DNA from: Phaeotremella fagi
Taxonomy: Eukaryota > Basidiomycota > Tremellomycetes > Tremellales > Phaeotremellaceae
NCBI GenBank assembly: GCA_001599715.1
Contig: BCHU01000010.1
Location: 310,001 to 374,000 of the forward strand
Direction of reading: 5' to 3'
Length of the DNA stretch: 64,000 nt
This document shows, in pieces, positions 1 to 64,000 of this stretch (within the stretch, counting starts at the first letter, position 1; each line of letters starts with the position of its first letter). Made by a program: the position numbers and the translations under genes. The notes beneath the pieces are model-generated. The model was given only the letters and a program-made list of their open reading frames with translations, was not told the DNA's origin and did not search any database.

Positions 1-2192
1 ATTTTCCATCTCCGCTTCTAGTTCTGCAGTTTTCAGTTGATCTGCAGTTAATGCTCGAGTATTCAACTTTAAACTTTTGGCTCCACCCCGAACACCTCCT
101 CCTCGTTTTGTGACATAGGTTGGCGCTCCGATGAGAGCTAATTGACGCTCGATAGCTTGCAAGCGAACAACTTCCTCAGCCCTTTGCTGCTTCCTAACTC
201 GATGACGAATCAAGACCTCGTGACGTCGTCGACGATAAGCGTTATTCCATGATTCGACAATGGTGTCTCTGGCAGTTCCGACAGCGACAGCTGCAAATGG
301 GTGAGTAAACAGGAAGAAAGGTGTTCATCAAAACGTACCCCTAAATATGGTCAGTTTTTTTCTCGAATGGTATAGACCCTGCACTCACAAATTCAAGATG
401 CCAAAGGGAAAGTAGAAGAAGAAGAATATTTTTGCGCCCAGATTATTCGGTGATATCTAGTGGGGTTCAGTAGATGATTTAGGAGCAGAACAAAGCTTAC
501 ATCACCGAAACCGATAGTCCTGTCATCAATGCGTTAGCGAAGCATTGCGTGAAAAGGGGGGACTCACTCGATTGTCACAACAGTGAAATAAAGTGCGTTC
601 TGAAAGGTTATTTCAGGTATCAAGAAATTGAAGCACAAAGCTCCGATCTAGAATCAATAAGCACTGATTAATCTTTGTGTAAAATAACGAGACTGACAGC
701 TGGGAAAGAGGATCTGTAAGTCTTTGACGCCAACTGAATGTTACTAAACTTACCAATATAAACTAGTAGAACCATGACTATGATGACCAAACTACGCTGT
801 TTGGGTGTAAGACCAGATCCTGGGAACGTCAGACCCCGCCAAACGCGTTCTACCTACCACTACGTCTGAACTCTTTGGTTTTTATCAAATCATAAATCAA
901 AGTAGCATTGGTGAAAGCACTCGCAGCTGTACTACAGACTGTAAGCCAGAAAGCTTCGGAATAGGTGAAACCGTCATCAACCCCGTGAATAACACCGAAG
1001 ATGGTGATAGCAATGATGTTGATGATATCTATACGGGATATAATTTTCAAAACGCAAATTCAGTGTCACAATCTACTTACCATGAAGTGAAAGTGCTACA
1101 ATTGTCGTAATAGTACTGGTGAACACTCTTCGTTCCAAAAATCGAGAGACCAACGCGATGTTCGCAATTACTCCACAAGCCATGGAAATCGCCATGCCGA
1201 CGTCTAATATGATTGGATTGTCTTGATACACAACTGGCACATTATTCTCGACTCTGACATACCACTATGATGGAAGTAAGCTGTTGAAATGGATCTCGAT
1301 GGTTCTCTTGTTCAAACTTACGTGCTCGGTCAAGCCTATTAATCATATGTCAATATTCACCTCGAGATATTACATTATTGCACTTACCAGGAATCTCCAA
1401 CAAGATACTGAAGGGTTGCAGCAGTCCACTGAGGATGGGAGTCCACCTGTATTTGGGTGGAACATAATCTGGATCGCCTTCATGACCACCCGCAGGCTCC
1501 GACGCTTCTTTCCCGCCAACGATGAATTCCCAAACTGCCCACCAAAAACCTCTATGAGTGGAATCATGTCGTCGTACCCATGCTTCAGTGAGTAGTTGAC
1601 CGAAAGCACGACAAGACCTGGCAGTTTTCTTGCGTGTCTTCTTTATCCCAGCCAGTGCTTTCTTGTGCTTTTCCTGTAGAGGTGAGAGGTAAGAGATCGA
1701 AGTTGGTTCTGCTCCCGAGGACTCGGATACACCTTTTTCGATGGAAAGACTGGTGTCGTCCTGGAAGGCAATCTTTCCGTTCCCTTCGTGGTGTTTGATT
1801 TGTGAGGATGAAGGATGGATATCGTCGTCATCGTTGTCATAGTCTCCTTCGGGTGATGTTGTTCGCGGCATTTCGAAATGATGATTCAAAGGAGTCTTCA
1901 CACTCTTTCTCCGATTGTCACTGATCTCTTCATCCAATATCGATTGAGGTCTACTCATGTGTTCGAGGTATTCCTCATCCTCAATATTCATTTCACGTAT
2001 CTCAGCTTCCTCCCTCGCATCGAGACTCCATTGTCGAGCCTCCCGCTCGATCGCCTTGATATGATCATCATCATCCTGGAGATCCTCGTCCTCATCGTCC
2101 TCAGTAAGTTCCCGACCCAATTGCATAGAAGATGGTGTTTGATAGAAATTCTGCGATGTCGAGGGATATGAATTGTCAAGCCGATCCGTCAT
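1..2192 (-). CDS. TOK1: TOK-type outward-rectifying two-pore potassium channel (5' part; continues beyond the window)
   Basis: Potassium channel of the plasma membrane. The start ATG at 2192 opens a long acidic cytosolic N-terminus (about 230 residues). Spliced exons then give hydrophobic segments around WTPILSGLLQPFSILLEIPG, VIANIALVSRFLE, DIINIIAITIFGVIHG and RSLVIMVMVLLVYI. The first pore follows: LYFTVVTIETIGFGDISPNN, containing the K+ selectivity filter TIGFGD, split by two introns near 480-570. After the next membrane helix comes a basic linker (NAYRRRRHEVLIRHRVRKQQ) that runs to the left edge. Fungal TOK channels have eight membrane spans and two pores; the second pore would lie outside the window. 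At least five short introns are visible (for example donors at 1387 and 1321). The filter makes the channel call strong; the TOK subtype rests on the fungal context and the pre-pore span count. Confidence 0.85.
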
Positions 2193-2661
2193 CGTATCAA
2201 TCGAAAAGGAAATGGTGTTAATTCATGGCACGTTTTTGACGGGTTCCTGTTCAATTTTTGGGAGAGATAATTGATTTATTTACAGGGGTGAATGTACTTA
2301 TTGACAAGAAGAGTGGACTGATGGATGATTAAATATATACAAAGAAAATAAGATAGAAGTAAAAGACGAGATAAAGTGAGTTGAGATTAAGATTTTAGTT
2401 ACGTGCTCCAAGAAACAATGAAAGAATTCATCCTCGACGATAAGCTAGCGATGCTATTTAAGTTACAACTATCAGTCAATAATAACAAGATCGTCAGGGT
2501 CTAGATTGCGCCCGATAAGGTACGTACGTACCTTTGGGGGTGTAAGTGGGTGGGTGAAATAATGTTACGTCTAAATGACAGCACGGTAAGATTGACCATA
2601 AACCATTCGACTAGATTTGAGATCTACCACCACCCCCTTCACCCCCTCAGTCTACACTCAA
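2193..2661. promoter_or_regulatory. Bidirectional promoter between the K+ channel and the DCR2-like gene
   Basis: About 470 bp separate the two divergent start codons. No coding potential is visible. It holds an 18-bp perfect palindrome (2517-2534) and a pyrimidine-rich leader just before the + strand start. Confidence 0.5.
2517..2534. promoter_or_regulatory. 18-bp perfect palindrome AAGGTACGTACGTACCTT
   Basis: The sequence equals its own reverse complement over 18 bp. It lies 325 bp upstream of the channel start and 128 bp upstream of the phosphatase start. A homodimeric regulator site is inferred; no known site is claimed. Confidence 0.45.
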
Positions 2662-5248
2662 ATGCCTCGTCTCAATCCAGACTATCCTGGATACAGAAAA
2701 CCACCTCGATTCATCTATCTACGTTCTTCTCTTCCCTTCCTTTTCCTCATTTTAGCTTTCTCCTTTCTTCTAGCGACTTACTCTTTACTTTCTCACTTTG
2801 CTTCACCCGCTAAAAAGCAACAGATAGGATGGCAGTCTTGGGACGTTGTCGAGACCAAAGCTAGCGTTGGAAATAATGAGGACATCGATACCGGTAATGG
2901 CACATTAGATGGAGGAGATTTTGTTCCCAGCATTCCACTTGATGATTGGGTGAGTTGCTCTGAATCTGTTCTTGCTTTGAACGTCATTGACGTCGACTTC
3001 AAGGATCCACTTGCGATGCATACGACTGGCTGTAAGATATATAGCGTCATGATGCGTACTTTCAGCTAATCTCGATTTTAGTAACAGAAATACAAGTCAA
3101 ACCTTGCTATTTTCCACCTTACCTATTCCCATCATATTGCGCGCCTGAAACCACACCAGAGTTGGACAAATCTAAAGGCAAGTGGGTGATAGTTGAGAGG
3201 GATCTCAATCTGAAAACTGGATTATGGTGAGTCAACCATTTAGGTTTGCTTTCTTCATCTAATGCATTCAACTCTAGGTACCTCAATGTCTACTATCGGA
3301 GAACTCGACGACTTGACACACCTTTGATCACACAACTGCGCATAGTCCCTGAACCTGTACCAGACACTTTGACGAATGATTTGGATGGGTGGACCAAAGC
3401 TGAAGGTGATTTACATTCTGGAGTTTGGCCAAGTCAAAGTGAATTGAGAATATGGTATAAAACAAGGGATCAACTTTGGGATGATTGGAAAAAGAAATCT
3501 GATGTACCCCAACGACAAGAAATGAATGACGAAGATTTGGATATCATCACGGAAATTGACGTTGTATATGGTGACGACGATCCTTTCTTTGGATTTCAGC
3601 GAGTTCAAGGGGGAAAGATAACGGCAGCGAAAGAAGGTCGTTGGGAAAGTGTAGATTTAGCGTTTCGTCGAGGGAACCCAAGTGAGCAGTTGTCTTATAA
3701 ATCTTTGAAAGCTAATTTCACACTTTACAGTCGCCCCCAGTGCAACTGTACCCAAATTCCATGCCGATGGGACATTCAAGATTATGCAGAGTAAGTAATT
3801 ATGACACACGTGAATATTAACACCGTCAACAGTTTCTGATCTGCACTATTCTGTCGGAAATGGACAATGCAAAGATACCGACAAGTTTCCCTGTTCAGGA
3901 GATCCAGACACGGCTACATGGCTTGGGGAAGCGCTCGATGCTGAGCAGCCTGATTTGGTAGTATGTCAATCTTCGCCATCCAGTATGAACTTCTCTGATT
4001 TGTTTTTAAGATTTTTACTGGAGATCAACTCAACGGACAGGATACTTCCTACGACTCTAGATCTGTCATTGCAAAATTCGCCAAACCTGTGATCGACCGT
4101 AAAATACCTTGGACTGCTATTTTTGGTAAGAATCCTATCCCGCTTGTTACCTTGTTTTGAACAATCAGCTGAACGGCACTAGGCAATCATGACAGCGAAA
4201 TTGCAAATGATCGAGAATATCAAATGAGATTGTTGCAGAATTTACCTTATTCTCTAGCTCAACCTGGTCCTACCACTGTTGACGGAGTGGGCAATTGTAA
4301 GTCAATTATCTTCTTGGTATTCATCCAGCTGATCCATTTTTTGCAGATGTGATTAAACTTCATTCCAGCGATCCGTAAGTTGACGTTGAAATTTGACATT
4401 AACGACCGAATTCAGTTCCAACATGCACATCTTCACACTCTATTTCCTCGATTCACATTCGTATATCAAGAAAACGCTACCGTGGTCGAAAGGGGGCTAT
4501 GACTATATCAAAACGTTAGTCAAATAATTCCTCAGAATATCTTGCGACTGCTGACCCGCCACAGATCTCAAATAGATTGGTTCCTGGACACTTCAGCGTC
4601 AATCAAGCCAATCGAGCGACCATTTCAACCTGATGGAGCTGCAGATCTGGGACACATCTGGCGGTCTCGATTTAATCCATCCCAACTTGCAAGAGACGAC
4701 AAACGTTTGGCCAAACCTAACGCTATGATGTGGTTCCATATTCCATTGCCCGAAGCTTATCTTCCAGCGGATGTTACAGGCTATGAAGGTACTGCACTGG
4801 ACGTGGGTGCTGATTTGGAACCGGGTGGACCATCTGATCACAATTCTGGATTCTTCTATAATGCTCTGAAAGAGGCTTACGAGAATGAGGACATGAAGAA
4901 TTCAGAGGTCGAATGGTTCGGAGATCGAAAGACTGTTGAAGTCAAGGTTATCAATCATGGGCATGTTCATAACACCGACCGATGTAGGAGAAGTGACGGT
5001 ATCTGGTGAGTAATTTCGGCACCTCGCATTGCTGTACTCAACTCCTTCTTAGGATGTGCTTCGACGGGGGCTCTTCTTACGCTGGTTATGGTGAACTTGG
5101 ATTTGACCGCAGAGTTAGGTTATTCAATATTTCGGCATACGGTGAAAACGTAGCAACTTATAAACGACTTACGACTGGAGTTACGATAGATCATCAAATT
5201 TTAGTAGGTGAAGGGGCAGCTCCTGGTGTTGGGCAAGACCAAGACTAG
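2662..5248 (+). CDS. DCR2: Dcr2-like calcineurin-type metallophosphatase
   Basis: A phosphoesterase with an N-terminal membrane anchor (hydrophobic run about residues 20-50, after basic MPRLNPDYPGYRKPPR). The metallophosphatase motifs are read across introns: IFTGDQLNG (GDxxx), FGNHDSE (GNHD), a later hydrophobic-MWFHIPLPEA block containing the metal-binding His, and NHGHVHNTD (GHxH). The protein ends in GEGAAPGVGQDQD. This order, with a long insert before FHIPLPE, matches fungal Dcr2/Sia1-type phosphatases; yeast Dcr2 dephosphorylates Sic1 and Ire1. There are about eight introns. The start at 2662 was chosen over 2617 because the protein then begins with a basic cytosolic tail before the helix; 2617 adds 15 residues. 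DCR2 orthology is inferred from overall resemblance. Confidence 0.82.
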
Positions 5249-5452
5249 TAAATTTATACGAATCTGTATCAGTAACTTTATTTTTGTTGTGTATTTTACC
5301 GTAGACATAGAGAATGTAGCTTCTTGAGCGACACCCTCAAATCAGGACTGGACGACTTCATGTCCAACGTAGACATTATCACTCTATACACTCATTCATC
5401 ACAACGTCGAACTACAATCTCTACTTTTACTACAGCCGAAACCCCCACTTAT

Positions 5453-5851
5453 CTAGAATCCACTTCCAATCTTAGTATTGTTGGTATCACCAGCACTCAA
5501 CTTCTCTCTGATACCTCGGAAGAATTCCCACCTATCGTCGAAAGTGATTTCCTTTGTGACTTTTGCGACCGAGATAAATTCTGAGGTCGAAATGTTTTGT
5601 ATAGTATCGAAATCTCGAGGAGCGTAACCGTCTTCATCTTTCAGGATGATCTTGCGCTTCCCATCGTCTTGGGAAGTGCAAAGCTCTTCGTCTTGGAGAA
5701 AAGAATCTCGAGGGATGAATATGAATGTAGGTATTCGTACCGTATTGGGTTGGTATTGGGACTTTGGCATGACGATCAAACCCTAAGTAATTGTTAGAAT
5801 AAGACAATGTTGGACGACACCTACAGAGGAGACGGTATCCTTGATGTCCAT
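5453..5851 (-). CDS. Possible small two-exon gene, unknown product
   Basis: On the minus strand ATG at 5851 opens MDIKDTVSS. A 42-nt intron with a TCTAAC-type branch site and ACTTAG acceptor then joins in frame to GLIVMPKSQYQPNT and continues to a stop at 5453, giving about 118 residues. The body is charged (KRKIILKDEDGYAPRDFD, KEITFDDRWEFFRGIREKL) and has no recognised domain. It faces the 3' end of the DCR2-like gene. Open frames also exist on the plus strand over the same bases (5324-5584, 5807-6016), so the strand is not certain. Confidence 0.3.
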
Positions 5852-6910
5852 CTCTTTGAACTTGTCGAAGAGATGATACTTTCGGCGAATGTACACATTT
5901 CAGTAAGAGATGGTTGTTACGAGAAGAAATTCCAAATGGAGGCTGACTATGTATATCGCCTTCATCAGAAAAACTCCGAGGTGAAGAGACAATGGAGGAT
6001 TAAAGAAAGGATCTAACTATCACTGCGCTCCGCTGGAAGAATCTTCGAGAGGTTTGTAGACAAAATATAAGATTTCAATCCGAAAACGAAAATATGGGGA
6101 TTCTTGCTTGGCAATTGCTGCTGTGGTGTTCAGTGGATAAGTACGTCAAGGCTGAATGATTGAAACGGTGGCACCATTATACCAATCTTGCACCTTGTGT
6201 ACATACACGTGTTTTCCAAAGCAGGAAAACCAATGTCAAAATGGCCATGCTCACCAAAAATTCTTGTTACTTAGAAAGCATCACTCCCGACATTCCACCC
6301 CTATTTTTGACTAAACCCCTTGAAGTCGATGCTCTGACATTCATACTTTGAAGACGAATGTGCTCATTTGAGAGGTTTTAGCCATCGATAGTCACCCAAA
6401 TCACTTGATCAAAACGCCTCAATTCAAAATGTCTCTCTCCTTTTCACTCTCGACACAATGTGATCTCGTTGATAGGAGACCACTAGTGATAACAAAAGTT
6501 TAAAGCAAAAACTATGCCTCTTGGTTACTTACAGTATGTAATGTAGCTCACCCCAAATATGAGGTAAGGGTTACAAGTGCACTGATCTTTCGTTAGACCT
6601 CTTTCTCTTACACGTAGAGTTACCGTAGAGAAGGTGGCGTCGACTCCTGAAGTTTTACTAATTTCTTACGAATGACACCGACACACCGTCTTTCACGGGG
6701 CTTTCCTCTTCCTCCATCGAGACACCTTACACCTCGTTCTTCTGAAACACTCCTCGACCATGCTATAGGGCGTGAGATTTTCTACTTATGCCCGTTATCA
6801 CCATTTGTGTAATCAAGATGTACTTATATCGTAGATACGTTTCTTACCTTCGTGATCATCCAAAAGATTTCTGCACCAAATTTTTCAACATCCACTGATC
6901 CTGCTTTACG
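5852..6910. other. Intergenic stretch without a recognised gene
   Basis: No convincing spliced or unspliced gene, RNA gene or repeat was seen here. A 63-codon open frame at 6160-6351 (+) is isolated and has no clear supporting signals. The right end serves as promoter for the gene starting at 6911. Confidence 0.4.
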
Positions 6911-8294
6911 ATGTCTCTCAGTCCAATCGACACAGTACTTTATACAGTTCTCAAATCTAATCCTACAAAATTGATGGTAAGTCAATTTTTCACGACCCCA
7001 CTTTCAGTATCCACCATTCCACAAACTACAACTCAGCTAATATGAGAAATACAGGGAAATTGTGCGCTAGGTTTATGCTTCGAAGGTATAGTCTTTGGCG
7101 CAATCCTAACCCAGGTGAGAAGAGCTGTTCAATTCCTCGAGAACAATCCTTACTCCCATGAAGGCCACACGTTACTATGAAGCATACATACATTCAGACC
7201 CTGCGGTTGCTTTAGTTCTTGTTGGGCTTGGTACAGCGGCTTGTTTGTGAGTGGATCGTGGTCAATTGCAGAGCTCATACTGATTCACTTGACTTAGAGG
7301 TCAATTAGGTCTCAACATCTGGCAAACATTCATGATCATCAATCAAAGTTCAACATCTTTTGCTTCGATTGTTCAAACCGATGTTCGCTCAAATATGGTA
7401 GTAATTATTCTAATTGGAATATTCAACGCATCGGCTGCCATTTTTTTCGCCAACAGAGCTTGGAAGGTGAGTGTCCCTGAAGAAGTTTCTTTTTTTGCTA
7501 ATCGATTTCAGCTTGCCGGACGACGGTGGTGGGTAATCTCAATTTTGGTTTTTGGGATCGTAACCAGCTTCGTGTTGAGCATTGGGTGAGTTAATTCTGA
7601 TTGACACCATTTTGATTCCGACCTTCAGGTGCGCTGCATATGGCTTCACGATGCCATCACCCACTCCTACCGAATTCGCACAACTCTCATCATGGCTTGA
7701 CAACATCAGTACTTGTGTTAAAGCTTGGGCTTCAATTTCGTTAGCAACCGATGTTGGCGTATGCGTTTTGAGTAGGTTTTGAAAGGAAAAACAGAATTTT
7801 GATGGTAGTGACGACATACCTCCTTCGATCAAAATCCGATTTCCACACTGGCAACCAATCCCTTTTTCATAAAATGCTGGAACTTACTTTCGAGACTATG
7901 TAAGCCGTTTCAAATTAATTAACTGAATGTTTCAAGGGTACCACCAGTTATCGCAGTAATTATTCAGTTGGCAATGGTCACTTCAAACGGAACGGTGACG
8001 TTAGGTATGGTCGCCGCATTGAATTCAACTGACATCAAAATTCTAGCTGATTTCACACGACCTGTCACTTGGATCACTGGACCGCTTTATTTCCTTTCAA
8101 TTCTTCATTCCTTGGTAGGAAGACAAGATCTACAATTCATTATCCATCAGTCCACTCGTAACCATCAAAGCACCGTATCTTTCTCCAACACTCGAGCCCC
8201 TGTTGATCGATCTTTCCAAATGGGCAGTCAAGTTTTACCTCTCACTTCGATTGATTTGCTTCGGCCAACCCCAGCCTTTCCTCAAAAACATTGA
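6911..8294 (+). CDS. Multi-pass membrane protein, DUF6534-like (copy 1 of a tandem pair)
   Basis: The start MSLSPIDTVLYTVLKSN leads into about seven hydrophobic segments, including NCALGLCFEGIVFGAIL, DPAVALVLVGLGTAACL, MVVIILIGIFNASAAIFFAN, WWVISILVFGIVTSFVLSIG and PPVIAVIIQLAMV. Recurrent landmarks are an aromatic-basic step (NRAWKLAGRRWW), a D near the sixth helix (SLATDVGVCVL) and FETMVPPVI before the seventh. These fit the DUF6534 family, abundant in basidiomycetes and of unknown function. About eight short introns are needed to keep the frame. The tail ends SLVGRQDLQFIIHQSTRNHQ plus a disordered stretch. It is followed 292 bp later by a paralogue with the same intron positions. The family call is by architecture. 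Confidence 0.7.
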
Positions 8295-8586
8295 ATGAGA
8301 TCTTAGGTGTTGATGATGTTATAATACACCCCATCCGTACTCGTACATACAAGGAACCATCATCAGTCATGTAAACATACAGCAGACCATGAAGCACAGC
8401 CACATCATTACTGTAACCGAGTTTCACCATCAAAAATTTGAGACATGAGTAACGAAAGGCATCATGAGTTTAGATCAGGGATCTGAGACATTCAAAATTG
8501 AAGAGATTGTCAAAAATATAGGTTACTTGTAGGATACATATAGGGTGGTCGAGAGGTAAGCTCATTCCCCTCGTAAAGCAAACAAA

Positions 8587-10018
8587 ATGAACAGTACGAC
8601 TCAAGCTCTCCTTGACGAAATTCTCTATGCCTCACTCGAATCTAGTCCAACACAATTAGTTGTGAGTCTTGGTTCAAGTAAGAAACACTGACTTGTGCCT
8701 ACAGGGGTACACGGCAGTAGCTCTTTGTTTAGAAGGAGTTATTGCTGGGGCGATTTCAACTTCTGTAAGTTTATTCTTCGGTACCAATGAAAAATTTTCA
8801 CACATTCAGGTTGTCCGTTATTTCGACATTTACTTTCGTTCCGACCCAGTACACCTGCTCATTCTGGTTGGATCCGGTTCAATGTTGACCTTGTGAGTTT
8901 CGAAGCTTTTGAATTCAGGGTACTGACGACTCTCAAAGCATCCAACTTGGAATGAACATTTGGCAAACGTTACATTTGATAGACAATGCTACCACCTCGC
9001 TTTCATCGGTTCTGAAAGATGATGTCATCTGTAACATGATGGTCAACATCATGATCGTTTCAACTAATTTTGCAGCTACCACATTCTTTACACGACGTGC
9101 TTGGAAGGTGAGTCTAACTTTGAAAAGAAAATGACCACGAGATTGACACCATTGGTTTGCTGTAGCTTGCTGGAAGAAAATGGTGGATTGCGTTTCCTCT
9201 CATTTTTGGAATCATTTCCTCTGCAGCCTTGGGTATCAGGTCTGTTAAACTTCTCTCCAAATTTTTGACATTAACTGAACTCCTCTTCATTAGTGAAATC
9301 GTCGTTGGCTTGACCATGCCTACTCCAAGCTTGTCAACACTCTATCCCTTGAACGATTGGCTCGATTTGCTGAGTAAACTTACAAAAGCTTGGACAAGTG
9401 TTGCTATAGTCACGGACTTAGCAGTTAGTGCTTTGAGTAAGTCTCACGTTACTTATTGTGTACTTGAACTAACGCAATGGCTTAGCCGCTTACTATCTCC
9501 TCAAGGTCAAGGAGAGTTTCACCGCCACAGACAGGACTTTGTTGAACAAATTGTTGACAATCGTTATCGAGACAATGTACGTAATAAAATCTAGAAATGA
9601 ATGGTTTAACTAACTACGAAACCAGTATCCCACCTATCATCTGCGATATCATTCTTCTTGCAATGACAATCCAAGATCAAAAAGTTACCCTTGGTGAGAG
9701 TTTATTTTCAACGTTTGTGGCGGAATTAACTGTTATTCAGGTGACTTCACTCGAGTTCTTACCTGGGTCCTTCCACCTCTTTACATCCATGCCATCATTT
9801 ACTCGTTGGTTGGTCGACAAGACATTCAAGTAATCCTTTCTCACTCATCAGCACGACGTGCCTCTACCACTATCGATCACGTTGAAAGCGGTCGTCGAAT
9901 CAGTATGGGAAACAACATTATGCCTCTCAGCTCACCAGTCGAATTGAGAGGTATCAGAATTGGAAACAATCGATTCGATGGTGGAGGAGCTGCCAGTAAA
10001 GATAGTGAATCTTATTAG
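8587..10018 (+). CDS. Multi-pass membrane protein, DUF6534-like (copy 2 of a tandem pair)
   Basis: Paralogue of the preceding gene. It starts MNSTTQALLDEILYASLESS and follows the same plan: ALCLEGVIAGAIST, HLLILVGSGSMLTL, GMNIWQTL, RAWKLAGRKWW, then IETIIPPIICDIILLAM reached through a 9578-9625 intron. The C-terminal SLVGRQDIQVILSHSSARRA matches SLVGRQDLQFIIHQSTRNHQ of copy 1. Splice positions coincide, for example in the VCVL/VSAL codon before the sixth cytosolic loop. Copy 2 has a distinct tail (SGRRISMGNNIMPLSS, then IGNNRFDGGGAASKDSESY). Function is unknown; seven-pass topology suggests a receptor or transporter-like role, which is inference. Confidence 0.7.
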
Positions 10019-10284
10019 AAAGAATCAGATCACCTACCTCCTGTCAAATACGTTACAAATAGTATATAATCTTATGTAGTTATAAGCCTTACTTCGAGCT
10101 GGATATCTTGTGGGTAATTGTGATGGAGTAGCTTACGGGTTATAGTATGTATATTCTGTCATAAGTTGGAATGATGACTACGATGTAACGACTGTGTCAA
10201 CGTACTGTTACATCATTCATGATTTCACTGACTCAAAAGCGGGGACAACATCTCTTTGATTCCATCGACTAAATATAGATATAT

Positions 10285-10999
10285 CTACTTCGTTACTTTG
10301 CTCATAATAGTAACAACTCTGTCTCCAACTAAGATTTTTTCTTTTTCGACGACATCGTCTGAGTTCTTAAAGTCTGCATGTTGTCTATCAGTTTTTTGCG
10401 CGAAGACATCGCTCTGCTCACCCATCGATTTTACATTCTCCTCAACATCTCTTCTCTCGGCAGTGAACGCAAAGACATCGAAGGCATCTTTGTGGCGCTA
10501 AACGTGTCGAATTGTGAGAAGTCTACATCTTGAGAGATATCAAAATGTGCATACCTCTGAACTTTGGGGGCTTGACTCAATCTTGGAAGCACAGAATGGA
10601 CCGATTCCAGCTGCTAAGACGTCGATTACCGGGCGGAATCCAGGTTGTCGTTGACGATCTTCGAACATCTAATTCAATAATGAGAGTTGTATTGTCACCC
10701 TTATCTTTTGGGGCAAGAATTCAACTCACCAAAACCAATTCTTCGGGTGGGAGAAACTGAGCTTCATGCCATATCCCAATCCAGGGACTTTCAATTAATC
10801 CAGTGTTGATCTGTCTGTTTTGAGACGGGACATCTCTTGAAACTGAGTCCAGAAGCTCTGGAAGGAAGAGGGTAGGGTTCTTTTCGGGAATCTGATAGAC
10901 TACGGGGTCGGATGGTTCTAGAGGATCGACGATTGAATCTGAGGATAGCTCACACAACAGCTCGGTCGCCGTTGTCCTACTGGAGATTGAACCTGGCAT
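10285..10999 (-). CDS. Orphan three-exon protein of 198 residues
   Basis: Found by splicing on the minus strand. Exon 1 (10999-10730) starts MPGSISSRTTATELLCEL. After a 61-nt intron, exon 2 (10668-10555) gives MFEDRQRQPGFRPVIDVLAA. After a 57-nt intron, exon 3 (10497-10285) gives RHKDAFDVFAFTAERRD and ends KILVGDRVVTIMSKVTK. All three exons are whole codons and the introns have GT-AG ends. No membrane segment, signal peptide or known domain is apparent. The first half is acidic and proline-containing, the last exon highly charged. The third exon begins without ATG, so the gene is easy to miss. Confidence 0.6.
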
Positions 11000-11279
11000 G
11001 GGGTAGGGGATGATGATGGAAGAGTTTTATGCTGAAAATATGTTGAACAGGGAGAGAGACTGAGTCGGTAGTTCTGGAAAGCCGCTTTCAAAAATGATTG
11101 CTACAGATGGCGAGCAACGCATGGACCAGCGACCACACCTCATTGTCATTACTCATGGATATCATTTCAGATCTCAGATGTCGAAATCTCTATACATAGA
11201 TGTTGAATTCTAGACAGCTGAGCTTGGATCACGGCAACAGATCATCTGCTGCCAGGAGAACGTCGCCAAGTATCGACAT

Positions 11280-12014
11280 CTATACTAAAGTCGAAAGCAC
11301 TGGAGCCTTCTTTTCAGCTCCCTCTCGAGGGAAATGGCACAACTCAGCGTTCCAGGACGCATGAGCGCTAGCCAACCCAGTAAGAACTCCCATATAAATG
11401 AGATCAATACCGACAAGAGCGAATCCTAACCCTTCGGTACCCTATTTTACCAAGTACGTGAGTGATGATAGAATTTGAAGAAAATCGACTCACTCTTAGG
11501 ACACCGTCGCAATCTCCTTTGTTGGTACTATCAGGTCCACAGTATCTATTTTGATGTCTCAAGGCGGTGACGGCAATGATTGAGCCTACAATTGAGTTTA
11601 GTACAAGATGTGAAAATATCGAATCAAACGACCTACCAAGATTGAAACAGAAGAAGAAGATCATAGCGGAAATTACATAAACCAGTTTATTCATTTTTCC
11701 ACGTCCTCCACTGAATAGAACGTATAGTAGGTAAAGTATTTGCAAAATTGAGCACACAAGCATGGCGACCACAGCTGGTGGATAGGTGTTTTCACCGATT
11801 CTGACTTTCACAATTTGGATGATATCGATCACCATCTGAACAGTCAAGATCAGCATCTGAAAAGACAAGAAAAGAATGAAAAGCCTACATTGGAATAAGC
11901 AACGGCTAGGTTCAAGTATAGGACCGGGTTTTTGATGTTAATGTAGCTACGTGACGATATTGTGAGTTTGACTAACGAATGGTCATAAATCGTTTGCCAC
12001 ACTCACAGTGACAT
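11280..12014 (-). CDS. MARVEL-like four-pass membrane protein
   Basis: An 8-nt first exon (ATGTCACT) is spliced to CTYINIKNP-type sequence, giving MSLYINIKNPVLYLNLAVAY. Four hydrophobic stretches follow: the first helix around residues 8-40 (LNLAVAYSNMLILTVQMVI), then PPAVVAMLVCSILQILYLLYVLFSG with the Tyr/Leu-rich second helix, KLVYVISAMIFFFCFNLGSIIAVT, and the last around GLGFALVGIDLIYMGVLTGLA. A loop with two cysteines (RYCGPDSTNKGDCDG) lies between helices three and four, as in MARVEL/tetraspan proteins of fungal membranes. The C-terminus is short and hydrophilic (HFPREGAEKKAPVLSTLV). About 190 residues, five exons. The family call is by topology and the paired-cysteine loop. Confidence 0.65.
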
Positions 12015-12624
12015 GGTGAGAATTTGATCTATAAGCGTTGGTCAATACTGTAAGTGAGAAGTCGTTATCTTGTCGAGGAATGTTTTGGTGAGAATTGGAA
12101 GTGAGAACTTCAGTTGTTATATATACCCGAAAGCAACATCACACAGCATGGAAGCAAAGCATACATCATCATCCTCGAAAAGAAATTGTTGATGGTGTCT
12201 AGGAAGACATGCGTCACTGTTCCCGAATCAATCAGAAAAATACGGTGTAACTTGAGCAGTCGATATCTTGTCTCTCAAACACAGTTTGTGAAAAGATTGT
12301 TCTGTGATGATTGGGGTTAATGTGCGCGTACGAAAACGCAGAAGAGTGATGATGTGGGTAGATGACGTGGGTGAGTATGTTCTGTGCCACAGAAGCGAGT
12401 TTTGCGCTTTTTGATCAAAAGGATCCTCGAGGCTTGGAAGTCAATACCGCGGACATTCGGTTCTCCTTCCACCGAACGAAAGTGTATGCAACAAGATGTT
12501 CATAAAACTATACAAGAAAACCATATCACAAAGTACCCAAAATACGTAGTCAGATCGTTGGGAAACATGAAACAGTAACAAGAAATATAATATTGAGCAA
12601 GAAAATAACAATCCCCCTTCGCAA
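12015..12624. other. Intergenic stretch
   Basis: Contains the upstream region of the MARVEL-like gene and the 3' flank of the large disordered-protein gene. No gene or repeat recognised. Small open frames here lack splice or context support. Confidence 0.4.
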
Positions 12625-15600
12625 CTAAACATGTTTATCCAAAGATCTAGCCAACACCCCCTGTTCCTCAAAACTCTTTACAAGATCTTTGACACTAGTA
12701 CTAGATTTACTTCTTGCTGGGATAAGCATCGGCGTCGAAATGGGACGAGGTAGAGATGGGGTGGAAGACGCGAACGATTGTTCCGAGAACAGAGCTTGGA
12801 TGGCTGATGACCTTTGTGTCATTGGTGGATTCAAAGTTGGATAGAGACGTCGAGTAGCAGGTGTTTGCATTGGATTGTATTCAGATGAGAGAGATGACGT
12901 CGGTTGAGCTGGGATCGAACGGGGACTAGGGGCGTTCTGAACTTGTCTCAATTTAGCTAAAAGTTTGTTTTCAGGTTGTTTCTCCGAATTCAGAGGTTTG
13001 GTCGTAGCCATAGGTTGTTTGAAACTGTGAGTCGTGTCAACCTTCGTCGATTTGGAAGCTGAAAACCCGGGGAAGACGAATCCCATAAATCGCCGAATAG
13101 TGGATGGAGGTTCAGCGATGGATTTATCAACGCTTTTCATGGGAGTGGATTGATCCTCTCCCAAACGAGATTTCTTGGTAGGTTGCTGTCGACTTTCGAT
13201 TACCGATGAAGATCTAGAGTGGGAGATTGATTTTTCTCTAGATAATTTCCTTTCGAGAGCTTGTACACGAAGTGCGATAACGGATCTACAATTGATCAGA
13301 AAAATCTTCACCAATAATTATACAAATATACTCACTTCTGCCACTCCCCACTCAAATCCTGCGTTACACCCTGTTCTTTCAAGAATCTATCGACCACTCT
13401 CATCTCATCCCACTCCACACTCTTCGGTAAACCTAATCCACCTTTCTTGGACCAAACAAATCCAAGAGGTAAAGATTTAACGTTTCGTTCAGATTTCCAA
13501 AGCTCCCTTTCGTCTTTAAACACTTTTTCAAGTTTTTTCCATTCATTCACACCCCAAGATTTATCATTGGAAATGACCTGTGGTGGTACGGTTTCTTGTT
13601 CTCTGGAGATGTGTTTGCGTTTGCGTTTCCCTGGTGTATGGACGTAACCACCCGGAAGGTGGAGTTCACTTTCAGCATCGCTTTCTTCGTAAGGAAGAAC
13701 TGATCTAGTTCGACTACGTCTGGAAGCGACTATTTCAAGTTCAGCTTCATGAAGTAATTCGTCTTTAGATAGTTTGGAAGCCGATTCGATAGTAGCAAAA
13801 TGGATCGATTGGGATCGTCGATGTCTGTGACGATGGCTTTTGGTTGATTTGGTGGAATGACTAGAGGATGGAATTGGTAGTGGGATGTTTGAAGAGACTG
13901 GCGTGGCATCCGATTTTTGAGGTAAAACACCATGTTCAATGTACGCGTGGTTCTTGTTTTCCGTTAGTCGAGTTTTCCCATTCAGAGGGGAGATTTCAAC
14001 TTACAAGTTTCAGAATAGCAGCAGCACGAGCAGCAGCTCTGGGATCAAGCGAAGAAACTTCAACGACAGATTTGAAACTATCGTTCCCAACATCCTCGTC
14101 ATCATCCAGTAGAGCTTGAGCTTCAACTAATTCTTCATGCAAAGATCTTCGACTTTTACGTCTCTCCAATTCCGATTGTGAAGATGAGTTCGAAGTGGAA
14201 TCTGTGAATTGACTTGGCAACGTCGAAAGATTGGCGCTTGAGGTATCCCTTTGTCTCAGGAGATCGTTTTCAACCGCAGTCGAAGGAGATTGACGGATTT
14301 GAGTGTCCGACACGGTGTTCGCTGTATTGACTGTGATCTCTTGGTCGGACGAAATTGTATTATCGTTCCTAACCGCTGAAGTTGAAGCTTCCATGCGTGA
14401 AAGATCGGGATCTTCCTGTCCAGTAGCAACGTTCTCTCCGAATTGGTTGACAGGAATATCGGAAAGAGGCGCGCTGACAGATGGGACATCGACCAAACCC
14501 AAGATCGTACTATTGTTTGCTTCATTCCTAGAAGTCAAAGACTCCACTGGATCCACAGGTTCGATCTTAACTACACTCTGGTATAATCTCAGAATCACTC
14601 GTTCAGGTGATCGAGCAGGTGTTGAACGTTCCACTTCCCTCTCTTCCTCTTCCTCCTCTGGTGTAGTTTCTCGAATCACCTTTTCCTCCGCGGAGCTGTC
14701 GTCGAAATCGTGACCCTCCTCGGTGGGTTCCTCGTCAAGATCTTCCTCCATAGATTCGTTCTCCACTGCAGCTGATTGAGTCTGTTCGACATCTAAAGAG
14801 ATTTCGTCTCGATCAGTTACTTCCTCCTGATCTGTATCCAGTTTCTCTTCCGCCGTAATTTCCACCACAGATCTCGGTACCGGCGGTTCATTTTCGACGT
14901 TGACGATGTTGTCAATTGTTCCACCGACATCTTCAACGATCTCTTCCTTCCCTTCTCCACATTCATCTTCTTCATCATCCTGCTCCTCAACACTTTGAAC
15001 ATTCTTCTCAACCTCACCCAGTTGAGATAATGATTTGGCCAAAATCCCAAGATCAGGTACGACATCACTCAAAGATAGATCCCAAGCACTATCAGCTTCG
15101 ATAGTGGTATCACCAGAGATCGGTTGACTGTCTTCTTCGCCTACTATTTCTTCATCGGTTCCGGATGCGGAATTTGTATTGTCGTCGACCGCGGAAATGG
15201 CTGAAGTCGTAGATTCCGTAGATTGCTCGATGATCTGTTCACTGGAGGATATGGGTTCAATGATTTCTTCGGGTGGGGTGGGTAGATTACATATTTCAGA
15301 AAGTGGTGATTCTATCCCAATTGAGGTGGTAGTTGCTGCCATTTCAAAACTTTGAATCACTGTATCTTTGATCTCGGAATGTCCTGACGAAAGAAGTAGT
15401 TCGTTTTCTTCACCGTCCGATTCTAAAAGCTCGGTGGAATCGTTGACTTCTTCATCTTCCGTATTTGAAGCGGGTTTTGAGGATAGGTCCTCAAATGAAC
15501 CCTCGATCTCGGAGTTGAGATGGTTGAAAGTTTCATCGCTCTCCTCATCAACAGCGTTCTCGTCGTCTTCAGAATTCGGCAAGTCTGTCAGAGATTGATT

Positions 15601-18093
15601 TACCGAAGTACTCCTTCGCAGAGCCTCTACTATCTGATTGATCGCAGCTTGACTCTCGGTATCGTCACCAGTATTGATAGAAACTTGATGTGTAGCGTGC
15701 GCTTCCTCATCCATACCATCACTTGCTGAGATTTCATCCATATATTCCGGAGCTTCCACCGAGAGATCTGGTTGTTCGGGATTCGAATCATCTGCAGCAT
15801 AATGTAATTGAGGTGAACCGGCAGGTGTGCCAGAAATGACAGGTTCCGATACAGCTCTCTTGACAGGTGAGGTTTGCGGTGTGGTACTGACCAAAACCTG
15901 ATTCAATTGAGCCTCTTGAGGTTTCATCAATTGTAGGAAGGTGTTTTCACCGACTCCCCAATCACCAGTATCCTCTTCATCTATATCACTAGAGCGCTCC
16001 TCTTCGTCATCCTTGTTGAAAACCTGAGGGGAATGCGGTGGTGTCGTTGATTCAACAATTGAACTCAGTTCTTCAGAATGTGACTGGATCGCACGTCGAC
16101 TGGCCAAATTCATAAACGTATCGTCCACTCCCCAAGACGTTTCGTCGAGATCATCGTCGGAATGAATCACGGTATTGTCGTCTGAATAATAATCTTGTCC
16201 ACCGCCGAAATCGAGTGAAGCGACTTGGTCGAATTCGGTGGATTGATCAAAGGAGTCCTCGAAGTCAGCTGTAGGTTCATGGACTGATAGCGACATGTCT
16301 GGAATGGATGACAGTTCTTCAAAGTGTGAGTGATTGTCGTCATCAGCCGACTCAGTTTGTTCTGAGGTGGAAAATTCAACGGGCGTTTTTGTTGGTTCGG
16401 TAGCTGGATTCGACTGAGTATCATCACCGGTCCCAGCTGAAAGTTGTACCGCATCCCTCTCATCCTCGACTATTTCCTGATCCTCCATCCCCATATCCAA
16501 AACATCCTCAGAATCATCCCACTCCAAAGCCAACCCTACATGATTCTGCTTTCTTGGCCAAATTCCCAATTCCTCGTCAACACCTTTGAGAAGTAAAGGA
16601 TCATCTCCTGGACTACCTTCAATAGGTCGTGCAAAAACGCCTACATTTGATAGAGCGTTCAACGCCGTTGGTGTCATGGATTGACGTCCTCTAGACACAG
16701 TCGATCCAGCTCGAACACTCCTTGAAGTTTTGATTGATGATGTAGATTTTCGTCGTGAGGAGGTGGAGGCGTTCAAACGTGTGCTTTGGTTGGTTGACAT
16801 TTGGAGCATTTTTCTCACTGGAGCTGTCGAGGGGATTTTACGATTTCGAGGGGCTTTTGGGGTGGTCGTTACTGATTTACGTGTCGATTGAGAGCTAGAC
16901 AGAATCGGAAGTGACGAAGGTAGTTTGTTTAACGATTTTCGAGCCTTGGTTGGTACAGGTGTTTGGGATCTCGAAGGTGATTTTACAGACCGAGAAAGAA
17001 CGATTTCTACTCTATCAATCGGTTTCTTTTTGATGGTATTGGTTGATTGAGAGGTACCAAGCTCAACAGGCGTCGACTGAGCATCTGATAATCGAGGTGT
17101 CTTCTTTCGTCTGGGATTTGGGGAGGGATCCTCTGCGACAAGCGACGCTGACATGTCTGAAGCTGTTGCACCTGTGAGGTTCAAAGGAGAAGGAACTTTT
17201 TTCGTTCGTCGTGGTGGTGTATCAATCGGTCTAGCTCTGACATTGGATTTGGCACTGATATATGCGATAGATGCATCTGGAATGGATTGTGAAGGAGGGG
17301 GAGTGGGTAGTCGAGAACTTGATGGTTGTGATGGTGGTGGTGAATGAACAAATCGAGACAGATTTGTAGTAGATGCAAACTACGTAGAGGGTTTTAGAGC
17401 TCCTCATTGATAGAATCAAGATGAACTTACAGATATTTCTTGACTATCAGCTGGGGTCATCAATCTTCCCGCTCCTCGGACGCTTCCACGATTTACCCCT
17501 TTCCTAGGGACGTTGTCCTCCACAAATGCTGACTCCTCATCCGTGTCATCACTCAACATATCCAACGGTAAGATAGTATCCATGATCAAAGTCTCTTCTT
17601 CTGCAAATTTCAGCATTGGACTCTTTCGTGTCTGAAGCATTTGACCAGGTGTTGACGATCGAACTCTTGGTCGAGGCGTGTGTCCGGCGTTACTATTCGA
17701 TAAACCAGATTTAGGGGCTACGTTGATGCGATGTCTTGGTGGAGTAGCTTCGTTCATTTTTGGGGAAGACAAGAGTGATCCAGGAGGAGAGGCGACAGGT
17801 GAAGACATGACGAGAGTTGAAAAACGTTTAGACTTGGATTTCGGGGTTGTTGATTTGCCATGTTTGTTGTGTTTGTTGGCAAGTGTTTCAGATCCCATCA
17901 AACCACCTGGCAGATGATTATCCGACATCTCACCCAACACCGAACGTCCCATTGGTTTCATTGATATCAGACTAGCGTTGAGATTGATATTTGGTAGACT
18001 GAACATTGGAGATTGAGGTTGGAGTTTTGATGAACTTGGACGAGGATTTCGAGGAGGGGTTTCGAGGTTTGGTTCACGGACGGTGCGAACCAT
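12625..18093 (-). CDS. Very large intrinsically disordered acidic protein (1771 residues), function unknown
   Basis: Four exons join exactly in frame: 18093-17431, 17379-14005, 13952-13336 and 13285-12625. The first about 450 residues are basic and rich in Ser/Thr-Pro and KSPSRSQTP-type sites, typical of CDK-regulated nuclear proteins. The middle 900 residues are strongly acidic and low complexity (runs of E/D, S, T). The C-terminal 430 residues hold a basic NLS-like stretch (GKRKRKH) and the only globular-looking block: SWGVNEWKKLEKVFKDEREL, then WDEMRVVDRFLKEQG and IALRVQALERK. A short motif WGV-x(2-4)-F/W-x(2)-L recurs three times (near 16.1, 15.95 and 13.54 kb). I do not recognise the family; a chromatin or mitotic scaffold is a guess only. 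Divergent from RXT3. Confidence 0.75.
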
Positions 18094-18687
18094 GATGGCG
18101 AGGTTTAGCTTGGTGATGTTAGTTGGATTTCAGAAAGGGTGGGTGATAGGGGGGAATGATTGCTATGTCTTACCTCAATTTATGAGAGTAATGGCGGAAT
18201 GGAGGGGTTGACTGTTATTTGTTGTCGTAATAAGTTGAGAGACGACGAGATGCAAGAACGGGCTTGATGTAAAAGATATTGAAAGATATCAAGATGGTTG
18301 CAGTTGAAGCTGGTTAGTGTGTAGGAGTGAGGGTGGATAGGTGTAGAGTAAAAGTAAGAATGAGAATAAGAATGAGAAGATAGATAGATGGAGTTGAGTT
18401 GGTTGACTTTGATGTAGGTGTTGCTCAACTTAGTTGTTGTTTACAAAGTAAAATCAAACACGTGGTGTAAGAGGGGGGAGCAGTTAGAAGAGCAACAAGT
18501 GCCACAATGATAATACCGAAACAACTGTAACTGCAACTGATTGTGAATTAATCGGCTATTGGTGGTGGTGCCTGAGCGGCGCGTTTCCGAGTGTAGTGTA
18601 AAGTACAAGGAGTTAAGGTTGAATACAGATCTCTACCATCATCTATCATATAGATACAGTCATATACACACCATCTCCCACCCAAAG
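18094..18687. promoter_or_regulatory. Bidirectional promoter between the disordered-protein gene and RXT3
   Basis: About 590 bp between divergent starts. It includes a purine-rich run of GAATGAGAATAAG-type repeats near 18350-18385. No coding potential seen. Confidence 0.45.
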
Positions 18688-21600
18688 ATGTTCAACAAAC
18701 TACCAACCCCATCTTCATCCTCAACTCCAACCCCAACTCCAAAGAGCAACTCCGCTTCCCCAGTCATCTCAACTCTAGGAACACCGAATCAATCCGGTAC
18801 ACCATCAACAGGTCTCAACAATCCAGCTTCAAGGACAAGTCTAGCGTATAACCCATTAGACAAAGCTTCACCTGCTAACAAAGTAGAGAGTAAATCGGAA
18901 CTTGAAGGAAGAGCTTTGGCGGCTAGTAAACCTTGGGACGCTGATGCTCTCTGGAGAGGTATGATTTTTTTTTCATTATTTTGTCGATGATGTAGATCCC
19001 CACTGACACAATCACCTTTCTTTCATTAGGCCGCTTAGGTAGACCTTCAGAGCCATCATCAAATTCATCAACTCCATCAACTCAACAGCCCCAACACCAC
19101 ACTTCAACAACTGAAAGAACTGGTTTATACGGTTCATCCCTACTTGGTGGATCAAATACCTCAGCCGCAGCCAGAGCTTCACCATCTACCACAACGAATT
19201 CGATGAACAGTATTGGAAGAGGTTATGGTATAACTGGTACTGGTTACGGTCTGTTTGGTGCTTTGGGTAGGGAAGCTGAATTGAGACAAAGAGAAAGAGA
19301 ACGGGAGAGGGAAAGGGAACGAGAAAGAGAAAGGGAACGAGAGAGGGAAAGAGAATTCTCTGCCAAGGCTGCAGCGAATAAGGAAGCTTCAGCCAGATAT
19401 CCAACAATGAATCTACATGGAAGACCCTCCCTTCCACCTTCACCAACTGTATCGAGACATGGTGAAACCAACACCTCAGGAAACGCATCAGCTAAACCAT
19501 CCATTTCACCTCAAATAACTCCAGCATCAACGACATCCTCAACCACTGCTGATCGTAGACATTTACCTCTTTACTCTTCTCTGGGTGGTCGACCACTGTC
19601 ATCACCGTTTGAGAGGGATGGGAGAGGAACGACTACGAATCCTACCCCTGGTCAATCAGCTGAATCAGGTTCAACAGCTGCTCAAACTCAAGGTCATAAC
19701 AGGACACTAAGCAACAACACCAGTCGTCCCAGTGACACACTTCTTGGTATCGGTGGAATTGGTCAAAGTCCATCTAAACCCACCACTCAAACTCAACCAG
19801 CTACCCAGAACCGTAATTCATTCGGAAGTCCTATTACCACCACGACATCCATGCAAGCGCAAGCCCTTCGTGAAAGGGAATTAGCTAAATTAGAAGCGTC
19901 AAGAGCATCAACTATAGCTGCGACAGGTAGAGACCCAACGAAATCTCCTACAAGTTCCAACAATCAACCCAAACCAACTGGTACGGGAACAACTACCACC
20001 TCAACCTCAGCTACCAATCCCAACACTCAACGATCCCCTTACTTGTTTGGAGGAGGGTATGGTGGGGGATACGGTACGTCGCCAGCATTTGGTGGCTTTG
20101 GTTTAGGAGGGTTCGGATCTCATGGATTTGGGTATGGAAGAGATCGCGAGAGGGAGCGTGAAAGGGAGCGTGAACGTGAGAGGGAGAGGGAAAGGGAAAG
20201 AGAGCGAGAGAGGGAACGTGCTAAAGAGCGTGAAAAAGAGAGGGAAAAAATCTTGGAAAGGGAAAGAGCTGAACGGGCTCGTCTACAACAACTTCGTGAA
20301 GAACGTGAAAGAGCTTATCAAGCTGAGAGAACAGCTAGGGAATTGGAATACAGACGGACACCGTATGGAGCATCTACGGTACCTTTCATGAATCGAACCT
20401 ACAACAATGGACCTGGTGGTAACGGTACAGTCGAGACGAATTCAGCAACTTCGACAGATCCTGGTGCAGCTTACCGAAAACCTAACGATCCTAAATACTC
20501 ACGACACATTGAAGTCCTCAACCGACCTGGAGATTCTACTACCGGAACCACAACGAATGAACCACTTTCGGTCATGCAACAAGTGGTCCCATCTCGTGAA
20601 CCAAGACCTTATGGTTATAAAGGTGAAACGACGGTTCCTGCCGGTAGTACCCAAGCTAGAGAATATACCTATCAACCAAGAGATAGGAGACCTAGAATGG
20701 ATGCCGCGGTTGAAGAACAAGGAATGGCAGCGGCAGCTCATCGAAGAGGTAGTGGTACGACTGGAACGAACGCGAATAAATCTAAAAGAAAAGCGACAGA
20801 CGATAAAACTAACGGTAACGCTACACATTCACAGATCCCACCAAGAGATTGGTCAGCACTTACAGTAGCTGTCAAGAAATATCCGGAAATCACTAACGGA
20901 CCTATCGAAGCTTGGTTGAAAACTATTCCAGATCTAACCAGAGTGGTCAGTAGTGAAATCTATGGAGGTCCTGGATGGTCATTATCTAAATCAGCTAAAG
21001 TCATGTCACCAGAATCGGAAGGTGGGATAGTGATGGTTCGAATCGGTGGATCTTTTTTAGGTAAAAACTGGAAAGTCAGAGGTGAAATCGGATGGGACGA
21101 GGCTTCACCTCTTGGAACTGAAGATTCAAAAGTTGGATTAGGATGGCATGATCCTGAAACGTCTACTGAGAAGAAGGAAAGGAGAATCTGGGGCACGGAC
21201 GTTTACACTGATGATTCTGATTTGGGATTGGTTCTGATTCATGCTGGGTGGATTCGATGGGGTGGGATCCCGTTCTCGAAAGCTAAAGACGATAAGGAAA
21301 GTGATAACGATAGTGTCGTCGTGGTCGTTAGGATTTTCCCACGACTTGTTAGATATACAGGAGCTAAACGGAATGTCATGGTGACGAGAAGTTGGGGTAA
21401 TGGCCATGACGGTAAAAGTATTGTTATTGAGAAATGTGAAAGGGTGATTGTGAGTTGTTACGTTTCTGATTGGAATCTCGACTGTAACTGACTTTGGCTT
21501 CAGGTAAACAAAGAATATCTGAACAAACGTTCGAATAAAAAGACGAGATTGGCGGATTACGCTCTAGAAAGGAATTTAGTTTGTGGTCCAACGCCAACAT

Positions 21601-22377
21601 CTACAATTGGACCTTTAGGGACGGAAGTCACTGGAATCAACGTGTTACCCGTAGGGATACACGATGAAAGTGTGGACATTGTGTTTTGTCCTGATGGTGC
21701 AGCGTGAGTTGTTAACGATTCCATTGTGATGGATGAAATCTCTGACACCAAACTTAGACTTAAATATACACCTCAAGCTTTGGAGAATTCGTTGGTTCTT
21801 TTTGATGAGGATGATAAAGAAGCGAGAAGTCTTTGGAGTCATGATTTGGAATTAGTCAATGGGACTGATAAGTGAGTATAAAATTTTACATGACAAATCA
21901 ACGAAAACACTGATATCGTTTAGATACCATCTATCGATCCTACCTTCATCCCCTACATCACCATTCTTAGAATTAACCCTAATAACCAAAAAACCACACG
22001 ACGAAGAAGAAGAAGACGATGAGGAGAAAGAAAACAAACCTGAAGGATCAGGTTCAGAAGAAACTAAAATCATAGCAACAGGATTAAAAAGTTGTGAATT
22101 CAAATGGATCAAATCTGGATTAACGGTTCGAACTCAGAATGAGAAGGGGAAAGGTGTCATGTGTGAGGTTGTTGGGTTTAGATGGGTCAAGAGGAAGGTT
22201 GATTGGGTTGTTCCGAGACGGGTTGAGAAGGTTCAAGGTGGGGATGAGGATGAAGGTATGGAAGAGGAGGAGGATGACGAGGAAGAAGAACTAGAGGACG
22301 AGGGGGAGGGGGAGGGGGAGGGGGAGGGGGACGAGACTATGAAAGAAGTTTTGGTGGAGGGTCGATTGGTAGTGTGA
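18688..22377 (+). CDS. RXT3: Rxt3-like subunit of the Rpd3L histone deacetylase complex
   Basis: The conserved Rxt3 domain lies in the last third. The diagnostic segment RIWGTDVYTDDSDLGLVLIHAGWI (read in two parts: RIWGTDVYTDDSDLG and LVLIHAGWIRWGG) corresponds to the xWGTDxYTDDSD signature of Rxt3 proteins, which act in transcriptional repression with Rpd3, Sin3 and Sds3. The N-terminal part is low complexity: Ser/Thr/Pro-rich, two Arg-Glu alternating blocks (about 19290-19355 and 20143-20230) and a Gly/Tyr-rich patch between them. The C-terminus ends in an acidic EDEGEGEGEGEGDE run encoded by GAGGGG-type repeats. Five exons; the protein is about 1,150 residues, far longer than yeast Rxt3, mainly from the disordered N-terminus. 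The start at 18688 follows a pyrimidine-rich leader. Confidence 0.85.
19290..19355 (+). repeat. Arg-Glu dipeptide-coding purine repeat, block 1
   Basis: Imperfect GAGAGG/GAACGA hexamers encode alternating RERERE within RXT3. A second block is at 20143-20230. Codon use varies between units, so selection on the protein rather than pure slippage is plausible. Confidence 0.7.
20143..20230 (+). repeat. Arg-Glu dipeptide-coding purine repeat, block 2
   Basis: Second RE-repeat block of RXT3, continuing into a charged helix (KEREKEREKILERERAERAR) that probably forms a long single alpha-helix. Confidence 0.7.
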
Positions 22378-22824
22378 TTCTGGGTCTAGTGCTAGCTCTT
22401 TAATCTATCTGTTGGACTCTGGATTGTGGTTTGTTGTCTCTGTATGATATCGATCGTATAGTCCAAGTATAGTAATGTATAGCGTTATTCGTCATTAATT
22501 GGCTTGGCTTACGAGATCTACCGTACGTCATCGTTGTTACGTGATACAGTATTCCGGGGAAATGCATGACGGTGATTGAGGTGGTGTGTGGTGTATCTTA
22601 GATCTTACGACTATACGACTATATAACAACACAACGGGCATACAGATAGATATATATACTATACGTCTTACTCATTCACCTAAAGTGTACTTTCTCAACA
22701 TATAAATACTGTCCAACCAACAATCATCATTCCACTTTCACTTCATCCATTTCATTCACTTCCCTACAGATTACTCCCTCGTAACTCTTTTATCTATCTA
22801 AACACTTTTACACGTTCACACAAA
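22378..22824. promoter_or_regulatory. 3' flank of RXT3 and promoter of the DUF4336-like gene
   Basis: No gene seen. The right end has a CT-rich leader typical of well-expressed fungal genes (TCATTCCACTTTCACTTCAT region). Confidence 0.35.
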
Positions 22825-23811
22825 ATGTCATCAACAACAACTCCAGACGTCGACGCCGAGTTTGACAAAACACTAGTCATAAGAGAAGTCCTCCCCGGTA
22901 TAATAACATTCTCAATCCCCTTCGTAAGTCCAAATCCATCACTCCATCACATCCGAAACTAAATCAAAAAAACATGTAGTCAAGAGGCCCAATCCCAGTT
23001 GGAGGTAGAAGTACAGCTATCAAACTCTCTTCAAACGACGTTTTCATCTACGTCTCGACTAAACCTTCAACCGCTACTCGTCAAGCTATCTCCCAGCTTG
23101 GTGGGGAGGTTAAATGGTTGGTAGTTCCTGATGGTGAACATGGGATTAACATTGAGGCTTTCAGTAAAGCTTATCCAGAGGCTCAGTGGGTTTATGTTTA
23201 GTTGATGTTCAGATCGTTTTGCTTATTGTTTTTTTCTTTAGGACCATCGCAGTTTCTAAACTTAAAGATAAGAAACCTGGGATCCAATGGACTGGGTTAT
23301 TCGGTCTTGGTGGCGAAACTCAGAAATACGGTTTTGAACCAGAGGTAAGTCTATCAAATAAGAGTAAATTCTTTTCTGAAACTGACATCACGTTAGATCA
23401 CGTTACACCAAGTCTCATCTCATGCCAATGACGAACTCGTAGCCATCCATCATCCAACTGGTACCTTGATCGAAGCAGACATGCTATTCAATCTCCCAGC
23501 TACCGAACAATATTCTAAAGTCGGTGGTATACCTTTCATCCCAAAAGTTTTGTTGGGTAGTGGTAAATCCATGAGTCCAGGTGGAACTTTTATGGGGTTG
23601 ACTGCTGGTGCGGTGACTACTGATAAAGCGTGAGTCCGATTTGAACCTTTTACGGTTGTCATTGTTGACTCATTTGTGTTGTAGTAAAATGAAAGAAGAA
23701 CTTCAAGCTATTCATTCGGCTACTTGGGATAGAATCATTCCTTGTCATGGGGAGATTATTGAATCTGGTGGTAGAGCTGCTTGGGATAAGGTCTGGGAGA
23801 AATACGCTTAG
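22825..23811 (+). CDS. DUF4336-like protein with a metallo-beta-lactamase-like fold
   Basis: Starts MSSTTTPDVDAEFDKTLVIR. Five or so exons give a compact protein of about 250 residues: IITFSIPFSRGPIPVGGRST, KPSTATRQAISQLGGEVKWL, VVPDGEHGINIEAFSKAYPE, a central AVSKLKDKKPGIQWTGLFG block, HHPTGTLIEADMLFNLPATE and a C-terminal WDRIIPCHGEIIESGG. The last motif, with a CHG pocket and the earlier H residues (VPDGEHG), resembles DUF4336/metallo-hydrolase-like proteins of fungi and bacteria. The classical HxHxDH metal motif is not visible, so it may not bind two zinc ions. A soluble cytosolic protein is expected (no signal peptide). The enzyme activity is unknown. Confidence 0.6.
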
Positions 23812-24098
23812 AATCCTTTGGAAGTAGGTTTTTAGTACGGATACAGTTGGTATGGGTTGATGGAGTTGGTTAGAGCTTCTTTGAAAATATAGATTCTTTG
23901 TTTATATTATGATATCGCTTTTGTTCTTTATGAATTCTCTGATGTGGTTCTCGTACATGACGTATGAATCTAGTTTGGAATTTGCGAATACACATCAATA
24001 ATTCCAATCAAATCTAACTCGAAGGGATCATGAGTGACGCAGTCCTACTAAAAATATACAGTATTCATCCAGACATCCCCTGTATCCCTACAAAATTA

Positions 24099-25211
24099 TC
24101 ATTTCTTCCTCCCTTGCAATTCACCATCCTCCCAATGAACTTTCGTCCTTTTCGGCGCCAAATCGTGTTGATCCTCATGACGAACAACGTTCATATCCAA
24201 CTCAACATTTTTCCCCTTGTCATTTGTATCATTCTTTGCAGAGCCTAAACCTGTCAAACCTTTGAGTTTCCCAGTTAGAGTTTTGATCTTATTAGATCCA
24301 GATGAAAGTTTCTTCTCGATGTTCGAAGAGAGACTTTGGAAACTTTTAGATGATGAAGATTGGGTATCGAGAGATTTTACTCTTATCGAATCATCCTCAA
24401 AGGTCTTGACAGTGTCGGTCTCAAAATTCATTCGAGCCAAATCGCCAACTGTCAACCTCTCAAAATTACTGATAGCATTTTTCAACCTACTCAAACAACG
24501 TTGACGACTTTCGTTATCGGCAACAACGTAGTCTTTGAATAAACGGTCAATCTTGATACCGTAGTTTGGTAATCCGAATCGATCATGTGTTGATTTGATT
24601 TCGTCAACTTTCTCTAATAAGGATTCGAGATCGTCTTCCCATAGATCTTCGATTTTATCACACAACTCGTCTAATTTTTTGGTAGCTTCATGTCTGGCTT
24701 TTATGTCTGAATAATCATCTTTGAAATCTTCGCCTTCTACGAATAACTCTAGTCGGTGGTTGACGTGAAGTCTCGTTTGAGATTGAGGTTGAGAGTTTGA
24801 ACTTGAATTTGAATTTTGTTCTCTGGTATGTGCGTCTGAATTGGAGAAATAGCGTTTAACGAATGGACCCCCAGTCGAACGAATACTTCTAAACCTAAGA
24901 TAAACGCTCGCAGCAGGAAGGACCCGTTCAAAACTTTCATCAGTCAGTACACTTCTTTTCTGTGAGATCGATAACCTTCTGGCTTTGGTTAAATCATACA
25001 GATCATCGAGATCACGGGTGAGAGCTTCGAATTGATGTTTCTCTTCGAGGTTGTCGTACGCTTTACAAATCTTTTTGATTCTTTTGGTGAAGGTTTGGAA
25101 ACTTTCTTGGGTTTCTTCGATTTCTTCGTCGGGGAGATGGGAATGTCGTTCTGAGAGTTCATGGTAGGTTGGTGGACCTCGATGGGTGTGGGTGTGGCTG
25201 GATGTGCTCAT
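24099..25211 (-). CDS. Orphan paralogue A of a tandem pair (370 residues)
   Basis: Single exon; the start MSTSSHTHTHRGPPTYHELS at 25211 was preferred over the upstream in-frame 25301 because the paralogue begins in the same place (AGAATGA context). The N-terminal half is helical and charged; the shared core is ELCDKIEDLWEDDLESLLEK, VDEIKSTHDRFGLPNYGIKI, then DRLFKDYVVADNESRQR and LTVGDLARMNFE. The C-terminal 100 residues are Ser/Lys-rich and disordered. No membrane segment or known domain. The neighbour at 25458-26642 is a clear paralogue. Its narrow-looking sequence suggests a lineage-restricted family; that is inference. Confidence 0.7.
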   Translation of the reverse strand: MSTSSHTHTHRGPPTYHELSERHSHLPDEEIEETQESFQTFTKRIKKICKAYDNLEEKHQFEALTRDLDDLYDLTKARRLSISQKRSVLTDESFERVLPAASVYLRFRSIRSTGGPFVKRYFSNSDAHTREQNSNSSSNSQPQSQTRLHVNHRLELFVEGEDFKDDYSDIKARHEATKKLDELCDKIEDLWEDDLESLLEKVDEIKSTHDRFGLPNYGIKIDRLFKDYVVADNESRQRCLSRLKNAISNFERLTVGDLARMNFETDTVKTFEDDSIRVKSLDTQSSSSKSFQSLSSNIEKKLSSGSNKIKTLTGKLKGLTGLGSAKNDTNDKGKNVELDMNVVRHEDQHDLAPKRTKVHWEDGELQGRKK

Positions 25212-25264
25212 TCTGTATTCAATGACGATTAGACAATTGGCCAAAGAGAACGAGGATGTGAGTT

Positions 25265-25440
25265 GTAAGGAGAAAGAGACCTCTTTCGACTTCATCACCA
25301 TCGTCTTCTAGATCAAGATCCAATCACTAACAGCCCCATCGGATAAATCGATAAACAAAGGATACTAACTGTACAAGTATTGTACCTTCCAAAGTGGTCA
25401 CGAAGTCAGAAGGTTGCTTAACATCAATTTACATTCAATA
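25265..25440 (-). promoter_or_regulatory. Promoter region of paralogue A, duplicated from or with that of B
   Basis: Shares with 26725-26850 the ordered words TCTTCTAGATCAAGAT / TCTTCTATATCAAGAT, CCCCATC, ATAAACAAAGGAT / ATGAACAAAGGAT and TCAGAAGG[TC]T[GA]CTTA at comparable spacing. Confidence 0.55.
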
Positions 25441-25457
25441 CTAATTAGTAATACAAT

Positions 25458-26642
25458 TCATTCATCCTCATAAGCCTCCGAAGAGCTGTACTCCTGATCA
25501 CGTTCATCCGCATGATAAACAACTTTCTCATCGAATGTGACAGTTCCATCTTTATTATTTCTTCCGATTCCACTCAATTTTTTCCATTCTTCACTGATAG
25601 CATCTAGTTCATCTGAGGAAGTAGATTCTTTTAAAATCGTGGTTGATGATCCCGTCGATAAATCTTCCGTCGTTTCTGTTTCTGTTTCCGTATCTTTATT
25701 GTTACTTCTTGAAGACGGGGTGGTGAGTGAGAGAAGTGAGTTTGAACTTGATGGTTGGTCTCTGTATTGCATGTCACTCCCACCTTCACTGAAATTACTA
25801 TCCCCACTCAATCCCCGAGATTTCTGATTCTCTAAATTCATCTGAGCTATATCACCAGTGGCTAATCTCCAGAATGCATCGATACCAGCTGTCAACCGAC
25901 TCCAACCCCTCGATCGAAATTCTCTGTTTTCAGCAGTAACATAATCTTCCAGTAGACCATCGATTTTTTTTCCGAATTTAGGTAACCCGAATCGACGATG
26001 TTTCGATTTGATTTCATCAACTTGTTCGATTAGTGTTTCGACGTCGTCTTTCCATAGATCTTCTACTGTTTCACACAAGATATGTAATCTGCTGGTAGAT
26101 CGGACTCGTTTCGTTCGATCATGATAGAACTCTTTGAAATCGGTTTCTTCGGTAAAAAGTTCACGTCTGTGATTGACTTCGAACATCGACGGCCGAGAAT
26201 CGGATGTTGAGTCTTCATCGTTTGAAGATGTGTCTTTATCATAGAACGACCGTTTGACGAAGTACCCTTTAAGATTTTTCCTGATCATTCTACATCTGAT
26301 ATAAGTTTGAGCGCCCGGTAAAATACGTTGAAAACTTTCTTGAGTTAAAGCTCTTCTTTTATCTGACATTGAGAAACCACTGCTTTCTTTTCTCAGATTA
26401 ACCAAAACATCGAGGTTTTTGGTTAACGCTTGAAATTGGTCGCTAGCACTTAAACTGCTGTATGAAGCACGAATCTCTTCGATCCTTCCTGTAAAGGTTC
26501 TGAACATTGCGATGATCGTCTCGTCGTCCTCTTGGAGAAATTTTTCTTCGTACTCTTCATAGGTTTTCGGAGCTCTGTTGATGGGATTGGGGCCTTGGCC
26601 TTGAGTTTGAGGGTGACTTTCACTACCACTTGAGGTGTTCAT
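25458..26642 (-). CDS. Orphan paralogue B of a tandem pair (394 residues)
   Basis: Single exon from MNTSSGSESHPQTQGQGP. It shares with paralogue A the blocks RRALTQESFQRILPGAQTYI (A: KRSVLTDESFERVLPAASVY), LCETVEDLWKDDVETLIEQ, VDEIKSKHRRFGLPKFGKKI and LATGDIAQMNLE. It differs in the C-terminus, which is Ser/Thr/Glu-rich with a TETETETTED run. No catalytic motif is visible. The gene has the same orientation as A, and its 5' flank matches that of A, so the unit duplicated together with its promoter. Confidence 0.7.
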   Translation of the reverse strand: MNTSSGSESHPQTQGQGPNPINRAPKTYEEYEEKFLQEDDETIIAMFRTFTGRIEEIRASYSSLSASDQFQALTKNLDVLVNLRKESSGFSMSDKRRALTQESFQRILPGAQTYIRCRMIRKNLKGYFVKRSFYDKDTSSNDEDSTSDSRPSMFEVNHRRELFTEETDFKEFYHDRTKRVRSTSRLHILCETVEDLWKDDVETLIEQVDEIKSKHRRFGLPKFGKKIDGLLEDYVTAENREFRSRGWSRLTAGIDAFWRLATGDIAQMNLENQKSRGLSGDSNFSEGGSDMQYRDQPSSSNSLLSLTTPSSRSNNKDTETETETTEDLSTGSSTTILKESTSSDELDAISEEWKKLSGIGRNNKDGTVTFDEKVVYHADERDQEYSSSEAYEDE

Positions 26643-26724
26643 TCTGTTTTGCTTGATTGAAAGTATTGAAACGTTTCGTTGGAAAAGGGAATATCTTATG
26701 AACAACGTAAGAGATTTATCTTTC

Positions 26725-26850
26725 CAGCCAAATTCACTGGTCTTCTATATCAAGATTTAAGTCCCAGAAAACCCCATCCAAAAAGTCTATGAACAAAGGA
26801 TGACATCAAAGACAATACCGAGATCAGAAGGCTACTTATCAATTTGAACA
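26725..26850 (-). promoter_or_regulatory. Promoter region of paralogue B, similar to that of A
   Basis: Partner of 25265-25440; see that entry for the shared words. Confidence 0.55.
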
Positions 26851-27593
26851 TCATGTCTCTTGATTCATCGGAATAAGTGAAAAAATCTACTTTGCAGATA
26901 TTATCCCTACGAAGGCATTTTAGGTAGAAGCCCCTCAATGGCCGATGGGAAGCCTTCTGCCTTCCTGTGCTGTCGACAGCTTTCTTTCGTGGAGTTAGGT
27001 TATGACTGTTGGTGATTCAATTTCGCTGTCATTCTCGGGTAAATGAGGATACACACGGGAATTCACGGCATCTGATTATTTTTGGGTCGATGGTTGATGT
27101 TGACTTTGGTTTCACTGGACACGACATGGTTGTTTCTTGTTTTAGAAACAATTTAGTATCTGTGTAAAAGATTATTCTAAGGACAAAAGACAGACGGTTT
27201 GGTAGTTCCCTCCCTGGTTGATCTCCAACGTCTTATCTTTGATTGGATTTATTCTTGTTGTCAAAGATTAAAGGTAGACGGGTGGATGGGTGGTTTGAGG
27301 CATTGAAAAAGAATGATCTAGAAGTTGAAAGAGATTTGCCACAATGGGATATAAAGGGGTGGAATGAATAAATAAGTACTCACGCGTGGAGGTGGAGATT
27401 GGTTACGCCAGCGTCATTAGGTGGGAGGAGGTGGTGGTACAGTCAGACATTGATTTCTTATATATCTTATTCTTTTATTTATATCTTTTCTTTCTTCTTA
27501 TTCCTTTCTATCTGAAAGATCTATCAGATACAGATATAGATAGATTACAACAGACTATATTTACATTAACATTCATATCTATACACCCACATC
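26851..27593. promoter_or_regulatory. Intergenic region and CDC48 promoter
   Basis: About 740 bp without coding potential. TATAAA lies at 27350-27355, 239 bp before the CDC48 start, followed by a long T/C-rich leader (27460-27530), common upstream of highly expressed fungal genes. Confidence 0.45.
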
Positions 27594-30974
<3,381 letters not shown>

Positions 30975-31230
30975 ACGTTCATGAGAAAAGAATTATTTGG
31001 GTTGTGCATGTTTCGTAGATTCTAAAATGATATGAATTATGTTTGATTGTTTGATAGGCTTCTGCTTCTAGTGCTGAGTCTTCCTGCTGTGTCTTCTTGG
31101 GCGTTCTGACGTTCGAGCGTTTCTTTACGAAGACTTTGCTAAATGCAAACGAAGACTATGGTTGAAGTGGAAGAATAAGAATGATTACCTTGCTTGATCT
31201 AGCCCCAGTCCAACCACCACAGACCTCAGA

Positions 31231-31764
31231 ATGTCAGATCCAGTAGAAAACGCTGATATCCAACCAGAAGACGACAAATCAACCTGGCAGCTAACCAAGA
31301 TCCCCACCGGTTCATCATTCAAAGATCCACCTTCATCACCATCAACAGCGTGGCCACCTATCCATTCTTCATTCGGGATCGACCATTCGACCAAAGTTGA
31401 TGAAGGAACGAAATCAAACACACGACAGGGTGAAATGATCCTTTTACCGAATGATCATTATTTCATCAAGAAACGACATGAATTGGTTACCATCACTGAT
31501 CGATTACATGATATCAAATCTAACAAGTTAGTCATGAATGATAAAGAGATCAACGGATTGAGATCTAATCTTAAGAGCGTTTTTGGTGATTTGAAAGATA
31601 TATTTGAGGATGAATCGAATTACGATTTTGGAGGTGGTGGTGATACTTCGGTCTTTGGGTTTCATAGGGATGGGTTGGTTAATACTTTAAATAAGGATCA
31701 GGTTCAAGATTGGAAATCCTTTTTTCAAGAGATTGAGAAAGAAAGTGAACATCTCTTGGAATGA
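31231..31764 (+). CDS. Orphan single-exon protein (177 residues)
   Basis: The start MSDPVENADIQPEDDKS opens a hydrophilic protein. Residues 1-70 are Pro/Ser-rich and likely disordered. Residues 70-177 look helical (ILLPNDHYFIKKRHELVTIT, DRLHDIKSNKLVMNDKEING, LKSVFGDLKDIFEDE). No known domain, signal or membrane segment. It lies 256 bp after CDC48 and converges on MTR3, with only 58 bp between the two stop codons. Confidence 0.55.
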   Translation: MSDPVENADIQPEDDKSTWQLTKIPTGSSFKDPPSSPSTAWPPIHSSFGIDHSTKVDEGTKSNTRQGEMILLPNDHYFIKKRHELVTITDRLHDIKSNKLVMNDKEINGLRSNLKSVFGDLKDIFEDESNYDFGGGGDTSVFGFHRDGLVNTLNKDQVQDWKSFFQEIEKESEHLLE

Positions 31765-31822
31765 GTGGTAGTACTAGTTCCTTTCTCTCGTAGAATAAAT
31801 GTTTTACATGCAGAAATCAACT

Positions 31823-32879
31823 TCATTCCTCTGTCGCGCTCTCTAATAGAGCTTCAGCTAGTATCGTATGTGTATCCCTAGAACCAACGACAGCCGTGTC
31901 AATCATCTAAAATGGGAAAGTATCCGCGATCAGCTCCCAGTATTTTTATTTCTAATGATTAACTTACCGAGATAACCTCTTCAATATCTGATTCACCCGT
32001 TAACCATAAATTGGTAATTTTAAATAGAGCAGGCATGTAACCGATCGTTAAATTTGAACCGCTCTTCCCTTCTTCTATTGAATCTGGATCCAATCTCAGA
32101 TCCGTGTTTGAATCCATTTTCGCCTTTTATCAAGTTAGATATGGGAAATCAAGAATTTGACTTACGACGACTGTACCAACACCTAAACCGTTCATTGAGA
32201 TTCCTGCATCTGCAACGGCTGCACTAGCGACTGTGAGACCGGCAGCTAAGACTCCTGAGAGCGTGTCTGATTCCAGAACTAGGATGTAGACGTCAAGTGA
32301 GGATTTGGGGAGTAAATGGAGTTGAAGGGTTGGTAGTAAGAGTTGAGTGAGTAGGGATGATAACGAAGTAGGTTCTGTATCCTAATTCATTTTTTATACT
32401 ATCAGCTTGGGGATTCGTGAGGTAGCGAGATGGGATCTCACTCTTAAAGGTGCTCTTCGGGGATTAGAGGCGAACGGCGCAAATTTAACTTCTAGATTTA
32501 GAGTACCTTGAGGAGAATATGGTGGTGGTTTAGGTCTAGGTCCGTAGCTACAGTAACAGAAAGGAAGAATCAGATATTGGATCTGTTGAAGGAAAGAAGA
32601 CACTTACACTGAACAAGCAATTTTCACTCCTCCAGATTCGATATATCCACTCCCATTAGCTTGAGATATCAATCCAGTTTTCAGATCTATAGGTCTTGGT
32701 TAAAAGATTAAGTGAGATTTGGACTAACAGATAGGTCTGGATTCTTCATTTTTTCGATCGATTCTTTTAGATGAAGATGAGGATGGTCCTGGTCCTGCTT
32801 CAATCTCTGTTTCTTCGGCGTAGATTGGTGGATAGGAGGTTTCGGGGGCTGCTACTCTTCTACGATCGAAGGTTGCCAT
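31823..32879 (-). CDS. MTR3: Mtr3-like RNase PH-fold subunit of the RNA exosome
   Basis: Non-catalytic ring subunit for 3'-5' RNA processing and decay in nucleus and cytoplasm. Start MATFDRRRVAAPETSYPPIY; then, across introns, DLKTGLISQANGSGYIESGG and VKIACSVYGPRPKPP, the RNase PH-fold core pattern seen in Mtr3/EXOSC6. Later come LNLEVKFAPFASNPRRAPLR, LPKSSLDVYILVLESDTLSG, AVADAGISMNGLGVGTVV, LFKITNLWLTGE and a C-terminal HTILAEALLESATEE. No phosphorolytic catalytic residues are expected. About 270 residues with six short introns. RRP46 is the main alternative, but the long N-terminus and SQANGSGYIE fit Mtr3 better. Confidence 0.85.
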
Positions 32880-33511
32880 TGTGGGTGAAAATTGAGAATG
32901 AAAAGATAAAAGTGAAAGTGAAAGTGAAAGGTGAAGGTGAAGAATGTAAATGCTTAACCTTTCCGTTGGATTTTCATGTGGTGAACTCAGAAGTCTTAGG
33001 CAGATGGTTTCGAATTTTGCACGCTGTCTATAACCCCTCTTACATATCAATCACAACCAATTCATCAAAAACAAAAATACATATACACTCCACAAACGAA
33101 TATCGGCAGAAACCAAATCCCAACTCGAACCCAAGTGAAGGACATATATAAAACGAGTTGAAAAAGAATCCCATGCCTAACCATACAAAAATGATATTTT
33201 GTTTAAGTCTAGATCCTCCTGTAGAACTACGTTGGGACGAGTTTTCCTTTCTTATGGGAGGCCCATCGAAGTCACAATAAATACGGGATCACGTACAATT
33301 TGAGGAAAAGAAAAGTTTTTCTTGATGGTGGATTTTATATGTGAGACGTAAGCTACGGTTTGGTACACGTCATTTGTTGTTGTTATTGGTCGGTTGGGCA
33401 AGGTGCTTCGATGATTTTTTGGGCTTAGCTTTATTGTTCAATTTAACTTTTCGATCTCGAGATTATATTCATCTCATTCTGATCTTCTGCTTGTTCAGGA
33501 CACTAGCGGTC
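32880..33511. promoter_or_regulatory. Divergent intergenic region between MTR3 and the ADCK1-like gene
   Basis: About 630 bp. It contains GTGAAA-type hexamer repeats (32905-32940) just upstream of MTR3. The open frame extends left of 33512 without ATG (start codon TTG/GTG), so the downstream end may be 5' UTR. No gene seen. Confidence 0.4.
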
Positions 33512-35832
33512 ATGTCGATAATGGTATCAACGTCCGCTGGACGCTCGATGCGGAGTCTCACACGAGCGCTACGAAGCTCCTCGAGAAGGGAATTGTCGAC
33601 GCAATGTACTCTTTCGAGGTATCCCTCGTCCTTGTCGTCTGTGCGATTTGGCGTTGCTCAAGACTTTAACCCAGTACTGTCGACAAGAACATTGCATGGG
33701 ATACTGAAAACCCAACGAATATCACCGATCTCATCTGTCACACGACCTCAACGAAATTTTCATTCTTCAGTGATACGTCGAAATCCCCTCGAAGCACCAT
33801 CGATAGCTCTTCCATCGACTGACGCCTCTATACCCAAACCACGAAAATCTATCAGAAGACTACGCAATCTCTTGATAACCCTGGTACTCCTTACAATCCT
33901 CTACAACACATATTCACCATTTCGACATGCAGCCTTAGCCGGCGTTCGATGTGCGAGATTAATGGAAGCCGTGATCTTAGATGTGTTAGATTATAAATCT
34001 ACTTTCGCCAAGGAAACTATATTAGGTGATAACGGGACTAGGGAGCTTGATGAGGAAGAGAGAAAATTACGACGTAAGAATCGAAGGGAATGTCATCAAA
34101 GAAGTGCTGAAAGGATGTTGGCTGCGTTGAAGAAGAATTCTGGAATTTACGTGAAATTAGGTCAACATGTTGCAGCGGTTCAGGTTTTACCTAAAGAATG
34201 GACCCAGACTATGAGACCTTTACAGGATCAATGTTTCCCAACACCTTTAGAAGATATTGATGAGATGTTGATCAAAGATATGGGACTTGGGATAAACGAT
34301 TTATTCGTCAATTTCGATCCGATGCCTATTGGTGTAGCTTCTTTAGCTCAAGTTCATCGTGCGACCGATAGAAGAACTGGTCAACCTGTAGCTGTAAAAG
34401 TTCAACACAGTGATTTAGAAGAATTCGCTAAAGTCGATATTGCAACCGTTAATTTCGCTATCCATTTGGTTAAATACGTTTTCCCCGATTTCGAATTTTC
34501 TTGGTTAGGTGAAGAAATGAATGAGATGTTACCTTTAGAAATGGATTTCAGACATGAGGCGAGTAACTCGAATAAATGTAGACGACAGTTTAGTCATTTG
34601 AAGGGTAAAACTAGTTTGTATTTGCCCAATATACTTTGGGCGGATCGGAGATGTTTAGTGATGGAGTATATTGATGGTAAACGGGTCGACGATTTGGTAT
34701 ATCTGAAAGATCATGGGATCGATCGTAATCAAGTTTCACAGGAGTTGTCTAGGTGAGTCAGGGTTTCTCAAGGAGTAAATCTTTATTGACAATCGTCGAC
34801 ATAGAATATTCTCACAAATGGTCTACATCAACGGATACTTCCACGCCGATCCCCATCACGGAAACCTCTTAATCCGACCCAAAGCAAAAACCTCTTCTTC
34901 ACCTTTCAACTTTGACGTCTGTCTTTTAGATCATGGACAATATTTCGATATCCCCGATGATTTACGTGTGAATTATGCACGATTCTGGTTATCACTCTTA
35001 ATGCCAGCTTCTGAAAAAACTAATGCTAAACGAAGGAAATATGCGAAATTGGTTGGGAACATTGATGATGATATGGTGGGTTGAAACCTTTGACTTTGAC
35101 TGATTATTAGTACCCTATCTTGGAGTCGGCCATTACAGGTAGAATAGGGATAACAGACGAGGACGATTCAGACGCCAGTTCAAATTCGGATAAACCCAAG
35201 TCATTATTGGATTCGTCAAAAATGGGTTCAAGTAAGACTGATATCGATAAATTGAGAAATGCGATGATGGAACGTGAGGGATTGTTAGTTGATGTATTCG
35301 AGTTGTTGAGAACTGTACCCAAGTGAGTTGTTTGATTTTTTTGTTTCACAAACATCTAACTCTACTGTTATAGACGATTACTTATGATATTGAAATTGTC
35401 TGATTTACAGCGGTAAGCTGAATGAATCGATTCCAAGCTGACACCCTCTAGATCACTCGACCAAAGTCTCTCAACAACACACGGCGAAACAAGGATATTC
35501 GTAATAGTAGCCCGGTACTGCACCAAAGCAGGTAAGTAATCCACCAAACCCTCGTCACATCGTATCAAACCCAACAACTAACCACCGAAAAAACAGTATG
35601 GCAAGACGACTTAAAAACCTTCAAAGACAAATACACCTCCTCCGGTCTGACCCTCAACCTATTCCGAAATTTCATCATCTCGTTAAGTCAATATACGTAT
35701 TTCAACACTTCGTTGAAATTGGTCGAGATGGGGATGGATTTACGGGCTAGGTTCGTTAAGTTTAGATTGTTTTTACGGGGGCTTGGACGAGGGGGTTTTG
35801 GAGAGGCTGAGAGGGAGATGGCGGGGTTGTAG
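33512..35832 (+). CDS. MCP2: ADCK1/Mcp2-like atypical kinase of mitochondria (UbiB/ABC1 family)
   Basis: Mitochondrial inner-membrane protein linked to lipid or coenzyme Q homeostasis. The N-terminus is basic and Ser/Arg-rich without acidic residues (SAGRSMRSLTRALRSSSRRE), a presequence-like leader, and a hydrophobic helix (LLITLVLLTILYN) follows. UbiB motifs are clear: YVKLGQHVAA (KxGQ), VASLAQVHRA, PVAVKVQH (Lys), EMDFRHEASN, CLVMEYIDG, NGYFHADPHHGNLL and VCLLDHGQYF (the DxG metal site here reads DHG, as in this subfamily). About five introns. The exon at 35120-35326 is charged and may be lineage-specific. The start at 33512 is the first ATG of the presequence frame; the open frame extends further left. 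Confidence 0.88.
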
Positions 35833-36161
35833 GTGTCGATGTTGGGTTGGTTTTTCTTGGTTGTATTGGGTTTTTTGGATGCATTTGCATGGGTTTGTGG
35901 AGTTTGGGTGTTGGTATGTTTTCGTGTTCTTGAATGTCTTTTCTGGTTGCAAATAGAGAATCACACGATAAATATTAGCAATCAATAACAGTCTTGGGAA
36001 GGAGAATCATCACGCATGCGCAATGGAATCGCTAATTCAAGGTGGAAGCTGGAATTGTATACATTTCGTCTTCTCCGCCTCTACCCCTGTCTCCTCATCA
36101 TTAATACTCCTACCCCTTCCACTAAAAAAGCTGATACATCATGAAAACCCTTCCTAATCAA
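35833..36161. other. Intergenic stretch between converging genes
   Basis: The 3' flanks of the ADCK1-like gene (+) and TOM22 (-) meet here. No further gene or repeat seen. Confidence 0.4.
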
Positions 36162-36667
36162 CTAGAAACCTGGAGGCAAAACACCTTGAGATTGACCTTG
36201 TTGAGGACCGCCGAGAAGCTGTCAAGTGAATTAGTTAAATTGCCATCAAACAAAAAACCCAGCAAATAACTAACCTGTTGTTGACCAGCTGATTGCATCT
36301 GTAACTCCCTCTCCTGTTGAACGATCCTAGCTTCATCCTCAATAGCCAAAGCCAAAGGCAGTCCAACCAACAAAGCGCTAGTCGTCAAAATCCAAGCTAA
36401 CCCACCAACATTCTTCAACCCCCACCAAGACCAAGCCTTCCCAGCCGTGAACGAGTTGACCAATTGAATACGTGTTTTAGGTGGGATGATATCTTTCAAC
36501 GCTTGGATTCGTTCCAGATAAGTTTCTTTGGAGATGTCGAATTCTTCGTCGTCGAATTCGGAGAGATTAGATTCTTCAGAGTTGACACTGGAACTATCGT
36601 CGTCTGTCCATTCTTCGGTTTTGGAGGGGTTGATCTCTGTCTCTGGGACTTCTTCTACTAAGACCAT
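36162..36667 (-). CDS. TOM22: Tom22 subunit of the mitochondrial outer-membrane translocase
   Basis: Receptor and organiser of the TOM complex, tail-anchored in the outer membrane. MVLVEEVPETEINPSKTEEW is followed by an acidic cytosolic domain (about 45 residues of D/E/S), then ETYLERIQALKDIIPPKTRI, the hallmark stretch of Tom22, an aromatic-rich KAWSWWGLKNVGGLAWILTT helix and the membrane span around TSALLVGLPLALAIE. The short Gln-rich intermembrane-space tail ends QGQSQGVLPPGF from a second exon (acceptor just after 36220). About 150 residues, the expected size. The IPP-Pro motif and length make this call strong. Confidence 0.93.
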
Positions 36668-36964
36668 TGTGATGTGATGTGTTTGATTTGAGTTTGAGTT
36701 TGAGTTGAATAAAATCAAAAATGACGAGACGGATGGAATTGAAATTGTTCGATGGAATCTGGGGTTACGTAAGAGATTTAACCATGCATTTTAAACAGGG
36801 GCTCGAATAAATATATCCAACAGCACCTCCACGTTCCTCGTCTCCATTCAGTCACTATTTCAACCTCAAATTCAACATTCCACAAATACCCCCCATCTTA
36901 CCCATCATAAAACTACACAGTGGCCCCGATAGGTATCCCCAATCAGCAATCAGAGTTACAACCA

Positions 36965-38110
36965 ATGTCAGCTCTCCATTCAGCCGTAGGTGCTCTCGTT
37001 GGACTGGCCATCAGTCACCTAGCTAACACCCATCCAGATCACCTCCATCACCCATAACATCCCTTCAATTCTCAGAGATCCAGCCGTCGCTCTCATAGGA
37101 GAAAAATGCTATACCGTCCTAGTCTATGACTTCGATGTCACCAATGTTGAATGTCTTAAATACGCTTTATCAAAGGGATTGGGATTCGGGATTGTGCTTG
37201 GTGGTGGTATTGTCAAGATACCTCAGGTGAGATCAGCTGTTGGTATTTCGGTAGCTTTAAGCTGACTCTCTTCCAGATTATCAAGATTGTATCCAGTCGC
37301 TCAGCTAGAGGATTGTCTCTACCAGCATATGTGAGTAGCTTTTCCTCACTGGCGTCTCCAGAGCGAAAGCTAATCCCACCAGATCCTCGAAACAGCTTCC
37401 TACGCTATATCTCTAGCTTACGCTTCAAGAAATAAATTCCCGTTTTCGACATACGGAGAAAATTTCTTCTTAACCATTCAAAACGTCATCATCACCCTTT
37501 TAATCATTTACTTTTCCGGTCCAGGGGGTGCAAAGAAATCTTTATCCGGATCTCCAGGGTCGAGTAACATCGGCAAAGTCGTCGCTGGACTTGCTGTTAC
37601 CGCTGTTACTGGTGTAGTTCTTTGGTCAGAAGATCTATGTCCACCAAACATGCGTAAGTAGAATTACCAACGGTCCAATATCAAACTAACACCCCCCGAA
37701 ATCCAGTCCAACTCCTTCAAGCAGTCACATTACCTTTATCCCTACTATCCAAAGCCCCTCAAATCGCAACAAACTATCGAAACAAATCAACAGGCAACCT
37801 CTCAGCTTTCGCAGTCTTCAACGCCCTCCTCGGCTGTCTAGCTAGATTATTCACAACCAAACAAGAAGTCAACGATCCTTTGATCTTCTGGGGATTCTTC
37901 GGTGCAGCAGTGTTGAACGCCGTTCTTGCTGGTCAAATGATTTATTATTGGAAGAATTTAGATGGTCGAACGGGTGGTTCTGGATCCGGTTCGGGGACAC
38001 CTGCAAGACGAAAATCTGCTGTTGAAGAGCATGTTGTTGCTAGTCCTATCATGTCTAGTTTCGAGGAGGGAACTGGTGGTACGAGGAGATGGCAGAGGAA
38101 GGTAGACTAG
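36965..38110 (+). CDS. MPDU1: MPDU1/Lec35-like PQ-loop protein for dolichol-linked sugar use
   Basis: ER membrane protein required for use of mannose- and glucose-phosphate-dolichol in N-glycan and GPI synthesis. Two PQ loops are visible: IVLGGGIVKIPQIIKIV with SRSARGLSLPAYILETASYA, and SLLSKAPQIATNYRNKST with GNLSAFAVFNALLGCLAR. Seven membrane segments are expected, the usual fold. The first exon is 21 nt (MSALHSA), and five more exons follow. The C-terminus is Ser/Gly-rich (GGSGSGSGTPARRK) and longer than the human protein. It is separated from the divergent TOM22 by 297 bp. Confidence 0.88.
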
Positions 38111-38523
38111 GTTCGTGCTTTACATCTCGGATGCATTTCTTTTTGCTTTCAACTCAAGATTGGTTAAGCCATCTTCAAGAACGATTCCTCCATGATCTCA
38201 AGGTCGTGGTTCAGTGAGTCCGTGCGTGAAACTGTCGAAGATCATTTCTTTTTCCTCCGAGCGATTAATTCTAGCATTCATCAATCCAAACTTCCAGCTC
38301 GATTCTTTCTTTTCTTCAGTCGTTAATCGAGCAACGACGGAAAGATAAAAAGAAATTCTGAGCTGAGACCCCATAACTTCGACGTCTATCCTACGGAGAA
38401 GACGTATATCCATTGAAAAGTCATCTCGAGTCAATTCGTTCCAAAACTCGTAAGTCTGCTAATCGATTGGTTTTCCTCGTGGCTAGCTGACAATTGATAG
38501 GTGTCGAGGATAAATTCTCGGGG
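38111..38523. other. Intergenic stretch and probable 5' leader intron
   Basis: No gene seen. A GTAAGT donor near 38450 and a GATAG acceptor near 38500 flank about 50 nt with a CTGAC branch site just before the next start, suggesting a leader intron. Confidence 0.35.
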
Positions 38524-39501
38524 ATGTCACCGTCATTCTGGGATCACTCCGCGTATCCATACAAAGGTCCAGAAAGTCTGAACGACAACAGACTCTCTAC
38601 AAGAGAAAGATCATCAAATTCTTCAAGAAGAGAGTTCAACGCTAACCCTCAAGACAACTATCCATCTCGTCCTCCAAGATCCCCAATCACCTATCCGAAC
38701 AATGTAACATTGGGTCGAACAAATCAACAAAGACCCTCTCCAGCGTACCATCAAAAACCCCTCCCACCCCTCCAAGAATCCAAATCAAGATCTAACCAAA
38801 GCCCCAAGAAACCCGAGTTCAGTCAAATAATGACTAATTTCAAAAAACCAACTTACTCTGGTTCTGTTTCTGGTACCGGTAGTGGTAGCTCTACCGGGGG
38901 GAATGTCCCAATTCGACCACCTAGGATTGGTGGATATTCGAAAAGAGATCAGTTGGGTTCGGTTGAAGAATCTTGGGGACCTAGAACTGATCAGAAGACT
39001 GTTTATGGGTTGTTTCAACCTGAGGAGGAACCGCCGAGTCCTACTTCCCCTTTCATAAAGGTTGGTGCGTATGGTGGTCCTGGACAACGGATTGGTGGTA
39101 TCCAAACCGACTCTCATCGTTCCCGTCAATCAAATGATGGGTCACAGGAAGATGTTATATCGTCAAGAAGATCTCACTCTCCACATCGAAAGCACGAAGA
39201 ACTTAGGTCAAATTCATCAGCGTCCCATCGAGCAGTATACGAAAGTTCCATCTCCGACAACGAGTCGATCATCGAAATCCCCCGTGAACCTTCACCACTG
39301 ATTTCGATCATTTCGCAGAATCCTGAAATGTTCATCGAAGATAAAGACGAGGTTGAGGATGATTTATCTGAACGTCTTTGGCCTTCGGACGACGACGACG
39401 ACGACGGGGTTTATCAAAGTAGATGGACTGTTGAGAGGATGAGGGAGGAGTTGAACTTACTCAACGTTTCTGAGGAGATGAGACGGATGATGGAAGAGTG
39501 A
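38524..39501 (+). CDS. Disordered orphan protein (325 residues)
   Basis: Single exon from MSPSFWDHSAYPYKGPESL. The protein is Ser/Pro/Arg-rich and disordered, with polyproline-type stretches (PSRPPRSPITYP; PLPPLQESKS), an SGTGSGSSTGG linker and charged DDDDDDGVY near the C-terminus. The tail is a predicted helix (TVERMREELNLLNVSEEMRR). No catalytic domain recognised. The SH3-ligand-like PPxP motifs hint at a signalling or scaffold partner, which is inference. Confidence 0.55.
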   Translation: MSPSFWDHSAYPYKGPESLNDNRLSTRERSSNSSRREFNANPQDNYPSRPPRSPITYPNNVTLGRTNQQRPSPAYHQKPLPPLQESKSRSNQSPKKPEFSQIMTNFKKPTYSGSVSGTGSGSSTGGNVPIRPPRIGGYSKRDQLGSVEESWGPRTDQKTVYGLFQPEEEPPSPTSPFIKVGAYGGPGQRIGGIQTDSHRSRQSNDGSQEDVISSRRSHSPHRKHEELRSNSSASHRAVYESSISDNESIIEIPREPSPLISIISQNPEMFIEDKDEVEDDLSERLWPSDDDDDDGVYQSRWTVERMREELNLLNVSEEMRRMMEE

Positions 39502-39788
39502 GGAAGGGCTTTGGGTCATTGATCTCATTCCTTAGGTTCTTTTTCCTCCTTTTTCAGCTATTCTTTTCTTTTTTCCGTTTAGACAGGCGACCAGTTCGTG
39601 TTACATTCATTCATGATTATTTCTTAGTTGATACCTTCTTGTCTTCTGTATTCTATGAACCGTAGCATGTCGTTTAGATTCAGTAGGAGCGCTTGTCAAG
39701 CTTTGCGAACCAAGTCAGTGTCAACGAACGAATTTTGGGGTCTCTACCGCCAGTAAGCTAAAAATCTAAATTTGAGATACATGAAAAT

Positions 39789-42160
39789 CTATCCTTCTAC
39801 AACGTATAAAGCTATAGCTGCCAATGCCCTAAAATACAATATGTCAGTCAAATCCTGATGCCCCGAAAATAAAAAGATAACACTTACGTCGACAAAACGA
39901 ACATCATGATATCTACGGCATTGTGATTAGGATTCGTCAAGAATTGAATTGAAAACGGAAAACAAGAAACCACTTACATTGAGCCAATAAGAAACTTGCT
40001 AAAGTATGAGCTGATCCAGCAGGGTTATATAATTGAGTGATAACTAATTGATTGGCTGCTGCCGGTGTACCTGATAACAAGATAGCTACGAATGTTCGAA
40101 CTAAAAACCAATGACAAATTTAACTGTAATCCTCTGCATTGATAGGGTTGACTCACTCTTATCAGCCTTGGGGAAGAGGGATGTATGATCTCGTAAAGCT
40201 TGGACAAAGAAACTGTTTGGTTGTTTTAGTTTTTTATCTGAAATGAAATGATGATCTTGATGATCACTTACATTCCGAAAATGGGAACTAGGATCACTGT
40301 GGTCATATATGTCAGATTGTAGACTTGGTATCAATTTCACGAAAGAACATACTCTTTACAGCTACCATTGACTGCATAACCACCAGTCAGTTAAATCAAG
40401 TCAATTGAATAACATCAACTCACCAATATGGCAGCTATAGGCAACTCCGATATTTTCTTCGGCATCTATTGAAAAAGACAGTCAATCACCAAATACAAAC
40501 AATGGATAACGCGAACCCACACTCAATCTAGCGAAACTAGCACCCAACAAAATCAAACCGGCAGGAACGGTGATTCCACCACAAAAAGTAGCCGTATCCA
40601 AAATAAAAGACAAAGGTGGTTTCCCATCTGGAGCAAACGGAACTCTAGTTTGTGACCAACCGTCAACATCTGTGAAAAGGGCTTTGATCGGTTGAACGAG
40701 AGAACATATTAATCCAGCTACGACGGCGAGTGAGGCGGGCGTTTTACAGAAATTCGTGACTACGTCTATGAGGGGTTGATAGGGTTTCTTGTGGATTGAA
40801 GGAGTAGGTGATTTGGTTTGATGGTATGAATAGGCTTGACCGTTACGTGAGGCTATTGGTAGTAACGGTGGTTGATCAGTTGAAGATCCTGCTATTGGGG
40901 ATGATAAATCTGGTGCGTCCAATGGTTCAGTTAAAGGGATTCTTCGTGTAGTCTCCATCATGGAGGTGAACGAAGGTGTCCGAGAGGTTTTCCTAGTTGG
41001 TACAACCCCACCAGTGAATTTCGATACACTGTACAAATGCGATGGCTCTTCGTCACCCTCATCGTGATCATGATTCGAGTCCGCAATCGAAGATCGTTTT
41101 TTATCTTTGGGACTTGAAAGTGGAACCGATTGAACATCACGATCTTGTTCGACAGCTGTGGAAGTTGATGTTGATTTCTCTGATCGGTGGGTATCCTCTT
41201 CTTCGTCTTTCTTACGGTTCACTAAGTTTTTCAATGTTTGGATTCGACGTTGCCATCTCTCTTTGAACGGGAGTGGGACATTGGCAATCTGATCTTCTCT
41301 GAAATCCCAAGCGCACATCTGAAGGTGTTAGGATTTATTTATTAAAACCCCGAACCAGAACGTAACCCCCGAACCAGAACGTAACTCACCTTATGAGTTC
41401 CACAAGCAAAGAACGCCGTGTTCATAATCAGAATGAAGATACTACATGATAAAAACAAATAAGTTTAGAATCTCCAACAACGACTAAAATTGACTTACGC
41501 GATATAAGCCACACCCAATTGAACATCTGTATCAGGATTAAATGGAGCTGAAAGTGCCATAGTCTGAACGATAGCGGTAGGTAAATTACCCCAATTAGAT
41601 ACAAATCCCATCTAAAAAGAGGTTAAAACGAGTCCAAATTTTAGTGGAAAGGGAAGTAAAACGAACAATCAAAATCCCATATCTAAAATCTTGAGGTACG
41701 TAAAAGATCTCTGATACTACCCAAGCTAGAATTGCACCTAGACATTGATAACTGATAGCGCAAATGACGAGAGGTCCAAAGGCAGAAATGTTCTCTTGAG
41801 TGAACGCTGTGACCATAGATCCAAAAATTAGGGAGGGAAGTGAGATATTCTGTATAGTACAGGTAATTAGTTTTACTATTGTTATCGTGGTTCAATGACG
41901 GACTAACCATCATGATTACACTAACACCTTTTGCATGTTGTGCAGGAAATATTCCTGCTTTGGTGATTATTCCTCCGAACATAATGACCAAAGCCTTTGG
42001 AATCCGGTCAGTAACCATGTGCAAACAACCAAAACAAGATTCTTATCATACCATCTTCAGTGTAGGCGCGAACGCTGATTCCAGCCAATCAGTAAAGTTG
42101 GATTTGAAACTCATCTAACTCACCCTTATATATAATAGTCCCAGCTGCTGTTTCCGACAT
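39789..42160 (-). CDS. Auxin-efflux-carrier-like membrane transporter (Mem_trans family), tandem copy 1
   Basis: Ten-span carrier of the Mem_trans (PIN/PILS) family; fungal relatives include Ecm3-type ER proteins. MSETAAGTIIYKAFAPTLKM opens the N-terminal helix bundle, followed by VIMFGGIITKAGIFPAQ, the conserved NISLPSLIFGSM helix and VVSEIFYVPQDFRYGILIMG. A cytosolic loop of about 200 residues (basic, Ser-rich, ending TRKTSRTPSFTSMMETTRRI) separates it from SLAVVAGLICSLVQPIKALF and PAGLILLGASFARLSM. The C-terminal bundle contains LSGTPAAANQLVITQLYNPA. About ten introns. A near-twin lies upstream at 42746-45069. The substrate is unknown. Confidence 0.82.
41344..41386. repeat. Two direct copies of CGAACCAGAACGTAAC in an intron
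   Basis: Within an intron of transporter copy 1 the 16-mer CGAACCAGAACGTAAC occurs twice almost back to back. It is a local tandem duplication with no wider spread seen. Confidence 0.6.
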
Positions 42161-42745
42161 TGTTCCTCTTCGATGAAAAGTGATTGAAGAGTTCAAGAAA
42201 TTGCTTTGTTTTCTCACACGACCTATATTCGAACTGTATCCATCGATTTTTGGAATGACGATAAGAAAAGTTGTAAAACTTGAAAATTCGGAATGAGCTC
42301 CTCCGAGATTAGAACCTTTATTTTCGGTCTCTCAAAAAAGTTAAAAGACAGATAGGTTGAGTGAACAGAAAGCAAGAAGTGAAGAGAAGGGGAAAGAGAT
42401 GGTATTAAGTTAAATGAGAAAGAAGTAAAGCTCTAAAAATAAAAAAGCCTCAAGTCGATTGTAGATCCCTAGCTGGATCCCTTTGCTCACATGTTCGCTG
42501 GTTTGCTATAAAACCGGGAAATCGGTACTGAACTAGCAGGTAGTATCCACTTTGCTGCTGCCACTATCCACCTGGCCTTTACTTATTTACCTTTCGGGAA
42601 TTCGGTCCGGTTACTTCCAGTCCCAATTTGTTCAGGCAACCAGCTATGAACCATGAACTATCTAAACACGACTCATATATTATGTTCCACATCAGAGAAG
42701 ACAGAGAACGTTTTTAAAGACCACTCCTTTGAATGCATACAGTAG
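42161..42745. promoter_or_regulatory. Intergenic region between the two transporter copies
   Basis: About 585 bp. It contains the promoter of copy 1 (-) and the 3' flank of copy 2. No gene or repeat seen. Confidence 0.4.
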
Positions 42746-45069
42746 TCAAGCTTCTACTACATATAAAGCTACAGCTGCCAAGGCACTACACGTAGTATCA
42801 GCATTGAGGATTGTCTCCAAAACAAATTCAACGACTTACGTGCAAAGAACGAACATTGCTGCATCTGATTTTCAGATAAATGATCAGTTGAGAGATGGCA
42901 GAGTCACTGGACTATGAAACACTTACACTGAAGTAACAGAAAACTTGCAATCGTATGTGCAGATCCATCGGGGTTGTATAGTTGAGTGACGATAAGTTGG
43001 TTAGCCGCTGCGGGTGTACCAGAGAGTAAGATAGCTGTGAAAGTCCGTACTGCCAGGAGATATGTTAGGATTTGATAAGTGTATTTGGATAAAAAGTACC
43101 TACTTTTATCAGATGTTGGAAAGAAATTGGTTCGACCTTGTAAACCTTGTACCACGAAACTAAATTGTCTTTAGCTGATATCTTTGATCAGTTTAGCGAG
43201 TAACCTACACGCCGAATACTGGAACGAGAACCACTGTAATATAATTAGTAAGTCTTCATGGGACAGGACATACTCTTGGCAACGACCATAGCCTGAAAGA
43301 TCGTGAGTGTTTGCTACTAAAACAAAGAAGAACTTACAGTAATAGCTGACAAAGGCAGATCTCGCCATCGTCTTGGCATCTAAAATCGTAGCAAAGGTTA
43401 GTGTTTGAACATGAAATTCGCCAAGAAACCCACCTCAAGACGTGCAAAACTTGCTCCCAATAACAACAGACCAGCGGGTACAGCTGTAGCTCCAAGGAAT
43501 TCCGTTGTATCAAGAATGAAAGCCAGTGGAGCTTTCCCATCAGGAGCGTTAGGTATCACAGTACCAGTATATCCATCAACAGTAGTGAACAACGCTTTGA
43601 TAGGTTGTATCAACGAACAAGGCAATGCAACCATTACAGCGATAGAAGCAGGAGTCCCGAATAAAGTTTTAACAAACGTCAACAAGATTTTGAATATTTT
43701 CGTGTAAGTCTTCGAAGATGTTGCTTGAGGTTGGTGATAATTAGTTTGAGATGTTGGTAAGATTGTATTTTCAGGTTTTGTAGGTACAGGTGAGAGTGGT
43801 TGGGTTTGGATGTCACTCGCTTCGAGTGGTTCTGTTGGAGGTATACCTCTGGTCGTTTCCATCATAGAGGTGAATGAGGGTGTCCGAGATGTTTTCCTGG
43901 TGGGTACACCACCCATTTTGTTCATTTGATATAAGTTGCCTGCTTGATCCTCGGTTTCACCGTGTGTGGATTCGCTGATTGAAGTTCTTTTATCCCCACT
44001 ACAACTTGGAGAAGACAGGGGTACAGCTCCAGTCCCAGACCCAGATCCAGAGCCATTCAACGCTTTAGTCGTGTGGTCAACTGAGGTAACTGCAGACGAC
44101 TGATTCTCAGCCTCAGATATTTCCTTCTCGCCTTTAATTGAGAACCCAAACAAACGCTTGATCGAGTTGAAACGAGCAGTCCAACGATCTTTTATAGAAT
44201 CCGACGAATCTTGACGCAAACCGTCTCTGAAATCCCAAGCGCAAAGCTGAAGGTGTAAACATTCCATTGAACGATCACATGCCAAAAACGAAACTCACCT
44301 TGTGAAGACCACAAGCGAAGAAAACAGTGTTCATGACGAGAACGAAAATTCTGAGAATACCTCAGTTATCTGGTTATATGTTGAAAGTTATCAAAACAAA
44401 CTTACGAGATATAAGCAACACCCAACTCGACGTCGGTAGCAGGATTAAACGGTGCCGTCGTAGCCATAGTCTGAATGACCGCCGTCGGTAAATTACTCCA
44501 ATTTGAGACAGCCCCCATCTAGCAAACATTCTTCAGTATATAGCCCAATAGGAGAGAAGAGGTGGGGAGGGGACTTACCACTAAAATCCCCCATCTGAAA
44601 TCAACAGGAACATAGAAAATCTCTTTGATGAACCAAGCTAAAACGACACCGACGATTTCGTACAGTATCGCACATACCATCAATGGTCCGATGGCAGATT
44701 GAGTTTGAGGTGAGAAAGCTTGAACTTGAGATGAGAATATCAAAGATGGGAGACCGATATTCTATCCCTGGTGTTTCAACGGATTGTTCCCTGTGTATTG
44801 GAAGGGGGATGGACTCACCAGACTAACTATACTGACACCTTTACCTGCTGCCGGTGGAAACATTCCCATTTTGGTTAGAGTGAATCCGCAACCTATAGAT
44901 ATGGCCTATAACATATTAATCATCTCGTTAAAATACCCAAAGGACCTTACATACCATCTTCAAAGTTGGCGCAAAAGCTACATGGCAAAATCAACATCAG
45001 TTTCCTTAAATTCTCAAAATGACTGATCGACTGACCCTTGTAGATTGTCACTCCTGCTGATGTGGACAT
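42746..45069 (-). CDS. Auxin-efflux-carrier-like membrane transporter (Mem_trans family), tandem copy 2
   Basis: Paralogue of the gene at 39789-42160. MSTSAGVTIYKAFAPTLKM splices at the same codon (K-A) as copy 1. Matching blocks include ISIGCGFTLTKMGMFPPAAG, EIFYVPVDFRWGILV, AIFVLVMNTVFFACGLHK, and in the loop GGVPTRKTSRTPSFTSMMET. The C-terminal half has SIAVMVALPCSLIQPIKALF, VPAGLLLLGASFARLE, and ends ALAAVALYVVEA. The second exon shows the ordinary GT-AG plan, and intron positions appear conserved with copy 1. The cytosolic loop has diverged most (GSGSGSGTGAVPLSS). Its promoter was interrupted on the far side by the transposon, which sits about 400 bp upstream of the start codon. Confidence 0.82.
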
Positions 45070-45463
45070 CCTATAGGTTCCAAGTCCTAAATCCTCACGT
45101 AGAAGTGGTGGTGTTATATATTCACAGAATTGGATTTAAAGAAAGCTTTAGCGATGAAATTCATCGAACCTGTTGTAGGTGGATACAACAAAAATGTGAC
45201 GATTTCAATCTCAGAACTTCAATGTGATTATTCGAGCGTTGAACGAAACTCAGCAGTGTAGTGTCCTTCCCTTGTTATGTTGACAGATGTGGGTAAGATA
45301 TTTAGTTGAGTTCTATGCTATGCCTGACAGAACTGTATGTACAACGAGTCGTATGATCTTGCTTCACAGACTGGAATCATTGTTGACTATTCGGCCGATC
45401 GTCATTTTATATCCATCCGGTGGGGGCTTATGTTGACAAAAATAGACGTTCAGTGCGGGGTCC
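45070..45463. promoter_or_regulatory. Promoter region of transporter copy 2, left of the transposon
   Basis: Non-coding. The transposon target duplication begins at 45464, so the element may separate this promoter from upstream sequence. Confidence 0.4.
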
Positions 45464-45469
45464 ATTCCT
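45464..45469. repeat. Target-site duplication ATTCCT (left)
   Basis: Immediately outside the left inverted repeat; identical to 54364-54369. Confidence 0.8.
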
Positions 45470-45575
45470 TATGGAACGCCGTTGGTACCAACACGTGACT
45501 TATACTTCGACCACTAGAAATATATAGTGTATACATTGCATCTATTTTGATAGACTTTCGTTTTCATATAACTCT
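45470..45575 (+). repeat. Left terminal inverted repeat (about 106 bp)
   Basis: Begins TATGGAACGCC and runs to ATATAACTCT. It matches the reverse complement of 54257-54363 at about 90%, with differences at the extreme tip, in a TATAT/AACAA patch and a 1-nt indel. It contains the palindrome CACGTG (45492-45497) and the half-site GTGTAT (45527-45532). Confidence 0.92.
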
Positions 45576-45718
45576 TTCAATTCTTCACTGATCCTGTTGA
45601 AACTACTTTCATTCGACTCCGCTCGATCATACCTATCGTTTGATCCATTCAAACCTTCAAGGCTTTCCCTTTTTCTTTGTGCTAAGTTTCGTCATCAAAC
45701 TTTCGTTTTTTTAGATTG

Positions 45719-45733
45719 ATACACGTTGGGTAT
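45719..45733 (+). promoter_or_regulatory. Element motif copy 1, ATACACGTTGGGTAT
   Basis: 66 nt upstream of the transposase ATG, preceded by TTTTTTTAGATT as at copy 3. Confidence 0.7.
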
Positions 45734-45798
45734 TCTGTTATATTCCAAAACTTTCCATTTATTCTTCTCATATCGACTTGGTAATTCTTATCATTCAT

Positions 45799-47628
45799 AT
45801 GGTAGGACATCTTCATATCGCTGGCAGCCATCTCATCGATTAGCTAACATTCACTGTAGGCTCAACATAATCCATCTGTCCCCGATTCCTTGACGTCCCA
45901 ACAACGTACTTTCATTCGACAATATGTTCTCGAGATTACTGCTCAAGCAAATAACTACGCCACCAACTCTCCAGGCAGAGATTTGAATCTTCTTGATGGA
46001 TACGTTCAAGGTCTCGAAGATCTTCTCGAAGACATCCTTCCATACGAACCACACTTTGCGCCTCGGCAGTTTTCGATGCTTAAACAATCAATTTATCAAG
46101 CCCAAGAGGAACTGCGCTATGTACAGGAACTCAAGAAAACTTTAGAGAAAGATGCTCCTCCACCCGCTGTTAGACGTAGAGTTCAATCTCCAAACAAGGG
46201 TTGGGAGAAACCAATCAATGAACAATTACTTGAAGAGTGTTATTTCAAAGGGTTGTCTGATCGGAGGACTGGTGTATTGCTTGGATGTGATAGAAAAACG
46301 GTTTTCAGACGTCGTGAAAGACTGAATTTTCACAGAGATAGGTGTGACGATATGAGTCAGGACGAGGTTCTTCATGTACGTATTTCTTCTTCTTCTTCTT
46401 TTCTCTTTACTGATTAAGCCTTATTCTAATTGTCGTAGAGAATCAAGGAGATTTTCCATGATGGTGCTGGACAAGAAGGAGTGGAAAATATAAGCGCTGG
46501 TTTTAGGGGTCAAAGACTATTCCCCAAAAGAGAACGATTAAGACGAATGGTTGGGTTAACAGATACTGGAAGACACTACGTTAATGAACCAACTGGTCGA
46601 CGTGAATACAACGTTGCGTTCCCAAACTCCCTATGGCATATGGATGGACACCACAAACTGATACGCTGGAAAATCGTCATACACGGAGCGATGGATGGGT
46701 ATTCTCGAATGATTCCATTCCTCACCGCCAGTAACAACAACCGTAGCGACACTGTTTATCAAGCATTTCGAGACGCCGTCAGCAGACTTGGTCTTCCCTG
46801 TAGGGTACGAGCTGATCATGGAGGAGAGAACATCTTGGTTAGACAATTTATGGATCGTATGAGAGGTATGTTCGATATTTCACTTCCATCATACACGTTG
46901 TGTATGCTTATATTTCTCTTCCTTTACAGGTCCCAAATTCTTTCTTGCCGGTAGATCTGTACACAATCAACGTATTGAGCGTTTCTGGGTTGACGTTCAA
47001 AAGGATTCAGTGAACAGGTATAAAGCGTTGTTCATGAAATTGGAAAAAGATCGTCATCTCGATGTTGATGACCCTCTTGATATCTTTGCTCTCCATTTCT
47101 GTTTCTTACCAATTGTCAATCACTCCCTTCAATCTGTGGTTAGACGATGGCATTCACATGGTATTCGAACTCAAGAAGGTAATATGTCACCGGAGCAATT
47201 GTGGTTAGTAGGTGAGTTTAGAATAAAATATGATTTATTATTGGCTTACACGAACAGGATTGCATAGCGCAGATGAATTCGGGATCGAAATTGTTCATAC
47301 GATTGGTGTCGATGAAGATGATCATCAGCTTTCGCAACATCATTTTGACCCCCAATTCGAAGCTGCTGAATCTTTCTATACCACGGATCGACATATTCAT
47401 CCCCCTAGCGAAGATGATCCACATGTCATCGTACCAGAGATCTTAGGAAATGTGTCCGAACATATTCGAGATTTACTCACGAGTGAGGATGTGCTTATCG
47501 AACTCGACCGAATTGTTGGATCACCTGTTCCAATCCCTCCTGACCATGGAGTGCAACGCTACAAAGATGCGCGTGAATTTATAAGAGGGGTTGTTGAAGC
47601 AGCTCTTGAAGCTCAACAACGGTTGTAG
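45799..47628 (+). CDS. DDE integrase-type transposase
   Basis: Probably cuts and joins the element's ends. The five-exon model (45799-45801; 45860-46375; 46439-46865; 46930-47211; 47258-47628) sums to 533 codons including stop, an exact frame. The first exon is the ATG alone. Residues 1-110 are helical; a helix-turn-helix-like segment follows (LLEECYFKGLSDRRTGVLLG, CDRKTVFRRRERLNF). The catalytic core has LWHMDGHHKLIRWKIVIHG (first Asp), VRADHGGEN (second Asp, 56 residues later) and GRSVHNQRIERFW (Glu, 32 residues on). These strings mark an integrase-core family common in basidiomycete genomes. The C-terminus is acidic. No frameshift or missing catalytic residue is seen. Confidence 0.92.
46891..46905. 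promoter_or_regulatory. Element motif copy 2, ATACACGTTGTGTAT (in transposase intron 3)
   Basis: Perfect inverted repeat ATACAC-GTT-GTGTAT inside the 46866-46929 intron. Confidence 0.7.
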
Positions 47629-47783
47629 TGATTCGATTTGAATTGGTAATGCTGTATATGCAAAGATTTATTTCTCTCTGTTATCCTTCACTTCCACATT
47701 CATTACCTCTAAGGAATTCCATTCCATATTCAAAACCACTACTCACATTATTGATATCATGTATTTTTTTAGATTACATCGTA

Positions 47784-47798
47784 ATACACGTTGGGTAT
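47784..47798 (+). promoter_or_regulatory. Element motif copy 3, ATACACGTTGGGTAT
   Basis: 122 nt upstream of the ATG at 47920; preceded by TTTTTTTAGATT as at copy 1. Confidence 0.7.
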
Positions 47799-47919
47799 TC
47801 TTGATCCCGTTGCTCTATATTATGCTATCACATCCTTTGAGTATCTCTATCTTTAACTATCATCTTCAACTATCGTTATTCTTCTATTCTTCTAATTGAA
47901 CTTAGCTTTTAATATCAAA

Positions 47920-48595
47920 ATGCAAGCCGAATTCGATATTCATGATCTCAGACACCATTTTCCTCGAATCTTCACGTACCGACTCAACAATATAGAACAA
48001 GATTCCTGTTATTTTTATAATAGAACCAATATGATTATCATCGCTAATCAGTTTTTCATGAACTTGATCGCAATGGATATCAACTGGGTTATAAGTTACA
48101 TGGATATCGAATTTGGTAGCCTTTACAGCAGTTCGTATCACAGGAAAACTGATTCATATTCACGAAAGGGGTAGCAATGGTGCTGACGATATATTAGACG
48201 TCAACGCTGATTTCAACATCTTCGTCCCAGTCCCAAATCTCTTGCATCTTTGGCCTTCAGAGAATCCTTCAGAAACATTGGTCCTGTTTAATGTTAACGC
48301 AGATCCTTACATTTTGGATCTATTCTCGCAATTTGCGTCTCTTGGGTATCAATGGTTTCACCGTCCTCAAAACACCACTTTTGAGATTGACATTAATGGG
48401 CGAGATTTCCATTCATTCATTGGGTGTGTTGAGCAATTGCGTTATGACATCTGCTAACAAATTCTGTTCAGTCAATCAAAAACAATCTTCTTTTTTGCTG
48501 TTGATGTCACTGCGAGTGACGAAGAACAAGAGTTAGAACGGGATGAATTTGAGGTTTGTCTTATGGTTCATCAGCCGATTGAAGATTTGATTTGA
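47920..48595 (+). CDS. Orphan transposon cargo gene (B); exon structure partly uncertain
   Basis: ATG at 47920 opens MQAEFDIHDLRHHFPRIFTY. The frame must shift before FTAVRITGKLIHIHERGSNG; only a very short intron (25-34 nt, near 48096-48130) achieves this, so either an unusual intron or a frameshift is present. The second part continues VNADFNIFVPVPNLLHLWPS to RDFHSFIGQSKTIFFFAVDV through a good 48-nt intron with a CTAAC branch site, ending MVHQPIEDLI. No domain recognised. The beta-rich look of the second half (IHIHERG, DINGRDF) suggests a small globular domain. The gene lies downstream of the transposase in the same direction. Confidence 0.5.
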
Positions 48596-48842
48596 CTTGT
48601 CATACTTGCTGTTTGGTGATCTCTGTATTTGTTTGATGCACTCTCGTTGCCAGTTTGTTTTCGATAAATCGTACATGGTTTCAAGCTCTAAAAATCCTAT
48701 CTGAAATTTTCCCATTCACTTTTCCTCATACCGTTTTCCATTACCTCAAGTCTGACTTCCTGATACTTCGTAGAGAAGCTTAGTTTCACGTGAACTAATC
48801 TCTCGATGAAGCGTTCCTCATTTCGAAATCATCTTTAAACCA

Positions 48843-48857
48843 ATACCCAACGTGTAT
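48843..48857 (-). promoter_or_regulatory. Element motif copy 4, ATACCCAACGTGTAT
   Basis: First of a three-copy cluster between the converging 3' ends of genes B and C. Confidence 0.7.
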
Positions 48858-48891
48858 TGGTCTAAAACTGAAAATTGTTCATTATCACAAA

Positions 48892-48906
48892 ATACACGTT
48901 GTGTAT
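48892..48906. promoter_or_regulatory. Element motif copy 5, ATACACGTTGTGTAT
   Basis: Perfect inverted repeat with GTT spacer; cluster member. Confidence 0.7.
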
Positions 48907-48913
48907 CGAAGTA

Positions 48914-48928
48914 ATACACAACGTGTAC
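48914..48928. promoter_or_regulatory. Element motif copy 6, ATACACAACGTGTAC
   Basis: Symmetric form with one terminal mismatch; 22 bp from copy 5, about two helical turns. Confidence 0.65.
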
Positions 48929-49048
48929 TACCTCATAAACTTGAAAAATCTTCAGTATTACAAGAACTTAGTGATTTATTTCTTAGGCTGAACATCGCAA
49001 TTCAGAAAACAAAGATATCCAGAGTAGTCATTCATCATAATTCATTTG

Positions 49049-50723
49049 CTATGAAGGGTTACCAAATCCACCGAACCTCCGAGCCACTTCTGCTAGTCCA
49101 TCATCAAGAACTTGCATTGCCTTAGCTTGGTTTTTTTTCTTATCGTCCTTAAGCGTAGCAATGTTAGAAACAAAATGATTATGGACTGCTGTAAGGTATG
49201 ACTGGTGTTGTCGTTCGGATTCGGACAGGTTGAAGCTACACACCTGTGTGCAAGCACTACAATTCCTGTGGTTGGGTTTCCTAACACAAGGAACTTGCAG
49301 CGTTCGTTCTTGACACTGGTAACACCTTTCATCACCAAATTTCTCTTCATGACCCTCCGAAAGCCACAACTGTTAGGAAGAATAAAGTCAATACATCATT
49401 GAGAATGTTAACGAAAGCTACCAAACGTACCTCAGCGACCTGCTTCGACCGCTCACCCTTTGCCGCTTTCTTCACCACCAGAGGTTCGTACACCTGACCA
49501 AGTTCCTCAGCCTTCTTTTTACGATGAATCTCTAATGTTCTATGTGCATACCGATCCCCAGTTTTACTGATTCGATTAATTTTTCCCTCTGGAGAAATTA
49601 GAGGGATATGTAACGCAGAATCCGCATTACTTGGACCCGCTGTACGAGTTGAATCTTCTGAATCAGATAGAGATCTTAATGGAGTAGCACTAGGTTTACG
49701 AGATTCACTTCGGAGACGAAGACGTTTTTGAGTAGCTTTAGATTGAGGAACTTGCAAAGTCACCTTTAACGATTTATTTTGTCGTGATCGTAAAGATGAC
49801 CTTCGAGAGGTTTCGTGTGCCTCCGGCAAAGGTGATAAAGGTGATGTTGGAGAATGGGGCGAACGAGAATGAATCGAATTGCGTTCCGGTTCATTCGAAT
49901 TGGGTTCCGGTTCATTCTCCATGCCAAATGAATTACCAAATGGATCGATTTCATTATTTCCAAAAGGTGATTCCCAAGGGTTTTCGAGAGCAGGAAGAGG
50001 GGGAGTCGTTGTATGTGGTATTTCAACAACATGAGCGGCCCCTGGTGTCGGTGATTGTGTTGGTGCGTTTTGAATGTCAAAACGTTTTCGTTTTTTACTC
50101 AAAGCACGAGGAATGAAACTTGAGATTGAGCTATCGGTATTGTGATGTTGAACCTGTAGCCCATCCCCATTCCTGGATACCCAACCTGCTCTTCGACCTT
50201 CTGGAGTGGGAGATGCTCTAGTTGTTGAGGTTGGATCTTGAACTTAAAGGGTAATGTCAGGTTTTTCAGAGTCTCGATACACGTTGGGTAACTTACACAA
50301 ATTTGGATTTTCACTGGGGTTAGAAACACCATTTACTTCACTCAAACGAGGCGATGGGGGATTGGTTGGGTTGGCAGTGAGATCGGATTGTTGATTGAGG
50401 AAATCAGTGTCATTCTCAGCACCTTCGTTCTCTTCAGCTAAACATCACAATTATTACTGGTTACTCTTATAGTCGTAAACATGCAAATGGATAACTGACG
50501 TAGGCTACCAACCAGTGTTTCGTTGACACCACGCGATAATGGTGCATATGAGTTGATAGGAGAGGTCTAACGACGTTCAATTAGACCAATGATAAGAAAG
50601 AAGCTTTCAACACACTACTTGCGAACTTCTACCAACATCACTAACGCTTGGGAGATTCAGAGAACTTGTTTGAGAAGTGGTACTCCAACGACTAGCCGAA
50701 AATTTCGAGAATTGGTTGGCCAT
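49049..50723 (-). CDS. Cargo gene C: disordered basic protein with a six-cysteine cluster
   Basis: Five exons splice in frame from MANQFSKFSASRWSTTSQTS to GLAEVARRFGGFGNPS, about 480 residues. The first 370 residues are disordered, with Ser/Pro/Asn-rich text and basic patches (LSKKRKRFD; KRLRLRSESRKP) that look like nuclear localisation signals. The C-terminal domain carries C-x2-C-x8-C-x8-C-x2-C-x3-C (from CYQCQER to CTQVC), reminiscent of but not identical to a Zn2Cys6 binuclear cluster, followed by a helix (SYLTAVHNHFVSNIATLKDD). This suggests a DNA-binding protein of the nucleus. The intron at 50243-50296 contains motif copy 7; copy 8 lies 223 nt upstream of the start. The exact family is not recognised. 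Confidence 0.78.
50277..50291 (+). promoter_or_regulatory. Element motif copy 7, ATACACGTTGGGTAA (in gene C intron)
   Basis: Inside the 50243-50296 intron; one terminal mismatch. Confidence 0.65.
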
Positions 50724-51333
50724 GCTTGATTTCTTAGATGATTTATGAGTAAATTTGTCTTTTAGATATGATAGTAATAGTTTAAGATAAAAGAAGCTCC
50801 AGCGGCAAATCTCAATGACAACATAGACATCCATCTCCAAGATACTGAAGGAATTGAGCATTTCAGGCGTATCACCCAAGGAATTATCCAAATGAAACAC
50901 CTCCTTTAGACTACTTGTGGCACAGCCTCGTGTTAAAATAACCCAATACCCAACGTGTATTGTTATTTTAATTTTTGTAAAGTCTTTTGTCTTCTACAAG
51001 CATCTTACTACAAGCGAACCCACAAGAACAATGGAAGGAAGAAGATATAGGTTTGCATCCGCACGATAATAACTAAGCCCATCCCCAACCTCGGACGTTC
51101 AAACTAAAATCTAAATAATGTCCATTTCATCAAAAGAATGTGGGGTAAATAAGTCATTCGAAGAGCGTGTTATTCATTGTAGTTGGAACAATCAATAACA
51201 GACGCACAACTTGAAGGGTATAACTTGAAGGGTATATTTAAATGATAAGGAAACAGAAAAATAAGGAAAATATGAGAAACCTAAGCGGTGTCAGAGAAAG
51301 AAATCAATTTGTTGCGGGTATCAAAAAATGCTT
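50724..51333. promoter_or_regulatory. Promoter of gene C and 3' flank of gene D
   Basis: Non-coding. Also contains a direct duplication AACTTGAAGGGTATA near 51208-51236. Confidence 0.45.
50946..50960 (-). promoter_or_regulatory. Element motif copy 8, ATACCCAACGTGTAT
   Basis: 223 nt upstream of the gene C start, in the same gene-relative orientation as copies 1 and 3. Confidence 0.7.
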
Positions 51334-53444
51334 ACTATGGTTGTTCCTCAGACGAGGGGGACTCAGATTGATCTCCCTCTTCAATGTTCTCAAGAACATC
51401 GGAGACAGCGCCATGTTCTTGATCAGGTATGGCGTCTGTAGCTTCTTCGTTGGCATTGGAATCCAAAGTAATCGGAGCTGATTCATTTTGAGAAGATTCT
51501 GATCTTTGTCTAATTCGTTGACTCTGGCGTGTTCCGATATGTCCCCGACGTTGTTGAGCACCAGTGGTATATTCGGGACCAAAGTGGGATTTGTCGTAAG
51601 ACTGTCGACTAATATTTGAAGTTTTGGCTTTGGATTTGGCTGCTGGAAGTTTGATTTTGAGATTGGGAACAGGAGATTGACGTTCGATCTTGGGTCTGAA
51701 GACGATGGTTGGTGAGGAAGAGCTCGATCGTTGACGATGTTTGCGCTTGTCGATTTTATGAGTTCGTTTGGTAAGAACCGGTGAAGGAGAATCTGTAAAA
51801 TCAATGACATCGTTGAAGGGTTTCTGATCGATGGTTCCATGAGCATCGATGGATACGATTGAAGGTTCAGGTGAGTCTTTATCTACCAGTTTGGACCATT
51901 TATAACTGCTGAATGAATCGAAATCATCATCATCAACTCCGTTGTAAAGACCACTGATGGGGGATAGAGACCGTGGACGAAGGGTTGATAGTCCATCTGG
52001 AATTGCAGAGTGGTTTACAGTAGGTCGAAAAGCGTCGAGTTGCTCTTGAAATTCCTTATCGTTATCAACAGCTTGACGCTCCTCAAAGGTAACACCATGC
52101 TAAATGAGATCAAAGTCAGAAATACGCAAAAAACGTTGAACAAAAAGGAATACACGTTGGGTATTGACCAAACATGTGGGATTTGTACTCACAAAAAATT
52201 GCTTGCATAACCGAGTATGAGTGGTGAGGACGGAATCGTCGGTGTAGTCATTTCGATTACAGTATAGACAACGAAGTAGAGGTTGGGGGATTGCTGTGTC
52301 ATCATCTTCTTGTTTATCACAATCGCTGACATCGTCTTCTTCCTCCATTTTTTCATCTCCAGTACCGTCCGATTGCTTCTTTTCTTTATCACTAGTTAAC
52401 CGTTTATATTCGTCTCTCAAAAACGAACCACCTTTACCGGTCAAGAAAATAAATGCTGTACGACAGCTTGAATTATTCTTGGCAAGGTGTGAGAGATATT
52501 GACCTAATTGATGACCGTCGATCAGACCTTGTGAGGAGTCATGCGCAAGAAATGTATCGCATGAGGGAGAAAGATAAGCATGTTGATATTCAGGAAGATC
52601 ACCATTGATATCATCCTTGCAAAGAAAAGCTCTGACGACTTGCATGATCGCATAACCTGAATGATGTTCATAGATGTTGAAAAACCCACAAAGCCTGTGA
52701 ACGACAGTGTAATTTATGATTGATTTAAGTTCCCCTTTCTTGAATTGATACTTCGAATCGATCATTGTGTTATCAGGGAGAAGAATGATCTTGGTAGCGA
52801 TAGGAGATACTGTCTTCTTCTGGTCGGAAGACAAAGATTGAATTTTGTTATTGTTTTTGGATCCAGGTTTACCAGATGCGAATGAGAATCTGCCGGATGC
52901 TCGAGGTGCAGGTGCAGGTTGAGGTGTGGGTGCCGGGCCACAACCAAACGAAGTAGAGTAAGAACCTGGTTCAACATTATAACTCGTCGCAGAACGAATA
53001 AAAGGACTTGAAGTTGTTTGGGTTATTGGGGTATTGGTATTACTTCGATTGTTGGATGGATTGGAAGCAGAATCGGCTGCAAGTGCTTGAGCAAGTTGAC
53101 CACGATAATATGGCTGATATGAGTTTGATTGAAGCGCTTGCTGAGAACCAACGGTAGCTGATTGGGAGGGAATAGATGGTGTAGCTTGTTGACTTTCGAC
53201 ATCAGGACTAAGTACATTACGAGGAAGTACGAGAGGTGGTGGAAGTACAGGAACTGGTTCTCCATCACTACCAGGTGATGGAGCTGGTTGAGGCTGAGGT
53301 TGGGGTTGCGGAACTGCTACTGATTGCAATAGTGCTTGCAGCAATTGCTAAAAATGTGTTAGAAATAAATGATACGAAAAGTTGAATGTCACTTACCATA
53401 GCCGTTGCTGGATCCAGGGAACCGAATTGATTGGGAAGTGACAT
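51334..53444 (-). CDS. Cargo gene D: 655-residue protein with a C2HC-type finger
   Basis: Exons 53444-53397, 53347-52193 and 52098-51334 total 656 codons, an exact frame. MSLPNQFGSLDPATAMQLLQ leads into a Gln/Pro-rich N-terminus and a long Ser-rich linker. A globular core follows (IATKIILLPDNTMIDSKYQF; VVHRLCGFFNIYEHHSGYAI; CRTAFIFLTGKGGSFLRDE). Next is an acidic stretch and LRCLYCNRNDYTDDSVLTTH-TRLC, a Cys-x2-Cys-x12-His-x3-Cys finger. The C-terminal 255 residues are disordered and basic (KIDKRKHRQR), ending acidic. No known family recognised; a DNA- or RNA-binding accessory protein is inferred. Motif copy 9 is in its second intron and copy 10 lies 112 nt upstream. Confidence 0.78.
52150..52164 (+). 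promoter_or_regulatory. Element motif copy 9, ATACACGTTGGGTAT (in gene D intron 2)
   Basis: Inside the 52099-52192 intron. Confidence 0.7.
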
Positions 53445-53555
53445 GGTATGAGGTCTAGAGCGTGAGTGAAAAAGGTGATACAGGGATCTTTGGGATTATT
53501 GAAGAATAGAATAAAATGATAGTGAGTGCGATGATGGTAGATGAAAAACTTCAAT

Positions 53556-53570
53556 ACACTTTGGGTATCC
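53556..53570 (+). promoter_or_regulatory. Element motif copy 10, ATACACTTTGGGTAT
   Basis: 112 nt upstream of the gene D start; one internal mismatch. Confidence 0.6.
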
Positions 53571-53948
53571 ATCAAAATTTCGCAAAAATCTGAAACACGA
53601 CGGCAAAGTCGGTATTATTGAGTGGTGGCATGATGAGATGATCGTAGATGATTAGAATGATATTTATTATAAGGAGAAGAAGAGGTTTGATGTACTTTGG
53701 AGAAAGGTTGACGAGAAATGAGTTGAGGTAGGGGGAGAAGGGAAAAAATTGGTGGTTGAATCTAAGAACGATTAGTTGGTAAATCGAAGGATAGTGTTAT
53801 GGAAGAAAGAGCATGAAATACATACTACGATGTATCTAGATAACATATTGAGGTCCTTGTTGTCTGAAGCTTCACAAATATATTTAAAATAGTGATGATA
53901 GAGGTAGAAGATGAATCTGTACGATTCGAACAAAACAGTGAAAACAAA

Positions 53949-53963
53949 ATACACGTTGTGTAT
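53949..53963. promoter_or_regulatory. Element motif copy 11, ATACACGTTGTGTAT
   Basis: Perfect inverted repeat, 294 bp inside the right terminal repeat. Confidence 0.7.
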
Positions 53964-54256
53964 TCTGCTTCCTGATTGGTCGATGGTCGGAAGTGAGCGT
54001 GGTATCATTATTCCTCTTGAGGGACATCGTTAATTACTCTGGGCTACTGGTAAGTGTGTCTCTGAGGGATTATGTGGAGTTATAGAGCCTTGTTTGAAAA
54101 AAAAATGAATAAACTGAAGACGAAATCAAATTTATCGAGGGGGATTTTGAAAGTGCTTTGAAGGGGTTAGGGAATGGTTGGCTGTGGGAAAACCGATAGT
54201 AAATTGAAGCCGGAATCGATTGGTAGTGGTTTCAAGACGATTGCATCACTGTAGCG

Positions 54257-54363
54257 AGAGTTATATGAAAACGAAAGTCTGGTCAAAATAGATGCAATGT
54301 ATACACTTGTTATTTCTAGTGGTCGAAGTATAAGTCACGTGTTGGTACTAATGGCGCGCCATA
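54257..54363 (-). repeat. Right terminal inverted repeat (about 107 bp)
   Basis: Reverse complement begins TATGGCGCGCC. Contains ATACAC at 54301-54306 and CACGTG, mirroring the left repeat. Confidence 0.92.
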
Positions 54364-54369
54364 ATTCCT
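54364..54369. repeat. Target-site duplication ATTCCT (right)
   Basis: Immediately outside the right inverted repeat; identical to 45464-45469. Confidence 0.8.
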
Positions 54370-54538
54370 AGCCGACAATTACCGCATCTATTATACTACC
54401 TATGAGTTCTATGAATTGAAAGTCCATTCTAAAATCTAAAGATCCTTCTATTCTATTCTGTTCTAAACTGAATGCAAAAAAACGAAACTCTAAGGGGTAT
54501 TGTACTCGAAATCTAAAAAAGTCTTTTGATGTCCGCCA

Positions 54539-56842
54539 CTAAATTTGAACACCGTTGTTAACCTCCTTGTTGACTCTTAAACCACTCTCAACCCTAGCCA
54601 TACTAGCGACAGGTTTAGTTTTCCCGTTGATCCTACGATCTTTCTCTTCGCTCTTGATCTGAAGTCTTAATCTTTTGGATTCCTTCACTGGATTCAATCC
54701 TGGGAGATAGAGTTGATCGATTGATTCTAAGGGGATACCAGCGGTCTTGTGTTGTTGTTAGCATAAACCTTTTTATGTGTTAATGTGGTTGCAGTGACAT
54801 ACCTCTGGACAGTAGAAATAGACGAAGGGAATGAAGATCAAATTGAAGGCTCCGAATAGCATGAAGAGTCCATAACCGATATTTGCAATACCAATTGGGG
54901 TAACTGTCGCAAATCAACACCATAATCATTTCCAAGCATAAAAAGCTTACCTTGAAGCAATACAAAATCGAAAAGCCATTGCAAAGCAACAGCCAAACTA
55001 AAAACCATTAGCTGACCACGCTAATAAAGCATTCCATCTCCCAGCCAACTCACCCCATACCCTTAGATCTCCAACTCAAAGGATTGATCTCAGACGAGTA
55101 AACCCAAACACCAGCCATCCAACCCCAAGTGAACAAACTATAACGAAGATCAGTCGATCAACTCCAGAAAAAAATGAGTGCTGAAGCTTACGCTTGATAA
55201 GCAAAAACCATGACTGCAGCTGCGATACCTGATCCGTAAGTGTTGATCTTTATCATTCCTCCCATTATGAACATGACGGTTGCCTAAGGGGATATCGTTA
55301 GTGACGACAGATATGAAGATTCGAACATACCATTCCGAAAGCGGTGATTAAGAACATAGTTCTTCGACCGGCGTGTTCTGTTGTTTGTAAGCTAACGTCG
55401 AGATCAAGTATATCGGACAACTCACCGATTAACCACCATGTTCTTGCGGTACATGTCAGTAAGAACGGTGTAACCCTTTGTTAAAGGACTCACCCAAAAC
55501 TACAAACGAGGAAGAAAACTAGGTAAGAGAGGTCAATACGTAATGTGATTAATGAAAGTACCATGTGGCTCACCTTGAAGATATCCTGAAAGAAGTGTTG
55601 ATAGATGAGGTGAAAGACCGATAGCAGTTTGGCTAGCGTTCAATCAGCGCGGTCCCAATACATACCAAAAAGTATCACTCACAAGATAGTGGTAACATAG
55701 CTGAGCATCTCTCAGCACCTATCCAAACAGACAAAACTGAAAAGAACTCACTAACTGATAATAGTGCTCCCACTAAAAGCCTGCATAACCTGAATAACGA
55801 CCGCCTAGAGACCGCCTCTATCAACGACGATCCCAGTGCCAGAAAAAGAAAAAGATGAAACGTACAGTGAACATCCTACGTTTCTCCCCATTCCCATCCG
55901 CGCCTCTTCTCAACAAATCACCCCAACCCCTGGCACTCTCCCGTTCAAGTTTGATAGCACGTCCAATCTCCTCCATCTGATCTTCTATCACTGAATGGTC
56001 CTCTGGAAGGTCGGCTAACGCTGATAAGACTTGACGGGCTTTGGTGGTCTGGTCATGGGAAAGGAGATATCTTGGTGATTCCTTTTGTTATGTGATTAGT
56101 TGTTTACAACTATAGAGAAGATGTGGTGATCGACTTACTGGCATGAAAAGTATTAGGACGGCCATGATTGCACCTGCGATGATTTGGAGTGAAAACATTA
56201 ATCTCCAAGTTAGATCGGTATCGTAATTCAACAATAAACCATAAGCAGCCCAATAAGCGATCAATTGACCGACCTAAAGATTCAACGTCAACAACCTGAG
56301 AAAATGAAAAACGTTAAAAAAAGAGATGTCACTCACAATAAGCATACTTAAACTACAACAAACCAAAGTCCCCCGTAAATGGGTAGGACTAGTCTCAGCC
56401 TGCCAAATAGGTAAAGTAGAAGTGATCCCCCCCATTCCAAATCCAGCGACAACCCTCCCAACCACCAATTGAGCAGTTGAAAAACTAGCTACTTGAAGTA
56501 TAGCACCGATCATAAGTGGACAAACTGAGATCAACAGAATCATCCTTCTAGATATTTTTTCACCAAAGATCGAAACTAGGAGGGCACCGATGAAACATCC
56601 TAATTCGTAGGAACCGGTGACGGAACCTTGGGCTGTTGCGTCGAGGTTGAATCGGTTTTGGACTGGGTTTGGGGTTAGGATTAGGACTTGGATCTGGAGT
56701 GGTGGGGTTGGGACTTACATGGATCACTGGATATTACCCCTCCCAACGATGCGTTGTCTATCCCAAACAAACAGAACCCCATTCCTGATGTCACTGATAG
56801 TGCAATCAGGAGTTTATGACCTCTCAAACCTAGATAAGGCAT
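54539..56842 (-). CDS. MFS sugar-porter family transporter
   Basis: Twelve-span plasma-membrane hexose or polyol carrier. MPYLGLRGHKLLIALSVTSG starts helix 1, with GFCLFGIDNASLGGVI matching the sugar-porter FGYD-type motif. GSVTGSYELGCFIGALL and VGRVVAGFGMGG (the R-x3-G-x-G loop) follow, then PIWQAETSPTHLRG and PESPRYLLS (the conserved PESPR motif). The C-terminal half has VIQVMQAFSGSTIISYY, RLGRRTMF and PETAGIPLESIDQLY, a variant of PET-x-G. The C-terminal tail is Lys-rich (ESKRLRLQIKSEEKDRR). Around ten introns. It lies right of the transposon, whose target duplication ends 169 bp beyond the gene's stop. The substrate cannot be deduced. Confidence 0.9.
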
Positions 56843-57271
56843 TTTAGGAAATGGTTGAAACGTTTATCGATCTGAAAATTGCTGCTTGTAAACAAAGATT
56901 AAAATCACTCGGTGGCCGCGCCAACTTTCAATCCAAGTCGCTGTGTTGTGGGGGGTCTATGAACTTCCAAAAGGAAACAGTATAACTCTTATTCTGAAGA
57001 GTTGGAATGAGATGTTTACAATTCAAAGAAAAAAGATACTTTAGTCTTTGTTTTGGTACGGGATTTCGTTAATGACGATTGCGACTTCTACGTTCGATCC
57101 GATAAGAATTTCAGGTTTCCGAATGAAGATAAATCCCTGAGATCCCGATGGTTCGATCTGCTTCACTTCACTGTGTTCAACTACATGGATCTACAACTGT
57201 GTTGGTAATTTAATGATATACTTGAATTATACTTGAATGCTTTTCTCCTAAAACCGATCATCTCCCTCCCA
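56843..57271. promoter_or_regulatory. Promoter of the sugar transporter and 3' flank of KAR5
   Basis: About 430 bp, no gene or repeat recognised. Confidence 0.4.
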
Positions 57272-59976
57272 TCATGGGGGTTCAGAAACGGCTCTCCCTC
57301 TAACCCCACGTTTCTTTTCTAAATCATAACTTCTCCTCCCTGGACCACTAATCTTCGGATATCTATCATCAAAAACTGGTAATCCCAAAAGTCTCTTTTC
57401 GTCAACTGATAAACACTCGTTATCATTCTCCTTAAGTAACTCTTCAACCCTGGATTCAGAGATACTACGGAATCCGTTCGCTGAAGGTGAAAGTCGAAAC
57501 GGATCTCTAGGTAATTGTGGATAGATCTTTTTGAGTCTTGTTGGTGCTTTGATCATCTCACTCTCACTATCTCTATCAGTCCAATTCCTTTCTTGACGAG
57601 CTTACATGTCTTTCTCTTCATCTTTAACTTTTTCCAATAAAACTCGTATCTCATCCCATAGACTGATTGATAATCTTCTTAAAACTTTCCAGATCCCTGT
57701 ACGAATCAGTATCCAGAGGGATGCGATGATGGATACCTACAAAAGTTGGTCAGCTGTAACAAAGTCCAAAGACATTCCAGGTGACTTACAATCCCATAAA
57801 TTCCCATCAAAAATCCTTGCAGAATAATTCCAATCACTGTCCCAATCGGTTTAAGGATCATCGAAATTTCAGGATTCGAATTGAGCACAGCAGAAAGAGC
57901 TGGTGAAATGTTGGAAACTGATTCAATTCAGCTACACCCTCATCGTCCTCGAACAAAGCTCACTTTTTAGATACCCATCCCCACCACCTAAAGAGAACAA
58001 CGACCATCCACGACCGACATGATAGCCACGTAGATTCTCAAGAGTTTCGTTGATGGTGACCAAAGATCGTTCCAAATCACCGGTGATCGATTGAGTATGT
58101 TCCGAGACTTTCAGTAAAGAACCCATCGTTGTGGCTTGTAGATTCTTTTCAATTAGTAGGGTTGTTCTGAGAGTTTGGACTTACCTGGATTTTCATGGCG
58201 GTCTCGAACGAGGCACTGAGAATTGGGTTTAGTTGAAGAACGCTCGTTGAGATCGAAGATACGCCCTGGTTGTTATATCAGCTCCTATCAATAATGGCAT
58301 AATAGCACTTACAAGACTAGCTTCTCCGAGTGCAATGTTAAACACTTCGAAATCTTTTCGAAGACTTGCCTAAAAAAATGGTCAGTATCAATTGGAGCTA
58401 GATTTCAGAAGCAAAGCTTACTAGTTTATCGTCGGTGTACTGTGAGAGAGAAGTCAAAGAATTCTGCGAAGAAGACAACAACTCTGACATCCATCTCTCA
58501 AGGGATAGCTGTGAATCACGCAAAGCTAGTTGATGCTACAAACCCATCAGTTCAAATTTTGTAATGTACTTGTACAGGGGAGAACTGACCTCATCAGCAG
58601 CACCTTTCAATTTCGTCGATAACTGGGAAACACCCCAATAAGTATATTTGTAACCCAAACAACAAACAAAACCCATTACTCACAGCAAAACCAATATCCT
58701 TCTTCAGATCTTCAACCCCTCTACCAACATTCCAAAACATCTCTTGCATAACCGAATTCCCCATTTTCCTCAAATCATCCCAAATCTCTTCTTTCCTATT
58801 ATCAAAAGCTTCAAGCGTAGTGTTGATAGACCAAACGAGTTCTCTTTGGATCATGGCTTGAGAGATCAACTCTGAGAGTGCGTCGTTGGTTAGACCAGAG
58901 GTGATTTTTATTTCCTGGTTAATGTTTGAGCTTTTCTCTGAGGAGTGACAAATGGAAGCTCACATTTAAATTCTGTTCCATTCGTGTATTGAAAATAGCT
59001 TCTTTATTTTGTCTCATATTTTCTGATCTTTTCAGAAGATTCAATAAAGCTATTTTCTCCATGGTAGCGTTTTCATAAGTTGATTGTGCAATTTCTGTAT
59101 AAAACTTCTTCAGCTGATATCTCATATTAGAAGCAGAGGGGGGAACAGCTCACCAGCTTGCCGTTGACCCTGTAAAGCGAAACAAAGTTTTGCTAAAAGA
59201 TTGTTTATCAGCTTTTGTCGAAAACCCAATCTCCAGCTGACATGGAGATCCAAATCCAAGACTCGGACTCACTAGCATCACCTAAAAACCCGTTATAGCT
59301 ATTCCAATCTTGGGGACTACGATGTAAAGCTCTAAAAGGGTATCAATGTATCAGATCAAGTTCAACTTCTATCAATCAAACATGAAGCAAGGGAAATACC
59401 CACCCTAAACATCTAGCTCGCAAATTCTGTTCATCTCCAGGTATCCCACCCTCAAGCCAAATGATAACATCATGAGAAGTCCCGAAAGTCCAAGACGAGC
59501 ATTCAGTGGGGATGGGTTGAAGAGCGGAACGCATGGAACAGAGTGTTAATGCTATTGCATCTGTACAGTATTTCGTCAGCGAGTACCAGTAGAGAAGAGG
59601 ACAGTGAGGGGGATTGACTTACATCCACTTTTCTCACTTTCATTGAGTTGATTCTCGGTACATGAAGAACGTAAATTCGTAGCTATTGACGAATGACAAT
59701 CTTGTTGATTGGGATTGTGGGGTCCGTAGATCTCTTCAAAGATGAATTGTGAGCTTCGGATCGGAGGGAAATGGGACATACTGGGTGAAATGAAGATTTC
59801 CTTTTGTTCTGCAGGTGTTAGATCTAATTGATTGATCTCTATTTCGTATCAGCATTATGTCTTGATATATGATGTGGAACGTATGTACCTGTTATTATAC
59901 GTTCATCCCCTTCTCTCTTGGCTACGACTACTTGTTCAATCAAACCCAAAACAAAAAGGAATTTGGTAATCAACAT
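57272..59976 (-). CDS. KAR5: Kar5-like nuclear-envelope fusion protein
   Basis: Kar5/GEX1/Brambleberry proteins drive fusion of nuclear membranes during karyogamy. The start at 59976 opens a cleavable signal sequence (MLITKFLFVLGLIEQVVVA). The Cys-rich luminal domain follows: HNPNQQDCHSSIATNLRSSC, YAIALTLCSMRSALQPIPTE and CSSW, a pattern typical of Kar5 (AxxLTxCE-type plus PxEC). Long coiled-coil helices come next (KIALLNLLKRSENMRQNKEA; RKEEIWDDLRKMGNSVMQEM). Near the C-terminus is a hydrophobic block (PIGTVIGIILQGFLMGIYGI), then a basic tail. About twelve short introns. In Cryptococcus-type yeasts the gene is expected to act in sexual development. The call rests on the Cys pattern and architecture. 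Confidence 0.78.
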
Positions 59977-60502
59977 CGGGTTGAATGATAACTTATCTAC
60001 TAAGAAAGAGTGGGATTTTAATTTATCATAACCGTGTGTATTCTATCGTCGTTTGGGGTTAGATTTTGAGAGATATGTTGATAGAGAGGATGGATGGATT
60101 TGCTTGGAATATGAATGTAAAAGTAAAAGTGAAATGATTTGATTGATCGACGATGAAATCAAAATCACTCGCGTAAACAAATGATTTTGGGTGGCAAATG
60201 GGAGTGAACTGGTACTGGATGGATGAAGAAGATGGTATGGATACAATAGTACTCGCTCAGCTTCAAGGTAACAACATCCCCCTTCAAGTGGTAGTGACCA
60301 ATATATACTTATCCATCTACCGCACTCATTGGTCAAAAGTCCCGTTAACCAAAACCCCCTTCCCGGGGAACTCCTTTATCCAAAGTACCCTTTCAAAGGT
60401 AACGTAAATATAAGTAATCATTATAACATCATAGAGCTACAAAAATCAAGTCAAGACCAAGATCCCACTCAACAGATATCATTACACCACTCCAACGCTA
60501 AT
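59977..60502. promoter_or_regulatory. KAR5 promoter and 3' flank of the DHHC gene
   Basis: About 525 bp, no gene recognised. Confidence 0.4.
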
Positions 60503-62397
60503 CTAAACCACACCTTTTGGCCATTGATCCTTTCTCAACCATTCGCCATTAACGCCGAAATGGGGATTCGATTTGAAATGGACACCATCACCAAGTGGTT
60601 TACCAATAGGTACTAAAACCCCAGTATCAGCTCATTCACAAAATCCCCAACGTCAAACATACAGATCCAACCCCAAACCCCATTCCCCATCTCCTCTTTC
60701 CAAACTTGACCAAAACTCCCAAATTTCCATCGTTGATCTACGTCGACACCCCCGAATTCTTCCTTCCATCGTTGTCTGACTCGACGTTTCTCTTGGTTAT
60801 GCCATAAGAATCCGTATTCTTTTTGAAGGATTGCTGCTTCTTGTTCGTATTGGTCTCTTGAGGCGAAGGATTCGATCGTCGTTTTCCCAGTTAGGATGAG
60901 GTGGATGTGGGACGGGAGCATTGTCCCTGTGAACAACGTGAAAAGGGCGCAGCTATACGATGATTAATCATAACGTGAATTGGTGGAATTCCATATCTTA
61001 CACTGCTATTAAACCTATTGCTTGTCCGTCGATCGAAGGCGATTTGGTTTCTACTATTATAAGGAAGATTATTTGGTATACACAGAACAAAAGTGCCCAA
61101 AAATTGAATGTGATGAAAAACTATAGAAGGGGTTATTGAGAATTCGTGCAGCAAGGATTAAATAGTACTGACTTTATGATTCCTATGTCCTACACATTCT
61201 CCAATCCATCTAATGGTTGTCAGCAAACACAAATCACCAGTTGCAACCAATAAACACTCACAGACAGTGATCTATATTTGCAAATAGTCAGTTGAATGTC
61301 CAAATCAAACTCTGTCGGATCAACTCACGATCAAAAGCCAAAACGCATTTCCCACAATGTCGACAACTAAAGAATTCAGAGTTCAGTCAGACGTCCAAAC
61401 CAAATCGAACTCCATACTCATACTCACTGATGCGTTCTATCAGGTTTATAAATCTCACAAAATCTACACCATCTAGGACCAACAGAAACAGCCGGTACAG
61501 GTCTCTGGAGAACCATCCATTTCTCTCTCTTCTCCTCCGTTTCCATTCGATTAGACGGGGGAGATAACAAATGATTGGATGAATCTTGATTAGATTGTAT
61601 CCGTTGAATCTGTTCTATAGCTAGATTTTGGATGGGCGCGAATTCAGATGGGTCGGGTCCTATTTCATCGTCTAATCTTTGGGGCGGGATGGGGTTTTGT
61701 GACGGGGGTGGATAGTATGGAATGTAATGTTCTTGTTGAATCGTGTCTGGGGGTTTGGATTTCGGGATCACCTATAGATCGAATTAAAGGTTTGGACGGA
61801 TGGTGAGGAAGGATTTAGGTCTGACTTACGTCAGTAGCGAATCCAGGACCTGTTGTTATCATCTATATTCCCAGTTTAGCTAGTTTTCGATCAATCTGAT
61901 AGACGGAAAAACTAACTTTGATGTAACTCCATAAGAACATCAACCAAAGTATAACATATCCAATTAACGTCCCAACTAGAGATTTCCATTTATCAGTTCG
62001 GATCCATAATAGCTAGAAAATCGCAACTGACCACCAACACTGGTATCAAATTCAGTCTCCCCTCGAATGATGGAATAACAAATTCTTCCAACAAAAACGT
62101 AGAACGACCAGATAATTAACATGAAAACGATTCTAATGTAAATTGACTATCAGCTATACTTTTCCCATCTTGATATAAAAGGACAGCTCACACTACAGCC
62201 ATTTTCCTGAGGAATAGTGGATCTGGGATTCCTGCACCGTCTCTTCCTCTCCAACTGGGTTTTACCTGGAGATTGGGATTTGGAGGTGGCGGCTGAGAAG
62301 TGGGTTGGGGCCGGGGTTGGGGTTGAAGTGGGATATCATTGTGTTGAGATGGGGATGGATGAGGGTTGACACCTTCTACCTCTTGACCCTCTACCAT
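60503..62397 (-). CDS. DHHC-type protein S-palmitoyltransferase
   Basis: Membrane enzyme that attaches palmitate to cysteines of target proteins. MVEGQEVEGVNPHPSPSQHN begins a disordered proline-rich N-terminus; two membrane spans follow (VFMLIIWSFYVFVGR; LIGYVILWLMFLWSYI). The Cys-rich domain is assembled over four exons: RWCRFCEIYKPDRTHHCRHC, GKCVLAFDHHCLWIGECVG, with DHHC intact. Two further spans (FFITFNFWALLFCVYQIIFL; VCALFTLFTGTMLPSHI) are followed by the TTIE motif (LTGKTTIES). The last exon gives LPIGKPLGDGVHFKSNPHFG and ends WLRKDQWPKGVV. Pfa3/Pfa4-type is likely, but the isoform is not certain. Nine or so introns. Confidence 0.93.
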
Positions 62398-62640
62398 CGT
62401 TTAGATTTGGATTGAATGGAAAGAAAAAAAGAAGAGAGAGAGAGATGAAAACACCGCAACAGCAACAACAACAATGACGTAAACCAAGTTTACTAAAAGA
62501 GTTTTCTTATTTAATCCCTCCTTTAATTATACGCCATTCATCGAAACCCTACCCTTTTAACCTTAACTCTCTTCCCCCAACATCCATCCGTCCATCTATC
62601 CACTTCCCATCTCCATCTCTATTCTAACAACACAACAACA

Positions 62641-64000
62641 ATGGCAGACAGTAACAGTAAAAGAGTCTACATAGGTCGCATCCCACCAGGTAATGCACAT
62701 CCTAAACCACCACCACAACAGCACCACAACTAACGTACCCTCTTCAGACGCAACAAAACAAGATCTTGAAGATGTACGTTCCATCCTCTTCCCCCCCTTC
62801 ACACTTTCACTAACAAAAAGTATTCCAGCATTTCAAAGGATTCGGTAGTCACGTCGATCTCAAAATACTGGGTCATTTCGGATTCGCTGAATTCGAATCG
62901 CCAAGAGTGAGTTTAAATCTAGGTTGCACTTCGATCTAACATCGAACAGGACGCCGACGATGCTGTACACGATCTCCATCAAAAACCATTCATGGGTTCT
63001 GAGTATGTTCTTACTATCAACAACCCAATATCAGATCCCTAACTGTATTCAGTCTTGTCGTTCAACCCGCTAGAAACACCGAGAGAAGAAGGGAGTTCAA
63101 CGAGTAAGTCTTTCTCGCCATCTCTCTTAACCTTACTTCATATTCATCCAACTTTTTAGCGACTTCCGTGGTCCACCCCGTGAAAGAGCACCACCACGTG
63201 CTAAAGGTGTTCGAATCACAGTCGTAGGCGTTCCAAGCTCTACTAGTTGGCAGGTGCGGTATTCTCCTTCTTTGGCATGACGTGGATGTTTCTCGATTCG
63301 TCTTTCTCAATCTCATTTGGAGTTCACTGGCGATCTTTCGTTGTCTTTGGATTCTCCAAGATAGTCGAAGTGCTCTACCGTTTTTGTCTCTCCTTGAAAT
63401 AGACACGATTGGAAGAGTGGAATAGGCTTGCAACATTGTTTTTCATCTGTTATTTCAATGGATCAGCTTTCTTCAAGCGAACAACCGTTTCTTGTTTCCC
63501 TTTCTTGTTTTTGGCTGGCGTTTACAACCTTCTGGCTACGGTCTTGATACTTGAAACTGGCATGGGCATTGGCTTCTTTTGGCTATGGCATTCGTTCGTT
63601 TTGATATTGGCGCGATCTCTCTCTGGCTGGATTCTTTTCTTCCCGGATCTCTCTCTGTTCTACTATACGTACTTGGCTTAACACTCCCACGGGAATAACA
63701 GGATCTCAAGGACTTTGGTCGAATCGGTGGACCTAACATTACCTATGCTGATGTAGATCGAAACAACCCTGGAAACGGGTAGGCAATATTTCCACCTAAA
63801 CGAAGATTGCAGTGATTGATTTTATTTTTGTAGTATCATCGAATATCCTACTTTAGGTGAAGCTGAAGATGCTATCAAAAGATTAGCTGGTGTGGATATC
63901 AACGGTACCCCTGTCAAACTTGAACTCATCGAGGTAAGTTGTACTGCAATACGTTACCAATTCCGTTCATTCAACTAATCCCGAAAATAGGGCGGAGGCG
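62641..64000 (+). CDS. SR-family RNA-binding protein with two RRMs (3' part outside the window)
   Basis: Splicing or mRNA-export factor of the Npl3/SRSF1/Srp2 type. MADSNSKRVYIGRIPPDATK begins RRM1 (RNP2 VYIGRI; RNP1-like HFGFAEFE), then DDAVHDLHQKPFMGSDLVVQ. A linker (RRREFNDDFRGPPRERAPPR) leads to RRM2: GVRITVVGVPSSTSWQDLKD, the SWQDLKD box typical of the pseudo-RRM of SR proteins. RRM2 continues YPTLGEAEDAIKRLAGVDIN and the window ends in a GGG stretch. Introns are short except the 448-nt intron at 63254-63701, which splits SWQ and DLKD. The RS domain is expected beyond the right edge. Confidence 0.9.
63254..63701 (+). other. Unusually long intron in the SR-protein gene
   Basis: GTGCGG donor after SWQ codons and AACAG acceptor; 448 nt against 40-70 nt for nearly all other introns in the window. 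It contains T-rich text and several internal GT/AG pairs, so a cassette or poison exon is possible. Confidence 0.75.

Follow-up and report, generated by a model that had tools for sequence, protein, structure and literature searches.

A DNA transposon of Phaeotremella fagi carries eleven copies of the 15-bp word ATACACGTTGKGTAT, eight of them exact and three (at 48914, 50277 and 53554) with one mismatch. There is good support for regarding the word as a dedicated site of the element as a whole, in the simplest view one that a protein is predicted to bind. The element lies in a 64-kb stretch of DNA, hereafter the window. All eleven copies, proposed in an initial annotation, were recovered by a scan of the window, each within two mismatches of ATACACGTTGTGTAT; ten of the eleven start positions were correct, and the remaining one, given as 53556, should be 53554. 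The element, its genes and the sites are as follows.

45470..54363, no strand: whole element, IS3EU-type DNA transposon, 8,894 bp, TATGG...CCATA ends, rva_4 transposase
45464..45469, forward strand: left target-site duplication, ATTCCT
54364..54369, forward strand: right target-site duplication, ATTCCT
45470..45575, forward strand: left terminal inverted repeat, 92% identity between arms
54257..54363, reverse strand: right terminal inverted repeat, 92% identity between arms
45799..47628, forward strand: gene A, transposase, 532 aa, 5 predicted exons, rva_4/rve integrase core
47921..48595, forward strand: gene B, small protein, model uncertain, no Pfam hit
49049..50723, reverse strand: gene C, 454 aa, CX2CX8CX8CX2CX3C motif and long predicted helix, no homologue found
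51336..53444, reverse strand: gene D, 655 aa, finger-like CX2C...H...C motif, no homologue found
45719..45733, forward strand: site 1, G type, 65 nt before the predicted ATG of A
46891..46905, forward strand: site 2, T type, predicted intron 3 of A
47784..47798, forward strand: site 3, G type, A-B intergenic, 122 nt before the predicted ATG of B
48843..48857, reverse strand: site 4, G type, between convergent B and C
48892..48906, forward strand: site 5, T type, between convergent B and C
48914..48928, reverse strand: site 6, T type (GTACAC), between convergent B and C, inverted to site 5 and 7 nt apart from it
50277..50291, forward strand: site 7, G type (GGGTAA), predicted intron of C, overlaps the predicted splice donor GTAAGT
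50946..50960, reverse strand: site 8, G type, 222 nt before the predicted ATG of C
52150..52164, forward strand: site 9, G type, predicted intron 2 of D
53554..53568, forward strand: site 10, G type, TTT centre, 109 nt before the predicted ATG of D
53949..53963, forward strand: site 11, T type, 504 nt before the predicted ATG of D, terminal non-coding region

The predicted placement of the element in the IS3EU superfamily is based on its ends, duplication and domain. The TATGG...CCATA termini have the TA..TA form of IS3EU and fit the TAYGG..CCRTA of TET-carrying rust families, the terminal inverted repeats of 106–107 bp are longer than the 30 bp that rust IS3EU families exceed, and the 6-bp ATTCCT flanks both ends. 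The transposase has an integrase-like DDE domain (PF24764, E 4.5e-39; PF00665, E 2.2e-8), with D242, D299 and E332 invariant in seven aligned sequences. Superfamily, ends, 6-bp duplications and long inverted repeats are shared with the TET/JBP-carrying IS3EU transposons of rust fungi and a truffle, whose accessory genes are thought to counter methylation, according to the parts of that source compared (PMC12730594). Unlike those elements, which have a TET/JBP gene between the transposase and alpha-kinase genes, the P. fagi element gave no Pfam hit to TET/JBP or alpha-kinase in the scanned pieces of genes A–D; the same parts of the source describe no dispersed motif. The element is single-copy: no other copy was found in the assembly, no second IS3EU transposase was seen there at the sensitivity of the searches used. 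Confirmed relatives of the transposase or of exon 2 of gene D were not found in a viral contig collection. The CpG observed/expected ratio of the element, 0.926, is near the top of the control range (0.765–0.932) and gives no hint of decay driven by methylation, an outcome that suits protection and a young insertion equally well.

The word itself is sharply conserved. Eleven of its 15 positions are invariant among the copies; position 11 is G in five of the eight exact copies and T in three, and the G type is the commoner form overall (7 of 11). The description of the word as a palindrome holds, but perfect symmetry does not: 4–6 of the 7 arm positions match, and the palindrome is imperfect and directional. 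Outside the 15-mer, information content amounts to 0.83 and 0.71 bits at the adjoining bases and to 0.20 and 0.54 bits one base further out; because the flanks are unrelated, the copies are not duplicated segments. Four tandem arrays were found, none of which holds a site. The eleven sites have PWM scores of 24.0–29.7. Elsewhere in the element no position exceeds 9.2, apart from the sites read in reverse (up to 11.3), and the best position in 200 kb of host control DNA reaches 15.5. The near-identity of the copies would suit a functionless short palindromic micro-repeat spread by copying, but the host holds no exact copy, there is no shared flank, and intermediate decayed copies are missing from the element, all of which makes such an origin most improbable. 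A further half-site match at 46679, obtained in the window with spacings of 0–16, lies in a transposase exon and was taken as chance.

The word is also nearly restricted to the element. At up to three mismatches the window yields 16 matches, comprising the eleven copies, three reverse readings of the same sites and two positions outside the element (3555 and 18456, three mismatches each), compared with a mean of 1.45 and a maximum of 6 in 100 shuffles. Across the assembly (22,626,164 bases in 24 contigs), all eight exact matches and 11 of the 13 matches at one mismatch fall inside the element, as do 9 of the 12 genome places matching the free-spacer pattern ATACMCNNNGKGTAT. These counts, with fixed and with free spacer, bear out the confinement of the word to the transposon and exclude an equal density elsewhere. 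In the viral contig collection, a 17-base form matched five contigs once each, which was taken as chance.

Introns and promoters are common places for the sites of host factors, which counts in favor of a host transcription or chromatin factor as the reader of the word. Three of the 12 free-spacer places lie outside the element, versus none for the reversed control pattern, and at up to three mismatches the assembly holds 856 matches versus 712 for the control. However, the rest of the 22.6 Mb contains only two one-mismatch matches, and the reversed control produces one; since the word is almost private to the element, a host factor needing it in full would have almost no other targets. We consider a host reader very unlikely. 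The privacy of the word implies instead that its reader is probably encoded by the element.

All eleven copies avoid exons, as the initial annotation had stated: their overlap with the predicted exon bases of hand-made gene models is zero (P ~1.1e-5). Copies do lie in predicted introns of the transposase, C and D (46891, 50277 and 52150), and every element gene does have an upstream copy, at 65, 122, 222 and 109 nt from the predicted ATGs of A, B, C and D (66–223 nt had been given), with a further one at 504 nt from that of D. Such an arrangement, with a word private to the element, would be expected of an operator through which an element-encoded regulator mainly switches the four genes together (autoregulation). 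However, given that exons are avoided, chance alone would often enough put a site ahead of each gene (P 0.17–0.32): eleven sites placed at random in non-coding DNA occupy all four upstream segments in 27–32% of trials, or in 17–21% when the trio is treated as one unit. Six of the eleven copies are not in a 5' position, and an operator alone is insufficient because three of these are intronic and the other three lie where the 3' ends of B and C converge. The orientation of the sites is independent of transcription direction, matching it for only 4 of the 8 sites that can be assigned to a gene, and their tiling is more even than chance. A role mainly as an operator is therefore possible but rather unlikely.

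The lack of a consistent orientation likewise argues against an RNA-level element, either a hairpin or a splicing signal. For the T type, folding gives a hairpin of 7 bp (−3.9 kcal/mol, z −2.8), and the G type on the same strand has a z of −2.85 at −1.3 kcal/mol. But the G type, although commoner, breaks a stem pair and reaches only −0.5 kcal/mol in its reverse reading, 8 of the 11 copies are outside the predicted start-to-stop gene spans, and the region 45300–54500 has no Rfam match. We judge an RNA-level role extremely unlikely.

In contrast to the upstream pattern, which is not significant, the tiling of the sites is more even than chance. The largest gap between sites is 1,404 bp (P 0.00035 in 20,000 trials; 0.0005 and 0.00025 in two further runs of 4,000 trials each), by a test that was chosen after the data had been seen and that uses hand-made gene models without RNA data, in which the first intron of gene B is uncertain and the end of exon 1 of C was set 8 nt too far (50625 used, about 50633 by reading phase). 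A companion measure, the count of non-coding segments with at least one site (8 of 16), showed no significant excess (P 0.082). Even tiling suggests a function exerted over the full length of the element. It would also suit accessory sites of transposition, at which an element protein would bridge or compact the 8.9-kb element for end synapsis, or which the transposase would bind; the inverted pair at 48892 and 48914, 7 nt apart, is consistent with this. The sites do not concentrate towards the ends, however, and the inverted repeats hold no comparable one: a single position there is among the best 30 PWM scores, at 0.2 versus 24.0–29.7 for the sites. We regard accessory sites as unlikely. Thus, from the earlier suggestion of a regulon-wide operator or a transpososome assembly site, a dedicated element-wide site survives, whereas both specific roles are weak. 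The transposons En/Spm and Ac carry subterminal transposase-binding repeats, clustered near their ends. The P. fagi element would resemble them in using a protein of its own to read a short word repeated in its DNA, and differs in that its sites are spread over its full length and do not occur in the inverted repeats.

We hypothesize, by analogy with VANC and with roughly an even chance of being right, that the sites are a private tag read by an element-encoded protein, which would likely shield the element from host silencing. The product of gene C or D, likely as a dimer, would bind the sites; the bound protein would coat the non-coding DNA of the element; and this coating would probably protect the entire element from silencing by the host, as VANC does on Arabidopsis VANDAL transposons. 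We count in favor of this, besides the near-restriction of the word, its avoidance of predicted exons, the unrelated flanks, the PWM contrast and the even tiling, the host genome's BAH-like plus C5-methylase gene and Piwi domains, and the six-cysteine motif and helix of C. Transposons of Kwoniella are reported to be methylated in the part of the source consulted (PMC11185503), which is relevant if the host is of that kind.

The candidate readers, judged from their predicted sequences, are the orphan cysteine-motif proteins C and D. In C, the six-cysteine motif is followed by a predicted helix at residues 50–103 of the piece folded; the model of its last exon, made from one sequence (mean pLDDT 68), supports the long helix only, and the model of D is unusable (pLDDT 35). 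Residues 340–454 of C had no homologue among 146 candidates at E ≤ 1, and D had none at E ≤ 0.001 among 7,992 scored candidates, in a search that low-complexity words may have swamped. A Pfam scan of pieces of C and D returned no family, and neither protein had a PDB match of note. These results count against the tag, and because of them and of the meaningless D model, DNA binding by C and D stays predicted. The number of occupied non-coding segments, which is not significant, also counts against the tag. Zn2Cys6 zinc clusters have the spacing C-X2-C-X6-C. Gene C was rejected as a Zn2Cys6 (GAL4-type) regulator: its spacing is X8, and the only match was to zf-piccolo (E 0.4).

The closest parallels are VANDAL21/VANC21 and VANDAL6/VANC6 of Arabidopsis, which, in the parts of the two sources compared (PMC5735166, PMC10398659), share with the P. 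fagi element a short, element-specific motif of two types that occupies introns as well as intergenic and terminal non-coding DNA, additional genes besides the transposase within the element, and a host with DNA methylation machinery. The site locations, which are those of VANC21 in the part of Hosaka et al. compared (PMC5735166), argue for the tag. The differences, on the same partial reading of the sources, are that the VANDAL motif is 8–9 bp long and arranged in tandem repeats, whereas the word here is a 15-bp directional imperfect palindrome in eleven dispersed copies, a lack of tandem organization that argues against the tag; that the transposase is of the MuDR type there and of the rva_4/rve IS3EU type here; and that VANC binding and demethylation have been demonstrated, whereas here the sites are known from sequence and the candidate proteins C and D lack a Pfam match. 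In the literature searched, from which subscription papers and preprints were largely missing, no precedent outside the VANDAL work was found for IS3EU in Cryptococcus or Kwoniella, fungal anti-silencing transposons or element-private motifs.

More tentatively, and leaning somewhat against it, we propose that self-addressed anti-silencing of the VANC kind evolved independently in a fungal DNA transposon, in which an orphan zinc protein encoded by the element would read a private, directional 15-bp palindrome spread evenly over all of the element's non-coding DNA, introns included, and would so mark and protect the chromatin of the element and ignore the host genome. If this is true, sequence-specific transposon anti-silencing would be a repeatable solution, not peculiar to plant MuDR elements, and the dispersed single sites would make the required site number and spacing testable. 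It would also provide a DNA-binding protein with a site that has almost no host targets, and two orphan fungal proteins gain a concrete hypothesis.

The IS3EU-type transposon carries eleven copies of a 15-bp imperfect palindromic word, eight matching ATACACGTTGKGTAT exactly and three with one mismatch. Within the 22.6-Mb assembly searched (24 contigs, of which the window is part), all eight exact matches and 11 of the 13 one-mismatch matches lie inside the element, compared with a single match for the reversed control pattern. A free-spacer pattern was found at 12 places, nine inside the element and three outside (control, 0). When up to three mismatches were allowed, genome-wide and on both strands, 856 matches were obtained versus 712 for the control pattern, a small excess, part of which is the element's own sites. 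Position weight matrix scores of the 11 sites (24.0–29.7) are flattering because the same sites trained the matrix; what counts is the drop below them, to 9.2 for the next-best score in the element (reverse readings of sites aside), 11.1 in the window flanks and 15.5 in 20 control stretches of 10 kb. The core of the word is the element's most repeated dispersed 10-mer (9 copies); the top dispersed 10-mer reaches 2–4 copies in 20 control stretches, each as long as the element, and 2–3 in five segments taken from the window to the left of it. The eleven-copy word reported in the initial annotation is confirmed, and its genome-wide privacy makes the observation stronger than that annotation knew.

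The element and its ends (window positions)
45470–54363: the element, 8,894 bp, ends TATGG...CCATA
45470–45575 and 54257–54363: inverted repeats, 106–107 bp, arms 92% identical

Positions 2–6, 8–10 and 12–14 of the word are invariant in all eleven copies, positions 1, 7 and 15 agree in ten, and position 11 is G in seven (G type) and T in four (T type). From 1.39 and 1.28 bits at the outermost positions of the word, information drops to 0.83 and 0.71 bits one base beyond it and to 0.20 and 0.54 bits two bases beyond, with noise in single flank columns of up to 0.99 bits; the copies are therefore not duplicated segments. The palindrome arms agree at only 4–6 of 7 positions and the odd G lies on one constant side of the centre in 7/7 G-type sites, so that the site has a direction. 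This direction agrees with transcription in only four of the eight gene-assignable sites (with the gene at 45719, 46891, 47784 and 50946; against it at 50277, 52150, 53554 and 53949), a pattern that favours a signal in DNA over one in RNA. An RNA hairpin would suit the T type, which folds with a z of −2.8, but not the G type, whose stem is broken and whose fold is weak. The site at 50277 (50277–50296) shares bases with GTAAGT, a splice donor predicted for a gene C intron. No other copy ends in GGGTAA; the mismatch of this one falls at its last base, which belongs to the donor.

By the hand-made gene models, 62% of the element is coding, and 11/11 sites avoid coding DNA (P about 1.1e-5), bearing out, on predicted models, the statement that none falls in an exon. 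The initial annotation had also proposed a regulon-wide operator. Each of the four genes does have an upstream site, but this is unremarkable (P 0.17–0.32), being expected once coding DNA is avoided: random non-coding placement gave P 0.27 (all non-coding DNA) and 0.32 (without inverted repeats), or, if the close trio (48843, 48892 and 48914) is counted once, 0.17 and 0.21. The operator reading is further weakened by three sites enclosed by the convergent 3' ends of genes B and C, where no predicted gene has a promoter. The three intronic sites are unremarkable (P 0.37 and 0.40; trio as one unit, 0.25 and 0.28), and occupancy of 8/16 non-coding segments is not significantly high (P 0.082).

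The outstanding feature of placement is the evenness of spacing, with gaps of 249, 1172, 893, 1059, 49, 22, 1363, 669, 1204, 1404, 395 and 414 bp. The spacing test was picked after the sites had been seen. With sites placed at random, the share of trials whose largest gap was at most 1,404 bp was 0.00035 (20,000 trials), 0.0005 and 0.00025 (4,000 trials each); when the trio was counted once, no trial of 4,000 reached this. Judged by mean distance to the nearest site, P was 0.00175 and 0.0015. The element's only tight cluster comprises three sites within 86 bp (48843–48928), two of them mutually inverted with 7 nt between.

A perfect 6-bp target duplication, ATTCCT, flanks the element, and gene A, the transposase, carries an rva_4/rve integrase core. 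Ends, duplication length and domain, given as superfamily marks in passages of published accounts (PMC12730594, PMC10045372), suggest assignment to IS3EU. At E ≤ 0.001 a protein search with gene A matched 734 proteins, of which 120 were listed; identity to six of the listed matches is 31–37% (highest, Tremellales sp. Uapishka_1), D242, D299 and E332 are invariant in that alignment, and the nearest transposases among the matches listed are tremellalean. When the assembly was searched with A, C and D, with the left inverted repeat and with the rva_4 family, no second locus came up. About 8% of positions differ between the inverted-repeat arms, including the stretch just before the common GTGTATACATTGC. 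A 21-bp unit, two copies in a tandem search, lies at 49874–49917 inside the gene C coding region. Left of the insertion, adjacent host ORFs at 40482–41318 and 43398–44285 (minus strand) have common segments, e.g. TRKTSRTPSFTSMMETTR, and look like a local gene duplication.

A transposase must bind its inverted repeats, and in a matrix scan these contain no comparable site; the transposase is therefore the less likely reader of the sites. The reader is best taken as an element-encoded protein, because the word is so specific and almost absent from the host; a protein brought along by the element would thus read it. Gene C encodes a CX2CX8CX8CX2CX3C motif and, after it, a long helix predicted with modest confidence from one sequence; a dimer of a protein built in this way could bind DNA. 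Gene D encodes a CX2C...H...C motif. Neither has a good Pfam family match or a homologue detected in protein searches.

The host genome encodes machinery for the element to counter, namely Piwi domains and the following gene:

6466–8495 of locus L023 (G000:C5): C5 cytosine methylase domain, plus a BAH-like domain that falls short of the curated cut-off (E 6e-6)

Its layout resembles that of DnmtX, described in part of PMC11185503 as kept by Kwoniella and missing in Cryptococcus. Taken with the tremellalean affinity of the nearest transposases, this gene suggests a tremellomycete host, perhaps a Kwoniella. Dnmt5, the second enzyme reported there for Kwoniella, was not recovered in an exon-wise domain search of the assembly, which listed one match. 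The CpG observed/expected ratio of the element (0.926 versus a control mean of 0.85) carries no methylation scar; a recent insertion would look alike.

Among working systems VANC comes closest: according to passages of PMC5735166 and PMC10398659, it binds short motifs in VANDAL introns, intergenic and terminal non-coding DNA and removes element-wide silencing. The likeness is one of layout; the element is not a VANDAL, because its transposase is of another type and its sites are dispersed, whereas VANDAL motifs are organized in tandem. By analogy, a protein on evenly tiled, dispersed sites would coat the element and remove silencing across it, and this VANC-like role is the likeliest of the several mechanisms proposed.
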